Source of the DNA: a virus
Length of the DNA stretch: 64,000 bases
Direction: 5' to 3' (one strand)
IMG/VR virus record: IMGVR_UViG_3300025108_000020
Span: 48,307 to 112,306 of that record
Positions 1-64,000 of the stretch are shown here, piece after piece (position 1 is the stretch's first letter; each line of letters opens with the position of its first letter). Under the pieces are notes generated by a model. The model ran no database searches, was not told where the DNA came from, and saw only the letters and a program-made list of their open reading frames with translations. A program made the translations under genes and the position numbers.

Positions 1-743
1 TATGAGCAATGCTTTTTAACAGCGCAATGCTTATTAAAATCTTCTACTGCCTCTTCTTCAGTTGTAATCTCATGATCATATGAATAGATCCATGTTTGTG
101 CATCTTGTGTAGGAATACCAGTCAAATATCCATGCTCACATGCAATAAATGCGCTGTAGTCCCAGTCACCAGGAATCTTACGATTAACAGTTAATTTTGT
201 ATCAGATGGATTGAATAGTGCATCTTTAAATGAAGTCTTATCCCACAGTCCACCTCTTACACAGTCAACGACGAAATCAAACTCCTCACCGTCGATATAT
301 GCACTATCCTCATCAAATGTAACATCTTTAACTCTCTTATCAACTAAGTTAAGGTTAAAGTGTTGATTTCGTACATTATCCCAAAAGAAGTCAACAAACT
401 TACCTTCATCAATATGCATTGATACCTCAGTAGGATCAAACATAACGAAGAAGTTTTTATCAGTACGATTACCAAACCCAATAAACTTTAACCCAAGTTT
501 TTGAGTCGCATCAAATCTTTTATGAAAGTCGAGTGTACTAATTGTGGTGTTGGTAGCAATAACAGTAAGCCAAAGTGTATTGACTTGCACTCCGAAGTTG
601 TCAATTTTATGCGAGCAATCCCGTATCCATGTAATTTCGTCATCCTGAAAAATGCTATCTGAATTATCTCTACGAGCAATGAGTTGTGTAACAGTCGCTA
701 CAGCATCTGCACCTGCACCGATAACAGCGATTTTCCTACTCAT
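1..743 (-). CDS. prnA: Flavin-dependent tryptophan-halogenase-like protein (partial)
   Basis: The reading frame starts at the ATG at 743 and runs off the window at base 1, so only about 247 N-terminal residues are visible. It opens with a dinucleotide-binding strand-loop (KIAVIGAGADA), followed by a two-domain flavoprotein pattern with 'FVVDCVRGG' and 'WDYSAFIACEHGYLTGIP'. This resembles the FAD-dependent tryptophan halogenase family (PrnA type), which T4-like cyanophages are known to carry. The glycine motif reads GxGxxA rather than GxGxxG. The family halogenates tryptophan or other substrates using reduced FAD; the phage substrate is unknown. A late-type promoter motif (CTAAATAG) lies at 766-773. 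A non-halogenating flavin monooxygenase is the main alternative. Confidence 0.65.
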   Translation of the reverse strand, partial: MSRKIAVIGAGADAVATVTQLIARRDNSDSIFQDDEITWIRDCSHKIDNFGVQVNTLWLTVIATNTTISTLDFHKRFDATQKLGLKFIGFGNRTDKNFFVMFDPTEVSMHIDEGKFVDFFWDNVRNQHFNLNLVDKRVKDVTFDEDSAYIDGEEFDFVVDCVRGGLWDKTSFKDALFNPSDTKLTVNRKIPGDWDYSAFIACEHGYLTGIPTQDAQTWIYSYDHEITTEEEAVEDFNKHCAVKKHCS

Positions 744-765
744 GCGTCTAGAATTATATCTTCGT

Positions 766-773
766 CTATTTAG
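766..773 (-). promoter_or_regulatory. T4-late-like promoter motif
   Basis: The minus strand reads CTAAATAG, matching the T4-late-type -10 element (consensus TATAAATA). It lies 23 bases before the halogenase start and overlaps the stop codon of the small gene upstream. Confidence 0.45.
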
Positions 774-931
774 TTAAGAACCGGTAGAATATCATAGTCT
801 TCAATTCCTTGCTCTTTTAGCACATTAATGTACCAGATTACATCTTCTTGTCTGTAGAATACTGCCTTTTGAAATGAAGAGTATCCTTTCTTTGGACGCT
901 TCCAACAGAGAGCGAATTTCATTGAACTCAT
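770..931 (-). CDS. Small conserved-type hypothetical protein
   Basis: The 53-residue product begins MSSMKFALCWKRPK and ends QGIEDYDILPVLN. A longer open frame reaches 1027 but would overlap the previous gene, and its N-terminus looks like antisense shadow. The start at 931 (or the ATG three codons later at 922) is therefore preferred, although no strong ribosome-binding site was seen. The centre (KGYSSFQKAVFYRQEDVIWYINVL) looks like a compact helical fold. It has no recognised motif. It lies between the nucleotidyltransferase-like gene and the halogenase, all on the same strand. Confidence 0.6.
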   Translation of the reverse strand: MSSMKFALCWKRPKKGYSSFQKAVFYRQEDVIWYINVLKEQGIEDYDILPVLN

Positions 932-965
932 AGCTATAGTTGTGCTGAACTTCGACAAAGTTAGT

Positions 966-2144
966 CTACTTGGTTGCCCAGGTCTTGTCAACCGTAATGT
1001 TGGCAAGACGAAACTCATCGTCAACAAACTTCATCATAGACTTATCGTTGTGGACAACATAACCCTCTGGATTTGTAGGAGTTTGACCGATGAATGTCTT
1101 GATAGTACCGACTTTGTTGAGTTGATCGATAACCATCTTCTTAGCACTACGAATAGAAATATATGCAGCAACTAGAAAATAGAACTCACGACGGTGATGT
1201 GCAATAAACATAAGACCATCAGATTCCATGTTGTCATACTTTTTCTGAGTGGCAGCAGTCTTCTTCTTACCTTTCTCAGTTTGAATAGCAACTCTGTAGA
1301 ATTGTGCAAACTCAGCAACCATTGTCTTTGCATTGACAATGCCACGACCAGCACGAATGCGCTGATTGAAGAACTTCTTAATGAGAAGGTGCATCATTAG
1401 ATTAGATCTACCTTGACCTTGTAAGATGTCAAGAAACTTAGAAGATTGCTTTAGCGCACCTTGTGCGCGATTGATGTGAGCATTGAAAGTATACAGATCT
1501 CCTTGATCAAACAAAGAAGAACCAGTGGCATCAATAAAATTCGCACTGGCAACAAAAACATCTTCAGTAGAATGATACTTAGGGGCTTTCTTGAGAGGTA
1601 CAACTTCCGCAGTCTGTAGAGTATCGCCCTTGTATTTTGTATGAAATACGATTCCAAGTTTGGAAAGATGAACGACAGAACCTGTACGGGAATTACGATC
1701 AACAGCGTAAGTAATAGTATTAGGAGTGAAACAAATAACTCTGTTTCCACCGATAATGCCGCTTCTCTTATCTTCCGCAGTGAATAATAAGTCACCTTGA
1801 ACGATACCTGAGATATTGAGTTGAGGAAGATACTGCAAGCAATCTTTGAGTTTAGATGCAAGTTGACCAGTATAGAAACGATCTACATCAGTGTCATCAA
1901 AACAGATCTTTGGATTGACTTTGTTGAATACTGATTTAGTACCAACAAAGAAACGACCACTGACAGGTTCTGTGCCACAAATGATAGCTGGAGCACCATC
2001 CCACTTCGTGGTGATATTTAAGTCACTAGACTTGCCAGACAACATGTCACTGAACTGACGCAAAAATGTGATGACATTGAAACCACCAGCGGTGCCGCTG
2101 TTCAGGATCTCGTCTTCTAGGTGCTCAAGGTGTGTGTTCTTCAT
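966..2144 (-). CDS. Predicted ligase-like nucleotidyltransferase (DUF6267-like)
   Basis: This 392-residue protein shows the order of motifs of ATP-dependent DNA/RNA ligases. A KxDG motif (T46-K47-W48-D49-G50) would supply the lysine that takes the nucleotide. A motif III-like GDLLF is at 117-121, a motif IV-like EGYVV at 360-364 and a motif V-like lysine K372 before FVDDEF. The spacing between motif III and IV is larger than in minimal ligases and holds a helical insert. I believe this is the cyanophage family of unknown function DUF6267, but that name comes from memory. Ligase, capping or polynucleotide-modifying activity are all possible. A TATAAT-like box at 2151-2156 precedes the start without a matching -35. 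Confidence 0.6.
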   Translation of the reverse strand: MKNTHLEHLEDEILNSGTAGGFNVITFLRQFSDMLSGKSSDLNITTKWDGAPAIICGTEPVSGRFFVGTKSVFNKVNPKICFDDTDVDRFYTGQLASKLKDCLQYLPQLNISGIVQGDLLFTAEDKRSGIIGGNRVICFTPNTITYAVDRNSRTGSVVHLSKLGIVFHTKYKGDTLQTAEVVPLKKAPKYHSTEDVFVASANFIDATGSSLFDQGDLYTFNAHINRAQGALKQSSKFLDILQGQGRSNLMMHLLIKKFFNQRIRAGRGIVNAKTMVAEFAQFYRVAIQTEKGKKKTAATQKKYDNMESDGLMFIAHHRREFYFLVAAYISIRSAKKMVIDQLNKVGTIKTFIGQTPTNPEGYVVHNDKSMMKFVDDEFRLANITVDKTWATK

Positions 2145-2196
2145 GTCTGTATTATAGCGCCTACACTGCGTTGTGGGCGGTTTAGTGGACAGTTCT

Positions 2197-2799
2197 TCAT
2201 CTGAACCCAGGACCGTTTGCCCAGACCACTAGAGAGCGTCTAGTGCCCCTTGTGACAGGTGTCACACGATGAACCACATAGCTAGGAAACATCGTAACTA
2301 TGCCTCTATCATCTGCTGCTGTTTGAATGACACCATTATGTAACTGCAACTCACCACCATCATAATCATCAGGATCAGATAGTTGCACCGACATACTTAA
2401 CTTTCTGGGTGGCATTTCACCCAGAACCATATTATCTACATGCCAACGATAAAATGAATCATTATCATTGTAAACAGTATATTGTAGATGTTCATGAAAT
2501 CCATGAATATCAAATCTCCAATGCATACCATTCATACATCTAAGAATATTACCCAGTCTGTCATATATCCACTCAGTATCATCATTCAACTCAATCCATG
2601 AGTTCTTTGACTTTCTAATACTTGTTTCTATTTCGTGCGATTCTTCATCCTGCCCTACAACTGAGTCATGAGGATTTAATGACTCTCCATAAGTAATAAT
2701 CTTATCACATTCTTCAGATGTAAATCCATCTTCCCAAGACTCATATAATATTTCCCCCGTACCAAAGTTTGGTGAGGGAGATATGCGATAAATTGACAT
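2197..2799 (-). CDS. 2OG-Fe(II) oxygenase (PKHD/prolyl-hydroxylase type)
   Basis: The 200-residue protein has the complete facial triad of Fe(II)/2-oxoglutarate dioxygenases: H120-x-D122 (in RWHVDN) and H177 (in VVHRV). R187, ten residues later, fits the 2-oxoglutarate carboxylate. The end pattern 'PxxxxHRVxPVTxGxRxSLVVW' is typical of the PKHD-hydroxylase/PiuC branch. Such enzymes hydroxylate protein side chains or small molecules. It lies 7 bases downstream of a collagen-like fibre gene on the same strand. Hydroxylation of Gly-Pro-rich repeats there is therefore an attractive but untested role. Confidence 0.85.
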   Translation of the reverse strand: MSIYRISPSPNFGTGEILYESWEDGFTSEECDKIITYGESLNPHDSVVGQDEESHEIETSIRKSKNSWIELNDDTEWIYDRLGNILRCMNGMHWRFDIHGFHEHLQYTVYNDNDSFYRWHVDNMVLGEMPPRKLSMSVQLSDPDDYDGGELQLHNGVIQTAADDRGIVTMFPSYVVHRVTPVTRGTRRSLVVWANGPGFR

Positions 2800-2806
2800 A
2801 ATAAAA

Positions 2807-4447
2807 TCAGTAAACTACTTTAATATCCCCATTATTAGGAATCACTTCATATTTGCTACCCTTAACAGCGCGACCACCTTGACCACCAGCAGCGCCACCA
2901 AATGCAGGTTGACCCCAATCACCACCGGATCCACCGGGTTGACCGGGTTGGCCACCTTGTCCAGGAGTACCAGCTCTTCCAGGGGTTCCAGGTTGACCGG
3001 GTTGACCAGGTTGACCGCTACCACCGGGTGTTCCACGACCACCACGACCACCAGGGGTTCCAGGAGTTCCAGGAGTACCAGCACCACATGATGCACCACC
3101 ACCACGGCCACCAGGAGTTCCACTAGATCCAGGAGATCCACTACCACCAGGTTGACCGCCTCCGCCGCCACCACCTGATCCACCGGGACCGCCACCACCA
3201 CCAGGGGTGCCAGGTTGTCCAGGAGTGCCAGGTTGTCCAGTGATATTGCCCGTCTTATAGTTCCAACCGCGACCGGGAGCACCTACCCCACGATAGCCGC
3301 CGCCACCGCCAGTTCCATTGTATCCTGAAGGACCACCTGAACCACCGCCACCACCTGAACCACCGCCGCCGCCACCGCCGCCGGATCCACCGCCACCGCC
3401 TGATCCACCGCCACCACCGGATCCACCGGAGCAATGATGCCGATGTCTCATACTGTTTCTTGCCTGAAATGTATTTCTGCTCTGATAACCTTGCCTCTCC
3501 TGTTTTGGTCCCCTTCTACTACGGGGCCAACCACCATACCGTTTTCTTCTAGATCTTCTATCTCTGTTACTATTTCTATTTTGCTTACCGGATCTTTGCT
3601 GATACCCATGTCTCTGCTGACCGCCACTACCGGGTGATCCAGGACTACCATTTCCACCACGACCACCGGGTGATCCACTACCACCTGAACCACCGGGTGA
3701 TCCAGGACTACCAGGAGATCCAGAAGATGCACCGGATCCATTAGATCCAGGAGATCCGTTAGATCCAGTTTTGCCACCACCACCACCAGCATAAATGCGA
3801 GAGTCTGATCCTTCGCATTCTACAAATACTTTACGAATTGCAGGAGCACCAGGATTAGATATTTCAATCGCATGACCGCCAGGTTGTCCCTGTGCATTTC
3901 CCCCGGCAGAATAAACACCATATGATGGTGGTGCATTATTTACATAGATGTTTAGATTTGATGATGCATCATTAGCAACAACAGCAGGAGATGCAACACT
4001 GGTACTAACAATTCTACCTTTTATCCTTAGATACTTTGATATATTTCTGTTAAGATTTCCATTCCATTGTGCATTGATACTAGGAGTTGATGGACTATTT
4101 AAATCAGTAACACTAAAGTTTTCTTCTTCAGAGTTAGCTGCCTGCTCAATTACATATTCATCAATAATACCTCTAAGATCTTGAGGTGTGATAGCTCCAC
4201 TCGTACCAACACCTACATTTTCAGTTGCATCCAACACATATGGTAGATGAGGAGAAGATGATGTGGCATATTTGCCTGTATTGAAATCATATGGTGCATC
4301 AAGATCTGTGACTCGATGCATCTCAGATGCAGAAATTGAGGCGGAAGTATTACCTACTGCCGCCCTAACATCACCATAAGAAATCTGTGTTCCTGGTGTA
4401 CCTGTGAGGAGTTGTTGAGTTTTTGTGCTCCAATCTCCGTAAGCCAT
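2807..4447 (-). CDS. Collagen-like glycine-rich tail fibre protein with basic insert
   Basis: The 546-residue protein has a non-repetitive N-terminal region (about 1-215). Long Gly-X-Y and poly-Gly tracts follow (about 222-276 and 340-530), rich in GSPG, GTPG and GQPG. A short C-terminal segment ends VIPNNGDIKVVY. Collagen-like repeats in phages form trimeric fibre shafts. Residues about 277-339 break the pattern with 17 Arg and 3 Lys against one Asp and one Glu. Two related copies are seen inside the insert (HGYQQRSGKQNRNS and QGYQSRNTFQARNS). The gene is followed closely by a prolyl-hydroxylase-like gene. It is most likely a virion fibre or whisker; the exact T4 counterpart is unclear. Confidence 0.75.
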   Translation of the reverse strand: MAYGDWSTKTQQLLTGTPGTQISYGDVRAAVGNTSASISASEMHRVTDLDAPYDFNTGKYATSSSPHLPYVLDATENVGVGTSGAITPQDLRGIIDEYVIEQAANSEEENFSVTDLNSPSTPSINAQWNGNLNRNISKYLRIKGRIVSTSVASPAVVANDASSNLNIYVNNAPPSYGVYSAGGNAQGQPGGHAIEISNPGAPAIRKVFVECEGSDSRIYAGGGGGKTGSNGSPGSNGSGASSGSPGSPGSPGGSGGSGSPGGRGGNGSPGSPGSGGQQRHGYQQRSGKQNRNSNRDRRSRRKRYGGWPRSRRGPKQERQGYQSRNTFQARNSMRHRHHCSGGSGGGGGSGGGGGSGGGGGGGGSGGGGGSGGPSGYNGTGGGGGYRGVGAPGRGWNYKTGNITGQPGTPGQPGTPGGGGGPGGSGGGGGGGQPGGSGSPGSSGTPGGRGGGASCGAGTPGTPGTPGGRGGRGTPGGSGQPGQPGQPGTPGRAGTPGQGGQPGQPGGSGGDWGQPAFGGAAGGQGGRAVKGSKYEVIPNNGDIKVVY

Positions 4448-4457
4448 ATATCAATCC

Positions 4458-7184
4458 TTATGAAAGCGTGAATGTTACTGAACCAATACCCGCAACCGAG
4501 ATATAAATTTTAGTCGGATCTGATGCGTCCTGCTCAATATTTAGGGCTGAAGTTCCAGATGAAACATATGATCTGAAGATGCTAGCATCTGTTGCACTCG
4601 AACCTTGAGTGGTTGCATATTGGTGCTTATTATATGCCTTGTTATAGGTCATATGTGCAGTACCAAAACCAACAGGAGTTACACCGAACTCAGCACCAGG
4701 TTGAACAGCATTGTCAACATTAGCCAGGATTTTAGCAGAACGATCAGCATCGCTATCAACAATACCACCAATATATCCAATTTCTTGAATATATTCAATA
4801 GGATCGTGATACTCACTTAGAACTGTTTTAATACCAACTGCATCAGGACCATTACCTTGGAAAAATAGGTTGTTAACATCAGAATTAGCATCAAACCAAA
4901 GACATCCAGCTTTAGATCCAACTGGTGTTCCATCATCTGTATTGCAGAGAATAAGACTACCAACAGATTGTGATATATCAATTGTCGAAGAAGGGGATAA
5001 TGTATCGAATCCAACTCTAACAAAACTCCCGGTATCAGTACCACCAAGACCAGTATGATTACTGTAGAACTTGGCATTTTTATAAACTTCTACGGCATTA
5101 GAGTCATTTAGACTAACCTTAGTACCGATACCAACACCACCCTCAAAGATTGATTCTCCACCAACAAATTCCTGAGATGCATTTCTTCTCAGTCCAACAT
5201 AGAAATCAACATCATCTTGACGCTTACCTGATGTAGTACCAATACCAATACCACCATATCCAATTACAGCAATTTCAGCATTGTCATCCATGCTGATTCC
5301 TTCTTCTACTCTAATACCACCAAGTGTAGTATTAAATCCAACCTTCTTAATTAGTAAGTTAGTGTTATTTCCGTCAGTAATGTCAAGGTCAGCAACAGAT
5401 GTAACACCGACAGATCCAATCATGAACTGACAACTAACCGCTCCTCCTACAACAACACTTGTACCACTAATTTCTCCAGTACCACCATCTAACCGAATAG
5501 ATCCAAATGTACTAATACCACCACCATTATAAACAAATGTACTCTGAAGAGTCAAAGACTCTGCGAAAAGTGATGTTGTAGTAATAATACCACTCAAGTT
5601 AGCAAATACTGTACCAGATGCAGAAACTTGTGTTGATAGATCCCCAAAGACTAAGGTATCTGTAAGAATTCTACATGTGCCACCAATATTGACTTGCTTG
5701 AATGTTGCAGAGTCTCCACCAGTTTGAGTAATATCCCCGGTAATTGTTGTGTCATCAAGAGTTGCACTAGATCCTGGTACACAAGAGACAATGCCAAGTA
5801 CAACTAACTCAGTAGCAGTAACATCAGAAATATTTACAGATCCGCCAAATGTACCACCGATTGAAAGATCACCACCAATAGTAACATCACCACCAAATGT
5901 ACCATCTCCTGAGAAATCAGCACCACCAATAACACCCAATCCCCTACCAAGTGCAGAGGATGTACTACCTACACCAACAAAATTGGATACGATTACCTCA
6001 CCACCAAATGTAGATATGCCAGTGTTTCTAATAAAGATGCTGTTAATTCCAAGAGAATCAATCTGATCAACACTAATATCAGGTACGCCAGTTAATCCTT
6101 GTGCCAAACCTGCGACACCAGTAATATCACCGATAACATCGCCAATGAATCCACCAGCAGCGCCAACCGAACCGCTAAATGTACCTGTTCCGACCACATC
6201 GAGATCATAATCGGGGTCAACTCTAGATTTACCAACACCAATCTTACCTTCACTAGTAACAACTACACGAGGCTTATTCTTAATAGCATCTGGATCTAAA
6301 TCATCTTGCCCCCAGAACTCAACTTGTCCGATAGGGGTATTACCTACACCAGTTACGGCACCGTTGAAAAGAATTGCTTGTCTTGGAATAGCACCACTAG
6401 TTTCAATAAACCTAATGCCATGACGACTGTCTGCGTTAGATACAGTTCCAATGAAAGTAATACTATTCTCATCATTAGTGAATGTCAATCCACGATCAGT
6501 GCCAATCATGGCACCTGATGCCATATTTAATCCACCAACAAATGAACCGATACCAGTCAGTTCAATATTACCACTACCACTGACAGTTTGAACGCCAACA
6601 ATATCACCAACCAGGTTGATGTTACCTTGCTGTGCATTACCAGTAAGTGTAATATTTTTTGCACTCAGTCCTTCAAATGTACCAACACCACTAATAGCAT
6701 CAACTCCAACAAGATCACCAACAGCAAAAGATGCCTGTGGGAATGTTACAGATACACCAACAGGTCTAAATGCATATATTGTTGATCCTACTCCAGGTGT
6801 ATCATTATCCCATACAGATGTTGGAAGGTTGGTTAATTGAGATCCATCACCCTCAAACTTGACAGCTCTTACTGTACCCCCAGTGGATATAGTAACACCC
6901 GTTGTTCCTACACCAACTTGAAATACTGCTTCAGGTACTGTTGTTCCAATTCCAACTGAATATCCTACAGCAACATTAACATTGCCATAATGTGTTTGAT
7001 ATCCAATTACATTGACATCTCTAAAGTTAGCTTGATTTTCTACAATCAAGTTACCCCGAATATCAAGTTCCTCTCTAGGAATAGTCGTGCCGATTCCGAC
7101 TAGACCATTACTAGAGATTAGATCATCTGCATCAACCTGAATGCCATCTCTAAAGTTGATGATTGTCTTGTAATTATTAGGCAT
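4458..7184 (-). CDS. Large fibre-like structural protein with VGIGTT repeats
   Basis: The 908-residue protein has recurring short motifs of the type (V/G)GIGTT, SGxGxFxG and TSVxxVxDLD spread along its length. This is a beta-rich pattern seen in cyanophage tail fibre and structural proteins. The N-terminus 'NNYKTIINFRDGIQVDADDLIS' resembles an attachment domain. The C-terminal 150 residues (from about DSDADRSAKILANVDNAVQPG) are less repetitive. It has no enzymatic motif. It sits between the S74-bearing fibre and the collagen-like gene, with only 10 bases to the latter. A late-type promoter lies at 7211-7220. It is probably part of the distal fibre. Confidence 0.7.
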   Translation of the reverse strand: MPNNYKTIINFRDGIQVDADDLISSNGLVGIGTTIPREELDIRGNLIVENQANFRDVNVIGYQTHYGNVNVAVGYSVGIGTTVPEAVFQVGVGTTGVTISTGGTVRAVKFEGDGSQLTNLPTSVWDNDTPGVGSTIYAFRPVGVSVTFPQASFAVGDLVGVDAISGVGTFEGLSAKNITLTGNAQQGNINLVGDIVGVQTVSGSGNIELTGIGSFVGGLNMASGAMIGTDRGLTFTNDENSITFIGTVSNADSRHGIRFIETSGAIPRQAILFNGAVTGVGNTPIGQVEFWGQDDLDPDAIKNKPRVVVTSEGKIGVGKSRVDPDYDLDVVGTGTFSGSVGAAGGFIGDVIGDITGVAGLAQGLTGVPDISVDQIDSLGINSIFIRNTGISTFGGEVIVSNFVGVGSTSSALGRGLGVIGGADFSGDGTFGGDVTIGGDLSIGGTFGGSVNISDVTATELVVLGIVSCVPGSSATLDDTTITGDITQTGGDSATFKQVNIGGTCRILTDTLVFGDLSTQVSASGTVFANLSGIITTTSLFAESLTLQSTFVYNGGGISTFGSIRLDGGTGEISGTSVVVGGAVSCQFMIGSVGVTSVADLDITDGNNTNLLIKKVGFNTTLGGIRVEEGISMDDNAEIAVIGYGGIGIGTTSGKRQDDVDFYVGLRRNASQEFVGGESIFEGGVGIGTKVSLNDSNAVEVYKNAKFYSNHTGLGGTDTGSFVRVGFDTLSPSSTIDISQSVGSLILCNTDDGTPVGSKAGCLWFDANSDVNNLFFQGNGPDAVGIKTVLSEYHDPIEYIQEIGYIGGIVDSDADRSAKILANVDNAVQPGAEFGVTPVGFGTAHMTYNKAYNKHQYATTQGSSATDASIFRSYVSSGTSALNIEQDASDPTKIYISVAGIGSVTFTLS

Positions 7185-7210
7185 TATCTTTTAGTGGCAA
7201 GACCTTTTTA

Positions 7211-7220
7211 CTTATTTATC
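7211..7220 (-). promoter_or_regulatory. T4-late-like promoter
   Basis: GATAAATAAG on the minus strand lies 27 bases upstream of the start at 7184 and next to the stop codon of the previous gene. It is a close match to the T4 late element TATAAATA. Confidence 0.6.
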
Positions 7221-10200
7221 CTTTAGTTCATCAACCTGTGAACTCAGGTCTTTGACTGCTTCAATAAGGAGAGGAATTAGTTTGTTATAGTGGACACCTT
7301 TAGTGCCATCAGGTTTGGTAGATACTGCCTCAGGGAGAACTTTTTCTACATCTTGAGCGATAACGCCAACATCGTGACCTGTATAGCTCTTGTTACCTTC
7401 CTTCCAATCGTATTCAGTACCACGAATCTGCATAACCTTAGCGAGAGGATTATCAAGTGTGGAAACATTTTCCTTCATAGCAAGGTCAGATGTCTGACCA
7501 TAGAAAGCAACAATGTCATCACATACATGGAGTGGACCACCACAATATGTAAATCCTGCACCACTCATGAATACATCACCAGAGAATGTGGTGAAACCAT
7601 TGAAGTTAACCTGCTTCTCAAATGTTACAGATGCTGTGTACCTAGTATCAGTTGCGATAGCAACAGCGAATCCAGTTGCAGCATTAAGAACAAGATCACC
7701 AGATCCAGCAACTGTTCTAATTTCTGTCTGTTGAGTACCAACACCAACCAGAACATTGTTTAACTTAGCACCATTCGGGAAGTTTCCAACAATTTCAAGA
7801 CTTCCACCAAGTTCAACAGTACCACTAGTAATTAAGTCATCAGTGAAGTTAACATCGTTGGAGAATGTGACAGGACCATCAAACTGAGATAGGATATTCT
7901 GTTGAGGACCACCTTCAACAATGATTCTTTGTCTAACAATAACTTCATCAAATACAACAGAGTTACTAGATGCAGATTCACCTGTTACAGTAGGAATAGG
8001 AATACCGAAGGATGATTCTTCACCACTAGAAGAAGAGATTCTCTTGTTACCAATGTAGAAGTCACCTTCATTATTCAGACCAGTATATACAATTGCACCT
8101 GCTGATCTTTCTTGTGCCTGTGACAAATACTCTTCATCATCAGTCAGTGTTCTGTTCTGTACTTGGGGAAGACCTGTTGAATAGTTACCAGGACCATATC
8201 CAAGATATTCAAATGTGTGTCCAGATGCACGAAGAATCGATGGACGACGCATTTCAATAGCTAAAGGATCGACTTTTCTGATCAATGATCCTACATAATG
8301 TTCTGCCGGTAGTGTACCAAGCGCACCTCGAATAACACGAAGACCATCATTACCACCACCAATCAAACCTTTTTCAGATACTCTCATGATCTCAGCATCA
8401 ACCTCAACATAATCACCAAGTTGGAATCTTAAATCAGTACCAATACCAGCATTGGGAAGTTGTAGTCTAAGTGTTGTTGATGTTGCATCTAGTGCATCTT
8501 TAGCAGTTGCATGCTCGCCACCATATAGATTGGTATATCTCGATCCAATAGCTTCACTAAGTGGAACTGTCTGATTATTACCATTGAATGCAGTTTTATA
8601 CAGTCTATATCCAGCACTATAATTGATATCATTTACTGTTGTAGTAGTAAATGTGTTAATACCTGCAACTGTATTAACCGTAAATTCTCCAAGATTGTTG
8701 CTACTAGCATCTACAATCTTGAATCTAGATCCTTTACGGAGTCCGTGAGGATAAGATGTTGTGACAGTTGTCAATCCTAATGTGCTATCAAAATGAGTTG
8801 ATGCTAGAGAGACAGAAGGTGTAACTCTGTAAGCATATTGACCTTCAATAACAATAGGATCGCCAGATGTTACTGCAATAGCAATACTATTCTTATCTGG
8901 TACACTAGTAATTCGGAATAATCCATCACTAGTTGTGCCAATACCAGTAATTGATACTACATCACCAATACATGATGAAATACCAGAAGTGGGAACACCA
9001 ATAGAAGATCCGGGATAATTCTCAATTGTTAATGTTTCTCCACCAGAGAAACCAGAACCAGGAGCAAATACTTCAAATCCAGTAATGGTAGTAGAACCAA
9101 CACCTACAGTAACTGTAGCTGTGGCACCATTCCAAACACTACCATTTAGTAGTCTTATATTATGTTGTGTAGTTACAGCATATCCCGTAGAAGATACCAA
9201 ATTCTCGTGAATCTTAAGTCCACCTAAATCATGTTGGTTTTCAAAGGTAACTGTACAGACACCAGCAGAAATACCAGTAACACTGGATACTGCATAACCA
9301 ACATTAAATGTAGTTAAGAACTTATCAACAGTTTCTCTGGTCAAAGAGTTCTTAAGATCATTTACATCAACTTTACCCAAAGGTGAGCGTCTTGCAAATG
9401 ATTTTGCAGCTGGTGGGTTAATTAGAACATTATCTCTATCCTGTTGTGGATAGTAAAAAGTAACATTCTGCTCATATTTCTTAGGAGTAAACTCCTGAGG
9501 TGGTGAATAGTCAGCAGAAAGAAGTTCTAAGATGTAAACACCATCCTCCTGTCCAGCGAGATATTTTTCAACAACGGTACTACGATATACTGAGAAGTTT
9601 TTCTTATTATTGTTAATTGCAAATCTAGGCAGGAATAAATTTCTGCTGTTGACAGTAGAGACAAAATTACCAGTGTTTCTTTCTACACCACCATTGTCAG
9701 TATTGCCATAATTAAATTGATATGCATCAATTAATCCACTAACAGTAAAATATCCATTGTATCCTTTGTTAGCAAGTCCACCAGTATTATTAGAGTCTTG
9801 AACATTCTCTACGAAGATGATATCTCCAACCTCAACCATGTGAGGTAATTCAGTTCTAACAGTAACAACAGATCCTGTTTCACTGATATCAGCAATAAAC
9901 TGATGATTTCTCTTAAAGTTGTTATCGTCAAGAGAAATTGTAGTTGATGACGGATCACTAGTCTTAGCAAATCCAGTGAGGCTAGAGTTTTGGATGATGA
10001 AACCATTTACAGGGTCTCTAGAGTTTCCTGCCTCTTTAGGAATAACATATCTTACCTTATACAACTTATCTTCAATACTTCTCTTATCTTCAAATCTTCT
10101 GATGAAACCAATGTTAGTTCCAGCTCCAGCGTCTAAATTGATATTTGTTTGAATCTGAGGATAGATTGTATTACCATCCTCTACATGCAAGAACCATTGT

Positions 10201-12446
10201 TCCTGGTTAATATCCCATTGAATTGGATGACCAATATCACCAGTTTGCTTATCAGATACTGTACTTTGAACTCTTAATGATGAACCACCAAATAATTCAA
10301 TGGGGATACCATTAATAGCATTGGAGAATGTAGTTGCTACTTTTAGTTCGGTTGGAGAATCTACGATAGCATAATATATTCTATTAAATTGAAGACCTTC
10401 TGGGAGATCACCATCATCACTGAAGATTCTAATCTTCTCACCTGTTACCAAACCAATAGCAGTATTGGTCATTGCAAACTGACTATTTGGAACAGTTAGA
10501 CTGCTATTTTTAGACCCAGTTTGATCACCAAGGATTGCTGTCGCAACACCAGACAGAACATTCTCTGACATACGAACATCAGCATTATATTCTGTACCAC
10601 CAATAGAGACATATAATTTTTCTGTATTATTGGCACCAATTCTAAAACCCTGAGAGAGTGATAGAGGTGGTTCATCCTGACGATCAAACCCGAAGATATA
10701 CAGGTGACTGGATAAACCAACATTTTTGGTCTTACTTACATCTAACTGGTAGAAACTTACAGTATCAATTTTAGATGCTGATGTATCTACATGCTGAGGT
10801 GTGGTGATATGTGTAATATATCCTTGATCATCTCTTGGGAATGCTGCATCTCTAAATCCATCTGCTAATAGAGCAAATTGACCAAAGTTAGAGTTTGAGT
10901 TAGTAATAGATGCGTCAGCACCACTTTCACCAACAAAGTGAGCATTGTAACCAATAGCAAAAACAGAAACGACTTGAACAACAGCGTTTTCTGAGATCTT
11001 GATATGAGATTGTTCCCATCCTTGTCTATAAACTGCACCAGAGTCTAGGTGATAAACAGTGGTGGCATCAGTAGATGAAGATTCTGCTGAAAGCGTAGAT
11101 CCAGATACTTTTTGATATGCAATACCTTCGTAGAGTCTAGATTGTGAGTTGTACTTAACAAATGCACGGTCATCTTTTTGTAGACTAATTCCAGTGAATT
11201 GAGCCACAACCATTGAACGGAAACCAGTAGCTTTACTACCATCCGTATGCATCCCATTCATGCCAAAGACAGAACGCAATGAGATATTAAAGATATATGG
11301 AGATGCGCCAGTTACCGTATCAGATTCAATAGTAACAACAGCACTTGTAATGTTAGAAGGTGTTGCTGGTAAATTATTTGGAAAGGTTGCAAGGCTATAT
11401 GTAAATGTAGTAGCATCTACAATAGATTGAACAATTGTTGAGATATTGTATTGTGATACATTTACACCACTAATCTTAATAGGAGTACCGGCACTTAATC
11501 CGTGCTCCAGTTGTGTCGTAACAGTGATCTGAGATGTAGGACTTAAACCATCACCAGAGATGATACTTGCAATCTCTAGAGGGTCAGTACCAAGAGCACC
11601 AACGATCTCATTTTCTTGACGAACTGCTTCAAAGTCACCTTGATTTTCAGGCCATTCGTATGAAATAGCACGACCAGATGCTTCTTGGAAAGCATATGTC
11701 AGCTTGTAATAATACATGCTGAGGTCAGTGATACCATAACCTTTGACATCATTCTTACCATCAGCATACTCAAAACAAGTAAGTTTGTGGTGAGAAAATG
11801 CTGGAAATGATCTATTGTCGTCATTAAATTGCTGGTGATCAGTAAATACTAATCGATCACCCACTCCATCGAAGAAAGAGAATTGCCAGAAGTAACAGTT
11901 ACCAGTAATTCTGAAAATACTACTTGCAGGAACATCATCATCTGTAGGATTAGGTACATACAGAGGACGAAGTTTAGTCTTTCTAAGATCAAGTCCAACA
12001 ACGGAAGTACCACGAGGTACAATTACACCACCGTTGACGGAGTTGAATCTATATAATTGATTGTTTTCTACGGTTAGATCAAATTCACTTGTCAATGACA
12101 AAGAAAATTCAGTTGTGCCTAATGTTTCTGCACCGATTGGAGATACGCCAACCGCCCTAGTCGGATCACTGGGATCTTTTTTAATAGCAAAACCAGGACG
12201 ATTGTCGATGAAGTGATCACCGGGAAACAAGAGAATAGTTGTCTTGTCAGTAATATCGTTATCGAATCCAGTTTGATACGAGAATCGTGCAGATTCTAAT
12301 AATGCTCGCTGAATAGTTTTGAAGGGTTTTGTTAAGGAGTTACCCTGGTTCGTGATACTATCAGTGGCATCAAGATCGTTAGGGTTAACATAAAGAATTT
12401 TACCTTCAGTATTCTTGATGAAATTCTCTAGCTTATTAAGTGGCAT
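7212..12446 (-). CDS. Giant fibre protein with C-terminal S74 intramolecular chaperone
   Basis: The 1744-residue protein starts with a pattern common in phage beta-helix proteins (ILYVNPNDLDATDS, then KPFKTIQRALLESARFS). It continues as long beta-rich sequence. The last 92 residues match the peptidase S74/endosialidase-type chaperone: S1653-D1654 at the expected self-cleavage junction, then MKENV, GTEYDWK, GVIAQDVEKVLPE, YNKLIPLLIEAVKDL. In that family the domain trimerises the fibre and then cuts itself off. This is expected to be a trimeric receptor-binding or side-fibre protein. A late-type promoter motif is at 12478-12485. Confidence 0.85.
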   Translation of the reverse strand: MPLNKLENFIKNTEGKILYVNPNDLDATDSITNQGNSLTKPFKTIQRALLESARFSYQTGFDNDITDKTTILLFPGDHFIDNRPGFAIKKDPSDPTRAVGVSPIGAETLGTTEFSLSLTSEFDLTVENNQLYRFNSVNGGVIVPRGTSVVGLDLRKTKLRPLYVPNPTDDDVPASSIFRITGNCYFWQFSFFDGVGDRLVFTDHQQFNDDNRSFPAFSHHKLTCFEYADGKNDVKGYGITDLSMYYYKLTYAFQEASGRAISYEWPENQGDFEAVRQENEIVGALGTDPLEIASIISGDGLSPTSQITVTTQLEHGLSAGTPIKISGVNVSQYNISTIVQSIVDATTFTYSLATFPNNLPATPSNITSAVVTIESDTVTGASPYIFNISLRSVFGMNGMHTDGSKATGFRSMVVAQFTGISLQKDDRAFVKYNSQSRLYEGIAYQKVSGSTLSAESSSTDATTVYHLDSGAVYRQGWEQSHIKISENAVVQVVSVFAIGYNAHFVGESGADASITNSNSNFGQFALLADGFRDAAFPRDDQGYITHITTPQHVDTSASKIDTVSFYQLDVSKTKNVGLSSHLYIFGFDRQDEPPLSLSQGFRIGANNTEKLYVSIGGTEYNADVRMSENVLSGVATAILGDQTGSKNSSLTVPNSQFAMTNTAIGLVTGEKIRIFSDDGDLPEGLQFNRIYYAIVDSPTELKVATTFSNAINGIPIELFGGSSLRVQSTVSDKQTGDIGHPIQWDINQEQWFLHVEDGNTIYPQIQTNINLDAGAGTNIGFIRRFEDKRSIEDKLYKVRYVIPKEAGNSRDPVNGFIIQNSSLTGFAKTSDPSSTTISLDDNNFKRNHQFIADISETGSVVTVRTELPHMVEVGDIIFVENVQDSNNTGGLANKGYNGYFTVSGLIDAYQFNYGNTDNGGVERNTGNFVSTVNSRNLFLPRFAINNNKKNFSVYRSTVVEKYLAGQEDGVYILELLSADYSPPQEFTPKKYEQNVTFYYPQQDRDNVLINPPAAKSFARRSPLGKVDVNDLKNSLTRETVDKFLTTFNVGYAVSSVTGISAGVCTVTFENQHDLGGLKIHENLVSSTGYAVTTQHNIRLLNGSVWNGATATVTVGVGSTTITGFEVFAPGSGFSGGETLTIENYPGSSIGVPTSGISSCIGDVVSITGIGTTSDGLFRITSVPDKNSIAIAVTSGDPIVIEGQYAYRVTPSVSLASTHFDSTLGLTTVTTSYPHGLRKGSRFKIVDASSNNLGEFTVNTVAGINTFTTTTVNDINYSAGYRLYKTAFNGNNQTVPLSEAIGSRYTNLYGGEHATAKDALDATSTTLRLQLPNAGIGTDLRFQLGDYVEVDAEIMRVSEKGLIGGGNDGLRVIRGALGTLPAEHYVGSLIRKVDPLAIEMRRPSILRASGHTFEYLGYGPGNYSTGLPQVQNRTLTDDEEYLSQAQERSAGAIVYTGLNNEGDFYIGNKRISSSSGEESSFGIPIPTVTGESASSNSVVFDEVIVRQRIIVEGGPQQNILSQFDGPVTFSNDVNFTDDLITSGTVELGGSLEIVGNFPNGAKLNNVLVGVGTQQTEIRTVAGSGDLVLNAATGFAVAIATDTRYTASVTFEKQVNFNGFTTFSGDVFMSGAGFTYCGGPLHVCDDIVAFYGQTSDLAMKENVSTLDNPLAKVMQIRGTEYDWKEGNKSYTGHDVGVIAQDVEKVLPEAVSTKPDGTKGVHYNKLIPLLIEAVKDLSSQVDELKDK

Positions 12447-12477
12447 CTCTCTTCAGACTGAGAACTGTGTGCTCTGA

Positions 12478-12494
12478 CTATTTAGACTAAATAA
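12478..12494. promoter_or_regulatory. Divergent pair of T4-late-like promoters
   Basis: CTAAATAG on the minus strand (12478-12485) and CTAAATAA on the plus strand (12487-12494) are separated by one base, forming a near-perfect palindrome. They sit between divergent genes starting at 12446 and 12520 and would serve one gene on each side. Confidence 0.6.
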
Positions 12495-12519
12495 GCAGTG
12501 ATCTCTGCGGCTAATTTTC

Positions 12520-13098
12520 ATGTCTGATATTAGACCGATTAAATGGGTAGCAATTGGCACGGGCACATTGTTTGCTATAGCGCACATTGGTGTTCTTGGA
12601 CATTTAATCAATACAACAAAAACGCCAGAAGTTCCAATTATTAATTTACCCAGAGGAGATTATTCTTCTTACAAAATTGAAGCAAGTAAAGACGGATATA
12701 GTATAGAGTATAAAGCGAACGATCCTGCTGTTCTTAATTCTGAAAGATCTCTTGACTTAGATAAAAATAAGAATGGATTCTTTGGTGGTAATAGTAATGA
12801 AAGGAGAACTGAATATCGCCGTGATGAATACACAATGGACGGCACTCGTAACTTAGGAGGTGCTGGATTAGACAGCGAGGGAAAGTCTGCAAAAGAAGTA
12901 GAGTGTTTGATCGCGGACGCTGGAGCACGATCACAAGGTGCAATGGCAGGAACTAGCATTGCTGCCGGTATTGGTGTTCCTGCTGTGATTGGTATTCCAT
13001 ATGTTGGATGGTTAGCAGCTGGATGGATTTCACTTTTGGGTGGTAAGATTGGATCCGAGGCAGGATCTACAGTTGGATCCGTATTTAATGATTGCTGA
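12520..13098 (+). CDS. Membrane-anchored hypothetical protein with C-terminal glycine-zipper region
   Basis: The 192-residue protein has an N-terminal membrane segment (about 8-30, WVAIGTGTLFAIAHIGVLGHL). A charged central part follows, with a D/N/R-rich stretch, and then a C-terminal hydrophobic region rich in Gly and Ala (about 143-187, GTSIAAGIGVPAVIGIPYVGW, then GGKIGSEAGSTVG). The end resembles glycine-zipper membrane segments of pore-forming or tape-associated proteins. The stop overlaps the start of the next gene as TGATG, so the two are probably co-translated. The function is unknown. A virion membrane-interacting protein is a reasonable guess because it lies among fibre genes. Confidence 0.7.
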   Translation: MSDIRPIKWVAIGTGTLFAIAHIGVLGHLINTTKTPEVPIINLPRGDYSSYKIEASKDGYSIEYKANDPAVLNSERSLDLDKNKNGFFGGNSNERRTEYRRDEYTMDGTRNLGGAGLDSEGKSAKEVECLIADAGARSQGAMAGTSIAAGIGVPAVIGIPYVGWLAAGWISLLGGKIGSEAGSTVGSVFNDC

Positions 13099-13901
13099 TG
13101 GCCGAAATACCTAACATTGATCTTTCAGTTCGGCAAATTAATATTAACTCACTAGGTATACCTGATGTGCCTAAATGGTTGACATCTGAACCACCTCAGG
13201 CTATACCAATCTATCCACCAGTTACTTCACAAATTGGCACACCTATTATAAACATGCCAGGATGTGTTGAGTCTCATAGAGATAGTGGTGAGAATCAAAC
13301 ACTCAAGGAAGAAGATAAAGATGGTGTCCAGATATTTTGTGATGCAGGAACACCTAGTTTTAACCCAATAGATTATGATCCAAATAAGTTGGAGATAACA
13401 ACAGAGTCTCCACCACCTCCACCCATTACACCTCCTGAGAAAGAAGATACTAAAACAGATACCGAAGCACCACCACCTCCTCCACCGCCTGCAAAGGCAG
13501 AGTGTCCTACAAGAGAGCAGCAGTTAAAGAACCCTGTAGGAAAAGTATTACAAAATGATAAAAAAATTACTAGGTATGAGACAGTAGGAAAAGAATGTCT
13601 CCCCGTATTTGAGAATTTAAATATACCAGATCAGATTATTGCTAACCTACCATCTCCAGGTGCTGTAACTGTTACCGCCTCAATTGCTGTAGTCGCGACG
13701 ACATCTGCACTGCTTGCAAAGCCTCTTGCTGATCTTTTGTTAAAGGTTGTGAAACCGACTGTGAAGAAGGTAATGAAGAAGATTGCGACCTTACGGGGTA
13801 AGACGCCCCCGGTACTGTCTGCGTCTGAGAGGAAGGCTGAGCAACGGGATCGGAACCGGGCGATAAAGATTTTACGGTCGGCACTGAAACCGAAGGGATA
13901 G
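13098..13901 (+). CDS. Proline-rich hypothetical protein with C-terminal membrane segment
   Basis: The start is set at the ATG at 13098, which overlaps the previous stop (TGATG); an upstream TTG is less likely. The 267-residue protein has a Pro-rich linker with two poly-Pro blocks (about residues 99-135). A hydrophobic segment follows (about 196-222, VTVTASIAVVATTSALLAKPLA), then a strongly basic C-terminus (KKVMKKIATLRGK, RKAEQRDRNRAIKILRS). Partnered with the upstream gene, it is probably a structural or assembly protein. Its last 230 bases lie antisense to the end of the facing gene, and both frames stay open. Confidence 0.7.
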   Translation: MAEIPNIDLSVRQININSLGIPDVPKWLTSEPPQAIPIYPPVTSQIGTPIINMPGCVESHRDSGENQTLKEEDKDGVQIFCDAGTPSFNPIDYDPNKLEITTESPPPPPITPPEKEDTKTDTEAPPPPPPPAKAECPTREQQLKNPVGKVLQNDKKITRYETVGKECLPVFENLNIPDQIIANLPSPGAVTVTASIAVVATTSALLAKPLADLLLKVVKPTVKKVMKKIATLRGKTPPVLSASERKAEQRDRNRAIKILRSALKPKG

Positions 13902-14682
13902 TGTGACGATGTTGCTTAATACTATTAACATTGTTAACTACGACATCCGCACATATTTTTCTATAGGGGCTGCGTGGGTGGAAACTAATTCCTGCCTTCA
14001 TTAATTCTCCACAATTCTTAAGTCTGGCTAGCTCAAAGTCTAACCTCTTATTGGCAAGCATTTGACCTTGAAGTGCATTTTGAGTATCTGCTGCTGCCTT
14101 ACATCGTTCCTGTAACCCACCATCAAGTGGGAAAGAAATTGTTGCAGATAAACCAATACTGGTACTATAGTTTCTAGTATCGCCAGTTCTCACTGGTTTC
14201 TTCCAAAGTTCACGACCTGGATTATCAGGAACACCGTCTCCAGCCATTTCCATGGTGGTGATAGTCATGTCTGCACCATCTTCAAATGCACGAACAGTCT
14301 CACCATCTGAGTTGGTATATGTTCTATCATCATACCAAGATTCCCATGGCCAGTTCTTGACATTTTTTTGAGTCTCTACCATCTGACCTTCAAAATCTCT
14401 ATTGTCATACTGAGGTTCCATATAATATGTGGAGAATGGATCCTTCTCATTACGAGCATGAGTAATGAATGGTGTGATATTAGCAGTCGGTCCTTGACAT
14501 GCAATACCCCCACCATATTGGTTGGTTATATATGGTCCTTGTAATACCTGAATAGCTTGGTTCGTAACTGAGCCTGAGCTATTTGCGATTGGGTTTGCTG
14601 TTGCACTTACACCCCCTACATCCGCTGCATGAGCAGGGGCAGCTACAACCACAGTCAGAACAGATAGACATAAGGTTTTTAC
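13672..14682 (-). CDS. Secreted hypothetical protein; start codon not canonical
   Basis: A clear secretion signal (VKTLCLSVLTVVVAAPAHA, cut before ADVGG) marks the true N-terminus. The in-frame codon at the expected start is GTA at 14680-14682, overlapping the TAA of the upstream gene as GTAA; no ATG, GTG or TTG lies near in frame. An open frame continues to an ATG at 14970, but that part is the shadow of the upstream gene. The mature part has paired cysteines (IACQGPTANITPF) and the stretch LANKRLDFELARLKNCGEL, and ends in a P/S/Q-rich tail. The tail overlaps the facing gene antisense. An unusual start, a sequencing slip or frameshift coupling are all possible. Confidence 0.65.
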   Translation of the reverse strand, partial: VKTLCLSVLTVVVAAPAHAADVGGVSATANPIANSSGSVTNQAIQVLQGPYITNQYGGGIACQGPTANITPFITHARNEKDPFSTYYMEPQYDNRDFEGQMVETQKNVKNWPWESWYDDRTYTNSDGETVRAFEDGADMTITTMEMAGDGVPDNPGRELWKKPVRTGDTRNYSTSIGLSATISFPLDGGLQERCKAAADTQNALQGQMLANKRLDFELARLKNCGELMKAGISFHPRSPYRKICADVVVNNVNSIKQHRHTIPSVSVPTVKSLSPGSDPVAQPSSQTQTVPGASYPVRSQSSSLPSSQSVSQPLTKDQQEALQAVQMSSRLQQLRR

Positions 14683-15122
14683 TGGGTAAAGATACTTGTT
14701 GTGTCGGTTACGCTTGTGACCTCGGTCAACCTTTGGATCACAGTTTGATTTGAAACCCCTGGACCGCTGTAAGTTTGAGTAAACTGAAAAGCCGCACCCG
14801 GATTTGTTATCTTGAAGTTTTGATTGGACATACTCAATGCTGAGTTGTTGCTCGTTATCTGCCCTTCTGTACCCCCAAGAGGATTTACTATCACAGAGTT
14901 TGTTGTTTGTGATGGAGTCAATGATTGTCCACCATTGTCCACATTTGTTCCGCTTACTGAATACTGCCATCCTGTTGCATAATCTATGGAATTAATCGTT
15001 TCAGTCACCTTCGATGTTGTCTCAGTGTGACTAGACATACTACCCTGAGTAAAATTTGGGACCACAGGGACCGCCATTACTGGAGATCCCATTAGTATGG
15101 TCAAGAGAAATATCTTCCTCAT
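14679..15122 (-). CDS. Secreted small protein, paralogue of the next gene upstream
   Basis: The 147-residue protein has a Sec signal (MRKIFLLTILMGSPVMA, then VPVVP). The mature part is rich in Ser, Thr, Asn and Gln. It contains WQYSVSGTNV, which matches QYSISGSNV in the protein encoded just upstream (15131-15628), so the two look like diverged tandem copies. No enzymatic motif was seen. It is one of three adjacent genes with export signals, which is unusual for phage genes outside lysis. They may coat the virion or act in the periplasm of the infected cell. Confidence 0.7.
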   Translation of the reverse strand: MRKIFLLTILMGSPVMAVPVVPNFTQGSMSSHTETTSKVTETINSIDYATGWQYSVSGTNVDNGGQSLTPSQTTNSVIVNPLGGTEGQITSNNSALSMSNQNFKITNPGAAFQFTQTYSGPGVSNQTVIQRLTEVTSVTDTTSIFTQ

Positions 15123-15130
15123 GATAAACC

Positions 15131-15628
15131 TCAGTCAATTACAGTGATTTCACTTACAAATTGACCAATTGCTGTACTACCAGCTCCGCCAGCCGTCACC
15201 GTAAGAGCACCAGTAGTGCTAACAGTACCTGCTAGACTACCAGCAGTTCCTGCAGTGTAAGAAGTTACATTAGAGAAGTTTGGAGTTGTTCCTGTTGTTA
15301 CTGCTGCAGTTGGGACTGCATCACCTTGAAGGTAGGAAGTACTGAAAGAGAATGCCTCTCCTGCAGTTGCTTGAGTTGCAGAAATATTTCCAGGAGAATA
15401 TATTCCACTCGAAATTGTTCCAGCAGAAACAGCACCTGCCGTAGTTCCGTCTGTAGTATTTACATTGGAACCAGAGATACTATACTGGGACCCTAATCTT
15501 GTTGCTGAACTTCTAGCAGAGTCCACAGTCAGTTGGACACTAGAAGACATTTTATGAACTAATCCGCCAGCGTTTGCTACACTAGCGGTCATCAATAACA
15601 TTCCAAAAGCTAGTAAAGCTTTCTTCAT
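15131..15628 (-). CDS. Secreted Ser/Thr/Gly-rich small protein
   Basis: The 165-residue protein has a Sec signal (MKKALLAFGMLLMTASVANA, then GG). The mature chain is low-complexity and beta-prone, ending FVSEITVID. The motif SQYSISGSNVN is shared with the downstream paralogue at 14679-15122. There are 8 bases between the two genes, so they form an operon with the third exported protein. The function is unknown. The composition would fit a fibril or surface-layer component. Confidence 0.7.
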   Translation of the reverse strand: MKKALLAFGMLLMTASVANAGGLVHKMSSSVQLTVDSARSSATRLGSQYSISGSNVNTTDGTTAGAVSAGTISSGIYSPGNISATQATAGEAFSFSTSYLQGDAVPTAAVTTGTTPNFSNVTSYTAGTAGSLAGTVSTTGALTVTAGGAGSTAIGQFVSEITVID

Positions 15629-15660
15629 TTTTATTTGATTGTAGGAGAACCTACATTATA

Positions 15661-15744
15661 TAGGAGTAGGGAGACTTGAACTCCCACGAGATTACTCTCA
15701 ACAGATTTTAAGTCTGGTGCGTCTACCTATTCCGCCATACTCCC
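15661..15744 (-). tRNA. tRNA-Leu (anticodon UAA)
   Basis: The minus strand folds into a class II cloverleaf. The acceptor arms GGGAGTA and TACTCCT pair. The D-arm region GGCGGAATAGGTAGACGC is typical of tRNA-Leu. The anticodon loop CTTAAAA gives UAA, followed by a variable arm (TTGAGAGTAATCTC) and a T-arm with GTTCAAGTC. No 3' CCA is encoded. It would help read UUA codons, which an AT-rich phage uses often. Its first 18 bases also encode the end of the oxygenase gene upstream. Confidence 0.92.
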
Positions 15745-16221
15745 AAACCAATTGAAATTAATAACAAGTCTATGGTCATCTGTAGATGTAGTACCACTAT
15801 GCATGGTATTTACTGGAAAAATGACCATACGATTTGCTACACTTGAAACTTTTTCTCCATCCTCAAAATAAGTATATCCATTATTTGAATTGATATAGTA
15901 GACAGCTGTCCATTGATCTGGAAGAGTGGTTACCCTATCAATATGAAGAGCATTTTCTAAAAATATATCTCTCTTTGGACTAAAATTAGCTTTAATTCTA
16001 GTCCAATTATATGGGTTGATATATTTTGTGAATATATTAGTAACTTCCCTATTATAATTAGAACCGTATTGATATATGCATGTCACCATAGCATATAGGT
16101 TTGGATCTTCTTCACCCTCATACACTACATTTTTATTATAGAACCAATTGATATCCTTGAAGATATTAATTATTGTTTGGTGATCTTCTTCAGATAAAAA
16201 ATTATCAAGAACCTTCATCAT
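15727..16221 (-). CDS. 2OG-Fe(II) oxygenase-like protein
   Basis: The 164-residue protein has the triad H93-x-D95 (in ALHIDR) and H141 (in NTMHSG), with R151 ten residues on (HRLVINFNW). This fits Fe(II)/2-oxoglutarate dioxygenases of the prolyl-hydroxylase-like group. It starts MMKVLDNFLSEEDH. Its stop codon lies inside the tRNA-Leu gene. It overlaps the acidic micro-gene upstream by 17 bases, suggesting translational coupling with talC. The substrate is unknown. Confidence 0.75.
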   Translation of the reverse strand: MMKVLDNFLSEEDHQTIINIFKDINWFYNKNVVYEGEEDPNLYAMVTCIYQYGSNYNREVTNIFTKYINPYNWTRIKANFSPKRDIFLENALHIDRVTTLPDQWTAVYYINSNNGYTYFEDGEKVSSVANRMVIFPVNTMHSGTTSTDDHRLVINFNWFGSMAE

Positions 16222-16324
16222 GATTAGTGTACATTTCTTCTAGATCATCATCTTCAGGAAACTCAAAGACTCCTGTTGCGTCATCTGTAGGTGGAATTTC
16301 TTTTTTCTCTTCAGGTTCTTGCAC
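16205..16324 (-). CDS. Acidic micro-protein downstream of talC
   Basis: A GTG start at 16324 is preceded about 10 bases upstream by GGGAGG, a good ribosome-binding site that sits inside the end of talC. The 39-residue product (QEPEEKKEIPPTDDATG, then VFEFPEDDDLEEMY) is very acidic and has no predicted fold. It overlaps talC by 14 bases and the next gene by 17 bases. The strong coupling and gene-like codons support expression. The function is unknown. Confidence 0.6.
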   Translation of the reverse strand: MQEPEEKKEIPPTDDATGVFEFPEDDDLEEMYTNHDEGS

Positions 16325-16964
16325 TTTGCACAGCCTCCCAGTCTTTGTCAAAAATTTCTAGACCGTTATCAGTCAGAATATGATTATACATCTTTTCAAA
16401 GATTGTCGGTGGCATTGTTACAATTTCTGCACCATTATACCAAGACCGAACTGCTCTCTGCACACTACGAATGGAAGCAGAAAGAACTTTAGTTTCCATC
16501 CTATACATACGATATAGTTCAGAAATAGAACGAACTACTTCTAAACCAGCAATAGATTGATCGTCAAGACGACCAACAAAAGGTGAAACATATGTAGCAC
16601 CAGCTTTAGCTGCAAGGACTGCTTGAGCAGCACTAAAGATCAATGTTACATTTGTCCTGATACCTTTACCAGAAAGATAATTACAAATTAAAAGACCCTC
16701 TGGAGTACATGGTAGTTTAATAGTGCAACAATCACCAAACTTTTGAGAAAGACGCAGTGCCTCAGAAGTCATCTCTTCTTGAGTACCAACAACCTCCATA
16801 CTGATATCTTTGATACCAATGTTACGGAGTTCTTCGTAAACCTTTTCAGGGTCGCGACCACTCTTCATAATCAAAGATGGATTAGTTGTTACACCATCGA
16901 TTAGACCAGTAAGGTAGTGCTTTTGAATTACCTTTGTGTCAGCTGTGTCAAGAAAGATCTTCAT
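16311..16964 (-). CDS. talC: Transaldolase (TalC type)
   Basis: The 217-residue protein matches the small transaldolase/fructose-6-phosphate aldolase family in full length. It has the N-terminal MKIFLDTADT, GVTTNPSLIMKSG, the Schiff-base lysine K83 in TIKLPCTPEGL, and NVTLIFSAAQA with YVSPFVGRLDD. It exchanges dihydroxyacetone units between sugar phosphates in the pentose phosphate pathway. In cyanophages it is thought to steer host carbon toward NADPH and ribose during infection. It is served by the promoter at 17249-17278 and by a late motif at 16983-16990. Confidence 0.95.
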   Translation of the reverse strand: MKIFLDTADTKVIQKHYLTGLIDGVTTNPSLIMKSGRDPEKVYEELRNIGIKDISMEVVGTQEEMTSEALRLSQKFGDCCTIKLPCTPEGLLICNYLSGKGIRTNVTLIFSAAQAVLAAKAGATYVSPFVGRLDDQSIAGLEVVRSISELYRMYRMETKVLSASIRSVQRAVRSWYNGAEIVTMPPTIFEKMYNHILTDNGLEIFDKDWEAVQSART

Positions 16965-16982
16965 AATCTAATTAATACCGAT

Positions 16983-16990
16983 TTATTTAG
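16983..16990 (-). promoter_or_regulatory. T4-late-like promoter motif before talC
   Basis: CTAAATAA on the minus strand overlaps the TAA stop of the 80-residue gene and lies 19 bases before the talC start. Confidence 0.5.
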
Positions 16991-17225
16991 TAGTAGCAAC
17001 GATAGGATCTACCCAAAGAACTGCTTCTTCTGGAAGAAATGCTTGGCACATTTCAAGCACACGAATGAACTCATCAGGAGTGTTACACTCTAAGGTTTTT
17101 ATAGTGTTCGTATCTGAGACACAAGCAAACCTCCTCTTACACATATCTACAACAACACACTCAAGATACTCACCCTCTGCAGTCTCAAATGTAGAGTCTG
17201 CAAAACTGTACTCGTCGTCGTTCAT
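16983..17225 (-). CDS. Hypothetical protein, first gene of the talC transcript
   Basis: The 80-residue acidic protein starts MNDDEYSFADSTFETAEGEY. Its core, YLECVVVDMCKRRFACV, looks like beta strands, followed by the helix TPDEFIRVLEMCQAFL. It is the first gene after the consensus sigma-70 promoter at 17249-17278, which suggests early or middle expression together with talC. No motif is recognised. Confidence 0.65.
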   Translation of the reverse strand: MNDDEYSFADSTFETAEGEYLECVVVDMCKRRFACVSDTNTIKTLECNTPDEFIRVLEMCQAFLPEEAVLWVDPIVATTK

Positions 17226-17248
17226 GAGGTTTTTTTATTTACCTGCCC

Positions 17249-17278
17249 ATTATAGGGCACTCAGACACCCCGTGTCAA
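17249..17278 (-). promoter_or_regulatory. Sigma-70 promoter (early type)
   Basis: TTGACA (17273-17278) and TATAAT (17249-17254) match the consensus exactly with an 18-base spacer. The TGA inside TTGACA is also the stop codon of the structural gene upstream. It should drive the 80-residue gene and talC. Confidence 0.85.
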
Positions 17279-18042
17279 CCCCCTCTCTTGTCATAATCAT
17301 ACCCAGAGATTGAGAATTGCTTATCATCTCCAGGATACTCTGCTGGAGTTTCTCCTTCATACTCAACAATCAATGGATCTCCATCAATTCTAGACGCCCA
17401 TACATGATAGAAACAATCGACTGGTTTATCATCCGAATCTTTTACGACTATCTTCTCTTTATCAATCTCCATTACATTTAGATGGTAATGTCTCTCACCG
17501 ATAGGTTGTAATTGAACAGTGATACTATCATAATCCACCAGACCATTCCAGTATTCAGGTAATTGAATTGTATTACTATCTTTAAGTCTACCTCTGATAT
17601 AAACTCCTGCCTCTGGACCTTCAGCACAAATGTGTCTCAGTCTATGATTCTCTTTATTAGGATGCTTAATATCAAATCCTTTCCAAGATTGGACATTAAT
17701 ATTCCCTGCAAATGTAGGAGCAGTTACAGTACCAGATACATTAAGTACTCCAGTAATTTGAGTCGCCCCAGTAATACTTGTGGCAGCAGTAATAGTAACT
17801 ACTCCATTGAGTGTAGTTGCACCAGCAACAGTCAATGTTCCTGAAGGTTTTATTGCATCAGGTAAAGGGTCAGGAACAATTGCAACATTGCCTGTGATTA
17901 AAATCTCACTTTTTCCTAAAATTGGACCGGTAACTACTGCTCCTGTTTGACAGTCAATAGGTGCTGCAAAAGCTGTTGGTAGTCCGTAATAATTACCTGG
18001 AGACCCAGTTCTCAGCGATGAGGTTATTGAATTATTTGTCAT
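17275..18042 (-). CDS. Tail fibre-like structural protein
   Basis: The 255-residue protein has an N-terminal adaptor-like part. A Thr/Val/Gly-rich beta repeat region follows (about 63-115, TLTVAGATTLNGVVTITAAT). The C-terminal domain (about 117-250) begins FDIKHPNKENHRLRHICAEGPE and continues VYIRGRL, IQLPEYW, VDYDSITVQLQPIG. This C-terminal domain recurs in cyanophage fibres. It lies directly downstream of baseplate genes and its stop codon is part of the talC promoter. It is a likely short fibre or baseplate-attached fibre. Confidence 0.7.
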   Translation of the reverse strand: MTNNSITSSLRTGSPGNYYGLPTAFAAPIDCQTGAVVTGPILGKSEILITGNVAIVPDPLPDAIKPSGTLTVAGATTLNGVVTITAATSITGATQITGVLNVSGTVTAPTFAGNINVQSWKGFDIKHPNKENHRLRHICAEGPEAGVYIRGRLKDSNTIQLPEYWNGLVDYDSITVQLQPIGERHYHLNVMEIDKEKIVVKDSDDKPVDCFYHVWASRIDGDPLIVEYEGETPAEYPGDDKQFSISGYDYDKRGG

Positions 18043-18875
18043 TATGGAAGAAATCCTCCGAGAGTAGATTTAATAGCACTATTAGCGACTCCGCCAATAC
18101 CTGTTTTAGAGATTACACTATCGGCAACAAATCCACCTAGACCACCACCACCTGTGACAGCATCAACTGCTCCAGAAGCTAATGAACCCAGTCCACCGCC
18201 CCCTGTAACGGCACCTATTGCTCCAGAGGCTAATCCACCTAGACCACCACCACCAGTAACGGCACCGAGTGCTCCAGAGGCTAATCCACCTAGACCACCT
18301 CCGGTAACAGCACTTAGTGCTCCACCGGCTACTCCAAGTAGAGTTGGAGATGCAAATGGTCCTACGAAAGATTCAACTATATCTCCAGGAACAAATGACC
18401 CGTCGAACATACCCATACCAAAAGTCTTTGCGACAGCATTACCTCGCTTACCTGTTGTAGCTACAGTATTTGCCTTCATAGAGATTCTTTGACCAGCAGT
18501 AATATTTACATTTCTTCCTCCATGAATATCAATATCTTGACTTGACTGTAGCATGATATTCTTAGCATTGACCCTTACAGATCCATGATCCGCAGTAATA
18601 GTAATATCACCATTAGCAGCACTGATTCTAATATCAATAATCCCCGGAGAGTTTTTATCACCGGCACGAACTTCTAAAGTTTTTTCTTGAGCAATTCTAG
18701 CTAACCCACCTTGAGTATGGGCGATTAGAAAAGTATCGTCATTATCATTAACAGAATATACCTTACATACTTCAGGACCCGTCGCCCCTTCGGTAGGATT
18801 ACCAGTATCAATCCTAAAGTGAGCTCCTCTAGAATCAATAACTCTTCTTTTATGATTCTTTGGTTTACTTGCCAT
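18042..18875 (-). CDS. Baseplate/spike-associated protein with Gly-Leu-Ala repeats
   Basis: The 277-residue protein has a beta-rich N-terminal half (IDIRISAANGDITITADHG, VRVNAKNIMLQSSQDIDIHGG) resembling the beta-prism ladder at the end of gp5/VgrG spikes. The second half holds about four near-identical repeats (GGLGGLASGALGAVTGGG type, about 181-255) that could form a packed glycine-rich bundle. It shares an end-to-start base with the gp5-like hub gene upstream. It probably completes the central spike that the shortened gp5 lacks. Confidence 0.6.
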   Translation of the reverse strand: MASKPKNHKRRVIDSRGAHFRIDTGNPTEGATGPEVCKVYSVNDNDDTFLIAHTQGGLARIAQEKTLEVRAGDKNSPGIIDIRISAANGDITITADHGSVRVNAKNIMLQSSQDIDIHGGRNVNITAGQRISMKANTVATTGKRGNAVAKTFGMGMFDGSFVPGDIVESFVGPFASPTLLGVAGGALSAVTGGGLGGLASGALGAVTGGGGLGGLASGAIGAVTGGGGLGSLASGAVDAVTGGGGLGGFVADSVISKTGIGGVANSAIKSTLGGFLP

Positions 18876-21013
18876 TACACACCCTCACTAGATGGAATTG
18901 AACGAACACAATCGATTGCAGAAATAATTCCGACTTGACCAGTTCCTGTTGGAATTTTTCCAAATCCTGCTTTAAGAATTGCTCCAGATCCAGTTTCACT
19001 TAAAATTCTGAATTCTGGTAAGGTTTCATCAAATCTTAAAATATTTAGAACCTTAACTTCAAGTATACCACCATTATCATCAGTAACAATATCATAAATT
19101 GGTGATGGAGTTCCAATTCCAATAGGAGTATCTTTACCATCTTCAAAAGTATACTCTGGTCCCTCAGGAAGATTGATGAATACTAGTCCATCATCAGATA
19201 CACCAGGAATTGTAACTCGGTCTCTTCCTGGTACATATCCAGATCCAGGATTGGTAACAATAACCCTAGTGATTCCATCATTATTTGGATTATCTTCAGT
19301 TGGTCTTTCTGGATATGACTCTCCAGTTGTAAGCATGACAATTTCAATAACTTGATCATTATTTTCTCCACCAAGAATGGCTTGTCCTACTGCACCATAT
19401 CCAAGATTACATTTATCTCTGAAGTTGACAATAGGCGGGAATCGATATCCAGACCCAGTATTCTTCATCTTAGCACCAATAATACTACCAGTTCTTTGAA
19501 CACCAGCAAGAACTCCACCGAGTCCGGCATTTTCTACAAAATATCCCATAACAACTTCCGCAGCTGCACCAACACCACCACCGCCAAAGATTTCGACATA
19601 AGGTCCAGTACAGTTTCTAGGAGGACCACCATAACATCCACCAGGAATAACACTGTTAGCAGCAGTTTCGCCTAGTAATTCACCGTCACCAAAGATATCC
19701 CATTTACCCCATTTTCGTTCAAAATCATTAGTAAGATTTGCTGCACCTTTAGAAATTTTCAGCGCATCCATTACATATTCAAAAGGATCCTCTCCCTTTT
19801 CCTTACTAGTACCGCCAACGACATATTCTTTATCTTGCGGACACTTGCCTTTATTTGATTGATTACAATCAAGGAATGATGCAACAGTATTGAGATTACT
19901 AGCTGCACTGGATAAGAAATCTGCAATTTGGAATCCAGGAGCAATAATTTTAGCAACACCTTCAAGAGGACCTACCATCAAATCTGCAATTTGATCAATT
20001 ATTGCACCAACAAATGCACCAGTAAACTGTGCTCCCTGACATCCAGCATATTCCCTTCCACTATTAATCATATCCATCAAAAGATCTTCAATAGTGCCAG
20101 ACAGAGCTTCTACAGCTTTATTTGCAACACAACCAATTGCTTCTTGTAAGAATTTTGATGGACCAAGCATTGCTGTCTGTGCAGCAACACCAGCAAGGTG
20201 TGCAATGGTAGCAGATCCAGTTGATGCTAATACTTTAGAAAAAACCGCTGCATATAAAGCCTTCAATCCAGTTTGACCTAATGTTTCTAGTTTATCAAAT
20301 AACTTTTCAATCATTGTACCAACAAATCTGTTGGCCTGAACTTCAATAATATCTGCTGCTAACCTAACTTCATTAGCAAGATTAGTGCCAGCAAGTGTGA
20401 GATTTTCTACTTTACTTGCTAAGTTCTCAACAACATTTGCCATCTCACTAATAGGATTAGTTTGGCAAGTATCAGCAGTTAATACTTTAGTCCCATTACC
20501 AGCATTATCTGGTTTTTTTGTTTTTGTTGAAGTATTAGGTGTTGGTTGAGTTGCTTTGTTTTGTTCGTTAGTTTCATCCTTTGGAACTCTGGCACTTTCA
20601 GGTGTATTAGAGCCATATGAACCATATGGTGCGAAAGGTGATTTATACTCTCCACTTTCTACAAAAGATGTTCTAGGAAAAGTTCCTAAAATCAAGGGTT
20701 GTTGTCCTTCCTCATCCAGAAAGAATCCAAAAACAACATCTCCCTGTTGAACTAGGGTTGATTGTGCATAATTTGCCCCACCTGCACCAGAAGTTGTTGG
20801 GAGAGCAAGTATAGCATAAGGTAGATTTTTATTATCAATATCTTCGTTATATGGGTGACAACCCATGATACGAACTTTGCACCTGTTACCCCACCCTTCA
20901 CCCTTTACAAGCTGTTCTTCCTGTGCATCATCAGGAGCAACTTGTCCGATAAAGGCTCTAAGTGTACCTAGTCCAAAATAACTAGTAAGTGGGAAATCAG
21001 GAATTTTTGACAT
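18875..21013 (-). CDS. gp5: Baseplate hub protein, gp5-like without lysozyme domain
   Basis: The 712-residue protein has an N-terminal OB-fold region like gp5N (about 40-115: NRCKVRIMGCHP, LPYAILALP, VQQGDVVFGFFLDEEGQQPLILGTF). A long Ala-rich helical middle follows, then a C-terminal region with GSGY-type repeats (GSGYRFPPIVNFRD, GSGYVPGRDRV). No T4-lysozyme-type domain is visible. Cell-wall cleavage probably falls to the M23 protein two genes upstream. It starts 1 base from the CP12-like gene. Confidence 0.75.
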   Translation of the reverse strand: MSKIPDFPLTSYFGLGTLRAFIGQVAPDDAQEEQLVKGEGWGNRCKVRIMGCHPYNEDIDNKNLPYAILALPTTSGAGGANYAQSTLVQQGDVVFGFFLDEEGQQPLILGTFPRTSFVESGEYKSPFAPYGSYGSNTPESARVPKDETNEQNKATQPTPNTSTKTKKPDNAGNGTKVLTADTCQTNPISEMANVVENLASKVENLTLAGTNLANEVRLAADIIEVQANRFVGTMIEKLFDKLETLGQTGLKALYAAVFSKVLASTGSATIAHLAGVAAQTAMLGPSKFLQEAIGCVANKAVEALSGTIEDLLMDMINSGREYAGCQGAQFTGAFVGAIIDQIADLMVGPLEGVAKIIAPGFQIADFLSSAASNLNTVASFLDCNQSNKGKCPQDKEYVVGGTSKEKGEDPFEYVMDALKISKGAANLTNDFERKWGKWDIFGDGELLGETAANSVIPGGCYGGPPRNCTGPYVEIFGGGGVGAAAEVVMGYFVENAGLGGVLAGVQRTGSIIGAKMKNTGSGYRFPPIVNFRDKCNLGYGAVGQAILGGENNDQVIEIVMLTTGESYPERPTEDNPNNDGITRVIVTNPGSGYVPGRDRVTIPGVSDDGLVFINLPEGPEYTFEDGKDTPIGIGTPSPIYDIVTDDNGGILEVKVLNILRFDETLPEFRILSETGSGAILKAGFGKIPTGTGQVGIISAIDCVRSIPSSEGV

Positions 21014-21240
21014 TAGTCTTCATATACTCTACATTCATCTGCTTCAGGTTCCATCTCACAATAGAGTTCTAATGCTGTGGGATCATGATGATCACCTGCT
21101 TCAATATCTTTTTCGTGATTTTTAGCATAAAATTCTAATTCTTGAAGTTCTCCTTCAATATGACGCCGCTGTTGTGGAGATGTGGATGAATCATCCAAAA
21201 TCTCTTTATCTTTTTGGATGTGAGCTTCGATACTTTCCAT
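21013..21240 (-). CDS. cp12: CP12-like small protein
   Basis: The 75-residue protein is helical and charged at the N-terminus. It ends DPTALELYCEMEPEADEC plus RVYED, which closely matches the GAPDH-binding C-terminus of CP12, including the cysteine pair eight residues apart (C61, C70). CP12 turns off the Calvin cycle by bridging GAPDH and phosphoribulokinase. The N-terminal cysteine pair and the central AWD-VEEL motif of full CP12 are missing. It sits between two baseplate hub genes, tightly packed on both sides, which is odd for a metabolic regulator. A structural protein that merely resembles CP12 remains possible. Confidence 0.65.
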   Translation of the reverse strand: MESIEAHIQKDKEILDDSSTSPQQRRHIEGELQELEFYAKNHEKDIEAGDHHDPTALELYCEMEPEADECRVYED

Positions 21241-22560
21241 TTAACTTTTTGTTTTAATTCCGTGTGAGTCTCTTACTACCCTCATAGAGGTGTATGATTT
21301 TGTGGGAAGAAACTTATGAGTAATTTCCCTAATAATATATAGACCACTTATTTTACGGTCTATTTCAGGAGTTTCCCTGAAATCGTTAACTTTAGGAAAT
21401 TCTAGATATACTGGATCTCCAGCACATAAATTTGTATTAACTGGAACTAAAATATTGAGATCTATGTTAGTGAAAGAACTATATCTAGCTGCTGATTGTG
21501 CCTGATCCTGATATGGATTGTAATTGAACTCTGTGGAGACACCAACATCTAGAGTACCAACATTAGCCACTCCAGAAAGAACTCTAGGAGCCCATTGTGT
21601 TGCATTAATATTTTCTGGATCTGCAACAGCAGCTGGTTTTTCTACTTCTCCTAGTAGATTTTTAAAATCAGGTGTAAATAATGACTCGTTTGGTTGAGTG
21701 AAAGAAAAATCTAGTGGATTAAAGAAAATTCGATACGATGATTTCTCTCCTTCATTAAGAGACCTACGAAGATCAGCACTTTTATTTACTTGGACAGTTA
21801 AAATAGTTGTAGCACTTTCTCCCTGATTTTCATATGGGTTACTCATCGTCTCCCTATAATAATATTTTTGTGCAGACTTTTCACTCTCCTTAGCAAATTT
21901 TATTAATCCATCAATTGATTTAAAAACAAATCCTCGTTTTGTTTGCCAAAAGAAAAATCCTGCAGATTTACTTTTAGCTCCAACTGGAACTGCATGTTTT
22001 GATAATAACACAGCCCATGTTAATGGGTGTTTCATATTACCGGTAAATGGAAATGCGTTCTCAGTTTTTTCTAAGTCAACAGGTTGTAAAGGTTCCAAAA
22101 GACCTATAATCTGTTCAATAGTTTTATCGATGGTTGGATCAGTATACTTACGGGAAATTCTAGTTTGCTCATTTGTAATACCTTCTCTTGATACTAAATG
22201 TAGTATAAAATGCTCTGATCTTTTGTCAGTAGCATAACTTAGTATTTTATCAACATACATTACATAATCAAAAGGTTCAGATTTTCCTGCAAAGTTATCG
22301 AATGGGGTTTTAATTTGGAAGTGGATTCTTTCTCCACCACGAATTGGTAATCCATTAAAGACTCCTTGAAGATCACCATCCGGTCCTTTGACAGTATTTC
22401 CAGTATTAGCAACTTCAATTATTGCCGTTGTTATTGGCGAATATAAGTTTTCAAAATATTGAAAATCAATAACACCACCAATAATAGATACGGTCTTTTT
22501 TCCGTCTTTTGAGGTAATATTAAATTTTGTATAAACTGATGGTCCAGTTAAAGCAGACAT
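21241..22560 (-). CDS. Putative baseplate hub protein (gp27-like)
   Basis: The 439-residue protein has an N-terminal hub/VgrG-like beta pattern (SVYTKFNITSKDGKK, VIDFQYFENLYSPITTAIIEV, GLPIRGGERIHFQIKTPF). The C-terminal part has LNILVPVNTNLCAGDPVYLEFP and SGLYIIREITHKF, the usual 'define-the-state, return-to-baseplate' pattern of hub proteins. Its place beside gp5 and its length close to T4 gp27 support this assignment, but sequence similarity alone would not prove it. Confidence 0.55.
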   Translation of the reverse strand: MSALTGPSVYTKFNITSKDGKKTVSIIGGVIDFQYFENLYSPITTAIIEVANTGNTVKGPDGDLQGVFNGLPIRGGERIHFQIKTPFDNFAGKSEPFDYVMYVDKILSYATDKRSEHFILHLVSREGITNEQTRISRKYTDPTIDKTIEQIIGLLEPLQPVDLEKTENAFPFTGNMKHPLTWAVLLSKHAVPVGAKSKSAGFFFWQTKRGFVFKSIDGLIKFAKESEKSAQKYYYRETMSNPYENQGESATTILTVQVNKSADLRRSLNEGEKSSYRIFFNPLDFSFTQPNESLFTPDFKNLLGEVEKPAAVADPENINATQWAPRVLSGVANVGTLDVGVSTEFNYNPYQDQAQSAARYSSFTNIDLNILVPVNTNLCAGDPVYLEFPKVNDFRETPEIDRKISGLYIIREITHKFLPTKSYTSMRVVRDSHGIKTKS

Positions 22561-24125
22561 TATGAATACCTATACTTTAGATCTTTCATAATATCAATAT
22601 AATCTCCACCACCTGACTCGTATACATTACTGCCCATGTTTTGATTATCTTCAGATTCGCTATTTACAGATGATGATCCACCCTTAATATTTAGAGATGC
22701 AACTGAGAATGGAACCATTATTGGTTCTGATTGCACAGTTTCATAAGATGGCATTACTGATGGTATTTTTTGCATACCATCTAAAGATGAGACAAGCCTC
22801 TTAGGAGGAGCAACAACTTCTCCAGTAAAGGGGGCAGTGCCAGGGAATCCATATTCCATGGGATTAATTGCATTCTTTCTAGGATATCCAGTAATACCTT
22901 CTGCTTTACCAAGTTCCCAATGCAAGTGTGGTCCACTAGATCTTCCAGTTGATCCTACTCTACCAATAATATCGCCTGGTTTTACTTTATCATTCTTCTG
23001 ATATGGAGACTGTTCCAACATGTGTCCATAAAAATGCTCCAGTCCATTTGCATCCACGAACACAACATAGTTACCATAGCTCTTTTCAAACCCCTTATCA
23101 GTGATAGTAGAATCTGAGGGAACCGTGAGCGCAGAACCAGACTCCGCAGGAATATCTAATCCCATATGACCTCGCCCAGCACCAATACCATCTCCTAGAG
23201 CATATCCAGGAGGTTTTTTCCCAGTATCTTGAAATATTAATCCAGATGTTTGTGGTTGTACTCCAGGAGAAGGTTGTTGACGAGTTGTTGGTGCCTGTCT
23301 TGTCTCAGCAGGAGGTGAAGGAGGAAGAGTAGTTGGAGGCTGCATAATAGTCTCTACTTGCTGATTGTACTCTTGTTGAGTAATTTCTCCCCTATCTAGT
23401 TTTTCCTTAGCTTCTGCAATTTGAGACTGTTGATTAACACTTCGTCCAGTAGGTATTGCCGGTGTTGTTGGCATAGGATCTAATCCTAGTTTTTGTCTAG
23501 CATCAGCAATTTCTCTTTCACTCTGTGATTTTAAATCCTCAAAATCTCTAATAGTATCATTAAATGTTTTGTCAACATCTAGTTGAAGTTGTGAGAAATC
23601 TTTAGTTAACTCTTCAAACTCTCGTGTAACTTCCCGTTCACTTGTAAATATTTTTCCAGATATTAAATCTCTGCTTAGTGCAGCAGCCGTATCCTTAAGA
23701 CTTTGTAAGACATTTCCAATGCTACTGACGACTGTAACAATATTATCATACAAATTAGTAACGAACTGAGTTACATCCTCAACAATTACAATAATTTTTG
23801 GGAGATTTGCTAATAACCAATCAAGAAGAATCCAACCAGCTGCTTTCAGTAACCCAGAAAATATACTCTTAGATCCTTTGATGGCAGAAGAAATTCCACC
23901 TTTAATAAAATTCTGAGGTTTTTTTGCCTCTACAATTTTCTCTGCATCTTTTGTTCTTGCAGTATCAACTTCTAATCTGTCAAGACTTAACTTAGTCGTT
24001 TCTCTTTGTTTATCTTTTCTAATCTCCTTACCTAAAGACTTCCTAAGACCTTGAGTGGTCTGCCTAATAGAAAGCAGACCTACATCAACAATATTTAATG
24101 CCTCATTAGTAGGAATTAATTTCAT
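22560..24125 (-). CDS. Tail protein with M23 (LytM) peptidase domain
   Basis: In this 521-residue protein, residues about 310-410 form an M23 zinc endopeptidase domain. H320-xxx-D324 (RGHMGLDIP) and H400-x-H402 (GPHLHWELG) are the metal ligands, with H368 in FYGHM. The N-terminal half has a hydrophobic stretch (about 88-115) and coiled-coil helices (165-210), followed by a Pro-rich linker. Such enzymes cut peptide cross-links of peptidoglycan. The location in the hub cluster suggests it opens the wall during injection, in place of the gp5 lysozyme. Confidence 0.85.
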   Translation of the reverse strand: MKLIPTNEALNIVDVGLLSIRQTTQGLRKSLGKEIRKDKQRETTKLSLDRLEVDTARTKDAEKIVEAKKPQNFIKGGISSAIKGSKSIFSGLLKAAGWILLDWLLANLPKIIVIVEDVTQFVTNLYDNIVTVVSSIGNVLQSLKDTAAALSRDLISGKIFTSEREVTREFEELTKDFSQLQLDVDKTFNDTIRDFEDLKSQSEREIADARQKLGLDPMPTTPAIPTGRSVNQQSQIAEAKEKLDRGEITQQEYNQQVETIMQPPTTLPPSPPAETRQAPTTRQQPSPGVQPQTSGLIFQDTGKKPPGYALGDGIGAGRGHMGLDIPAESGSALTVPSDSTITDKGFEKSYGNYVVFVDANGLEHFYGHMLEQSPYQKNDKVKPGDIIGRVGSTGRSSGPHLHWELGKAEGITGYPRKNAINPMEYGFPGTAPFTGEVVAPPKRLVSSLDGMQKIPSVMPSYETVQSEPIMVPFSVASLNIKGGSSSVNSESEDNQNMGSNVYESGGGDYIDIMKDLKYRYS

Positions 24126-25795
24126 TATCCGTATGTTATTTTAGTAAAACCAAGATGATCATTAAGAGGATCAGATGTAACTATAGAAGGATATGCTGTG
24201 GCAGTTGGTGTCGATGGATTTAGTTCTTCTCCCTCAGAACCACGATCATCGATTGGCATAACAACAACATTAGGTACAGATGTTATCTGCCCCTCTACAT
24301 TAAATGGAGCCCTACTAACTGGCTCAAGTGTATAAGGTGTATTATTTAATGGTATAACTTGCGGTTTTGTTATATTTGTTGGTTGATTCGATTGTGGCAT
24401 CTGTTGCACAGGAGGAGCAACAGTAGATGCAGGAGGAGCACTACTAGTAGGTGGAGAAGGTGGTGTATATCTACCTAAAGACATATCCAACATCTGTTTA
24501 ATAGCGTCCAGTCCCTTTAATCTTTCAGGATCTGGGGGTCCCTGTCTAAGAGCTCCAGTATTTCTAAACATATCATGATCTACTCGCGATATTCTTGCAT
24601 CAAGATAAGATCTCGCATCATTATCCAAACCATTTCGCAGATTTTGGATATACTTCATACTTTTCGTCATTCTTGAATGAAGATCATCCACATTATCTTC
24701 TAAAGCATCATACTTTAACTTATCTTCCGCAGATAATTCTCCATATAACTTACCACCACGAAGCATCATATCAAGTTTTCTCTGTCCTATTTCATGTTCC
24801 TTTTGATAACCTGACAATGTGCCAAGAGCAGCAGAAACATTGTTCATAACCTTCTTCTCTGCATCAGAGAGAGATTCTGCAGTATACTTGTCAAATTCTC
24901 CGTCTTCAATTGACTTTATATTTTGCTCAATTTCATTAAGTTCCGATCCTACATTAGAGAAAGTTCTAGCAATTATGTTATTCTCCAATCCAGGATTTTT
25001 TTCTAGTAACTTTTCTCTCCTTCTTCGGTACTCTTCAAGAGCTGCGTCTTTACCTTTATCCGAAACTTTATCAATAACTCCCTGAGTGTACTCCTCATAA
25101 CTACCACGACCAGTACCATCTGGACCAGATCTATCAAGAATATCGTAAAGTTTCATCCCAAGTCCTGCCGCCACGGCACCTAGCAGTAGATATGGGTTTG
25201 ACAATAATCCCAAAATCTTTGGAATATTTAACAGCATTGATGTAAGAACACCACTAATTACCCCAGTGATTGCACCAATACCACCATTCAAAGCAAGTGC
25301 AATACCACCAGCAATTGCTAATCCTTTGATAATATCATTCTTTATCTTTTCAAAAGCATCATTATCACCTTCTGACCATGCTTCTAAAGCATCTAATCCT
25401 TTTATTCCTAACCACCCTAAAAACAATGTCTCAAGGGCTTTCATAAATCCACCAAAAGGACCCATTGCTTTTTTCTTTAAAGCCTGAATTGGTTTAACTA
25501 AACCAGCCTTAATAGAAGACTCAATAAAATTTTCTTTTGTACCTTTTTTAAGACTATCTGCAGATTCTCTCTTTTGCTTTATCTCTCTCTTATCTTCCTG
25601 AGCATCTTGAGCGTTTCTACCACCAATTAAATCTGCAATTGCACCCAAATTTCTTTGGATTGCGAAAATATTTTTATTTAATGAATTATATTGCTTGACA
25701 GTCAGATTCCCTTCAGGAACTCCAGGATTATCTACCCTACCTTCTGGAGTTCCTTCTTTTCCTGGTGGAAGTAATTTAGTGGGATCAATAACCAT
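24125..25795 (-). CDS. Putative tail tape-measure/hub protein
   Basis: The 556-residue protein has charged helices at the N-terminus (DKREIKQKRESADSLKK). A hydrophobic Gly/Ala-rich core follows (about 160-215: IIKGLAIAGGIALALNGG, ITGVISGVLTSMLL, LLLGAVAAGLGMKLY), then long helices and a Pro-rich C-terminus. This layout is common in tape-measure and hub proteins that pass through membranes. It follows the gp26 frameshift region with an 11-base overlap, as tape-measure genes follow tail chaperones in lambda-like phages. A gp29-like role is possible but not proven. Confidence 0.5.
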   Translation of the reverse strand: MVIDPTKLLPPGKEGTPEGRVDNPGVPEGNLTVKQYNSLNKNIFAIQRNLGAIADLIGGRNAQDAQEDKREIKQKRESADSLKKGTKENFIESSIKAGLVKPIQALKKKAMGPFGGFMKALETLFLGWLGIKGLDALEAWSEGDNDAFEKIKNDIIKGLAIAGGIALALNGGIGAITGVISGVLTSMLLNIPKILGLLSNPYLLLGAVAAGLGMKLYDILDRSGPDGTGRGSYEEYTQGVIDKVSDKGKDAALEEYRRRREKLLEKNPGLENNIIARTFSNVGSELNEIEQNIKSIEDGEFDKYTAESLSDAEKKVMNNVSAALGTLSGYQKEHEIGQRKLDMMLRGGKLYGELSAEDKLKYDALEDNVDDLHSRMTKSMKYIQNLRNGLDNDARSYLDARISRVDHDMFRNTGALRQGPPDPERLKGLDAIKQMLDMSLGRYTPPSPPTSSAPPASTVAPPVQQMPQSNQPTNITKPQVIPLNNTPYTLEPVSRAPFNVEGQITSVPNVVVMPIDDRGSEGEELNPSTPTATAYPSIVTSDPLNDHLGFTKITYG

Positions 25796-25964
25796 TAGAT
25801 TGCTGTGCCTTTAAATTTTGTTCCTCAATAAATGATTCTAACAAACTAAGGTAAATGTCCCTTTCCCAAGGGATCATATTTTCAATATCACTCAAGGAGT
25901 ATTTATGATGCTGCATGAGGGCAAAGTTTATCTTGTAATAAGCAACGATATCCTCATGCAACAT
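25785..25964 (-). CDS. gp51-like tail chaperone extension, likely made by -1 frameshift from gp26
   Basis: The 59-codon frame runs from ATG at 25964 (MLHEDIVAYYKINFALMQHH, then KYSLSDIENMIPWERDIY) to TGA at 25785. The sequence around HHKYSLSDIENMIPWERDIY is typical of the short tail-chaperone/baseplate assembly proteins of this group. The frame joins gp26 in the -1 register: slipping on T TTT TTC at 25973-25979 continues as Q-L-A-M-L-H. The fused product would have about 298 residues. It may also be translated alone from the ATG, which lies inside the frameshift stem. Confidence 0.75.
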   Translation of the reverse strand: MLHEDIVAYYKINFALMQHHKYSLSDIENMIPWERDIYLSLLESFIEEQNLKAQQSNGY

Positions 25965-25979
25965 CGCTAGCTGAAAAAA
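25907..25979 (-). promoter_or_regulatory. -1 programmed ribosomal frameshift signal
   Basis: The heptamer T TTT TTC (25973-25979) sits in the gp26 frame just before its stop. A 7-base spacer (25966-25972) is followed by a stem of 14 base pairs with one G-U: 25952-25965 pairs with 25907-25920 across a 31-base loop. The spacing and stem fit known -1 signals. The downstream -1 frame is open for 59 more codons after Q-L-A. Confidence 0.8.
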
Positions 25980-26680
25980 GAGGCTAATCCCTCAAGTACA
26001 ATCTCATTCTCTACACCAGTTTCAGGATTTTCAAACTTAACCGTATGAGAAAGTTTTGGCATTGTATTAAAGAAAGTTTCAATCTCTTTGAATTGAGAAG
26101 AACTTAACTGATCAACAAACTCAAGCCACTCTTTCTTAGAAGAGTCTTTAGATTCCCAAGTTTCTTCATCAGAGTAAATCATCTCAATACATGATGCAAT
26201 AACATCAAATGATTTTTGAAGATCAACTCCATCACCAAAGTTTTGAGAGATAAACTCACTAAGTGATGGATACTTCAACCTAAGAGTCAATACATCATCA
26301 AGTTTAACATCACGCTTGTGATCTGGATCATCAATAACTTTAATTTCATCGATAAAGACTGTCAGAGGTACTTTAGTTTTACCATCGTCTTGACATGTCA
26401 CAAGAACATCAATAGATTCTCCTACAGACTTACCCCGAACATTGAGGAAAAGATATTCAATATCAAATGTAGCAAGTTCCTCTACCTTTACTCCACGGGT
26501 GATAATACATGCACTAAGAACATCTTTAATTGCTCTTGCAATCTGTTCAATTTCTTCACTCTCCATAGCTAGAACAAGAACTTTTTCTTCTTTAACTAGA
26601 AATGGACGATACTTGATTTTTTTCTTTGTGGACGGAATAACCAACTCAAATGTCGGAGTTGCAATTTTTGGTAAAGACAT
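25967..26680 (-). CDS. gp26: Baseplate hub/tail assembly protein gp26
   Basis: The 237-residue protein starts MSLPKIATPTFELVIPSTKK. It shows the pattern of the T4 gp26/gp51 baseplate-hub assembly family (RPFLVKEEKVLVLAMES, VLSACIITRGVKVEELATFDIEY, LRLKYPS). These proteins act in hub assembly, similar in position to lambda gpG. The last codons TCT TTT TTC AGC TAG contain a slippery run, so a fraction of ribosomes should continue into the -1 frame and make a longer form. Confidence 0.8.
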   Translation of the reverse strand: MSLPKIATPTFELVIPSTKKKIKYRPFLVKEEKVLVLAMESEEIEQIARAIKDVLSACIITRGVKVEELATFDIEYLFLNVRGKSVGESIDVLVTCQDDGKTKVPLTVFIDEIKVIDDPDHKRDVKLDDVLTLRLKYPSLSEFISQNFGDGVDLQKSFDVIASCIEMIYSDEETWESKDSSKKEWLEFVDQLSSSQFKEIETFFNTMPKLSHTVKFENPETGVENEIVLEGLASFFS

Positions 26681-26698
26681 AATGTTTTATCAGTAAAT

Positions 26699-26706
26699 TT
26701 ATTTAG
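26699..26706 (-). promoter_or_regulatory. T4-late-like promoter before gp26
   Basis: CTAAATAA on the minus strand lies 19 bases before the gp26 start and overlaps the stop of the gene upstream. Confidence 0.5.
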
Positions 26707-27575
26707 ATGGGTACACCTGTGGCAGAATCACGAGGTACAAAGTCACTGCCTGGTCCATAGGTGTTCCCAAAATTGCTGTTGGTGCCATTTCCACCATTTT
26801 CAAATTGTGGAAAAGTCCACTGTTCTTGGCGTGGAGGTGGGTTGTTAGTCGCAGGTGGGATGGGCCCTGTTTTTTCAATTGTTTGTCCATCCCCTCGTGG
26901 CCTTGAACTATACTCTCTGTTTCCAGATGCAGGTTGGTCACTCTTGGTAGTCCTCTCTAAACTTCTAATACTGCCAAGAACATAACGATCATATGCGAAT
27001 GTAACAGAAATTTCTAATACTCGATTATTAGCATAATCTACTGCACTAGGAACGATATTAACAGGAAATGCATTAATAAAGGTATACTCAAGTTTTTGAA
27101 AATGATCTTTATCAAATTTAGTCAGACCCATTTGACTACACTTATATGTGTCTGGGTATAGCATCCTATTATAAAATGCCTTTTTATCTTGACTCACTTC
27201 GCCACCACTTGCAATAAATTCTTGCCATAATTGGAAAAATTTCATTACTTTATATCCTTTATCCACAATAAATGTGAATGTAGTATCAGTAAAAATTCTT
27301 GTATGAGCATACTTCTGGACAACGCCCATGTAGTTGCCCTTTATTTGTGCAGTAGCAAAAGTAGCACCAGGAAGTTCTGCACCCTTACACAAAAGATTCA
27401 GTTCTCTAGTTAGAAAATATGTTGATAATAATGGTTCTCTTTTTTGAACAAAATCTATTAAAGAACCAGGAAAAGCCAGGAGTTGAAACTCAAAATGATT
27501 AGTTGTCGCAACATTTGTGAACAACGATCTAATATCTTCAGTAGCTCTCTTCCTGGGGTAATTTCTTCGTGGCAC
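26703..27575 (-). CDS. gp54: Baseplate tail-tube initiator (gp54-like)
   Basis: The 290-residue protein starts with GTG at 27575. The core (about 25-205) has a tail-tube-like pattern: FEFQLLAFPG, LCKGAELPGATFATAQIKG, YAHTRIFTDTTFTFIVD, KFFQLWQEF, ISVTFAYDRYVLG. The C-terminal 85 residues are Pro/Asn/Gly-rich and disordered-looking. T4 gp54 starts tube growth on the baseplate and shares the tube fold. The gene faces gp4-48-53, which fits. A tail-tube variant is the alternative. Confidence 0.65.
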   Translation of the reverse strand: MPRRNYPRKRATEDIRSLFTNVATTNHFEFQLLAFPGSLIDFVQKREPLLSTYFLTRELNLLCKGAELPGATFATAQIKGNYMGVVQKYAHTRIFTDTTFTFIVDKGYKVMKFFQLWQEFIASGGEVSQDKKAFYNRMLYPDTYKCSQMGLTKFDKDHFQKLEYTFINAFPVNIVPSAVDYANNRVLEISVTFAYDRYVLGSIRSLERTTKSDQPASGNREYSSRPRGDGQTIEKTGPIPPATNNPPPRQEQWTFPQFENGGNGTNSNFGNTYGPGSDFVPRDSATGVPI

Positions 27576-27576
27576 G

Positions 27577-27584
27577 CTAAATAC
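27577..27584 (+). promoter_or_regulatory. T4-late-like promoter before gp4
   Basis: CTAAATAC on the plus strand lies 20 bases before the gp4 start, in the 29-base gap between divergent genes. Confidence 0.5.
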
Positions 27585-27604
27585 CTTAGGTTAAATTTTT
27601 TATA

Positions 27605-28039
27605 ATGGCATATAAAGGTAGATTTCAACCTAGCAATATTGAAAAATATCGAGGAGACCATCGCAGTATTATTTATCGCAGTTTATGGGAACGAAAGTTC
27701 ATGGTTTACTGTGATAGAAATGAAAACATCCTTGAGTGGGGTAGTGAAGAAATCATTATACCATACAGATCCCCATTAGATGGTAGAATCCACAGATACT
27801 TTCCTGACTTCTATATTAAAGTTCGTGAGGACAACGGAAGTATTCAAAGATATATTATAGAAGTAAAACCAAAGAAGCAGTGTATTGAACCAAAGGTACA
27901 AAAGCAACGAACTAAGACTTATATCCGTGAAGTTGCTGAGTATGCTAAGAACCAAGCGAAGTGGAAAGCTGCTAGTGAATATTGTAAAGATAGATTATTT
28001 CAATTTAAAATTTTAACGGAAGACAATCTAGGTGTATGA
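27605..28039 (+). CDS. gp4: Head completion protein gp4
   Basis: The 144-residue protein matches the T4 gp4/gp50 head-completion family. It has GRFQPSNIEKYRGD, YRSLWERKFMVYCD, SEEIIIPYRSPLDGRIHRYFPDFYI and YIIEVKPKKQ. The D...E-x-K arrangement is that of TnsA-like endonuclease folds; in T4 the protein finishes the filled head before tail joining. It is first in a plus-strand operon with gp48 and gp53. Its stop overlaps the next start by 4 bases. Confidence 0.9.
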   Translation: MAYKGRFQPSNIEKYRGDHRSIIYRSLWERKFMVYCDRNENILEWGSEEIIIPYRSPLDGRIHRYFPDFYIKVREDNGSIQRYIIEVKPKKQCIEPKVQKQRTKTYIREVAEYAKNQAKWKAASEYCKDRLFQFKILTEDNLGV

Positions 28040-28383
28040 GTAGGTTACAACCAATTGTAGATAGCTTCACTGGTGTTGAAAGCCCTGATAGTATTTTTGA
28101 ACAATTGATGGAAGTTCTAGATAATCTAGAAATTATTCCAGAAGGAGGAAAGTTCTATACTTTTATATACAAAGCAAAAACACCAAATATAAGATACGAT
28201 GAGTTTCCACTAATTGCTTGTACTAGCATAGACAAATGGGGATTCACTGGATTTAACTTTCATTGGAATCTAACAAGAAACTATACTTGGCAAGAGTGTC
28301 AAAGTCAGTTATATGTTATTGAGGCTAATGAACTTGAAGATGCCAGGTCTTTATCATATGCAAAATTCAAAATGTCCTCATAA
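28036..28383 (+). CDS. Conserved-type hypothetical protein between gp4 and gp48
   Basis: The 115-residue protein has the stretch KFYTFIYKAKTPNIRYDEFPL and WGFTGFNFHWNLTRNYTWQE, a distinctive aromatic-rich pattern that I associate with marine phages. It has no catalytic motif. It is translationally coupled to gp4 (4-base overlap) and is followed by a late motif before gp48. It is probably a small virion or assembly protein. Confidence 0.7.
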   Translation: MSRLQPIVDSFTGVESPDSIFEQLMEVLDNLEIIPEGGKFYTFIYKAKTPNIRYDEFPLIACTSIDKWGFTGFNFHWNLTRNYTWQECQSQLYVIEANELEDARSLSYAKFKMSS

Positions 28384-28387
28384 ATAG
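28379..28387 (+). promoter_or_regulatory. T4-late-like promoter before gp48
   Basis: CATAAATAG on the plus strand overlaps the TAA stop of the previous gene and lies 15 bases before the gp48 start. Confidence 0.5.
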
Positions 28388-28401
28388 GAAATAAAAGAAG
28401 G

Positions 28402-29286
28402 ATGGCTACTCCCAAGTTACTAAGATATCCTCTCGATATTATCGATGCTACAACAGATTATATGTATGTTGAAATATTGAAATATGTTGCTGGTGGTCTT
28501 CCAGATTTAGAGAAGCAGGGCAGTGGCAATTTGAGTACAAAAGGTACTAAAGCAACACAAAGTATAATTTTGCCTATGCCTAATTCTATTGCATCTGTCA
28601 ATAGAACTGGATGGGGTGAATCTAATATGTCTGCACTTGCTGGTGCCGGACTTAAAGTAGCAGGTATAGCTTTAGATGGTGTTACTGGTAGTGATGTAAA
28701 AGACAATAAAGCTGCTGCTACTGAAGAGATAGGAAAGTTTATGACACGCCAAGGGCGGGGACTTGTTAATTCTGGTGCTAGAGAGTTTTTAAGAGCTAGA
28801 ATCCAAGCAAGTTTAGTTAATGCAGTAGCAGGAAGTTCTATTAGCACAAACGATGTCTTCGGAAGAGCTGAAGGTCAGATTGTTAATCAAAATGTCGAAC
28901 TCTTATTTAATAGTGTAAGTATCAGACCATTTGGATTTAATTGGGACTTTACTCCTAGAAATCATGACGAATCTGCTGCTGTTCTGCAAATCATAAAGTC
29001 TCTTAAAAGAGCAGCGGCCCCGAAGAGAACCGTAGGACAGAATGGATTCTTGGAAGCGCCAGATGTTTTTAGACTTACTTATAAACGAGGAACTGATGGC
29101 CAAAGATTTCTAAATAAATTTAAGATATGTGCTCTAACAAGTGTTGGAGTAGATTATACTGGATCAGGAATATATGCGACTTATCATGATGGAACTCCCG
29201 TTCATTATAGGTTGAATTTATCATTCACTGAACTCGAACCAATATATTCTGAAGATTACACCGACGCTCTCGAAGCAGGATTCTAA
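28402..29286 (+). CDS. gp48: Baseplate tail-tube cap gp48
   Basis: The 294-residue protein starts MATPKLLRYPLDIIDATTDY. It has the gp48 pattern: IILPMPNSI near the N-terminus, a small-residue-rich middle, then FNSVSIRPFGFNWDFTPRN, and LSFTELEPIYSEDY at the end. In T4, gp48 caps the baseplate and, with gp54, starts the tail tube. Its last base is shared with the gp53 start region. Confidence 0.85.
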   Translation: MATPKLLRYPLDIIDATTDYMYVEILKYVAGGLPDLEKQGSGNLSTKGTKATQSIILPMPNSIASVNRTGWGESNMSALAGAGLKVAGIALDGVTGSDVKDNKAAATEEIGKFMTRQGRGLVNSGAREFLRARIQASLVNAVAGSSISTNDVFGRAEGQIVNQNVELLFNSVSIRPFGFNWDFTPRNHDESAAVLQIIKSLKRAAAPKRTVGQNGFLEAPDVFRLTYKRGTDGQRFLNKFKICALTSVGVDYTGSGIYATYHDGTPVHYRLNLSFTELEPIYSEDYTDALEAGF

Positions 29287-29933
29287 TGTCTAGTAACTCA
29301 TACTTCAGTCTTCTACCCAACTTCCAGTATATCAATCCAATCCAGGTTGGTGGAAAAAAGAAGCAATATGTAGAAGCAAAAAATCTTTTTCTTAGATTAA
29401 AACTAAGAGATGCGGTATCTCCATTAGCAACTAATTTTCAAAAATATAATATAAGAGATGATCAAAGACCTGATAGTATTGCTGAAGAGTTGTACGGTGA
29501 TCCAAATTTTGATTGGGTAATATTAATTACTGCAAACATCATTAATGTTAAAGATGAATGGCCTCTGTCTAGTAGATTGTTATATGAGGTTATGCTTGAT
29601 AAGTATCAAGAGAATCTAAACTCAGTTCGTCACTACGAAACAAAAGAGATTAGAGATAGTAAAGATAGGCTCTTATTACCTGGTGGTAAAGTCGTTGATT
29701 CTACTTTTAGAATCCCAAATCCAGACTCTCCTGGGCAAGAAATTAACCCAACTGTAGCAGTATCTAACTGGTTAGTTGAAGTAAGAAAAAACAATGAAAA
29801 ACGAACGATCAAAGTACTTAAAAAAGCGTACTTGACATCGTTCGTTAATGAGGCTAGAGATTTCTTACAGTATCAAGAATCTTCTCAGTATGATCGTCAA
29901 ACTGGACTTAAAGTCGCTTTTGACAATTTCTAG
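29286..29933 (+). CDS. gp53: Baseplate wedge protein gp53
   Basis: The 215-residue protein has the gp53 pattern: YFSLLPNFQYINP at the N-terminus, RDDQRPDSIAEELYGDPNFDW, VILITANIINVKDEWPLS, and a C-terminal FLQYQ. T4 gp53 belongs to the wedge and helps join wedges to the hub. The stop codon is part of the palindrome CTAG, which also ends the facing minus-strand gene. Confidence 0.9.
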   Translation: MSSNSYFSLLPNFQYINPIQVGGKKKQYVEAKNLFLRLKLRDAVSPLATNFQKYNIRDDQRPDSIAEELYGDPNFDWVILITANIINVKDEWPLSSRLLYEVMLDKYQENLNSVRHYETKEIRDSKDRLLLPGGKVVDSTFRIPNPDSPGQEINPTVAVSNWLVEVRKNNEKRTIKVLKKAYLTSFVNEARDFLQYQESSQYDRQTGLKVAFDNF

Positions 29934-30334
29934 AGAAGACCTAATAATCCACTAACACTTGTTTCAGATGTGATTGTAGAATAAGGAACTGAAGGATTAT
30001 CGATAAGACTAGGAGACTCGCCTCTCATGTTGGCTACTCTCGTTATCTCCTCGTTTTCCTTCTCGTTTGCTAGATAACGACTTTCCAGAATCTGTGTCGT
30101 TATTACCTTTGCACTTGCAATCTCCACATCCACAGTTGAACTTGAGTGGTTGTATTTCCATGCGTTCCTGAATAATGTAGTGGGCAACTCTGTATGAGAA
30201 ATTAATGCATACTCTGCTGTAGGAACATCTTTAGAGATGATATCTACATCGGAAAGAACGCATTGATCTGATGGAATGACGACATTACAGAATCCGTCAT
30301 CACCATTGTAAACAATTACTTGGGTGCGTGACAT
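29930..30334 (-). CDS. Hypothetical protein
   Basis: The 134-residue protein starts MSRTQVIVYNGDDGFCNVVIPS. It has AEYALISHTELPTTLFRNAWKY, then a helical REAR-type stretch (TTQILESRYLANEKENEEITRVANMR) and a Ser/Thr-rich end. It has no recognised motif. It ends tail-to-tail with gp53, sharing the CTAG. It lies downstream of gp32 and the small gene at 30338. Confidence 0.65.
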   Translation of the reverse strand: MSRTQVIVYNGDDGFCNVVIPSDQCVLSDVDIISKDVPTAEYALISHTELPTTLFRNAWKYNHSSSTVDVEIASAKVITTQILESRYLANEKENEEITRVANMRGESPSLIDNPSVPYSTITSETSVSGLLGLL

Positions 30335-30337
30335 TTA

Positions 30338-30496
30338 TCAAGCAGCAGCGACTACAACATTTTGAGCAGAAGGGAAGAGATGCTTTACTCTTGCTTCTGC
30401 CATATCTGCAGTTTCAGCAACTACTTCAAGTCTTTGAGTATTAGTATTGTCACCATCATCGTATGTGACAACATATCTAGTGCCAGAGAAAGCCAT
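30338..30496 (-). CDS. Small hypothetical protein
   Basis: The ATG at 30496 is preferred because the longer frame to 30538 would include the gp32 terminator hairpin. The 52-residue product starts MAFSGTRYVVTYDDGDN and ends HLFPSAQNVVVAAA. A beta-alpha-beta pattern (RYVVTYDD, RLEVVAETADMAEARVKHLF) suggests a small ferredoxin-like fold. An exact T4-late element lies upstream at 30540-30547. Confidence 0.6.
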   Translation of the reverse strand: MAFSGTRYVVTYDDGDNTNTQRLEVVAETADMAEARVKHLFPSAQNVVVAAA

Positions 30497-30505
30497 TGTT
30501 GAAAT

Positions 30506-30536
30506 GTAAAAACTACGAAAGGGAGGTTGCCCTCCC
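30506..30536 (-). terminator. Intrinsic terminator after gp32
   Basis: On the minus strand GGGAGG-GCAA-CCTCCC (30521-30536) is followed by TTTCGTAGTTTTT. It would end the gp32 transcript and lies just downstream of the late promoter for the next gene. Confidence 0.65.
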
Positions 30537-30539
30537 ATA

Positions 30540-30547
30540 TATTTATA
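30540..30547 (-). promoter_or_regulatory. Exact T4-late promoter element
   Basis: TATAAATA on the minus strand matches the T4 late consensus fully. It abuts the gp32 stop codon and lies 43 bases before the ATG at 30496. Confidence 0.65.
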
Positions 30548-31432
30548 TTATTCTTCTGCAAGACGCTGGAAGTAAGACAGAGCATCATCTTCACTCTCTT
30601 GAGGAGACATTTGCTTTGTAGAAGATGCCATAATGTCAGGAGAGTTGAAGTTAGTCTCTTCATCAATAACTTCAGGATCAGGAGCCTTAGGAGTAGAAGC
30701 TCCTAGAACATAGTTCAGACGAGTCTTCAGTTCATCATAAGATTTAAACTGAGAAGGGTCAACTAATTCTGCAAGAGAATATTCCTTCTTCCAGATTGCT
30801 TCCATAGCATCATCGTCATCCAGAAGTGGTGCTTGACGAGCAAACTCAGAAGAATCATAGTTCCAGTATCCTGCAACTTTCTTGATCTTGATCTTAAAGT
30901 CAGCACCCTGCCAGAAATCAAAAGGATTGATTGGCTCTTCATCTTCAAACTCTGGTTGCATGGAAGACATAACCTTATCAAAGATTTTCTTACCAAACTT
31001 ATACAAGAATACACGACCCTCGTTATCAGGATTAGCAGGATCCTTTACCACATAGATGTTTGAGTAGTATGACAATTTACGCTTTTGATCACGGGCAATT
31101 GCTTTATCAGATTCTACACCACTATTCCAAAGACTGGTATTAAGTTCAGAAACAGGATCTTTACTACCATTAGTAGTCAAAGAGTTTTCAATATACCAAC
31201 CACCAGGACCTTTAAATGCATGTGAATACATTTTTGCCCATGGGAGATCTTCTCCATCAGGAGCGGGGAGGAAACGGACAACAGCATATCCGTTACCAGC
31301 TTTATCGACTTCTGGTTTCCAGAGACGCTCGTCAGCTGAGTTACCACCCTTATTGGTTTTCTCTACTTCCTTAACTAATTTCGCTGTTAAGGCACCAAGG
31401 GATGACTGCTTTTTAAGTGATGCAAATGACAT
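30548..31432 (-). CDS. gp32: Single-stranded DNA-binding protein gp32
   Basis: The 294-residue protein has the gp32 layout: a basic N-terminus (SFASLKKQSSLGALTAKLVKEV), an aromatic-rich core (LWKPEVDKAGNGYAVVRFLP, GPGGWYIENSLTT, NIYVVKDPANPDNEGRVFLYKFGKKIFDK), and an acidic tail (ESEDDALSYFQRLAEE) for partner binding. It coats ssDNA in replication and recombination. There is no cysteine at all, so the zinc site of T4 gp32 is absent. It has its own near-consensus promoter at 31474-31503 and a terminator after it. Confidence 0.93.
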   Translation of the reverse strand: MSFASLKKQSSLGALTAKLVKEVEKTNKGGNSADERLWKPEVDKAGNGYAVVRFLPAPDGEDLPWAKMYSHAFKGPGGWYIENSLTTNGSKDPVSELNTSLWNSGVESDKAIARDQKRKLSYYSNIYVVKDPANPDNEGRVFLYKFGKKIFDKVMSSMQPEFEDEEPINPFDFWQGADFKIKIKKVAGYWNYDSSEFARQAPLLDDDDAMEAIWKKEYSLAELVDPSQFKSYDELKTRLNYVLGASTPKAPDPEVIDEETNFNSPDIMASSTKQMSPQESEDDALSYFQRLAEE

Positions 31433-31473
31433 TAGATTTGGCCTGTAATTGGATTTGGCTTGTATACTGGTCT

Positions 31474-31503
31474 ATTATAGGGCGACAGTGCTCCCATTGT
31501 CAA
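31474..31503 (-). promoter_or_regulatory. Sigma-70 promoter of gp32
   Basis: TTGACA (31498-31503), an 18-base spacer and TATAAT (31474-31479) on the minus strand. The TGA of TTGACA is the stop codon of the upstream DUF1825-like gene. Confidence 0.85.
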
Positions 31504-31829
31504 GAGATTTGTGCTCTGACTTTTGTGAGGGTCTTCTGCATATTAGCAAAAAGAACCCCACAGTCAACATCTTGAGGGAAACCCATCAAAATTGCTGATT
31601 TACGAACGCTTTCGCGCATTTCTTGTGCGCGAGGATCATCGGAAAGTGCCATTCTTGTATAAAGATTCCTCTGCTTTTCAAGCAAAAGATCTAGCTTATC
31701 AATGTGCTCAATTTTTTCTTCACGATCTAATTTTTCAAACGAAAACACTTCAGTATAGATTTCTTCCTGAAGTTCGTTAATTTCATGAATTGCTTCTTGA
31801 ACAAATTCAGAATCAAAGAAATCTGACAT
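31500..31829 (-). CDS. DUF1825-like protein
   Basis: The 109-residue helical protein starts MSDFFDSEFVQEAIHEINEL. It resembles the cyanobacterial family DUF1825 (FFDSE at the start, FDREEKIEHIDKLDLLLEK, then RMALSDDPRAQEM). That family is found in cyanobacteria and cyanophages; its function is unknown. A late motif precedes it. Its stop codon lies in the -35 box of the gp32 promoter. Confidence 0.7.
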   Translation of the reverse strand: MSDFFDSEFVQEAIHEINELQEEIYTEVFSFEKLDREEKIEHIDKLDLLLEKQRNLYTRMALSDDPRAQEMRESVRKSAILMGFPQDVDCGVLFANMQKTLTKVRAQIS

Positions 31830-31848
31830 TTTTACTCTCGTTCTTGGA

Positions 31849-31856
31849 TTATTTAG
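31849..31856 (-). promoter_or_regulatory. T4-late-like promoter motif
   Basis: CTAAATAA on the minus strand overlaps the end of gp33 and lies 20 bases before the start at 31829. Confidence 0.5.
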
Positions 31857-32107
31857 AGCGGTAATCTTGCTCTGGTGGTCTTTTTCATAAAGTTGAGATC
31901 CTGAGCATCACGCTTCAGTTTCTCTTTTAATGGTTTTGAGATTAATTTACTGATAGAATCTACTTCTATACTATTTTCTTCACAAAAAAGCACAATAGCT
32001 TCAATGTAATTCATTTTTTCTTTCAATACAAGAGTCTCAATCTCTAGAGAGAATTTTGTGGCATTCATGAACTTTTTGCCCAGTGCCTTTGTTAATTCAT
32101 TTTCCAT
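31853..32107 (-). CDS. gp33: Late promoter co-activator gp33
   Basis: The 84-residue protein matches cyanophage gp33: MNATKFSLEIETLVLKEKMN, YIEAIVLFCEENSIEVDSI, LISKPLKEKLKRDAQDLNFM. In T4, gp33 links RNA polymerase to the sliding clamp for late transcription. This fits the many late-like motifs in the window. It overlaps the exonuclease gene by 11 bases. Confidence 0.85.
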   Translation of the reverse strand: MENELTKALGKKFMNATKFSLEIETLVLKEKMNYIEAIVLFCEENSIEVDSISKLISKPLKEKLKRDAQDLNFMKKTTRARLPL

Positions 32108-32756
32108 TTAAGTGATACTCCGCGAAGTTTCTGATGTATTTGGTAAGTAACTTCATGTACTTAAGTTTATCATACTCTTGGTATACTTTGCAAGACCCAT
32201 CTTCACAGGCCATGATAATGACAAACTTTTTGACAGGTGTGCCAGTCAGTTCATAGTACATACAAGCATAAGCAGCACATTGGACAAGATAACCTTCAAT
32301 CCACTTGTATGGTTTAGGTTTTGCCGATGTTTTGAAATCAATAACTGCTAATTCTCCATCATACTCAGCGATACAATCTACAGTTCCAGCAACTCCTAAT
32401 TGCTCACTGTACAAAGATCCTTCTAGAGTATGAATATTACTAATCCGATTTAGATCAGGTTTGGCAATTTTAAACAAAAATTCAGGAAGAGGTTTTACCT
32501 TAGGGAGAGTATCATTCTTTAGATAATGCTCTGTGAGAGTGTGCATATCTGTACCACGACTCGTAGAGAGTCTAGTCTTTAGATTTGCTGCTTCTTCTCC
32601 AACTCTTTTCCTCCATTTGATGAAAATTTCTCTATTATAAAAACTGATAATAGAGGTAATGGATACCATCTTTGTGTCAGGTGTTTCATAATATCGTACA
32701 CCATCAATGGTGTTCCTCTCTAACCGAGGAAGTTCAATTTCAAGATGATTAAACAT
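32097..32756 (-). CDS. PD-(D/E)XK exonuclease (RecB/Cas4-like)
   Basis: The 219-residue protein has the PD-(D/E)XK nuclease core: GTVDCIAEYDGELAVIDFKTS holds the D...D-x-K triad, with an upstream RGTDMHTLTEHYL helix and a downstream YLVQCAAYACMYYELTG helix (QxxxY). No Fe-S cysteine cluster is obvious, unlike Cas4. It probably degrades host DNA or processes recombination ends. It overlaps both phoH (1 base) and gp33. Confidence 0.85.
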   Translation of the reverse strand: MFNHLEIELPRLERNTIDGVRYYETPDTKMVSITSIISFYNREIFIKWRKRVGEEAANLKTRLSTSRGTDMHTLTEHYLKNDTLPKVKPLPEFLFKIAKPDLNRISNIHTLEGSLYSEQLGVAGTVDCIAEYDGELAVIDFKTSAKPKPYKWIEGYLVQCAAYACMYYELTGTPVKKFVIIMACEDGSCKVYQEYDKLKYMKLLTKYIRNFAEYHLNGK

Positions 32757-33508
32757 TACATACCGAGTGCCAATTTAGTAGAAAGATATTCTTTACAGAG
32801 ACCAGAACGAACAATATCATCAACACCAAATTCAATTGATGCGAATGATGGCATTTGCTCTAGAATCTTCATAAAGTCTAGGATGCCATTTTTTTCGTAA
32901 GTCTTAGTCAAATCAGTCTGGGTAGCATCACCACAGAAATGAATTTTAGAATTCTCACCAACTCTAGTAATTATACTATCAAGTTCATGAAAATTCAAGT
33001 TTTGACATTCATCTACAATGACAATTGCGTCATCGAGAGTAGTTCCACGAATGAATGATGTAGACCAGAAAGAAATAGTCTCTTGCTGCTTCAGATTACC
33101 ATACAGCATCTCAAAGTCAGAGTCAGTAGGCATCTCAAACATATATTTTACCATATTCTTATAGGGAATTTGGTAAAGAGCTGACTTATCCTCATGATCT
33201 CCAGGAAGAAAACCAATCTCCCTAGTAGATACTAAAGAACGGACAATATAGATTTTTTGATAAGGAGAATATTCGTCAAGAACATCTTTAATAGCATTAT
33301 ACAGCACGATAAAGGTTTTGCCCGTACCAGCTGCTCCATAAGCAAAGATATTTTTTCCCTGAGAATAGTCCTTGAATAGGGTTTCTTGATTATCTGTTAA
33401 CGGATGAATATCAACCAGGAAGTCCGTATTAATAGGTTTCTTCCTTCTCATCTGCTTGCTGGTCATTCCAGCGCCAGCACTTGGATCGGACTTTCTCTTC
33501 CTAGGCAT
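32756..33508 (-). CDS. phoH: PhoH-like ATPase
   Basis: The 250-residue protein has Walker A (GAAGTGKT, 58-65), Walker B (DDAIVIVDECQNL) and the PhoH pattern SKIHFCGDATQTDL. The basic N-terminus (PRKRKS, KQMRRKK) may bind nucleic acid. PhoH-type proteins are RNA-linked ATPases, frequent in marine phages and historically tied to phosphate stress; the phage role is unsettled. Confidence 0.93.
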   Translation of the reverse strand: MPRKRKSDPSAGAGMTSKQMRRKKPINTDFLVDIHPLTDNQETLFKDYSQGKNIFAYGAAGTGKTFIVLYNAIKDVLDEYSPYQKIYIVRSLVSTREIGFLPGDHEDKSALYQIPYKNMVKYMFEMPTDSDFEMLYGNLKQQETISFWSTSFIRGTTLDDAIVIVDECQNLNFHELDSIITRVGENSKIHFCGDATQTDLTKTYEKNGILDFMKILEQMPSFASIEFGVDDIVRSGLCKEYLSTKLALGM

Positions 33509-33511
33509 AAT

Positions 33512-33766
33512 TTAGTCTAAAGTAAGTTTTTGGCAGTTTTTACCAGTTTTTTGTGCGTTAGCTAATACTTCATTCCAACCGGGTTTAGATTTAAGAAGTT
33601 TATCTTTCCATTCACCAACTTCACCTACACCAGGCATGGTTGATGGGTCAGAATAATCACGAATCCAATCTGGGTTAGATTCTGTCCAAGAAACCCAGTC
33701 ATGAACACTCATAACTACTTCTTTTTGTTCACCAGTTTCTTTGTTTACTACGGGATAAGTTGCCAT
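33512..33766 (-). CDS. Small hypothetical protein
   Basis: The 84-residue protein starts MATYPVVNKETGEQKEVVMS, then HDWVSWTESNPDWIRDYSDP and a conserved-looking GEVGEWKDKLLKSKPGWNEVL. The start resembles a short zinc-ribbon-like leader without cysteines. I have seen this type in cyanophages but know no function. It has a late motif 19 bases upstream and sits 4 bases before phoH. Confidence 0.7.
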   Translation of the reverse strand: MATYPVVNKETGEQKEVVMSVHDWVSWTESNPDWIRDYSDPSTMPGVGEVGEWKDKLLKSKPGWNEVLANAQKTGKNCQKLTLD

Positions 33767-33784
33767 AAGAATAATGTTGTAGTT

Positions 33785-33792
33785 TTATTTAG
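33785..33792 (-). promoter_or_regulatory. T4-late-like promoter motif
   Basis: CTAAATAA on the minus strand overlaps the stop of the oxygenase gene and precedes the start at 33766. Confidence 0.5.
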
Positions 33793-34460
33793 AGATCGAT
33801 AAGATTGTCTGCATCAACATGCCGAATTATATCCTCCGTATTATAAACGATATCAAAGGCAATTGTAATCCTCGGTTCATCATGTTCATGTTTACTTGTA
33901 CCATGAACTAACCATGTTGGGAATAAAGTTATCTCACCTGGGATATTTTGCATCACAATTTCTTCATCGGCACTATTAATATAAGGTGGATAATAAATTG
34001 TAGCGGTATCTTCAGCTTTCACACAAAAGTGACCACTGAGATATGTATGAGGATGTATAGAGTGATTATGATTAGCAATCTTTTCTCCCTTCCTGAGAAC
34101 ATTTGCCCAACACCTAACTTTCATTTTCGGCGGTGTATATTCAGGAGCAACATTAGTATGATAGATCTCATGAAATTCTGCAATTTCATCCAACAACTTT
34201 TTACACTCAGGATGATCCCATTTTAATACATTGAAGTATTTAAATCTAGCTGTAAGACTATCATCCCCTAGACTAGTCATTCCATCACTAAGATCCTCTT
34301 TATACTCAGATATAATCTCCTTTTCTTTTACTAAGATATACTCAGCAAGAGATTCTAAATCAATATCTGATGTTGTTTGAGCAATCGTATAGTCCCAAAC
34401 AGGAGCAAATGGTGTGAAAGGAGGTTCGCATACAAACCTAGTCGCTTTAATTGAGCTCAT
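33789..34460 (-). CDS. 2OG-Fe(II) oxygenase-like protein
   Basis: The start is set at 34460, where ATG overlaps the thyX stop (ATGA). The 223-residue protein has CWANVLRKGEKIANHNHSIH, GEITLFPTWLVHGTSKH and DEPRITIAFDI. These give likely ligands H131/H133, H186 and R197. This is the H-x-H type seen in many uncharacterised phage 2OG oxygenases. The substrate is unknown. It is translationally coupled to thyX. Confidence 0.7.
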   Translation of the reverse strand: MSSIKATRFVCEPPFTPFAPVWDYTIAQTTSDIDLESLAEYILVKEKEIISEYKEDLSDGMTSLGDDSLTARFKYFNVLKWDHPECKKLLDEIAEFHEIYHTNVAPEYTPPKMKVRCWANVLRKGEKIANHNHSIHPHTYLSGHFCVKAEDTATIYYPPYINSADEEIVMQNIPGEITLFPTWLVHGTSKHEHDEPRITIAFDIVYNTEDIIRHVDADNLIDL

Positions 34461-35095
34461 GACCAATTAAGTGCCTTACCTACGGTAGGGTACTGTTCGC
34501 AGAAAATGCTCTTAGCCTGAACTGCGATATCCATGTGCTCTTTCTGAGTGCCATGAGCACTTCTAAGATCGATATAATGGACCCATGAGCGACATGAGCC
34601 TGTCATGTAGATTTTTGTGGGAGTTGCTAAGGGAAGCACCATTCTAGCGCACTCCTTGGCGATTCCAGCGTCTAGCATGGTCTGATATAGATCCATACCT
34701 TCAGTAAAGTATTTCTGTATAGCAATCTCAAAAGTTTGCTTTTTGAATGCATCAACATTATCAAGACTATTTTGACGATTCTTATAATCTTGACCACGCA
34801 ATTCGGGAATAGGAATACTACTAGATAACATAGAACTGTCAGCATACCGTTGAGAAAACTCTTGGAATGTGAAACTCCTATGACGAAGCACTTGAGCTGC
34901 GATTGCCCTAGAAGTTTCAATTTCTAAAGTCATGTATGCTTGCTCAAACACAGACCAATGTCCATGATTAATGCAATACTTCAAGAGACCTTCAAAGCTA
35001 GGATTATCCTGATTATTAGGATTTGAAACCCTTGCTATGTACGCCATCGTCTCCTCTGGATTCGGAGTCGATTGAACTAGTCTCACTTTTTCCAT
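34457..35095 (-). CDS. thyX: Flavin-dependent thymidylate synthase
   Basis: The 212-residue protein contains the ThyX signature RHR-x7-S (R71-H-R ... S81-Q-R83 in RHRSFTFQEFSQRY), plus NHGHWSVFEQ and SCRSWVHYIDLRSAHGTQKE near the C-terminus. It makes dTMP from dUMP with FAD and folate, supplying phage DNA synthesis. It overlaps the small gene upstream by about 80 bases and the oxygenase downstream by 4. Confidence 0.95.
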   Translation of the reverse strand: MEKVRLVQSTPNPEETMAYIARVSNPNNQDNPSFEGLLKYCINHGHWSVFEQAYMTLEIETSRAIAAQVLRHRSFTFQEFSQRYADSSMLSSSIPIPELRGQDYKNRQNSLDNVDAFKKQTFEIAIQKYFTEGMDLYQTMLDAGIAKECARMVLPLATPTKIYMTGSCRSWVHYIDLRSAHGTQKEHMDIAVQAKSIFCEQYPTVGKALNWS

Positions 35096-35231
35096 GATTT
35101 CCTTTCAGTTGTTTTAATTTTAAACCTTTTTTAGCAACTTTCTTTGCTTTCTTCATATACAAAAGTTCCTCTTCAGTATATAACCAAGGATTCTTAAGAG
35201 CTTCCTTGGTTAACCGAATTGTATCCTTCAT
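35016..35231 (-). CDS. Small basic hypothetical protein
   Basis: The ATG at 35231 gives 71 residues (MKDTIRLTKEALKNPWLYTE, then ELLYMKKAKKVAKKGLKLKQ). The N-terminal 45 residues form a basic helical pair that looks real. The end overlaps the thyX start by about 80 bases in another frame. It is probably nucleic-acid binding. It belongs to the operon behind the 35624-35652 promoter. Confidence 0.6.
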   Translation of the reverse strand: MKDTIRLTKEALKNPWLYTEEELLYMKKAKKVAKKGLKLKQLKGNHGKSETSSIDSESRGDDGVHSKGFKS

Positions 35232-35466
35232 CCGCATAATAGACCTCGTAATACTTGATAATTCCGTGGGTGATCATATTACCTTGTGACACCCAATCAT
35301 GGGCACACTCATAAATGGACCTGTTACTATATTTAGGTTGACCACTGGGATCTAACTCCCTTCCAAATCTTTCAAGTAGAGTGTTGAGAGCACTAGCCCT
35401 CACTTGCATCTTATCTGGCGTATACCGCCAATCAGTCGGGATATCCGTCATCGTCTCCATCAGCAA
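35194..35466 (-). CDS. Hypothetical protein
   Basis: The 90-codon frame may start at the first ATG or a few codons later (MTDIPTDWRYTPDKMQ). It has ASALNTLLERFGRELD, then YECAHDWVSQGNMITHGIIKYYEVYY, a helical pattern. It is overlapped at both ends by neighbours, as in a tight early operon. No known motif. Confidence 0.65.
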   Translation of the reverse strand: MLMETMTDIPTDWRYTPDKMQVRASALNTLLERFGRELDPSGQPKYSNRSIYECAHDWVSQGNMITHGIIKYYEVYYADEGYNSVNQGSS

Positions 35467-35602
35467 AGTACTCTACTGGATCATCAAGATTTTCTCGCGT
35501 ATCTTGTTGATATGCTTCTTTATTGGAAAATACTTCAGATTCCAATTCCTGAACGAGGGCTTTCATGGTTAAGACTAGACCCTTTAAAACTTGTCTATCC
35601 AT
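35432..35602 (-). CDS. Small acidic hypothetical protein
   Basis: The ATG at 35602 gives 56 residues: MDRQVLKGLVLTMKALVQEL, then ESEVFSNKEAYQQD and an acidic end with DGDDDGYPD. It is the first gene after the promoter at 35624-35652, only 22 bases from the -10. The upstream codons in the open frame overlap the promoter and are excluded. Confidence 0.65.
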   Translation of the reverse strand: MDRQVLKGLVLTMKALVQELESEVFSNKEAYQQDTRENLDDPVEYFADGDDDGYPD

Positions 35603-35623
35603 CAGAATAATAAGGTTTTGTCT

Positions 35624-35652
35624 ATTATACACAAAAAAGGGGTCCCCGTCAA
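35624..35652 (-). promoter_or_regulatory. Sigma-70 promoter fused to a terminator
   Basis: TTGACG (35647-35652), a 17-base spacer and TATAAT (35624-35629). The -35 box lies in the loop of the terminator hairpin at 35639-35660, and the U-tract forms part of the spacer. It should drive the three small genes and thyX. Confidence 0.8.
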
Positions 35653-35660
35653 GGAACCCC
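35633..35660 (-). terminator. Intrinsic terminator
   Basis: GGGGTTCC-TTGAC-GGGGACCCC followed by TTTTTT on the minus strand. It ends transcripts from the 35680-36056 genes. The plus strand also has TTTAT after the hairpin, so weak two-way function is possible. Confidence 0.85.
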
Positions 35661-35679
35661 TTTATCTATGTAAGCGTGA

Positions 35680-35847
35680 TCACTTGCTATAAGTTCTACC
35701 GCGATAGCAGAAAGTCCCGTGAGACTCTTTACTTTCTACACAACGGGTAGAATACTCAACACCACGATATGAAGTGTGGGTAATCTGTGCGTCATGCAAA
35801 GCAGATGCTTTTTGAATCTGCTTGCGAATGAGATTAAGTGTGTTCAT
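35680..35847 (-). CDS. DUF4278-like small protein (YRG motifs)
   Basis: The start at 35847 is supported by AGGAG seven bases upstream; a longer frame to 35919 overlaps the previous gene. The 55-residue product has two YRG-x-x-Y motifs (SYRGVEY and CYRGRTY) separated by about 20 residues. This is the pattern of the cyanobacterial family DUF4278, whose function is unknown. It is the last gene before the terminator at 35633-35660. Confidence 0.75.
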   Translation of the reverse strand: MNTLNLIRKQIQKASALHDAQITHTSYRGVEYSTRCVESKESHGTFCYRGRTYSK

Positions 35848-35888
35848 GTTGTTACTCCTGAAGTTAGGGTGGTTTAATCCCCGTTCCT

Positions 35889-36056
35889 TCAGTCGTTTGC
35901 GTCCCAATACCACTGACATTCTGGTGCTGAGTCCTTAAGGGTCTCAACTAACTCAACCTTAAGTGAATTACTAAGGTTAGTATTGTTCTCAATCTTCAAC
36001 ATAATAGCATCAGTTTGAGTGCAACTGAGTGTTGTATAGAATAACAGTTCTAGCAT
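35889..36056 (-). CDS. Small hypothetical protein, first gene after an early promoter
   Basis: The 55-residue product starts MLELLFYTTLSCTQTDAIML and has VELVETLKDSAPECQWYWDA at the end. This pattern (hydrophobic start, two helices, final Trp/Cys-rich DAND) is one I associate with cyanophages. GGAG lies upstream. The gene follows the structured leader at 36057-36113 and the promoter at 36120-36148, so early expression is likely. Confidence 0.7.
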   Translation of the reverse strand: MLELLFYTTLSCTQTDAIMLKIENNTNLSNSLKVELVETLKDSAPECQWYWDAND

Positions 36057-36113
36057 GGGATGAACGGCTCCGTTCCGCGACTTACTTGCGTCCCACAGAG
36101 TGGGATGAACGAC
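36057..36113 (-). promoter_or_regulatory. Structured 5' leader with two hairpins
   Basis: Downstream of the promoter the transcript would contain TCCCAC-TCT-GTGGGA and GAACG-GAGC-CGTTC, plus the direct repeat CGTTCATCCCA at both ends. The ribosome-binding GGAG lies in the second hairpin, so the leader may control translation of the gene at 36056. Confidence 0.5.
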
Positions 36114-36119
36114 AGGTCT

Positions 36120-36148
36120 ATTATAGACCTCATACTGTATTTAGTCAA
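36120..36148 (-). promoter_or_regulatory. Sigma-70 promoter overlapping a late motif
   Basis: TTGACT (36143-36148), a 17-base spacer and TATAAT (36120-36125). The -35 merges with CTAAATAC (36138-36145), a T4-late-like element, in the string TTGACTAAATAC. Confidence 0.8.
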
Positions 36149-36159
36149 CCCTATAGAGC

Positions 36160-36188
36160 AAAAAAAACCCGGAGATTTTTTCCCCGGA
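36160..36188 (-). terminator. Intrinsic terminator
   Basis: On the minus strand TCCGGGGA-AAAAA-TCTCCGGG is followed by at least seven Ts. It ends the transcript of 36210-38742 just before the next promoter. Confidence 0.85.
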
Positions 36189-36209
36189 TTCTTGAAATTA
36201 AAAGTTGAA

Positions 36210-36506
36210 TTACTTTTTGGATTCTTTAACCTTACTTTTGTACCCATACATTTTTGGATTGATTCTACCCTCAGTTTGAATCCACCCCTTAAATCCTTTT
36301 TTATACTTATCGTAATAAAAATCAAAAAGATCTACTTGCTTATAAGCTGAGGAAATATCATATTTTTTATTTCCCTCTGAATCATAGTATTCCACTAAAA
36401 AAGCAGAATTTGGCAAACTTTTATCATTTGCCAATTCAGGATCACAATCCTCATGTAGGATACTTACTCTGTCATTGCTCAATTTACTCAACGCCGTCCA
36501 CCCCAC
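36210..36506 (-). CDS. Hypothetical protein
   Basis: The 98-residue protein starts MGWTALSKLSNDRVSILHED. It has FLVEYYDSEGNKKYDISSAY and FYYDKYKKGFKGWIQTEGRI, ending in a Lys-rich tail. It has no known motif. It overlaps the DUF6433-like gene by 19 bases and is followed by a strong terminator. Confidence 0.7.
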   Translation of the reverse strand: MGWTALSKLSNDRVSILHEDCDPELANDKSLPNSAFLVEYYDSEGNKKYDISSAYKQVDLFDFYYDKYKKGFKGWIQTEGRINPKMYGYKSKVKESKK

Positions 36507-36940
36507 TCAACATCTGGATAAGCCTCTTTTACTACATTATGAGTAATGCGGTATTTTTTACTCAGATTCTTATCCTTAACCAGACAGACAATTTCTGCCT
36601 CATCAGGGTGCAGAGACTCTAACAACTCAATGAATAGAGACTCTCTACGAGTACGCTTAAGACTATCGTTACCACCCTTTACATAGTTATAGAGGGTTCT
36701 ATACGAACTAGCTAACTTACTTTGACTATCTACAGTAGGAGATTCATTTGGTTTGTATGGGACTTCACCGTCAGGAATAGCACTTTCAATACTCTCATCG
36801 AAATTCCACACAAAAAGGGATACTAGTGCTGGAGATCTATGCTCCTTAAGCAAATTAATTTTTGCTGATTTTGTTTTAGCACTAGATACCGCTTGCAAAA
36901 TTTCAGATTGGAGCGGATGTGGAGGTAATTTTGTGGCCAT
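36488..36940 (-). CDS. DUF6433-like hypothetical protein
   Basis: The 150-residue helical protein has SEILQAVSSAKTKSAKINLL, HRSPALVSLFVWNFDESIES, LYNYVKGGNDSLKRTRRESL, IELLESLHPDEAEIVCLVKD and YPDVEWGGRR. This pattern matches a T4-type family that I recall as DUF6433, of unknown function. It lies in an early-type cluster. Confidence 0.7.
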   Translation of the reverse strand: MATKLPPHPLQSEILQAVSSAKTKSAKINLLKEHRSPALVSLFVWNFDESIESAIPDGEVPYKPNESPTVDSQSKLASSYRTLYNYVKGGNDSLKRTRRESLFIELLESLHPDEAEIVCLVKDKNLSKKYRITHNVVKEAYPDVEWGGRR

Positions 36941-36956
36941 AATTTTAAATTAATAA

Positions 36957-37178
36957 TTAGTCTTCGTCTTCTTCGTTCTCGTTGAAGCGAAAAGCGATTA
37001 GTGAATCGGGGAGGACATTGCCATATTCATCGTACATTTCTGGATGAAGGACTTGCTGTTGCTCTGGACGATCATGATTATACATCATATACTCTCTAAG
37101 TACCCATCCTAACATACAACCAACGATTAAAGCACCTAGGACTAAGAATGATCCTACGACTAAACTGACTGCTAGCAT
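36957..37178 (-). CDS. Small single-span membrane protein
   Basis: The 73-residue protein has one hydrophobic segment (about 3-27, AVSLVVGSFLVLGALIVGCML), then WVLREYMMYN and an acidic cytoplasmic-type tail with LHPEMYDEYGNVLPDSLIAF. It probably sits in the host inner membrane. The function is unknown. Confidence 0.7.
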   Translation of the reverse strand: MLAVSLVVGSFLVLGALIVGCMLGWVLREYMMYNHDRPEQQQVLHPEMYDEYGNVLPDSLIAFRFNENEEDED

Positions 37179-37182
37179 TTTC

Positions 37183-37380
37183 CTATTCTCCTTTTGGAAT
37201 ATCTTTTTTGATATCCAGATTAATTTCTAGATAAAAATGGAATTCTCTCTTAAAAAACCGGATCATATTTCCAAAAATTACTTGGAAAGTTTTCGGTTTT
37301 TCTTTCTCTTTTCCTCCGCTGAGAATAAATTCAATCCCACGATTTGGGTTGATATCATTATTTAGTTCTGGTTCAGACAA
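37183..37380 (-). CDS. Small hypothetical protein
   Basis: The 65-residue protein is charged, with the stretch FQVIFGNMIRFFKREFHFYL, which could associate with membranes. It overlaps the glutaredoxin gene by 8 bases and precedes the membrane protein by 4, so it is co-expressed with both. Confidence 0.55.
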   Translation of the reverse strand: MSEPELNNDINPNRGIEFILSGGKEKEKPKTFQVIFGNMIRFFKREFHFYLEINLDIKKDIPKGE

Positions 37381-37603
37381 GATTCTGCTCTTTAAAATAC
37401 CTCACTGTGTCGGCAGCTCCTCCAACAACTGTATCATTGTGGACTACCTGAGGAAAGTACTGGGTCTTGAATTCGTTTTCAAATTCTTCAATAGTAAAAT
37501 CTTGATTCAGAGTGTAAACCACATGCTTTTGCTCTGTGATTTCCATGAGCTGTTTTACCTGACGGCAGTGTCCGCAACCAGGCATTGAGTAGATTGTAAA
37601 CAT
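37373..37603 (-). CDS. Glutaredoxin
   Basis: The 76-residue protein has the redox motif C10-G-H-C13 (YSMPGCGHCRQ), then FPQVVHNDTVVGGAADTVRY, the TVP-like and GG motifs of glutaredoxins. It would supply electrons to ribonucleotide reductase or other enzymes, as T4 NrdC does. A TATAAAT-like late motif lies at about 37627-37633. Confidence 0.9.
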   Translation of the reverse strand: MFTIYSMPGCGHCRQVKQLMEITEQKHVVYTLNQDFTIEEFENEFKTQYFPQVVHNDTVVGGAADTVRYFKEQNLV

Positions 37604-37639
37604 AATCGATTTCTACCTACAAATAGATTTATAAAAAAA

Positions 37640-38194
37640 TTAAATTGCCCTACTATATCCCCGAAGCTGTGGGGAAACATGATCAATATTTGCAGAAATA
37701 ACTATTCTTCTTCCCTCATGATCATCAGGAACCCAATGGGGTAAACTAGCGTCAAACGCTAAAACTAGTCCATTTTCTACAGATCTACATGTGTTTCCAA
37801 AACAAATAGGTGCAGAGTTTTCCTCCACATCAATATAAAAAACCAAAGACAACGCTGAGGGAAAGTGACTATGAAATTTTGTCCCTTCATTTGGACCATA
37901 ATCCATAGCCCATAGATTAATTACCTCATATATGCCGTTAGTAGAAAAATATTGTTTGCCAATAGAGTTTGCAACCCCTTCAAAGTAATTTACAATTGGA
38001 GAAAATCTAGAATCAACCTCATGAAGATTCCAAGCAGATCTCCAGTTAGCATTGACATTGCTGTCCTTACATGTGTCTGGATTTTCTTTTTTATGATCAA
38101 GAATAATTTGCTTGAACTCATCCAACCTTTCAGTCCATTTAGACTCAAAAATTGGCATTTCAACCTGAACTTTTGACAGTGTTATGGCAGACAT
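37640..38194 (-). CDS. 2OG-Fe(II) oxygenase-like protein (tandem copy A)
   Basis: The 184-residue protein has likely ligands H108-x-H110 (KFHSHFPSA), H153 (LPHWVPD) and R162/R163 (EGRRIVISANID). It shares layout with the next gene upstream: YIDVEE, a central VxNGLVLxF strand and the GRRI end. The two therefore look like diverged tandem copies. The substrate is unknown. Confidence 0.7.
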   Translation of the reverse strand: MSAITLSKVQVEMPIFESKWTERLDEFKQIILDHKKENPDTCKDSNVNANWRSAWNLHEVDSRFSPIVNYFEGVANSIGKQYFSTNGIYEVINLWAMDYGPNEGTKFHSHFPSALSLVFYIDVEENSAPICFGNTCRSVENGLVLAFDASLPHWVPDDHEGRRIVISANIDHVSPQLRGYSRAI

Positions 38195-38742
38195 ACTTTA
38201 TCGATATTCATGGCGATTGCTATTCTTCTCCCCTTAGTTGGTGGAACAAGATGTGTAAGTAGTCCAGGGAATAAGACCATCATACCATTTTTAACATGCA
38301 CTTCCTTGTCTTCTAAAAAGATAGGAGCAACATCTTCTTCAACATCTATGTAGTAGACGCATGACCATGCTGCAGAAAGGTGATCATGGGGAAGAGCTTG
38401 GTCACCCTTTTCCATGACAACTGCCCATAAGGACACCACTTTATAATCTGCATGAGTGTCAAAGACATGCTTCATGATGTATTTTAGCACATGCAAAGCA
38501 TAATCGCCAACAGGGAGAAATCTTTCGTCAGTTTCGCATGTGTCCCATTTGGTCAACCAGGCTTTAACAGAATGGCCTGCTGTCTCGTTAGTATCCAGAT
38601 ACTCTGGATCTTTCTCTCTTTTTTCTAAAATTATATCTTTGAATTTATTAAATTCTTCAGGACCATCTTCAATGACGAAGGTGGGCAGCTGACTGACCAC
38701 CTTGTCGTAATGAATAGTCTTAGATGTAGGTCCGTTCTCCAT
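38182..38742 (-). CDS. 2OG-Fe(II) oxygenase-like protein (tandem copy B)
   Basis: The ATG at 38742 is preferred over a TTG four codons upstream. The 186-residue protein has LPHDHLSAAW (H119-D-H121), H164 (LLTHLVPP) and R172/R173 (KGRRIAIAMNID), with the same YIDVEED stretch as copy A. It overlaps the end of the subtilase fibre gene by 23 bases, so it is read right after it and may modify it. Confidence 0.7.
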   Translation of the reverse strand: MENGPTSKTIHYDKVVSQLPTFVIEDGPEEFNKFKDIILEKREKDPEYLDTNETAGHSVKAWLTKWDTCETDERFLPVGDYALHVLKYIMKHVFDTHADYKVVSLWAVVMEKGDQALPHDHLSAAWSCVYYIDVEEDVAPIFLEDKEVHVKNGMMVLFPGLLTHLVPPTKGRRIAIAMNIDKVCLP

Positions 38743-41700
38743 CCTGTCCACCAAGCGTCATGATACTGAGTTCGCCCAAGTCTTCAAGGGCAGGGATTCC
38801 ATTATACACCCTAACGGTATATCCGTTAACTGTTCTGTCAGAAATTCGTAAATTAACGATACCACCTGGGAAAGCATTTGTACCACTTGCGATACCAATG
38901 ACAGCATAGTCAGTATCATTCATTGCATCAGCAAAGTTCACAGTGTATGTTCCTGTTGCAGTTTGTAAAATAGAACTTACATTGTGTGAACGATCTCCAG
39001 GGACATAATCACTATTACCAACGCCCAGATTGCTGTTCATGTACCAGGAGGTAGCACGACCCTCATAGAACTGGGTGTAAGTAGCAGTCTTGAGACCTAC
39101 AAGGTTCTTAAACTCCCCAACTCTGCTGACCTTATGGAAATCATTATTGAACACTTGGATGGAGTTACCCATGTTTCCAAATTGTGTTCCAACACCAGCA
39201 CCATAGTAAAGTTGCTGTGGAGTGTTCTCGTCAATGAGAATTTCAGTATAAGTTCCAGTCTCAGTTACATTATCAGAGAACTGGTTCGGAGTTGTTGTAC
39301 CAAATCCTACTGCAGAACCATCTGGAGCATAGTAGAACCTGATCGGATAGTTTGCCTGCTGTGCTGCATTGGTAAAACGATAGGTTTGACCTACTTCAAA
39401 TCTCAGATAAGGTGATTCATAACCCTGAACATTGATAGAACGATCGGATCCAATACCAAAGTATCTGTGATCTGCTGTCTTTGTACCAATAGTAGTAGGT
39501 AGAGGCTTGAATGTACCCTCAAACTCCGTGTAAAGGTTCTTAGCGGTGTCTGCAGCACCCGTTAAGGTGGAGAAACTAGAACTATTAGCAAAGAGTGCAT
39601 TGTTTGCCTGAGAGGCGAGTCCAGCGAGCGTAGCGTAGGTAGCAATGCCAGCAATGATTGCTTCAGACGCAATGCCTGCAAGTGTAGCACGAGGTGCCTC
39701 GTTAATCGTTACTGTAACGATACCAGCAGAGACTGGACTTACATCAAGACCAGCATTAAAGTTAACCGTTCCTGCTGTACCAACTGCGGATCCAGAATCT
39801 TGAACGATGACACCAGAACCAGAAGCAACAATATTAGTTAACTGAGATCCGTCACCGATGAATCTCGGTGCAGTGATGTCATTACTAGATGTGATTGTAG
39901 CAGCAGAGTCTAATTGAGAAGCTGTTACTGCAGTTAATGCACTGTCAGCAGTAGTTGCCGAGGTTGCTGTAGTTGCTTGAGTAGCAATTCCGGCAACAGT
40001 TGCAAAGTCTGCTTGAGTTGCTTTCGGAACAGAAACACCAGCAGCAAGACTATTAGCAGTTTGTGCAATACTTACAGTATCCGCAGCAGTAATAGTGACA
40101 ATACCAGCAGAGATAGGAGATACTGTCAGGTTTTGAGCGAAGTTAATAGTAGCAGCAGTGCCAACAGGACTATCATTGTCCTTAATAATAACACCTGCAC
40201 CAACACCAGTTACACCAGTGATGCCGGAACCGTCACCAAAGAACGAATTTGCAGTGATATTACCAGTAGTATTAACATTAATATTTGTACCAATACCAGA
40301 AGGACCAGGATCCTGAGGTACAGAGTGAGCAACAAATGTTAGGTTGGGTCTAGAACCACGAACAATTAGACTCTGACCTTTAGCAAGAGCAAGGTTATCA
40401 ATCTGAACATCTTGTAGAGGAGCCAGTCTTAGACCAAATACTAAGTAGTCAGACTCTTGGAACTCAGCGATACCGCCAGATGACAGACCGACTGACATAC
40501 CAACAGTAGAATCAGAGTTCTGGTTTGTAGCGTGAACTGTGACTAGACTATCTTCTTGTGCTGTAAAAAACTCAAGGTTAGTATTGATCTGGAAAGGAGG
40601 TTTAAATCCAAGAGTACCAGATCTTCTTCTGCCATGAACCAGAGCAGAGTCAGGACCTAACTTATCAAACTTTCTAGTAGCAAAGGCAAGGAAAGAGATG
40701 TTAGGGTCGAAAGAAGATACGAAAATTTTATCTCCAGGTTTAATACCAACTTTCTCAATCAGTCTCGTACCACCTCTTTCTAGAGGAATACCATAAGTGA
40801 TAAAGTCACTCTGCTTAAATCCTGGTGTACTAGAGATACCAATAGAGAATGTAGAGCGGAAGTCATTCTGGTTTGCAACACTGATACTAACCTCAAGGAG
40901 GTTATCTGACTCATACAACTGAACGGGCTCAACAACACCATTCGTCAGTGTTGTTTTAATAGAAGCAAGTCTACCTACCTCGGCAAGAGCGGCACCAGGA
41001 GTGGTGAATGTGACGACTGCTGAGAAAGGAGATGCATGTGCAACACCAGATGTGCCATCAGCATTAGATAGATGACGACATCTTACATAGAAAGTATGAC
41101 TAGAGTTAAGTCCATCAGGAATTATTTGAGATAGAGAAGTATTATTATCACCAACACTAGTAAATACTATGGTAGTAAATCCACTATCTTCAGCAACTTC
41201 AAATTCAACTGCTTTTAAAGTACCAGATACTGCTTCACTATCAATAGAAACAAATGCACTGGATACAAGAGCAATACCAAATCTCTGATTTAGAGTAGTT
41301 CCACTAATAGGTGATGTAATAGTAGGTGCTTGAACACCAGGAGCATTACCTAAGGTAGAGAATGAAACAATACCTACAGAATAATCAGATGTATAAGAAG
41401 TGAATGCGGTGCCATCATCGTTAGATAAATGTCTGACACGGGCATAGTGTGTAGTGAAACCTGCTAACTGAACATCAACTGTTTGAATTACATTAGTATC
41501 ATTATCTCCAGTAGATTCCCAAACAATAGAACTAAAGTCAGATGCGACTGAGAGTTGCATCTCAATTGCTTTTAGAGTACCAGATACGGTAGTGTCTCCA
41601 ATAGCAACATATTGACTAGATCTTAATTGTAGTCCTTCAGTACTAATACCAATATCATTATTAACTGGAGATTCAACAGAGGGTTCTGTAATACCACCAA

Positions 41701-43669
41701 ATTCTGTTAAGATACCTGCGCTGACATCCAAGTAAGCAATTTGGACTAGACCATCTCCAGTGGCAGTTCTTTGATTAAACTGTCCAGTCCACCATCGGTA
41801 ATCAGAGACACCATAGTCAACAGTAGAGAACTGATCGAATAGTAAGTCAGTACCGGTACTAGTACTACCATAAGAAATGAGATTACTAGTACCACCATAA
41901 CCTGCAGTACCCTTACCAACACCTTGTCCACAATCGTTTAATAACCACTTCCTCAAATCTTCAGATGTAGCACCGGGGTTTCTCTGTAGGTATAAAGCAA
42001 TCAGTCCAGTAACTACAGGAGCAGCAGCAGATGTACCGTTGAAGTTGGCATCGAAATGAGTAGGGTTATCATATCTCTGGAAGTCTGCATAAGTTCCGCT
42101 AGGAAGACCAGCAGCTAGAGTATCCTCGGCAGGTGCATAAATGTCAACACCAGGACCACTGTTAGAATATTGTGCTTTTCTTTCTTTAAAATTAGATTCT
42201 ACAAAGTCATCAAGAGCACCCACATTAATAACAGGATGGTATCCAGTAAACTCATTAAATCCAATACCCTGAGGGTTCATCCAATCTCTATGAGATGTTG
42301 GTGTTCTCTGTCCACCAAACTCAGTCCTTGGATCATTAACACCGAATCTTAAATCCTCAACTCCATTAAGTCTATGAGGATCCGTAAATCCAAGACCAAT
42401 ATACTGGTTGTTATTACCAGCAGCAGCGACCATAATGACACCGGCTTCCATCATCTCATCGCCAGCAGTATTAGTGGCGTTAGATCTAGATGAAGAAGAC
42501 CAGGATTTATAAGCACCAAGCACTTGATTATTGAAACCAATAATCATATCCTCAACGCCAGATGGATCTCCAGCAGAGAGAGTTGATACATCAATGGTGC
42601 TAGAAATACCAGTAAATTTATATCTTGCAACTCCTGTTGCGTTGACAGCAGCCTGATAACCCCAAGAACCATTAACAACCGTAGGATTTCTTACACCAGT
42701 TTGCGTATTTACTGGTTTATATAAGTGGAAGAACTTAATGAGATCATAAGATGTCTCAATGTCCATACCAACATTATCAGACACACAAGGCATTGCCCAG
42801 ATGTTTGACTTAAATGCCAGACCAAAGTTTTTACCAGCAGCAAGAGATGCAGTTGCAGTACCGTGACCATCGCCTAAGTCGTTGCTACCTGATGTGCCAA
42901 TACCAATAGCACCATTCCTATTGTATCCAGAAGGAATAGAAACTTCAGGAAGAAGAACAAACTCAGAAGATCTAGCGTTGTTATCTTCCCACCATGCTTC
43001 TGCTCTGCTGGTATCAATACCAATAGATCCATCTTCTAATGTAAAAGTAAACCCGTTAACAGCAAAATATCCAGGATCAAGATAATATGGGAAGTCAAGA
43101 ACGAGATCAAGCACCCTACTTGTTCCGTCATCGTTCAAGAATTCTGGGTGTGATTGCAGAGTACCAGAGTCTTGAACAACAATATCTACATTTCTACCAT
43201 CATATAAGAACTCAAAGTTACCTTGCTTAGGTGCAATATCACCAACTACACCAGCCCAAAACTCTCCATTGGTTGTAATACCAGAAAGTCTAGGAAGTGC
43301 CCAGTTCGTTCTATTTAATTCTGCAGAGGTTGGATTTGTGGCTGGTGGGCCATTACTATCTAAGTCCCTGTAAATTTTTACATCACCAGAAAATCTGTTG
43401 GGCATCACCAGAGATGGATCTGGAAAGCTTTCTCTATTATCTTTTAGTGAAAGTTCAATCCACTTGACATAAGGATGACGACCAATCTCTTGAGCCTCAT
43501 CATCCGTTAACTCATAAGTACCACGAACCGCACTGATTGAGTGCGAGTCGGTACAAGTTATTTGTCTGTCTGGAATTCCATCTTGGTTTGAGTCAATGGT
43601 GAGAGCACCATGAATATCATTCCAATGTTCTGCACTGGTAACTGCCAGGGTATATCTTTTAAGAGTCAT
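38720..43669 (-). CDS. Giant fibre-like protein with subtilisin (S8) domain
   Basis: This 1649-residue protein holds a subtilase domain at about 150-590 with a complete triad: D167 (VDIVVQDSGT), H269 (DGHGTATAS) and S547 (FNGTSAAAPVV), with the oxyanion N419 (MVAAAGNN). It continues with fibronectin-like repeats (about 640-880), fibre repeats of the kind GDGSxITxxxG, and a C-terminal beta domain (YRFTNAAQQANYPIRFYYA). It probably is a virion protein that cuts host surface proteins or matures fibres. A late motif is at 43701-43708. Confidence 0.85.
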   Translation of the reverse strand: MTLKRYTLAVTSAEHWNDIHGALTIDSNQDGIPDRQITCTDSHSISAVRGTYELTDDEAQEIGRHPYVKWIELSLKDNRESFPDPSLVMPNRFSGDVKIYRDLDSNGPPATNPTSAELNRTNWALPRLSGITTNGEFWAGVVGDIAPKQGNFEFLYDGRNVDIVVQDSGTLQSHPEFLNDDGTSRVLDLVLDFPYYLDPGYFAVNGFTFTLEDGSIGIDTSRAEAWWEDNNARSSEFVLLPEVSIPSGYNRNGAIGIGTSGSNDLGDGHGTATASLAAGKNFGLAFKSNIWAMPCVSDNVGMDIETSYDLIKFFHLYKPVNTQTGVRNPTVVNGSWGYQAAVNATGVARYKFTGISSTIDVSTLSAGDPSGVEDMIIGFNNQVLGAYKSWSSSSRSNATNTAGDEMMEAGVIMVAAAGNNNQYIGLGFTDPHRLNGVEDLRFGVNDPRTEFGGQRTPTSHRDWMNPQGIGFNEFTGYHPVINVGALDDFVESNFKERKAQYSNSGPGVDIYAPAEDTLAAGLPSGTYADFQRYDNPTHFDANFNGTSAAAPVVTGLIALYLQRNPGATSEDLRKWLLNDCGQGVGKGTAGYGGTSNLISYGSTSTGTDLLFDQFSTVDYGVSDYRWWTGQFNQRTATGDGLVQIAYLDVSAGILTEFGGITEPSVESPVNNDIGISTEGLQLRSSQYVAIGDTTVSGTLKAIEMQLSVASDFSSIVWESTGDNDTNVIQTVDVQLAGFTTHYARVRHLSNDDGTAFTSYTSDYSVGIVSFSTLGNAPGVQAPTITSPISGTTLNQRFGIALVSSAFVSIDSEAVSGTLKAVEFEVAEDSGFTTIVFTSVGDNNTSLSQIIPDGLNSSHTFYVRCRHLSNADGTSGVAHASPFSAVVTFTTPGAALAEVGRLASIKTTLTNGVVEPVQLYESDNLLEVSISVANQNDFRSTFSIGISSTPGFKQSDFITYGIPLERGGTRLIEKVGIKPGDKIFVSSFDPNISFLAFATRKFDKLGPDSALVHGRRRSGTLGFKPPFQINTNLEFFTAQEDSLVTVHATNQNSDSTVGMSVGLSSGGIAEFQESDYLVFGLRLAPLQDVQIDNLALAKGQSLIVRGSRPNLTFVAHSVPQDPGPSGIGTNINVNTTGNITANSFFGDGSGITGVTGVGAGVIIKDNDSPVGTAATINFAQNLTVSPISAGIVTITAADTVSIAQTANSLAAGVSVPKATQADFATVAGIATQATTATSATTADSALTAVTASQLDSAATITSSNDITAPRFIGDGSQLTNIVASGSGVIVQDSGSAVGTAGTVNFNAGLDVSPVSAGIVTVTINEAPRATLAGIASEAIIAGIATYATLAGLASQANNALFANSSSFSTLTGAADTAKNLYTEFEGTFKPLPTTIGTKTADHRYFGIGSDRSINVQGYESPYLRFEVGQTYRFTNAAQQANYPIRFYYAPDGSAVGFGTTTPNQFSDNVTETGTYTEILIDENTPQQLYYGAGVGTQFGNMGNSIQVFNNDFHKVSRVGEFKNLVGLKTATYTQFYEGRATSWYMNSNLGVGNSDYVPGDRSHNVSSILQTATGTYTVNFADAMNDTDYAVIGIASGTNAFPGGIVNLRISDRTVNGYTVRVYNGIPALEDLGELSIMTLGGQDGERTYI

Positions 43670-43700
43670 GCCTCAAAATCTATCGGTGAGCACCTTTTTT

Positions 43701-43708
43701 ATATTTAG
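43701..43708 (-). promoter_or_regulatory. T4-late-like promoter motif
   Basis: CTAAATAT on the minus strand lies 31 bases before the subtilase-fibre start, in the gap between divergent genes. Confidence 0.45.
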
Positions 43709-43742
43709 GTATGGTAGAATATATATTATAAAGAGTCTTACT

Positions 43743-44537
43743 ATGAATATTGTTACTGGAGCAAAAGGTTTCATCGGTAGTCATTTTGCTAAGACCATGA
43801 ATGATGTACTTGAAATTGATATTGATAACTGCTTTGATCTTCTGAACAAATTTAATCGTTGGGACGAAGTAGATATGATTATTCATATGGGTGCTCGTTC
43901 CTTTACAACAGATAAGGATGTTGACCTAGTTTATAAGTATAATATTGATTATAGTATAAAATTATTTGAGAAAGCCATTGAGCATGGAATTCCAGTAAAG
44001 TATGCATCCTCAGCATCTACTTATGGAAAATGTGATTCTGGTCCCATCATCAATCCTCTAAATTACTACGCACTATCTAAAGCAACTGTTGATTACTGGG
44101 TGCAAGACAATATGCACAGATTCTCCCATATCCAGGGGTTTAAGTTCTTTAATGTATACGGTAGCGGTGAGGTTCACAAAGGAGAGCAGGCAAGTCTTGT
44201 AAGTAAGTTCAAGTGGCAATCTGCTACAGGCAAAGTTCACCCCTTTGAAGGATCAAATAAGGTACATAGAGATTATATCTGGGTGGGTGACATTGTAAGT
44301 GTTGTTCTCACTAATAGTGCAGGCAGTGGCATATACGATCTAGGAACTGGTGCCGCAATTACTATTCAAGAGGTGGCAGATTTAGTCGCACAAAAAACCG
44401 AGGCTGTGGTAGAGGAAGTTCCCTTCCCACCAAACCTCGTTGGTAAGTATCAATATAATACTCAAGCAGATATGAATTGGTTAACTTATAAGTTTAAAAC
44501 CGTCGCAGATTATGTCAATCACCACGATGAATTCTAA
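43743..44537 (+). CDS. hldD: ADP-heptose 6-epimerase-like SDR protein
   Basis: The start is the ATG at 43743; the longer frame to 43668 covers the intergenic gap. The 264-residue protein has the NAD(P)-binding motif TGAKGFIGSHF, SSAST, the catalytic Y109-x3-K113 (YALSK), and the HldD pattern FKFFNVYGSGEVHKGEQASL with HRDYIWVGDIV. HldD turns ADP-D-glycero-D-manno-heptose into the L-glycero form. It faces and slightly overlaps (23 bases) the heptose cassette on the other strand, which carries the preceding pathway steps. Confidence 0.85.
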   Translation: MNIVTGAKGFIGSHFAKTMNDVLEIDIDNCFDLLNKFNRWDEVDMIIHMGARSFTTDKDVDLVYKYNIDYSIKLFEKAIEHGIPVKYASSASTYGKCDSGPIINPLNYYALSKATVDYWVQDNMHRFSHIQGFKFFNVYGSGEVHKGEQASLVSKFKWQSATGKVHPFEGSNKVHRDYIWVGDIVSVVLTNSAGSGIYDLGTGAAITIQEVADLVAQKTEAVVEEVPFPPNLVGKYQYNTQADMNWLTYKFKTVADYVNHHDEF

Positions 44538-44877
44538 TTGAATCAGAGTCAAAGTGTTGCGTTGAAAACTCAAACAGTTCAGAGTCATCCAACGCAATCA
44601 TCTGATGCTTTAGTCCAGTAGGAACATAGAACTTATCTCCAGGCTCTAAGACTGTGAGTTCTGCTTTACTAAGATCGTCATCCCACCCATAATATAATGA
44701 GATGAGTCCACTCTGTAAGTAGAAGGTCTCATCTTTTATTTCATGGTAATGCCAAGAGCATCTCTTATTCTTTTCAATGAATAAGAGTTTACCACAATAC
44801 ATTTCATTATTTACAATCCACTTTTCATGACCCCATCCTTTGGGTACGATTTTAATGTCTGAAGAAGTCTTTGTCAT
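44515..44877 (-). CDS. Cupin (sugar-phosphate isomerase-like)
   Basis: The 120-residue single cupin has KGWGHEKWIVNNEMYCGKLL, then WHYHEIKDETFYLQSGLISL (HxH...E) and LEPGDKFYVPTGLKHQMIAL (G...P...H). This is close to the C-terminal domain of mannose-6-phosphate isomerase/GDP-mannose pyrophosphorylase. It is the last gene of the sugar cassette and may isomerise or bind a sugar phosphate. Confidence 0.75.
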   Translation of the reverse strand: MTKTSSDIKIVPKGWGHEKWIVNNEMYCGKLLFIEKNKRCSWHYHEIKDETFYLQSGLISLYYGWDDDLSKAELTVLEPGDKFYVPTGLKHQMIALDDSELFEFSTQHFDSDSIRIHRGD

Positions 44878-45178
44878 TGATTCCTTTGTCGTCTATGTAG
44901 TAATCAGCTGAAGGTTTTCCTAAGTATAGATTATGAAACTTACATCCCCATGACTCTATTTGACTCTTAGTAAACTCATAAAACTCTTTCTCAGATAGAT
45001 CTCTATCATTATTATATCTACCCATACCTCTAGCAGTAAGATAGGTAATGATATGACCTTCATCATAGAGTTTATTTATTGTTTGTATGCGATCCCACAT
45101 GGGTGTTGCATGGGTATATCTGTGTTCTCCTTGTCCAGGAAAACAAATAGTACCATCAATATCAACAGTATATCTCAT
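44852..45178 (-). CDS. Small HAD-like phosphatase
   Basis: The 108-residue protein starts MRYTVDIDGTIC with the HAD motif I D6-x-D8-G-T, then HIITYLTARGMGR (motif II T), and KPSADYYIDDKG near the end (K and DD). It lacks a large cap. In the cassette it could remove phosphate from heptose bisphosphate, as GmhB does, or act on another sugar. The assignment is by context. Confidence 0.75.
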   Translation of the reverse strand: MRYTVDIDGTICFPGQGEHRYTHATPMWDRIQTINKLYDEGHIITYLTARGMGRYNNDRDLSEKEFYEFTKSQIESWGCKFHNLYLGKPSADYYIDDKGINDKDFFRH

Positions 45179-45744
45179 TCAAAAAAAGTGCAAGTAACAT
45201 TAAAAGAAATAGTAATCCTATTATCTTGTGCAGGTTCAGTACAATGATACAAATCAGAAGGAAATACTAGTACGCTACCTTCACTGATATGTTTAGTATC
45301 ATAAGAAAAGTTTTGATATGCCGTGTTAGATGTTCCTGCACCAAAAAATATTGTGTTGTTCTCTTCTCCTACATGAAGAAGATATACTCCAGAGAAAGTA
45401 GCGTCAGCATGAACATGAGGACCATGCGATTCACCTACCTTATAGTTATTATACCAGATATGTTGTAAGTTTATGTCATCTACATCAGGAATGTTAAAAG
45501 GTAGAGACTCTATGCAAGATGCGACTGGATCAAATACAATTTCAGAAAATAAATCATGAAGTTCAAGGTAGTCTCCAAACTTACCAGACTTATCATTGAA
45601 ATTATCGTAACATGATTCAACTGGTCGTTGCGTTATCCAAGGAAGTAATTTTTCTTTGATCTCATCATGACTCTGCAATTTCTTTTTATAAAGAAAAGGA
45701 CCAGGAAATAAAACTAGATCAGATGTTGAGGATTCTATCGACAT
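45175..45744 (-). CDS. 2OG-Fe(II) oxygenase-like protein in sugar cassette
   Basis: The 189-residue protein has SHGPHVHADATFSGVYLLHV (H107, H110, H112), FPSDLYHCTEPA (H167) and DNRITISFNV (R176), a full ligand set. It overlaps the HAD gene by 4 bases and the kinase by 26, so it is part of the same operon. It may hydroxylate a sugar or the carbamoylated product. Confidence 0.75.
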   Translation of the reverse strand: MSIESSTSDLVLFPGPFLYKKKLQSHDEIKEKLLPWITQRPVESCYDNFNDKSGKFGDYLELHDLFSEIVFDPVASCIESLPFNIPDVDDINLQHIWYNNYKVGESHGPHVHADATFSGVYLLHVGEENNTIFFGAGTSNTAYQNFSYDTKHISEGSVLVFPSDLYHCTEPAQDNRITISFNVTCTFFE

Positions 45745-46513
45745 TATCCATTGTTAGAGTGTAAGTACCAGGATTCTGTACTGCAATAGCAGCCGCCTTA
45801 TTAGCAAAACAAATTGCTTCATCCATTGACGGAAGTTGAATATAATAGAAGACTAAAGCTGCGAGGAAAGTATCTCCAGCTCCAGTTACATCAAATGTCC
45901 GAACAAGATCTACACATGGAAACTTTTTTTTATTCCATGCAGCACCATCAGATCCCATAGTAACAATCATATTAGCAGAGTTAGGAATATGATCTGGATC
46001 TAAACCTTCAAACTCTTTCTTGTTAATTTTGTAGATGACATTATTATACTCAGTAGGTAAGACAGTTTTTTTCGTATCCACAAATATCTTAGTATTAGGA
46101 TACCTACCAGCAATGTCACTGATTGTTTTTGCGTCGGGAATATATCCTTTGTCATAGTCCGAAATAACAATAGCATCATATGTTTCATGCAATAAAGCCA
46201 TCTGCAATTCAGATGGATGTAAGGGTCTTACATCGGGTTCATTATCTACTCGGACAATCTGTTGGTTAGATCTACTATCAATGTATCTCGTCTTAGTGAG
46301 AGGTTCCTTATTAGTAAGAAAGGTTACATTAATACCAAGAGACTCTAGATTGGCATGAACATTAGCAGCCATGCCAGGTGCCTGTTCTTTTTCGCTTTGG
46401 ATCAATATAGGAACTGGTGCCTCTGGGCTTAGTCTATTGCATGGACCATAGACCCATTCATCAGTACAACTATCCCCGATCAATAATACTTTGTATGGTC
46501 TTGCTAGTTGCAT
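45719..46513 (-). CDS. hldE1: Heptose-7-phosphate kinase-like (HldE N-domain)
   Basis: The 264-residue PfkB/ribokinase-type protein has VLLIGDSCTDEWVYG, RLSPEAPVPI, then DYDKGYIPD, IFVDTKK, and the catalytic DVTGAGDTF. RLSPEAPVPI and the following APGMAANV closely follow the HldE/RfaE kinase domain, which phosphorylates heptose-7-phosphate at C1. Here the two HldE activities are on separate genes in reverse order. Confidence 0.88.
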   Translation of the reverse strand: MQLARPYKVLLIGDSCTDEWVYGPCNRLSPEAPVPILIQSEKEQAPGMAANVHANLESLGINVTFLTNKEPLTKTRYIDSRSNQQIVRVDNEPDVRPLHPSELQMALLHETYDAIVISDYDKGYIPDAKTISDIAGRYPNTKIFVDTKKTVLPTEYNNVIYKINKKEFEGLDPDHIPNSANMIVTMGSDGAAWNKKKFPCVDLVRTFDVTGAGDTFLAALVFYYIQLPSMDEAICFANKAAAIAVQNPGTYTLTMDNVDRILNI

Positions 46514-46874
46514 AATCTTCTAACCTAGGGAAAAAATGTAATTCAGTAGCGTACATAGATCCAATGACTGACTTTCCTTCCCAGTCAGACCCCACTACCA
46601 TTATATCAGGTGCAGTAACAGCTATGCACTTTTCTAGTTCCTCATCAGAACCAAATAGAACTACATGATCTACAGTCTTAAGACTTTGTAGCATGTATGC
46701 TCTATCTTCGGCGTTATTTATTGGGCGAGAAGGACCTTTCTTTTCCCTTACCCGCTCATCACTATCAATACCAACAACTACCACATCACCCATAGATTTT
46801 GCATACTCTAAGAGTTGCAAATGTCCAGAGTGAAGGATATCGAAGGTTCCATTTACAAAAACTTTTTTAGTCAT
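46470..46874 (-). CDS. hldE2: Heptose-1-phosphate adenylyltransferase-like (HldE C-domain)
   Basis: The 134-residue protein has NGTFDILHSGHLQLLEYAKS with the HxGH nucleotidyltransferase motif, GIDSDERVREKKGPSRPIN and VVGSDWEGKSVIG. It matches the C-terminal domain of HldE/RfaE, which adds AMP to heptose-1-phosphate. It overlaps the kinase by 44 bases and the carbamoyltransferase by 8. Confidence 0.9.
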   Translation of the reverse strand: MTKKVFVNGTFDILHSGHLQLLEYAKSMGDVVVVGIDSDERVREKKGPSRPINNAEDRAYMLQSLKTVDHVVLFGSDEELEKCIAVTAPDIMVVGSDWEGKSVIGSMYATELHFFPRLEDYATSKTIQSIIDRG

Positions 46875-48660
46875 TAGATACCTTGATCATCTTACCATGT
46901 TCAGGAAGATAAAGATACTCGATGTCAGAGTTAGCAAGAGTACGACAAGCGTCGTCCAGGGTCTCCACCAAAGGTTCTCCACCAAGATTAAAAGAGGTAT
47001 TAAACAAAATCGGACAACCCGTAGCATCATAGAAGGCTTTGATGAGGTCATAGTAGTTCTTATTCTGTTCTTCAGTAACAGTTTGAATACGACATGTTCC
47101 ATCAACATGAATAATAGCTGGAATTTTTTCTTCGATACCAGGTTGACACTTAACGGCATACATCATGAAAGGAGTATCTTCCATCCCACGCAAATCAAAC
47201 CATTCGTCTGCATGTTCAGCAAGAATAGATCCAGCAAAGGGACGGAAGTACTCACGATTCTTCACTAAATTAACAAAATCTTTTCCATCAGGATCACGAG
47301 GATCATACATGATAGATCTATTACCCAATGCACGAGGACCTGCTTCTGATTTTCCTTGGAAAAGAGAAACAATATTCTCATTAGAGATCAAATCAATAAC
47401 ATCTTTATTCTCAGCGTCAGTTACCGTACCACTATACTTATCAGCAATGTCAATGATCTGTTCAATAGTATAGTTATAGTCTGGACCATAATATAAATCA
47501 GTAATTCTAGGAGGAACTGCTGGTTCTTCATCCTTTAAAGATTGATAATACACTAACAATGCAGCCCCAATAGCAGTTCCACCATCATTACTGACAGGTT
47601 CAACAAAGAGATTGATACCATCATCTTTCAACTTATCAAGATACCAATAATTTGCTACACAATTCAATCCATATCCACCAGAAAGAACAACATTCTTTTT
47701 ACCACTTACCTCTACAGCCTTATAGATTAATTTAAGAACTGCTTCTTGAGTTTCAGTTTGTACTGCATATGCAAGGTCTCTACGATTCTTAAGTTTAGTT
47801 AGATCGTCAGAATCATGATTATTTAAGAAAGGATATTCTTGAACATTGACATGCCCAGCATTAGGATAAGTAGGAATAATAACATTCCTATCTACTGTTC
47901 CACTCTTCTTAAATAAAGTAGGAACCTCATCATTAGGTTCTCCATATGGGAATAATCCCATAGTTTTACCAGCCTCAATAGCATGCCAACCACAATACTG
48001 TGTCGCAGCTTCATATGCTTTTACAATACCTGCAGTTTCATCAAGAGTGTATGTGAAAGATCCAGTCTCACCAGGATAAGCCATTGCTGCTTCCATTTCA
48101 GCAACATAGTTTGTGGTACAAGGTCCACGAGATCCAAGATGTTTATATAAGGTATTAATCTCACTTGGGAACTTACAATCAAAAATAGTTTCAGTTTCCC
48201 ATACAGTTTCAGTCTGCCCCATTACATCAAACTGAATGAAGGTTCCAGCTCCATCAACTACTAGGGCAGCTGCTTCTTCAAATCCAGACCGATAAAAAGC
48301 AGCAGCAGCGTGAAGTTTATGATGAACATTACCAACATCAACAACCTGAGGATGCCTCTTTTCTGGATCTGGTTCGACATCTTTAATCAAACCCAGTTTT
48401 CTTGCCATCCCAACATAAATTGGTTCATTACTATACTCAAGATGACCACAATCTCTTTCCATCAATTGAGTATGACCAACAACAAGAAAATCAAGCTTAT
48501 CGGTATACTTTTTTATCTCCAATAGTGAAGCAATAGGTCCACCATCATATTTACGGCGAGATAATCTCTCTTCTTCAACAGCAAAAACAATCTCACCATC
48601 CTTTAGAAGACATACTCCAGCGTTGTGTCCGCGAGTAATACCAGCAATCCACTGAGTCAT
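46867..48660 (-). CDS. NodU/CmcH-family carbamoyltransferase
   Basis: The 597-residue protein has GITRGHNAGVCLLKDGEIVF, GNVHHKLHAAAAFYRSGFEE (metal ligands of the Kae1-like fold), VVDGAGTF, then in the YrdC-like C-domain SEAGPRALGNRSIMYDPRD, REYFRPFAGSILAEHA and FNTSFNLGGEPLV. These enzymes make carbamoyl-AMP and move the carbamoyl group to a sugar or antibiotic hydroxyl. The cassette suggests a carbamoylated heptose. Confidence 0.93.
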   Translation of the reverse strand: MTQWIAGITRGHNAGVCLLKDGEIVFAVEEERLSRRKYDGGPIASLLEIKKYTDKLDFLVVGHTQLMERDCGHLEYSNEPIYVGMARKLGLIKDVEPDPEKRHPQVVDVGNVHHKLHAAAAFYRSGFEEAAALVVDGAGTFIQFDVMGQTETVWETETIFDCKFPSEINTLYKHLGSRGPCTTNYVAEMEAAMAYPGETGSFTYTLDETAGIVKAYEAATQYCGWHAIEAGKTMGLFPYGEPNDEVPTLFKKSGTVDRNVIIPTYPNAGHVNVQEYPFLNNHDSDDLTKLKNRRDLAYAVQTETQEAVLKLIYKAVEVSGKKNVVLSGGYGLNCVANYWYLDKLKDDGINLFVEPVSNDGGTAIGAALLVYYQSLKDEEPAVPPRITDLYYGPDYNYTIEQIIDIADKYSGTVTDAENKDVIDLISNENIVSLFQGKSEAGPRALGNRSIMYDPRDPDGKDFVNLVKNREYFRPFAGSILAEHADEWFDLRGMEDTPFMMYAVKCQPGIEEKIPAIIHVDGTCRIQTVTEEQNKNYYDLIKAFYDATGCPILFNTSFNLGGEPLVETLDDACRTLANSDIEYLYLPEHGKMIKVSND

Positions 48661-49637
48661 TTACCAAATCCTTTTGTAGGGGTTTCTGTTGTCTCTTTTT
48701 TCTTTACAGGTTTTCCAAGTCTATCTCTACAAGACTTTAACACACTTGCAATATCATCTTCTGACATTGCCATACACTCATCATTCTGCATATCCGCATA
48801 GTCTTCCATTGTCAATCTAATAGGAGAGAATGTTCTTTTATCTTCTCCCAAATCAATTATATCAAATTGATTATCATTTGGATAGCTAATATTAATAGGA
48901 TATGTTGATCCAATCACTGCTGTTACACTAGTATCAGTTGCAGCTGCAATGTGTTGACCAACAGAATCGCAACCTAAGAAATGATCTGCCCTATTAATAA
49001 TAGATGTCCAGATACGGACATCGGGAATTTGAGGTAGAATAAATGGGTACTTAGATTCTCCCTCCTCTGTCTGAAATGGGAACTCAGACATTATAATTAC
49101 ACAATAATCTTTCTTGAGATCATTAACTATCTTACTGATATCTCCAAGACTGAAACTTCTAGATGTTGGGTCAAAAATATATCCACCCTCATCCATTACA
49201 CCTCTACCAAAAGGTTGAATTACAACAACTTTTTCTTTACCAGTAACTTTAATTGCTTCATCGACTAGCTGAAGACCTTGAATACCCTCATGCTTTGCTA
49301 GTTTAATTGTAGGTTTAGGAAGATCCCTAGGTTCTTCTGTACCATTAATTTCCATATCAAATGCTTGAGCAATACTACATTTTTGATTGTAGTAATGCCA
49401 ACGACGATATGGTTCAGGTGTAACACAATCTCTGTCTTTGATCTTATCTTCAAAAAGATCTTTATGCCAGTTGTCGTATGCGTATTTGTGAAGGACTGGA
49501 TGGGACTTATAGAAATTCATCCCACCTTCACACACAATGATAAAATCATCATGTGTCTCTGCATATTTTTCAAAGGCAGGGATGGAGGTGATAACTCTAC
49601 CAGCTCCTCCATTAATGAAGAATGCTTTTGATCTCAT
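48657..49637 (-). CDS. GT9-like (heptosyl) glycosyltransferase
   Basis: The 326-residue protein has a GT-B layout: FFINGGAGRVITSIPAFEKY at the start, KVVVIQPFGRG in the middle and DHFLGCDSVGQHIAAATDTS, VTAVIGSTYP near the end. This is the GT9/ADP-heptose:LPS heptosyltransferase pattern. It would move the heptose made by the cassette onto a lipid or protein acceptor. It overlaps the carbamoyltransferase start by 4 bases. Confidence 0.75.
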   Translation of the reverse strand: MRSKAFFINGGAGRVITSIPAFEKYAETHDDFIIVCEGGMNFYKSHPVLHKYAYDNWHKDLFEDKIKDRDCVTPEPYRRWHYYNQKCSIAQAFDMEINGTEEPRDLPKPTIKLAKHEGIQGLQLVDEAIKVTGKEKVVVIQPFGRGVMDEGGYIFDPTSRSFSLGDISKIVNDLKKDYCVIIMSEFPFQTEEGESKYPFILPQIPDVRIWTSIINRADHFLGCDSVGQHIAAATDTSVTAVIGSTYPINISYPNDNQFDIIDLGEDKRTFSPIRLTMEDYADMQNDECMAMSEDDIASVLKSCRDRLGKPVKKKETTETPTKGFGK

Positions 49638-49663
49638 ACTAATTTGGTCAACAAAGTATATAG

Positions 49664-50401
49664 TTATAAAAAGAAAACCTGATTCACTCGATCATGTTCG
49701 GTGAACATCCCATGATCAATGTTCTGCGAGTGCATCACATCAGCTTCATAAAAGATACATCTATTATACACCATTTCAGCCTCATATTCAACTCTCCACT
49801 CCCTATCACCATACAACCACTTTCTAATGTATGGAAAACACTGTTCAGGTCTTGTAACCTCATCATCAAATCCCTCGGGTTTGTCAATATATTCTATTAC
49901 CTTATATGGAAGAGACATCTGCCCTTTATACGAATATAAATTTGTACCACCTTGGCATTCTTCTGGAGTATTCAAATAGATCACCACTCCAAACTGATTA
50001 AAGTCTGTGGTAATGTCATTCATATAAGCATCTTGATGGGGAATACTACACCAAGGTGCATGAAATACACTATGATAATTCAAAATATTGCACATGAATC
50101 CAACAGCATCCCATTGAAATTCATACATTTTTTGGTGAATATGCTTGCTCCACAAAGAATTGTCTAAGCAATACTTATCAAAGAATGGTTTGAGTTTATC
50201 TTTTACTTCTGATGTTTCTTGGAATACTCTCTGTCCAGGAAGACCCTTGATTAAATTCTTATCATCTTTCTTTTCAGATCTTAATGCAAGTTCTCTTACT
50301 TCATCTGGATTTTTATAAAAATTATCAACAGTTATAATCGTTCTATTTTGTGGTCCTACTCTCTTAATACTAACATCAAGATTTTCATTTAGTTCAAACA
50401 T
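49664..50401 (-). CDS. DUF6445/2OG-Fe(II) oxygenase-like protein
   Basis: The 245-residue protein has IPHQDAYMND (H122-x-D124), GVVIYLNTPEECQGGTNLYS, EADVMHSQNIDH (H224) and EHDRVNQVFFL (R238). The GVVIYLN...GGTNLY block is typical of DUF6445-like oxygenase proteins. It heads the sugar operon on the minus strand, 26 bases from the glycosyltransferase. Confidence 0.75.
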   Translation of the reverse strand: MFELNENLDVSIKRVGPQNRTIITVDNFYKNPDEVRELALRSEKKDDKNLIKGLPGQRVFQETSEVKDKLKPFFDKYCLDNSLWSKHIHQKMYEFQWDAVGFMCNILNYHSVFHAPWCSIPHQDAYMNDITTDFNQFGVVIYLNTPEECQGGTNLYSYKGQMSLPYKVIEYIDKPEGFDDEVTRPEQCFPYIRKWLYGDREWRVEYEAEMVYNRCIFYEADVMHSQNIDHGMFTEHDRVNQVFFL

Positions 50402-50421
50402 TTTATAAAATCCTAAAAATC

Positions 50422-50452
50422 AAAAAAAATTCCGGGGAAAATTTCCCCGAAA
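50422..50452 (-). terminator. Intrinsic terminator
   Basis: On the minus strand CGGGGAAA-TTTTCCCCG is followed by GAATTTTTTTT. It separates the fibre-assembly gene at 50493 from the sugar cassette. Confidence 0.85.
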
Positions 50453-50492
50453 TTATGGAATTAAAAAGTCAATTTCGTTTCAGGATCAATTA

Positions 50493-51233
50493 TTATTCTT
50501 CAGTAGTAATATCAGTTGAGTTCAGTCCAGTCTCAGGAGACTCTCCTGTAAATCCATCAACATCACCAGGCTCTCTAGGCCATACGATCAGATAAGTATT
50601 GTTACCAACACTACTCCAAGTATCGGGCAGCTCCCTCAACTTTTGACGATACGCTGTCCATTCACTAACATAACCTGCTGGAGCATCTGCAGGAATTTTA
50701 TTATCAGATTGTGAAAGTAGCATATCTCTTGTTTTTCTTACTTCTTCCCACCCAAAGGACTGACTATCAGTTTCATCTCCAAACTCAAATTCTGTATGGG
50801 GACCAGAGAATCTACCTGTATTCCAAAGACTAGTCTCAAAATTATAACCAAACGAGCACATATCATATACTTCATTGAAGTAAAGATAGTTAGGAAGAAT
50901 TGGGTTAGGTTCTGAGTCAGGACCAGCAGGAGTTTCAATCAGTTCTGGAGGAAGAATGCCTCCAAACATTGCAACTGCATTCATAGGATGAGTATCAGCA
51001 TTAAGCTCGACAACTCTTGTCCCAACTGGAGGATCTCTGTCTTCACCAGGATCAGATGGGAAAGAATGCTCTACTTCCCAATTAGGATCAGCATCTGTTC
51101 CAGTATTTGTATACCAGAAAGTAATCTTATCTGGTCCAGTATATGTACAGATACCACTTCTATTTGTGTCCTGAGTATCTCCATACCATTCAGTGGGTAC
51201 AGGATAAACAATTGTTTTAGTAATTTGCGCCAT
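50493..51233 (-). CDS. Putative tail-fibre assembly/structural protein
   Basis: The 246-residue protein has a beta-rich first half (KITFWYTNTGTDADPNWEVE) and a C-terminal helical segment resembling phage tail-assembly chaperones: EVRKTRDMLLSQSDNKIP, then EWTAYRQKLRELPDTW. The R-x-x-LL-xx-SD...YR-xx-LR pattern is typical of fibre chaperones. It lies after the fibre and Cys-rich genes, where such helpers usually sit. A late motif is at 51258-51266. Confidence 0.65.
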   Translation of the reverse strand: MAQITKTIVYPVPTEWYGDTQDTNRSGICTYTGPDKITFWYTNTGTDADPNWEVEHSFPSDPGEDRDPPVGTRVVELNADTHPMNAVAMFGGILPPELIETPAGPDSEPNPILPNYLYFNEVYDMCSFGYNFETSLWNTGRFSGPHTEFEFGDETDSQSFGWEEVRKTRDMLLSQSDNKIPADAPAGYVSEWTAYRQKLRELPDTWSSVGNNTYLIVWPREPGDVDGFTGESPETGLNSTDITTEE

Positions 51234-51257
51234 TGCTAAAAATGTACTCCGTTATAA

Positions 51258-51266
51258 GTATTTATC
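51258..51266 (-). promoter_or_regulatory. T4-late-like promoter
   Basis: GATAAATAC on the minus strand lies 25 bases before the start at 51233 and touches the stop codon of the Cys-rich gene. Confidence 0.55.
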
Positions 51267-52143
51267 AGGACCAAGTTGTAACAACTACGAGGCCACCACC
51301 GCCCCAATCACCCCAGCATTGACTGCCTTGAGTAGAACCAGAGAATCCACCACCACCAGGGAACAGCGAAGGTGCAGAACAACATCCTCTAGTATTACCA
51401 TAAGCACAACGGTTTGTACCGAAGTTTCTTTGGGTCTGCCAAGGACCAACTGGAGAAGATGCGACTGCCCATGCTCCTGAGTGACAGTCCACATGCTTCA
51501 GTTCACCACCAGACAAACCACAAATATAGAATTCGTTTTCTGGGTTTGCTGAATCAGGCTTAGATTGTCCATCAGGCCAAGCAGCGGAACATGCATTGAA
51601 ACAGTTAGTTCTTTGTGCTACTTTCAGACAAGTATAGCAACTATTAGTACATCTTTGCGTTGCATAAGATCCACCTTGCATACAGAAGGTTCCTAATCCA
51701 CCACCTAAGACGAAAGAAGGACATCCATAGAATCCACAACCGGTTCTACCGTGGCAACAACCACAGCAGGAACATCTGCTAGTGGAACCAGAGCAAATGG
51801 TAAACTGAGTAGATCCTGCAGTGAAGTGACCGCAGTTAGCGTATTGCATTTTAGTAGCGTAACCGCCACCACCGCCGCCCATACCAGGTCCATTGCCACA
51901 GCAGCGACCACCTGAACCTGATCCACCACCAGATACAATTTCAAATTGAATCGTGGTTACTTTTTCTGGTACAGTCCAGAGATGGCAGCAACCACCATTA
52001 CATGGGGTATTATGGCAACAGTTAAAATAAAAGCTTCTACAAACATTACCTGTAGATACACCTGTTACTTTACCGGGTCCAACGGTTCCATCGATAATTG
52101 CATCAGAGGCATCGATTTTTTTATAGGTTTGATAGTCAGCCAT
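51265..52143 (-). CDS. Cysteine-rich poly-glycine protein, adhesin candidate
   Basis: The 292-residue protein contains 29 cysteines, many as CC pairs (NCCHN, GGCCHLW, GRCCGNG, CSCCGCCHG, GCCSAP), and glycine tracts (GGGSGSGGR, MGGGGGGYATK, PGGGGGFSG-like). Aromatic beta strands VTTIQFEIVSGGG and GGGGLVVVTTW frame the glycine-rich body. This layout resembles poly-glycine fibre-tip adhesins such as T-even gp38, although the cysteines are unusual. It sits right after the receptor fibre gene. It may be a disulfide-locked or metal-bound tip. No signal peptide is present. Confidence 0.7.
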   Translation of the reverse strand: MADYQTYKKIDASDAIIDGTVGPGKVTGVSTGNVCRSFYFNCCHNTPCNGGCCHLWTVPEKVTTIQFEIVSGGGSGSGGRCCGNGPGMGGGGGGYATKMQYANCGHFTAGSTQFTICSGSTSRCSCCGCCHGRTGCGFYGCPSFVLGGGLGTFCMQGGSYATQRCTNSCYTCLKVAQRTNCFNACSAAWPDGQSKPDSANPENEFYICGLSGGELKHVDCHSGAWAVASSPVGPWQTQRNFGTNRCAYGNTRGCCSAPSLFPGGGGFSGSTQGSQCWGDWGGGGLVVVTTWS

Positions 52144-52175
52144 TGTTTATATTCTTAATGGTGAAATTCGTAATA

Positions 52176-52184
52176 GTATTTATG
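52176..52184 (-). promoter_or_regulatory. T4-late-like promoter
   Basis: CATAAATAC on the minus strand lies 33 bases before the Cys-rich gene start. Confidence 0.55.
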
Positions 52185-52230
52185 AAATCATAATAAAAAG
52201 AAGGGAGATTGCTCTCCCCTGAAGTACGAA

Positions 52231-55200
52231 TCAGATAGTGATGATTCTCCATCCTTGTGATCCATCATAGTAGACCAATTCAAATGCCGCACCTTCAGTA
52301 GATACAACCAAGTCAGAAGAGTCACCCATGATTGGTTGACTATTTCTACCAATCGTAAGGTTATTAGAGTCAAATGTCTTGGCAACATCGAAGATTCTAA
52401 TAGAATCACCCTTAACAGGAGATGCAGGAAGAGTAACAGTGAATGCACCGCCACTAGTATTACACCAGGCTTGCTGTCTGTTTGCTAATGTGGTTCCATT
52501 ACCACTGACATCTACATTAGCGTAGGCACCTAGAGGTAACCAACCAGAACCGTTATAGAATTCAAATCCATCAGCGTCGGTATCGTAGCGGAGACCACCT
52601 TCGATCAGATCAATACCAGTAGGTCTAGTTGCCTGAGTACCACGAGGTGGAACAATAATACCAGAAGTGGTATCCATCTTACCGCGAGTGAGGAAGCCAC
52701 GAACTGCTTTCTCAGTAGGACATGCTTGGTTAGAGTCGCCAGATAGGAATTCATCAGAAGAGAATTCGTTAACTGCTTCACCAATCTGACCGCCAATGGC
52801 ACCCAGTCTCAGTTCAGAAAGACCTGATAGGTTGAATGCGGAAGCATCCAGGGTAGCAGCACCAGTCAACTGGTTAACAGAGAAGTATTCACCAACTCTG
52901 AAGTTACCACCTTGGTCAGTAGAGACGAAGAAGATCTTACCAGTATTCAGTACAGTTGTCTCGTTACCCTGAGAAGCTGTGTTCTCATCAACATTTGGAT
53001 AATTAGTTTGTGAAGTGTTGCCTGTACCAATCAGCAGGAAGTCATGACCCGTGAGACGAACCTTGGAGAACTTAGATCTCATCAAGAACTCTTGATCATC
53101 GAAGGAAGAAGGAGAAGCTCCTTTAACTGGTGCAATGTTAATCGTTGCACGACCAGATGCAAAGTCATATGCAGAAACTGTTCTGATAATGTAACTAATT
53201 GAATCGGAGAATCCCATTCCAACTGTAGTGAATCCAATCGCATCACCAACAAGTGGTGCTGTGCTTAGTCCGACTACCTCAAATAGTCCATCCTTCTGTC
53301 CACCAACAGCGTTAGATGCAGATGCAATCTTAACATATCCTGTAGCAGCAGCACCAACGCTATCAAACTCAATGAATTCACCAGGTGTGAAGACAGTAGT
53401 ACCAACACCAACAGCACCGTTAGCACCATCAGCGTTACCAAATCCACTATTGTACTTAAAGTACAGTTGATCACCGGAGATCTGATTGTTTGTAACTACA
53501 GCGCGAGCTCCTGATACAGTACCACGCATCGTAGCACCAACAGAGATAGTACCAGCAGCAGTACCAACTTGGGTAGACATCTTGTCACCGAAGAGGCGAC
53601 CAGAACGAGCAACTTCTAGTGTGGAGAATCCAACAGCCAATGCACCGTATGTACCGTAGGAGTTGTTACCTGAGAGAGATCTGATCTCAGATCCGTCATC
53701 AGAAACATAACCGAAAGCACAGTAGTAAGTGAAGGAAGAAACAATTTCAGCAAGAGCATCATCTTCAAGCCAGAAACCTACACCACCGGAGTGAATGTTA
53801 GTAAAGGCGTCGAAGACCATCGACTTACCACCTCTACCCTCAGGTTTACCCTCGTGTACACCACCCTCAATAAAGATACCGATAGCACCACCATGACCAG
53901 TACCATCAGTACATACATTAGAGAATGCGGTACAATCTTTAATGTAAGGTGAACGCTCAAGAATAGGAGTATCAGGATTAAGTCTGAAGTAAACACCGCA
54001 AGTTGTAGTACCTACACCAACTTTATTCTGCCACTTATCAGTATTGAAAGGATCATTAGTATCATAATCAAATCCTTGCAGACCCTTCATCGTGATCGCC
54101 TGAACCGTAGTAGAGTCAGAGACGAAGAACATCGTCTGACGACTATTAGGAACAAGACCGTCAGTAGAAACACCAGAAGCTGGTTGAACAGTCGTACCTC
54201 TCAGAACATCACCAGCAATGGAGAAGTTCTTAGGTAGAGTAATAGGAAGTTGCTCACTGAATACACCAGCAGACAACTTAAGAATGATAGGAGATACATC
54301 AGTAACCTCACCACCACTCACATAAGTATGAGCAATTGTAGAGATACCAACATTGGTAGAGAATGTGTTGGAGTCAACTACAGAGTCAACTTTGAAGAAG
54401 AATCCTTGTGTACCATCGGGGAAGATAGTAGTTGTGACACCAGCATGAGCTACGGCACAAGTGAATCCAATACCCTGAAGTTTAACCTGACCCTGAGGGA
54501 ACAAACCATGAGCGGCAGCAGTAATTGTTGCAATACCGCTAGACTCATCATAAACGAAGTTGGTAACATCTCTTCTAATCTGACCAGCAGTAGAAGCATA
54601 AGCAATATTGGCCCAAGCATTATCTGGGGTAAGACCTGTATTATCGTTATTACCCTGTTGAGCGTCAACATAGTATACCTTGGTGCGAAGACCAGGATAC
54701 TGCCACTCAATCTCATCGCTAGAAGAGACTCTTAGATATGTACCTTGCGTACCAATACCCTGTCTCGTAGGGCCAGTACCATCTCTGGTGAGCAAGTCAC
54801 CTTTGGTTGTCAGCAGTGCTGCGCTATCACCGATAGCAAACGCTGCCCACATGGTAACAGCAGTACCAGGTTGGACATTAATGTTCGATGAAGCTACTGA
54901 GATGTAAGCAGAAGATGAGAACTCAGCAACATCACCGATCTCGTATACACCAGAACCACTCCAGGTACTTCTCCAGTTAAATCCTCTGGTCAACAGAGAC
55001 CAACCATTAGTACCAGTATCAATGGTAGTAATAGCAGTACCGACAGGTCGGTTGTCTGCAACAATCTTAACTTGGTCAGCAATATAAGTGTTACCACCAA
55101 GGGTTACAATCTCACCACGAGCATAGATTTGACCAGGATCGTAGGTAGAACCTGCTCCAGTACCAATACCACCAACAAGAACTGACCAGTCAGCAGCATT

Positions 55201-55893
55201 TTCGTTAGGTTGAGAACCTTTAGGGTTAGTACCGATAGCAACATAAGATGCACCGATATACTCTACAATATCCCCCCTTTCATAGCGGGTATTTGCATCG
55301 TAGAGACCTTCATTAGTGAAGGCTTTGTTAAAGTCTGTAAAATTAGATGCTGGAGGATAGAAACCGTCCGAACCTACTCCAGTAGGATCATGGAAACTAG
55401 TAGAAACCCCCTGCATTGTAAAGTCGCTAGCGACTTGGAAGGGAACAGTTGTACGATATTCTTGTCCACCATACTTAACAACATCATTGATGCCATAATA
55501 AGTAGCGGTTGTGAAAGCACCTCGGAAGTTCAGTCCCTCAGCATAGAGATCCCAATATTGTGGGAAGTCGGAACTGTACCAGTTGCTTTGTACACCAACT
55601 GATACATGTTGTGCCGTACAGATATATTGATTACCGCCTTCCTTGACGATATCGTTTACAACATATCCAGTACCAACTGTCCACTCGCCAGCAAAGTTCT
55701 GACCCTCTGTGTGGAGGTCCCAGTTGGCACTGTCGTTGGGGAAGCCAGTAGCACCTGCGTCCGATGTGTGGTTGGTAGTACAAACATAAGAGCTGGCACC
55801 GTATCTAACGATGTCATCAATAATGAATGCGGTAGAAGCTGTCCAGGCACCACGCCAGTTAAATTTCAGTCTACCTAGTCTAAATTCTGCCAT
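52231..55893 (-). CDS. Tail fibre with six carbohydrate-binding-like repeats
   Basis: The 1220-residue protein has six N-terminal repeats (about 13-60, 68-115, 122-190, 195-240, 250-300, 306-345). Their pattern is W-x2-x-Y-x-x-x-D-I-V-x-Y-x-x-x-x-Y, as in chitinase-type CBM5/12 modules (for example DIVRYGASSYVC, DIVKEGGNQYICT, DVVKYGGQEYRT). A beta-helix-like part follows (KVYYVDAQQGNNDNTGLTPD) and a C-terminal beta domain ending VYYDGSQGWRIITI. The repeats may bind cell-surface glycans or serve as shaft modules. It is a strong candidate for a receptor-binding fibre. Confidence 0.8.
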   Translation of the reverse strand: MAEFRLGRLKFNWRGAWTASTAFIIDDIVRYGASSYVCTTNHTSDAGATGFPNDSANWDLHTEGQNFAGEWTVGTGYVVNDIVKEGGNQYICTAQHVSVGVQSNWYSSDFPQYWDLYAEGLNFRGAFTTATYYGINDVVKYGGQEYRTTVPFQVASDFTMQGVSTSFHDPTGVGSDGFYPPASNFTDFNKAFTNEGLYDANTRYERGDIVEYIGASYVAIGTNPKGSQPNENAADWSVLVGGIGTGAGSTYDPGQIYARGEIVTLGGNTYIADQVKIVADNRPVGTAITTIDTGTNGWSLLTRGFNWRSTWSGSGVYEIGDVAEFSSSAYISVASSNINVQPGTAVTMWAAFAIGDSAALLTTKGDLLTRDGTGPTRQGIGTQGTYLRVSSSDEIEWQYPGLRTKVYYVDAQQGNNDNTGLTPDNAWANIAYASTAGQIRRDVTNFVYDESSGIATITAAAHGLFPQGQVKLQGIGFTCAVAHAGVTTTIFPDGTQGFFFKVDSVVDSNTFSTNVGISTIAHTYVSGGEVTDVSPIILKLSAGVFSEQLPITLPKNFSIAGDVLRGTTVQPASGVSTDGLVPNSRQTMFFVSDSTTVQAITMKGLQGFDYDTNDPFNTDKWQNKVGVGTTTCGVYFRLNPDTPILERSPYIKDCTAFSNVCTDGTGHGGAIGIFIEGGVHEGKPEGRGGKSMVFDAFTNIHSGGVGFWLEDDALAEIVSSFTYYCAFGYVSDDGSEIRSLSGNNSYGTYGALAVGFSTLEVARSGRLFGDKMSTQVGTAAGTISVGATMRGTVSGARAVVTNNQISGDQLYFKYNSGFGNADGANGAVGVGTTVFTPGEFIEFDSVGAAATGYVKIASASNAVGGQKDGLFEVVGLSTAPLVGDAIGFTTVGMGFSDSISYIIRTVSAYDFASGRATINIAPVKGASPSSFDDQEFLMRSKFSKVRLTGHDFLLIGTGNTSQTNYPNVDENTASQGNETTVLNTGKIFFVSTDQGGNFRVGEYFSVNQLTGAATLDASAFNLSGLSELRLGAIGGQIGEAVNEFSSDEFLSGDSNQACPTEKAVRGFLTRGKMDTTSGIIVPPRGTQATRPTGIDLIEGGLRYDTDADGFEFYNGSGWLPLGAYANVDVSGNGTTLANRQQAWCNTSGGAFTVTLPASPVKGDSIRIFDVAKTFDSNNLTIGRNSQPIMGDSSDLVVSTEGAAFELVYYDGSQGWRIITI

Positions 55894-55905
55894 TGTAGAT
55901 TCTCG

Positions 55906-56256
55906 TTAAACAGGTTCAGAGTATGAGTGGGTTCCATTGACCTGAAGGACGATGTATCCGTCAGTGTCTAAGTAATAAAAAAGGTTTCGCCTATCAAAGC
56001 GTATCTGTTGATATTTATCTTGCGGGTTATTGGCAAGTGCCTTTTGTTCAGTGGTTTCTTCAACATAATCGTTGTAGTCACCGAATTCTTCAACCTGCGT
56101 ACCATCTAAACGATGGGGATCAAGTGTTTCAGTTGTAGATGCAGTGCTTACCTTACTAAAGTAAAGCATATCATCAGCATCTCTCCTTAGAGCATAGACA
56201 TAGTAACCGGTCGAATCCTTAGGTTGGAAATGAGCATTACTTAAAGTTAAAGCCAT
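55906..56256 (-). CDS. Virion structural-type small protein
   Basis: The 116-residue protein starts MALTLSNAHFQPKDSTGYYV and has YALRRDADDMLYFSKVS, then YYLDTDGYIVLQVNGTHSY. It is beta-rich with no catalytic motif. It lies between two fibre-linked genes, sharing its end with the next, so it is probably a fibre collar or attachment protein. Confidence 0.65.
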   Translation of the reverse strand: MALTLSNAHFQPKDSTGYYVYALRRDADDMLYFSKVSTASTTETLDPHRLDGTQVEEFGDYNDYVEETTEQKALANNPQDKYQQIRFDRRNLFYYLDTDGYIVLQVNGTHSYSEPV

Positions 56257-56726
56257 TAGCTAATGATTCTCCAATAACTACCAGTCCATAAAAACATAAC
56301 AGTCACTCCCGAAACATCTAAGTTCACGGGACCATCATCAATATTTCCAATCGCATCTTTAAATTGATGCAAAGATGAGCTCAATATAACATTATTTATA
56401 TTCCAATTTTGTGCGCCATCAGCGATCTCAATACTGTCACCAATAGACAGGTTGACCACGGGCATTGTTGCATTGATAGCACCAGCAGTTGTGTTGGCAA
56501 GATACCTTTTATTCACAACTAACTGTGTTGTGATCGGACCAGTAAGATCGGTATAAACAGGAGTAGCACCAGTTGCTGCTTGAGCAACAGTTTCTACATT
56601 GTTTCCTGATCGGATGTAGATTTTCTGGTCAACTATATTAATAGCCATCTCGCCATCTTCGAGGTCAACTAGACCAGGAATTTGACCTTGCGTGGTACTT
56701 CTTTTTGGTTTAATGCGTGTAGGCAT
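56256..56726 (-). CDS. Fibre protein with tropism-determinant-like N-terminus
   Basis: The 156-residue protein starts with RIKPKRSTTQGQIPGLVDLE, then DGEMAINIVDQKIYIR, the pattern of N-terminal domains of phage tropism-determinant and fibre proteins (KRS, P-xx-L-xx-GE-xA-IN, D-xx-IYIR). The remainder is beta-rich and ends VTVMFLWTGSYWRIIS, like the C-terminus of the upstream fibre. It is probably a small fibre or linker. Confidence 0.7.
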   Translation of the reverse strand: MPTRIKPKRSTTQGQIPGLVDLEDGEMAINIVDQKIYIRSGNNVETVAQAATGATPVYTDLTGPITTQLVVNKRYLANTTAGAINATMPVVNLSIGDSIEIADGAQNWNINNVILSSSLHQFKDAIGNIDDGPVNLDVSGVTVMFLWTGSYWRIIS

Positions 56727-56753
56727 TACTTCAAAATAGATGTGTGACTCATA

Positions 56754-56762
56754 GTATTTATC
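56754..56762 (-). promoter_or_regulatory. T4-late-like promoter
   Basis: GATAAATAC on the minus strand lies 28 bases before the start at 56726 and overlaps the stop of the oxygenase gene. Confidence 0.55.
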
Positions 56763-57255
56763 AGAAGTAACTTACCGATAATACAACTCTAACTTTTTGA
56801 TCGGTACATGTAGTACTATAATGTTCATTTGATCCATCAAAAAGAACAACTCTATTTTCCACACTCTCCACTTTACTATCACGAAATCCAGTATATCCAT
56901 CGCAGGTATTAAAATATAAAACAGCTGTTTTATGTGGGTATTTAAAATCCTGATGATAGTCATGTTCTAATAGTTTACCAGTATTAGGATACAAATTAAT
57001 CCTTGCACGGATAAGAGACTTAACTTCTAAATCATGAACGATAAGATGGTCAAGTTCTTTCATGAATGAACTCAATGGTTCAAATCTATCAAATAATCTG
57101 TGAGTAAAAAAGAAATGCTCATCGTTCATTTCTCCCAAGTTAGCCACCTCTTGACAAAAAACCCAGGGAAATTGAGTACTGAACACACATTTTTTTAGAT
57201 GATCAAAGTAATCTTGATCTAAAAAGTTATCAATAATTGTCGGCGTAGTATTCAT
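56761..57255 (-). CDS. 2OG-Fe(II) oxygenase-like protein
   Basis: The ATG at 57255 is preferred over a TTG at 57270. The 164-residue protein has EHDYHQDFKYPHKTAVLYFN (H98/D99 or H101-x-D103), NEHYSTTC (H145) and KVRVVLSVSYF (R156). This matches the short phage oxygenase type also found at 15727-16221. It overlaps the next oxygenase gene by 26 bases. Confidence 0.7.
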   Translation of the reverse strand: MNTTPTIIDNFLDQDYFDHLKKCVFSTQFPWVFCQEVANLGEMNDEHFFFTHRLFDRFEPLSSFMKELDHLIVHDLEVKSLIRARINLYPNTGKLLEHDYHQDFKYPHKTAVLYFNTCDGYTGFRDSKVESVENRVVLFDGSNEHYSTTCTDQKVRVVLSVSYF

Positions 57256-57835
57256 AGAGATTGAATGCAATAGATATACGAGTTTCTTTTGTATAATTTG
57301 GTGCTACATTGTGGGATAATGATGCAGGAAATAATATCATTAGTCCGTCATGGGGATCAATACTAAAAGTAGTATCCTGGGTTAAAGATAAGTTATGGTC
57401 ATCTAGATGATGAAAAGTAAGGTCGCCAGAATCATCTGGAACATCAACATAAAGAACTCCTGCTATAGATGAACCGGGGTGAGTATGTCTAACATTATAT
57501 GACCCAATACAATTTATATTAAACCACATGTTTGAGAGACGAGGATCAAATTTAATATCAACATTCTCGTGCTGCTTATATACTGCAATTAACTTTATAA
57601 TCCTCTCGCTCATGTAATTTAAAAAAGGAGTAAAAGATTTATCCAGATAAAAATCATCTGGACTTTGATACCCATTTACATTACTCCTCCAGTTTGGTTG
57701 GTATACTTTAGAATAATTTTCTATCCAATCTACAAAGTCATCTTGAATATCATCAAAATTATTATCTTCAGATTTAGCCAAAACATATGGCAAGATAGAA
57801 TAAGCTTCTTCAGTCAATGTAGTTATTCCTCTCAA
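57230..57835 (-). CDS. 2OG-Fe(II) oxygenase-like protein
   Basis: The 201-residue protein has MWFNINCIGSYNVRHTHPGS (H117-x-H119), GLMILFPASLSHNVAPN (H175) and ETRISIAFNLYEYY (R186). It is of the H-x-H type seen at 33789-34460. It overlaps the metallopeptidase gene by 26 bases and the next oxygenase by 26, so the three are translated together. Confidence 0.75.
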   Translation of the reverse strand: MRGITTLTEEAYSILPYVLAKSEDNNFDDIQDDFVDWIENYSKVYQPNWRSNVNGYQSPDDFYLDKSFTPFLNYMSERIIKLIAVYKQHENVDIKFDPRLSNMWFNINCIGSYNVRHTHPGSSIAGVLYVDVPDDSGDLTFHHLDDHNLSLTQDTTFSIDPHDGLMILFPASLSHNVAPNYTKETRISIAFNLYEYYADNY

Positions 57836-58484
57836 GCCATTCTCTTGTCATGGGAGTTGGTTCATATACTTCCCACATATTACCACCAGCACATGCTGCA
57901 AGAGCATTCATAGTCATATTTTCAGTCTTGCCTGCCCACATTGCTTCTTTCTCCCACGGAATTGCAGATGGTTGCAGCGCATATGTCCGCTTGACCATCT
58001 CTTGCCACAACATTGGCACATCATCTTCAGGCATAATAATAGCAATCATACTATTATCAATCGTGCCTGCCATACAATCTTGTGCAGCATGCCACCCTTC
58101 ATGACGCATGACACTCATCAATACACCAGGGCGTGACATAAATGCTTTGTTCAAAAAGAAGTTATTACTTACAGTATGATAGACGCCACGATGTCCTACT
58201 GGGAAATACTTCTCGTCAGCAAGATATACATTCACACCAATCTGATTCAATGAGTGAATCATATTATTGAACTCACCTGTCACTCCAGTAAACCTTTCTG
58301 GGTTGGGATATTCAGATGAAACATCTAACAAGGAGGTAATTTTCGCCACACCTTCGGTACATTCACCGAGTAGCATACACCCCATAGAATGCATAGAGTA
58401 ATACTCATCATCTTTTAGAGGTTCTGCAATTGCAGCAGGGATAGTCAGACATGCTGCCATCAAGGCCATGATAATTTTTTTCAT
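57810..58484 (-). CDS. Secreted HExxH metallopeptidase-like protein
   Basis: The 224-residue protein has a Sec signal (MKKIIMALMAACLTIPAAIA, cut before EPL) and a zinc-peptidase motif H128-E-G-W-H132 (VMRHEGWHAAQDC). A third ligand is not certain. Cysteine pairs are consistent with export. It could act in the periplasm on peptidoglycan-linked or outer-membrane proteins, possibly in lysis. It is the third gene after purM. Confidence 0.75.
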   Translation of the reverse strand: MKKIIMALMAACLTIPAAIAEPLKDDEYYSMHSMGCMLLGECTEGVAKITSLLDVSSEYPNPERFTGVTGEFNNMIHSLNQIGVNVYLADEKYFPVGHRGVYHTVSNNFFLNKAFMSRPGVLMSVMRHEGWHAAQDCMAGTIDNSMIAIIMPEDDVPMLWQEMVKRTYALQPSAIPWEKEAMWAGKTENMTMNALAACAGGNMWEVYEPTPMTREWLERNNYID

Positions 58485-58486
58485 AA

Positions 58487-58771
58487 TTAAACTCTAAAGT
58501 GAATTGGTTGATGATCTGATTGAGGTAAAGACTGTTGAGTTTCAAGTTCTTGACCCTTGACTACAATCTTTGCGGGAGGAAGTCCCTGTTGTCCAGGTAA
58601 CTCTTTGTCTGTAGTAGCCGTGATATCAATAACTTGATCAGTAATAAATTTATTTTTTCTATATGTTCTACCAGGGACCATGGAGCATAAGTTTATTGCA
58701 TCGCTTTCCCGTCCACAGTCAGCATACTTCTGACCAAGAGGGGTATATACTGAGTAGTATTCATTTCCCAT
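58487..58771 (-). CDS. Hypothetical protein
   Basis: The ATG at 58771 is preferred over a TTG at 58795. The 94-residue protein has EYYSVYTPLGQKYADCGRES, DAINLCSMVPGRTYRKNKFI, then LPGQQGLPPAKIVVKGQELE. It has no catalytic motif. The N-terminal half looks like a small beta-alpha fold. A TATAAT with a late-like AATAAATA lies just upstream. Confidence 0.65.
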   Translation of the reverse strand: MGNEYYSVYTPLGQKYADCGRESDAINLCSMVPGRTYRKNKFITDQVIDITATTDKELPGQQGLPPAKIVVKGQELETQQSLPQSDHQPIHFRV

Positions 58772-58800
58772 AAGAGAATGTTTGATTATTCCCAACTAAT

Positions 58801-58830
58801 TATAGCATATTTATTTCACTTGTCCAATGA
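58801..58830 (-). promoter_or_regulatory. Possible promoter after purM
   Basis: TATAAT (minus strand, near 58799-58804) is preceded by AATAAATA (58808-58815), a late-like element, and by TGGACA as a weak -35 at 16-base spacing. It could serve the 58771 and 58484 genes. The evidence is motif match only. Confidence 0.4.
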
Positions 58831-59740
58831 CCCACGATTTCATACCAAACGGTGTATCAGCAATGAGAGTTTGTGTCATCTCTACTGCGTCTGGTGGCAC
58901 AACTAAACAGAATCCAATACCTAGATTGAATACATTACGCATCTCTTCCTCGGCAATGTCTCCTGCTTCCTGGATCTTGTTAAACAATTCAGGTCTCTCC
59001 CAAGCGTCATAGTCAACATCAACAGTCATACCCTTTGGAAGACACCTAGGAAGGTTCTCGGGGATACCACCACCTGTGATGTGTGCCATGCCTAGGATAG
59101 GAACTTCATCTAACAAGTGCTGAATGAGACGGGCATAGATGGTGGTAGGTCTAAGCAACTCAGGCATCTCTTTATAGAAGATGTAATTTCTCCACAACAT
59201 ATCATTGACAAGAGTGTATCCATTACTATGAAGACCACTACTCTCAATACCAATGACTACATCACCAGGAAACATGGTGCTGCCATCAACAATCTGATTC
59301 TTCTCTACAACACCAGTACAGAAACCAGCAAGGTCATAATCAGTTGCTCTAAAATGCTCTGCAGTTTCTCCACCCAGGAGTTCCATACCAGCCATGGTGC
59401 ATCCAACATTGATACCATACACAATGTCACTGACATTAGCATCAAGTGATTTGGTGGAGATATAATCTAGAAAATATAATGGTTTAGCGCCAGAACATAT
59501 AATGTCATTAACGCACATAGCAACAAGGTCCTGGCCAATAGTAGTGTAATCATTAGCAATTCTACAGATGTTAATTTTAGTTCCTACACCATCGGCACCA
59601 GATACCAAGACGGGTTTCTCATATCCTGATGGGATCTCCATCATTCCACTGAAACCACCAATGTTAGGTGCCAATGCTTTGATATATTCTACAAAGGAAC
59701 GACCCTTAATGATGTCAACACCAGAAGTCTTATAGTCCAT
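58811..59740 (-). CDS. purM: Phosphoribosylformylglycinamidine cyclo-ligase (PurM)
   Basis: The 309-residue protein has the PurM pattern: KPVLVSGADGVGTKINICRI, DLVAMCVNDIICSGAKPLYF, DYISTK, MELLGGETAEHF, DLAGFCTGVVEK, VIGIESSGLHSNGYTLV and MAHITGGGIPENLPRCLPKG. It makes AIR in purine synthesis. It is somewhat shorter than the bacterial enzyme. Its start overlaps the previous stop as TAATG. Confidence 0.95.
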   Translation of the reverse strand: MDYKTSGVDIIKGRSFVEYIKALAPNIGGFSGMMEIPSGYEKPVLVSGADGVGTKINICRIANDYTTIGQDLVAMCVNDIICSGAKPLYFLDYISTKSLDANVSDIVYGINVGCTMAGMELLGGETAEHFRATDYDLAGFCTGVVEKNQIVDGSTMFPGDVVIGIESSGLHSNGYTLVNDMLWRNYIFYKEMPELLRPTTIYARLIQHLLDEVPILGMAHITGGGIPENLPRCLPKGMTVDVDYDAWERPELFNKIQEAGDIAEEEMRNVFNLGIGFCLVVPPDAVEMTQTLIADTPFGMKSWVIGQVK

Positions 59741-60009
59741 TAGTAAATTTCTCCATTGATAATACCTTCACGGTTCTTTAGTTTCCATACAATGTAGTCC
59801 ATGGTAGGGACACATATAGGGTTCCAACCTACGAACCCATGTGTCTCACCAGAATTCATAACCCAACAGGGAGCATCATCATTCTCAAGGTCTAGTGACT
59901 CGCGGTATGCTTCATCACCTAACATAACTACTGCTCTCTCTGCCTGATTCAAACTAGTGAAGCAGGTGAAGGCATTCTTTCTAATCTCATCAGGGATTTC
60001 GTGTTTCAT
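59740..60009 (-). CDS. Hypothetical protein in purine operon
   Basis: The 89-residue protein starts MKHEIPDEIRKNAFTCFTSL and has APCWVMNSGETHGFVGWNPI, then VPTMDYIVWKLKNREGI. It has no known motif. It is translationally coupled to purM and to the membrane protein upstream (4-base overlap). Confidence 0.65.
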   Translation of the reverse strand: MKHEIPDEIRKNAFTCFTSLNQAERAVVMLGDEAYRESLDLENDDAPCWVMNSGETHGFVGWNPICVPTMDYIVWKLKNREGIINGEIY

Positions 60010-60188
60010 GATTTAAATAATAAACTACAAACTAGATACAATCCCATTGCAGACCAGTACCCCAAAGTTGGTAATCCAAAAATACCTGGTATGGCAGCAT
60101 TCCATATCAACATAAGTATCAAAGGTGATACCAGGAGAATTATACCTGCGACTATAATATTTTGATCAAGGAGTGATGATTTTTTCAT
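60006..60188 (-). CDS. Two-span membrane protein
   Basis: The 60-residue protein has two hydrophobic segments (about 10-30, IIVAGIILLVSPLILMLIW, and 36-58, FGLPTLGYWSAMGLYLVCSL) and a basic N-terminus. It overlaps both neighbours by 4 bases. The function is unknown. Confidence 0.65.
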   Translation of the reverse strand: MKKSSLLDQNIIVAGIILLVSPLILMLIWNAAIPGIFGLPTLGYWSAMGLYLVCSLLFKS

Positions 60189-60427
60189 TCTAATGCAATT
60201 TCAACTTCTTCATCAAGTTCCCAAGAATCTTCACCCTCAAGATAATTCTCCAACTTACCAACTAATTCTGGTGGAAACTCATCAACAAACATTCCCCATG
60301 TTCCTGTTTCCACAGGATCAGGATCCCAAGTACATACTTTCACATCATCATATTGAGAGAAAATAAAATCAACAATATTTGTTTGGTCGTCTTCAGTTTG
60401 ACAGTAAATTTTAAGTTGGTGTTTCAT
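60185..60427 (-). CDS. Small acidic hypothetical protein
   Basis: The 80-residue protein starts MKHQLKIYCQTEDDQTNIVD, then FIFSQYDDVKVCTWDPDPVE, and ends DEEVEIALE. It has a beta-alpha-beta look and overlaps its neighbours by 4 bases on each side. Confidence 0.65.
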   Translation of the reverse strand: MKHQLKIYCQTEDDQTNIVDFIFSQYDDVKVCTWDPDPVETGTWGMFVDEFPPELVGKLENYLEGEDSWELDEEVEIALE

Positions 60428-60717
60428 AATGTTCTCTCAAGTCTTTCAGTTGCTTGGTCAGGGAAGTCTCTAGGGCGACTATCAAGTGCATTGTCAGTTC
60501 TAGGCGAACCCTCATTCGCCCTCATAGTATGTTGGAAGTTAATCCTCTTATATCTAATACAAAATGGATCTGGCATCCAGTATGTTACCTGCCAATCAAT
60601 CAAAGGATTTAACTCTAGATGCTTCTCTAGAGAATGATTGAAGATACCGATCTGAATATATCCATCATGGGTAACACATGAGTTGTCACCAACAGATACT
60701 ACAAACAGTTGCTTCAT
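60424..60717 (-). CDS. Hypothetical protein downstream of purC
   Basis: The 97-residue protein starts MKQLFVVSVGDNSCVTHDGY and has WQVTYWMPDPFCIRYKRINF. The end is rich in Arg (SRPRDFPDQATERLERTL). It directly follows purC with no gap. No motif was seen. Confidence 0.65.
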   Translation of the reverse strand: MKQLFVVSVGDNSCVTHDGYIQIGIFNHSLEKHLELNPLIDWQVTYWMPDPFCIRYKRINFQHTMRANEGSPRTDNALDSRPRDFPDQATERLERTL

Positions 60718-61416
60718 TTACTGGATTGCCAGGGGTTGCAGTCTATCTAGAATCTCACGATAGGCAGGAACAATATCACCTTCATCCTTCCTGAATAAAT
60801 CCTTATCAAATCTCTCATCACTACCAATCTTCCACAGTCTCATGCTATCAGGACTGATCTCATCAGCAAGTAGTAACTCACCATGTGCAGTGTAGCCAAA
60901 CTCGATCTTAAAATCCACAAGATCAATACCTAGGATGTAAAACATCTGACGGAGATAATCATTGATGCGTAGAGTCATCTCCTCAAATGGTTCTGGATTG
61001 TAACCCATCAGACGCACACGATCTCTTGTCAACAGCGGATCATGCTTGTTATCATCCTTCAAGAAGAACTCAACAATAGGATGTGGCAGTGAGTAACCTT
61101 CTTTAAGAGTTGTCTCACGAACAATAGATCCAGCAGCACGATTCCTGCAGATAACTTCTAAAGGAACGATATCTACCTTCTTACAGATCATCTTGTTAGC
61201 ACCAACCATATTAATATAATGTGTTGGAATATTTTCTTTGGAAAGTTTCTCAAAGATTAGAGATGAAATACTACAGCAGAGGGATCCTTTACCCAGTGGA
61301 TGATCAACCATCTCACCGTTACCAGCAGTCACCTTATCATGGTACTCAATGATGACACGATCAGCATCATCACCAGCATACACAGTTTTGACCTTGCCTT
61401 CTAGAATTACTTTCAT
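60718..61416 (-). CDS. purC: SAICAR synthetase (PurC)
   Basis: The 232-residue protein starts at the ATG at 61416, with AGGAGG just upstream and overlapping the previous stop (TGATG). It has the PurC pattern: EGKVKTVYAGDD, FHDKVTAGNG-like EYHDKVTAGNGEM, VVCRNRAAGSIVRE-like EVICRNRAAGSIVRE, DPLLTRDRVRLMGY, VDFKIEFGY and LADEISPDSMRLW. It makes SAICAR in purine synthesis. Confidence 0.95.
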   Translation of the reverse strand: MKVILEGKVKTVYAGDDADRVIIEYHDKVTAGNGEMVDHPLGKGSLCCSISSLIFEKLSKENIPTHYINMVGANKMICKKVDIVPLEVICRNRAAGSIVRETTLKEGYSLPHPIVEFFLKDDNKHDPLLTRDRVRLMGYNPEPFEEMTLRINDYLRQMFYILGIDLVDFKIEFGYTAHGELLLADEISPDSMRLWKIGSDERFDKDLFRKDEGDIVPAYREILDRLQPLAIQ

Positions 61417-61610
61417 CAATCCTCCTGTTTGTATGTAATAGTTATTTGATTGAATACTTCGTCTCTATTGTCGCTTTTGTATACACGACAGCGTTTTACA
61501 TCAGCATTCAATAATTTCTCAATATTATTAAGTTGCCATTCAGCAGCATACTTTTTAAACCCATCGTCCATCCAAGATTTATTAGATCCTGGTGTGTTAA
61601 AATTATCCAT
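61416..61610 (-). CDS. Small hypothetical protein between purS and purC
   Basis: The 64-residue protein starts MDNFNTPGSNKSWMDDGFKK, then YAAEWQLNNIEKLLNADVKR and a beta hairpin at the end (EVFNQITITYKQED). It is part of the tightly coupled purine operon: the stop of one gene overlaps the start of the next. Function unknown. Confidence 0.65.
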   Translation of the reverse strand: MDNFNTPGSNKSWMDDGFKKYAAEWQLNNIEKLLNADVKRCRVYKSDNRDEVFNQITITYKQED

Positions 61611-61885
61611 TATTCAATACCTGGTGGGAAAGTGTCAATCTCAGTCAATTCATAGTCCCAGTCTTCCATGACTGTGTTAGCAAGGAATCTATCAGATAGC
61701 ATTTCAAGTTCCTTCTCAGCATACTCTCTGCTCTCTGCTTCCAACCAAACATCAACTACCTTACCAAGTCTAAGTTTCTTGATGTCTAAGTCAGACAATC
61801 TCTTACAGGCATCTCTAACGGCGTTACCTGGTGAGTCATCAACCTGTGATCTCAGACGGATGAATACTAATGCTTTAAACTTCAT
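61610..61885 (-). CDS. purS: FGAM synthase subunit PurS
   Basis: The 91-residue protein has the PurS pattern: FKALVFIRLRSQVDDSPGNA, VRDACKRLSDLDIKKLRLGK, VVDVWLEAESREYAEKELEM and FLANTVMEDWDYEL. PurS bridges PurL and PurQ to make FGAM in the fourth step of purine synthesis. It is the first gene after the promoter at 61909-61937. Confidence 0.85.
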   Translation of the reverse strand: MKFKALVFIRLRSQVDDSPGNAVRDACKRLSDLDIKKLRLGKVVDVWLEAESREYAEKELEMLSDRFLANTVMEDWDYELTEIDTFPPGIE

Positions 61886-61908
61886 CTAGGTTTGTTTGTC
61901 ATGCAGTC

Positions 61909-61937
61909 ATTATACAATAAAAAACCACCCCGGTCAA
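61909..61937 (-). promoter_or_regulatory. Sigma-70 promoter of the purine operon
   Basis: TTGACC (61932-61937), a 17-base spacer and TATAAT (61909-61914). The -35 lies in the terminator loop and its TGA is the stop codon of the micro-gene at 61934. It drives purS and the genes after it. Confidence 0.85.
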
Positions 61938-61945
61938 GGAGTGGT
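61919..61945 (-). terminator. Intrinsic terminator
   Basis: On the minus strand ACCACTCC-TTGAC-CGGGGTGGT is followed by a T-run (61919-61924). It has the same design as at 35633-35660: a hairpin with TTGAC in the loop and the U-tract inside the promoter spacer. Confidence 0.8.
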
Positions 61946-62011
61946 GGTCGATTTAGGAGGTGGTCTGAATGGGCAGTCGCGACACCCAGCACCACAGCAT
62001 CCTCTACTCAT
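61934..62011 (-). CDS. 25-residue cysteine-rich micro-protein
   Basis: ATG at 62011 overlaps the previous stop (ATGAGTAG). The product MSRGCCGAGCRDCPFRPPPK plus STTTP has four cysteines in the CCGxGCRxCP pattern, which recurs in bacterial small proteins and may bind metal. Its last codons form one arm of the terminator and its stop is in the -35 box. Confidence 0.6.
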   Translation of the reverse strand: MSRGCCGAGCRDCPFRPPPKSTTTP

Positions 62012-62225
62012 GATCACTAAAATGATTATTAATAACTTCAATACGCTCATCTTCATGAGCAATGATATCTAGTTGTTCCTGAATAGCAGCAAGCACATCA
62101 GGGTGCTCACCAATACCTACAGGATTGTGTAGGTATACTTCTATATTTGCTTTTGCTTTGGCAATATTACCTATAGCATCAGCAACTAAAGCATCCAACA
62201 TTTTTTGGCGAAGATTGCAAGACAT
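62004..62225 (-). CDS. Hypothetical helical protein
   Basis: The 73-residue protein starts MSCNLRQKMLDALVADAIGN, then IAKAKANIEVYLHNPVGIGE and a helical end with HEDERIEVINNHF. It looks like a small three-helix protein and is of a type I associate with cyanophages. It precedes the cysteine-rich micro-gene with an 8-base overlap. Confidence 0.7.
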   Translation of the reverse strand: MSCNLRQKMLDALVADAIGNIAKAKANIEVYLHNPVGIGEHPDVLAAIQEQLDIIAHEDERIEVINNHFSDHE

Positions 62226-62231
62226 AATAAT

Positions 62232-62480
62232 TTAAGAGTTAGTTTGTAATGACATCATTGTATCATGAAGTTCTCCAATATCAAGGAGACCTTCAGCACT
62301 GAACCAGGGGGCATTCGCCCAACTGAAGCCTTCACCCATGGTGCTATCGGGTGCTGTGATGTACCAATGACATGCTGTGTCTGGTACATCTACTGCACAC
62401 TTAGACCAATCGTCACTCCACTGTGGGACTTGAACCCACATTAGAGCAGCAAACATAATACTGAAGAGTGATTTGATCAT
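62232..62480 (-). CDS. Small exported or membrane-anchored protein
   Basis: The 82-residue protein has an N-terminal hydrophobic helix (MIKSLFSIMFAALMWVQVP), then a Trp-rich part with two cysteines (KCAVDVPDTACHWYITAPDS) and GEGFSWANAPWFSAEGLLD. It is probably exported or anchored at the membrane. It is located just after psbD. Confidence 0.65.
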   Translation of the reverse strand: MIKSLFSIMFAALMWVQVPQWSDDWSKCAVDVPDTACHWYITAPDSTMGEGFSWANAPWFSAEGLLDIGELHDTMMSLQTNS

Positions 62481-62507
62481 GTCTTATTAAAGGTTATGGG
62501 TCTAAGT

Positions 62508-62532
62508 TTTAATAACAAGAGTTCTTATTAAA
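62508..62532. repeat. AT-rich inverted repeat at the psbD end
   Basis: TTTAATAA (62508-62515) and TTATTAAA (62525-62532) form an 8-bp stem around the psbD stop codon. It may be a weak terminator or an mRNA-stabilising hairpin. Confidence 0.4.
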
Positions 62533-63583
62533 GAGCGTTGCCTCTAGGTAGAACTTCCTCAGGGAAGATAAAGTTCTCATGTGGTTGATCAGCAGGTGCC
62601 AACCATGCACGGAGTCCTTCGTTAAGAAGGATGTTCTTGGTGTAGAAGGTCTCAAACTCAGGATCTTCTGCTGCTCTGATCTCCTGACTCACGAAATCGT
62701 AAGCACGAAGATTAAGAGCAAGCCCAATAATGCCAATAGAGGAGACCCAAAGACCCATAACAGGCACAAACAGCATAAAGAAATGCAGCCACCGCTTGTT
62801 AGAAAACGCAATACCGAAGATCTGCGACCAGAAGCGGTTTGCAGTGACCATAGAGTAAGTCTCCTCCTCTTGAGTTGAATCAAACGCCTTAAAGGTATTT
62901 GCTTGTTCTCCGTCTTCATACAGTGTGTTCTCCACAGTTACGCCATGGATTGCTGATAGCAATGCTCCACCTAGTATACCAGCCACTCCCATCATATGGA
63001 AGGGGTTGAGTGTCCAGTTGTGGAATCCTTGTAGGAACAACAGGAATCTGAAGATCGCCGCGACACCAAAGGACGGCGCGAAAAACCAAGAGGACTGTCC
63101 CAGAGGATAGATGAGGAAAACACTGACAAATACAGCAATAGGGCCAGAAAAAGCAATCGCATTATAAGGTCTAATTCCAATTAAGCGAGAAAGTTCAAAC
63201 TGCCTAAGCATGAAACCAATGAGAGCAAAGGCTCCGTGGAGTGCCACAAAATTCCAGAGTCCCCCAAGTTGGCACCACCGCTGGAAATTCCCCTGAGACT
63301 CAGGACCCCAAAGTAGAAGAAGAGAATGACCCATAGCATCAGCAGGCGTCGAGACAGCTGCCGTAAGAAAGTTAGCACCTTCAAGATAGGAAGAAGCAAG
63401 ACCGTGGGTGTACCAACTCGTGACAAAAGCTGTGCCAGTAAGCCAACCACCAATGGCAAGATAAGCAGTGGGAAGAAGAAGGAGTCCAGACCAACCCACA
63501 AAGATAAAGCGATCCCGTTTAACCCAGTCGTCCAGGACATCAAACCACCCCCTTTGTGGTGTTGTTAGTGTACTTGTCGTCAT
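62528..63583 (-). CDS. psbD: Photosystem II D2 protein
   Basis: The 351-residue protein is close to full host length (about 352). It starts [20 protein letters not shown] and carries the D2 pattern: [40 protein letters not shown]-like [50 protein letters not shown] and [20 protein letters not shown]-like [20 protein letters not shown]. It replaces damaged D2 in the PSII reaction centre of the infected cyanobacterium. Cyanophages encode it with psbA to keep light energy flowing. Confidence 0.98.
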
Positions 63584-63680
63584 TTTTGTGTACCTTTTTT
63601 AAATCTTTTAACCAGTATAGTTGTGGCCAAGTATCACGAATGATCTCAGCAAGTTTTGATGGAGTCTGTGGACTTAGCAT
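63540..63680 (-). CDS. Small ORF between psbA and psbD
   Basis: The 46-residue product starts [20 protein letters not shown], then [14 protein letters not shown]. It overlaps the psbD start by 44 bases. The helical, gene-like first half and the place between two expressed genes support it. No motif was recognised. Confidence 0.5.
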
Positions 63681-63698
63681 ATCTTAACACAAACAGAG

Positions 63699-63724
63699 AA
63701 AAAAATAGGGGTCGTAAGACCCCT
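63699..63724 (-). terminator. Intrinsic terminator after psbA
   Basis: On the minus strand AGGGGTC-TTAC-GACCCCT is followed by ATTTTTTT. It should end psbA transcripts before psbD. Confidence 0.85.
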
Positions 63725-63749
63725 TATTTATTTTAGTTAGTGGAAGATA

Positions 63750-64000
63750 TCAACCAACAGAAGGTGCTACAAGTGCTACAGGTGTAGACTCAGCAGCAGC
63801 AAGGTCCAATGGGAAGTTGTGTGCGTTACGCTCATGCATAACTTCCATACCCAGACCTGCACGGTTCAGGACATCTGCCCAAGTGTTCAGTACACGACCT
63901 TGACCATCGAGAATGGACTGGTTGAAGTTGAAACCGTTGAGGTTGAATGCCATGGTGCTTACGCCCAGTGCAGTGAACCAGATTCCGACTACAGGCCATG
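63750..64000 (-). CDS. psbA: Photosystem II D1 protein (partial, C-terminal part)
   Basis: About 83 C-terminal residues are visible, running off the window end. They include the final membrane part ([20 protein letters not shown]) and [20 protein letters not shown], then [14 protein letters not shown] with the H, E, H and D ligands of the Mn cluster. The end [15 protein letters not shown] is the tail that is cut off after the conserved LDLA. D1 is the fast-turnover PSII core protein. The gene is followed by a terminator. Confidence 0.97.

Follow-up and report, generated by a model that had tools for sequence, protein, structure and literature searches.

The end of gene 26 in this T4-like phage raises the question of how a short gp51-like frame, which lies in the -1 register relative to gene 26, comes to be translated. 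It should be noted that the tail-assembly frameshift is conserved in long-tailed phages (Xu, Hendrix and Duda 2004, as cited in PMC5009743), and that G/GT frameshifting, which gives a G:GT product ratio of about 30:1 in lambda, has been described as widely conserved "except T4" (Atkins 2016, PMC5009743). The first-pass annotation of the window (the whole 64,000-nt stretch of DNA analysed here) had proposed a lambda G/GT-like -1 frameshift that joins gp26 to the gp51-like frame. Comparison of homologous loci strongly supports this proposal, through a conserved heptamer and a selected, start-less -1 frame, and it is very probable that ribosomes undergo programmed -1 frameshifting where gene 26 ends, which yields both gp26 and a gp26-gp51 fusion. 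The larger result, as judged from sequence comparison, is that the frameshift signal is common to most sampled T4-like lineages, and that T4 gp51 is the in-frame equivalent.

The minus-strand gp26 ORF of the window (26680-25967, 237 aa) has the 3' end GAG GGA TTA GCC TCT TTT TTC AGC TAG, in which the heptamer is in the correct phase for a -1 slip (xxT TTT TTC). The individual elements of the proposed signal were recovered in full: the heptamer T TTT TTC (25979-25973) is exact to the base, the spacer between heptamer and stem is 7 nt (25972-25966), and the arms of the 14-bp stem, with one G-U pair and a 31-nt loop, pair exactly at the positions proposed. The 90-nt fold at the site has an MFE of -26.3 kcal/mol (z = -3.4), with 1 of 200 shuffles equally good. 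The -1 frame, which had been described as Q-L-A plus 59 codons, is open; it reads Q-L-A and then M-L-H-E-D..., for 62 codons up to the stop at 25787-25785, so that the ATG lies three codons into the extension. The predicted trans-frame product (gp26 plus extension) has 298 aa and the predicted fusion junction ...EGLASFF-QLAMLHEDIVAYYK. The 59-aa gp51-like ORF matches phrog_634 (E=3.5e-26) and also the gp26 family phrog_150, at the C-terminal positions 239-278 of 282.

Table 1. Features of the gene 26 locus in the window, with the evidence for each.
Feature	Position	Strand	Evidence
Upstream gene, tail-tube-like (gp54-type) protein	26703..27575	-	Phage_TTP_2 E=1.6e-17; phrog_45 tail tube E=2e-40
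gp26 ORF, short product, 237 aa, zero frame, stop TAG 25969-25967	25967..26680	-	PF12322 E=4e-68; phrog_150 E=5e-76
SD-like GAGG, candidate dnaX-like stimulator, ends 10 nt before heptamer	25990..25993	-	position; 4-mer statistics in relatives
Slippery heptamer T TTT TTC; zero-frame P-site TTT, A-site TTC	25973..25979	-	sequence; in-phase conservation
14-bp stem, 5' arm, 7 nt past heptamer	25952..25965	-	fold z=-3.4; pairing in 10 close relatives
14-bp stem, 3' arm	25907..25920	-	fold; pairing in close relatives
-1 extension, 62 aa (QLAMLHEDIV...SNGY) + stop	25785..25973	-	colinear with T4 gp51 C-terminus; phrog_634, phrog_150
gp51-like ORF from own ATG (conventional call), 59 aa	25785..25964	-	ORF list; ATG not conserved in family
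Next gene, 556 aa, candidate tape measure by position	24125..25795	-	position

Clustering of the gp26 genes at 90% identity gave a non-redundant set of 149, and clustering at 70% identity gave 63 clusters. In all 80 viral contigs retrieved with the window gp26, T TTT TTC stands ten bases before the stop, preceded by a variable codon. When contigs, further scans and isolates are taken together, T TTT TTN is found in phase near the gene end in 279 of 284 gp26-like loci, in 279/279 loci outside the Tevenvirinae-type phages and Ackermannviridae, and in 149/149 of the non-redundant set; because gp26 sequences share ancestry, these counts are not independent trials. The five loci without the heptamer are three from Tevenvirinae-type phages or Biquartavirus, two of which had been matched inside gene 51, and two from Ackermannviridae-like Vibrio phages. 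The carriers include Kyanoviridae, Pelagibacter and Methylophilales phages, KVP40-type and Aeh1/65-type Straboviridae, Menderavirus, Otagovirus, Pootjesviridae and Oliverocinquevirus; the heptamer is also present in Aeh1, phage 65, S13, VmeM-32, Ahp1 and HTVC008M.

The codon before the heptamer is only GAT, AAT, AGT, TCT or GCT in the 149 non-redundant loci, i.e., it always ends in T, and the exchange of the preceding amino acid while this T stays is the cleanest sign of site conservation. Codon usage, given the amino acids, predicts xxT TTT in 74 of the 149 loci (31 of 63 at 70% clustering), compared to the 149 of 149 observed. Among 144 other Phe-Phe pairs in these genes, 6 have T TTT, and of the 34,491 codon positions elsewhere in the 149 genes, 22 hold the in-phase motif T TTT TT. 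A chance origin of the heptamer is ruled out by these codon-usage and position statistics.

Two variant arrangements were observed at the gene end. In some Pelagibacter-type phages (L083, L196 and relatives), 31 nt separate the start of the heptamer from the zero-frame stop, and the short product gains a tail of about eight residues that overlaps the extension. In the Ackermannviridae-like loci L090, L092, L303 and L304, a -1 ORF follows gp26 (gp51-like in YC and PhaxI) and there is no T TTT TTN heptamer; since an early start codon of the -1 ORF is also absent in PhaxI and phiA8-29, another slip site (perhaps nnT TTC) or another route may be in use. The retention of a -1 ORF in these relatives without the heptamer counts against the frameshift reading.

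A G/GT-type pair calls for an open, selected downstream frame to which the shift alone gives access. The starts counted were ATG, GTG and TTG (rare ones such as ATA and ATT were left out), and none of them occurs within the first nine -1 codons past the heptamer in 78 of the 149 non-redundant loci. We calculated a dN/dS-like ratio for codons 2-8 in 62 of these 78 loci, namely those whose zero-frame stop is found 7 or 10 nt after the heptamer begins. The ratio was 0.27 for the -1 frame, compared to 1.7 (zero frame) and 3.5 (+1 frame); the start-less -1 codons of the 62 loci evolve under purifying selection. This pattern indicates translation of the -1 frame by a route other than initiation at a start codon. 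In the records of S-RSM4, Mosig and Melnitz-2, the gp51 start has been put at a later ATG, within the conserved domain, and the records of Aeh1, Cronobacter phage S13 and Vibrio phage VmeM-32 (L298, L300 and L301) carry no annotation for the -1 gp51 extension. We located the -1 ORF of Aeh1, which matches phrog_634 (E=3e-14) and has no nearby start codon. The gp26-like gene of Vibrio phage TCU-VP03-AIR1 (L098), which carries the slippery site, is labelled deoxynucleotide monophosphate kinase, an apparent misannotation.

The first-pass annotation had looked to homologues for both a kept heptamer and a kept stem. The former was found in every locus outside the Tevenvirinae-type phages and Ackermannviridae, as described above; the 14-bp stem is confined to the window clade, and a single stem kept family-wide is ruled out, as helix registers vary by clade. 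The mean fold z over 101 clusters nevertheless reaches its minimum of -1.84 directly 3' of the heptamer; the window at -20, which overlaps this one, has -1.66, and the other windows range from +0.1 to -0.8. Several hairpin registers occur nearby in other clades, with the 5' arm beginning a few bases past the heptamer. For the window-clade stem in ten close relatives, 95.7% of cells are paired versus 24-54% when the stem is slid; there are five two-sided changes, at two pairs, and because nine of the 14 stem pairs are invariant, covariation support for this stem is only moderate.

Upstream of the heptamer, an SD-like 4-mer was found at a distance of 7-12 nt in 48 of 63 clusters (0-12 in control windows), and in most loci the distance is about 8-11 nt. 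The Glu codon at the SD-like position is GAG by 48:11, although GAG accounts for 30% overall. The heptamer of E. coli dnaX is A-AAA-AAG, and its frameshift product ends early. The gp26 site shares with dnaX the three-part layout, i.e., an SD-like element about 10 nt upstream, the heptamer, and a hairpin a few nt downstream; the difference is that the dnaX product is terminated early, whereas the gp26 product is extended. Judging from its position, the SD-like GAGG upstream of the heptamer probably helps frameshifting in gene 26.

The relation to T4 was analysed at the protein level. The trans-frame product and T4 gp51 (249 aa, single frame) can be aligned from one end to the other, and the short product aligns with T4 gp26. 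When the 298-aa trans-frame protein was used for a search, T4-type gp51 was matched continuously over residues 76-282, across the junction. In profile comparisons, the trans-frame protein matched gp51 with E=6e-24 over 242 columns and gp26 with E=7e-29 over 204 columns, the latter match stopping at the junction. The -1 extension alone matched gp51, at its C-terminus (E=3.6e-9), and gave no match to the gp26 profile. The gp51 and gp26 profiles matched each other with E=2e-19 (the gp26 sequence L295 was left out), PF12322 is matched by both T4 proteins, and T4 gp51 matches phrog_150 over 13-280. In the tree of the gp26 domain, the gene 26 set and the gene 51 set form one clade each, with long branches that do not place the duplication. 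T4 differs from the frameshifting phages in gene arrangement, with two adjacent, divergently transcribed genes and no slippery heptamer in the T4-type genes 26 and 51 examined, and is similar to them in the products, gp26 being homologous over its full length to the zero-frame product and gp51 to the trans-frame product including the junction. T4 gp51 seems to be the long product of the frameshift in one frame and T4 gp26 the short one, and T4 appears to encode the two as paralogous genes, an equivalence that the first-pass annotation had missed.

The heptamer would be incidental if the 59-aa gp51 were translated independently, through reinitiation, or coupled initiation, at a start codon of its own. 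In the window, an ATG lies directly past the TAG (TAGCGATG), TGATG or TAATG stop-start overlaps are present in several phages (Moby, RHph_I46 and D481), and every two-gene annotation examined treats gp51 as separate. We consider this explanation very unlikely, given the 78 loci that lack a common start in the conserved first nine codons, the purifying selection on the -1 frame in the 62 testable start-less loci, the invariance of the heptamer where the start codon varies, and T4 gp51, which holds both parts in one chain; because the window ATG is three codons into the extension, independent or coupled initiation is possible in that particular phage. The same two proteins could also arise from a mixed mRNA pool, if the polymerase rather than the ribosome slipped on the six-T run. 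T runs of six to eight are short for polymerase slippage, and the run at the site is exactly six in 128 of the 149 loci and never longer than eight. The conserved codon phase, the SD-like element and the nearby downstream hairpin fit a ribosome, which makes transcriptional slippage extremely improbable.

A different kind of doubt concerns the products: the frameshift could be real, and the proteins could be structural or catalytic parts of the hub, with a role unrelated to that of lambda G/GT. The family names ("baseplate hub", "hub assembly catalyst") and older genetics that placed gp26 in the hub (PMC3004832) are consistent with this reading, as is the lack of significant fold matches to solved chaperones. 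The AlphaFold models of gp26 and T4-type gp51 are confident (pLDDT 88). A Foldseek search of the PDB with the gp26 model gave, as the highest-probability matches, both chains of the HK97 gp13 tail chaperone 2ob9 (0.75 and 0.63; TM 0.45-0.50 by target length), but with E about 1 and 10-11% identity, and gp26 is twice as long as the HK97 protein; the lower matches included the small proteins 3klu and 3fgx. Since E-values are about 1 or worse, the HK97 match is only a hint. The T4-type gp51 model had no meaningful match in the PDB, and its named top matches among viral models were gp26 and gp51 relatives; an NCBIfam search gave nothing useful. Against hub parts stand the T4 tail review, which counts gp26 and gp51 among the chaperones of hub assembly and reports gp51 as missing from the finished particle (PMC3004832), the gene order (tail tube-like gene, gp26/gp51, large ORF), which resembles the chaperone position, and the HK97 chaperone as the highest-probability fold match. 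On balance, the hub-part reading is unlikely, and from the T4 annotation, gene order and mechanism we infer a chaperone role for gp26 and the fusion.

A G/GT-type pair lies between the genes for the tail tube and the tape measure, and its products do not enter the virion. The first-pass annotation had also named the next gene (24125-25795) as the tape measure, a suggestion that found no support: the 556-aa ORF has no family matches in Pfam/PHROG-type searches, and the profile comparison to T4 gp29 yielded no usable match (E=0.014, 40 columns, probability 3%). The 521-aa minus-strand ORF at 22560-24125 contains Peptidase_M23, and its N-terminal ~100 residues are weakly similar to the 556-aa ORF (i-E 2e-4); a hub or tape-measure domain may have been duplicated between them. 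Further along the late tail block, a gene for CP12 (PF02672, E=5e-12), a Calvin-cycle regulator, lies between two tail genes (21013-21240, minus strand).

The signal, its conservation, the selection on the -1 frame and the colinearity with T4 gp51 are read directly from the sequences, and we infer the slippage itself. Most ribosomes would read TCT TTT TTC AGC TAG and produce gp26, the short, G-like product. A minority would be held by the 3' stem, probably aided by the upstream SD-like GAGG, and the P- and A-site tRNAs would slip back by one base on T-TTT-TTC; these ribosomes would then read the 62-codon -1 frame to give the 298-aa gp26-gp51 fusion, the long, GT-like product. Both products are probably chaperones of tail/baseplate-hub assembly. 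This mechanism is similar to that of lambda gpG/gpGT in the -1 slip, which in both cases takes place late in the upstream ORF of two paired tail genes, and in the production of a short and a C-terminally extended protein from one gene, the gp26 extension ORF often being without a start codon. It is different in that slippage would take place on T-TTT-TTN, accompanied by an SD-like element and hairpins, and gp26 belongs to PF12322, with no match to any other tail-chaperone Pfam family here.

The comparison also bears on two puzzles in the literature. Cyanophage gp51 was reported to have ~20% of the usual length, with ~200 N-terminal residues absent, and gp51 was reported missing only in Aeh1 (Sullivan 2010, PMC3037559). 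Since T4 gp51 aligns with the whole trans-frame product, the truncated cyanophage gp51 and the missing gp51 of Aeh1 are, on this alignment, frameshift extensions: the absent N-terminal part of the former is gp26, and the latter lies in the -1 register and has no start codon close by.

We found no earlier report of the gp26 frameshift in open-licence PubMed Central papers, although one elsewhere is possible; within that literature, a tail-chaperone frameshift was unreported for T4-like phages, including the very abundant marine cyanophages. One conserved signal resolves the T4 "exception" together with the short cyanophage gp51 and the Aeh1 gp51, and in the public records examined, one protein of a core tail gene is mis-annotated or absent. 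The spread of the signal across several families and within Straboviridae itself suggests, by parsimony, that the frameshift came first. It is fairly likely that, in the T4 superfamily, it is the ancestral source of the gp26/gp51 pair, that T4 lost it via duplication, and that gp51 is GT-like, bridging the tape measure and the tube; Tevenvirinae-type phages would then have swapped the frameshift for two paralogous genes. If this reading is true, the short product stayed with gene 26, and gene 51 came to encode the long product, fused in frame. T4 gp51 is an essential assembly protein of unknown function (PMC3004832), for which the conserved frameshift suggests a concrete, testable role, and the GT-like bridging role, if true, would account for it.
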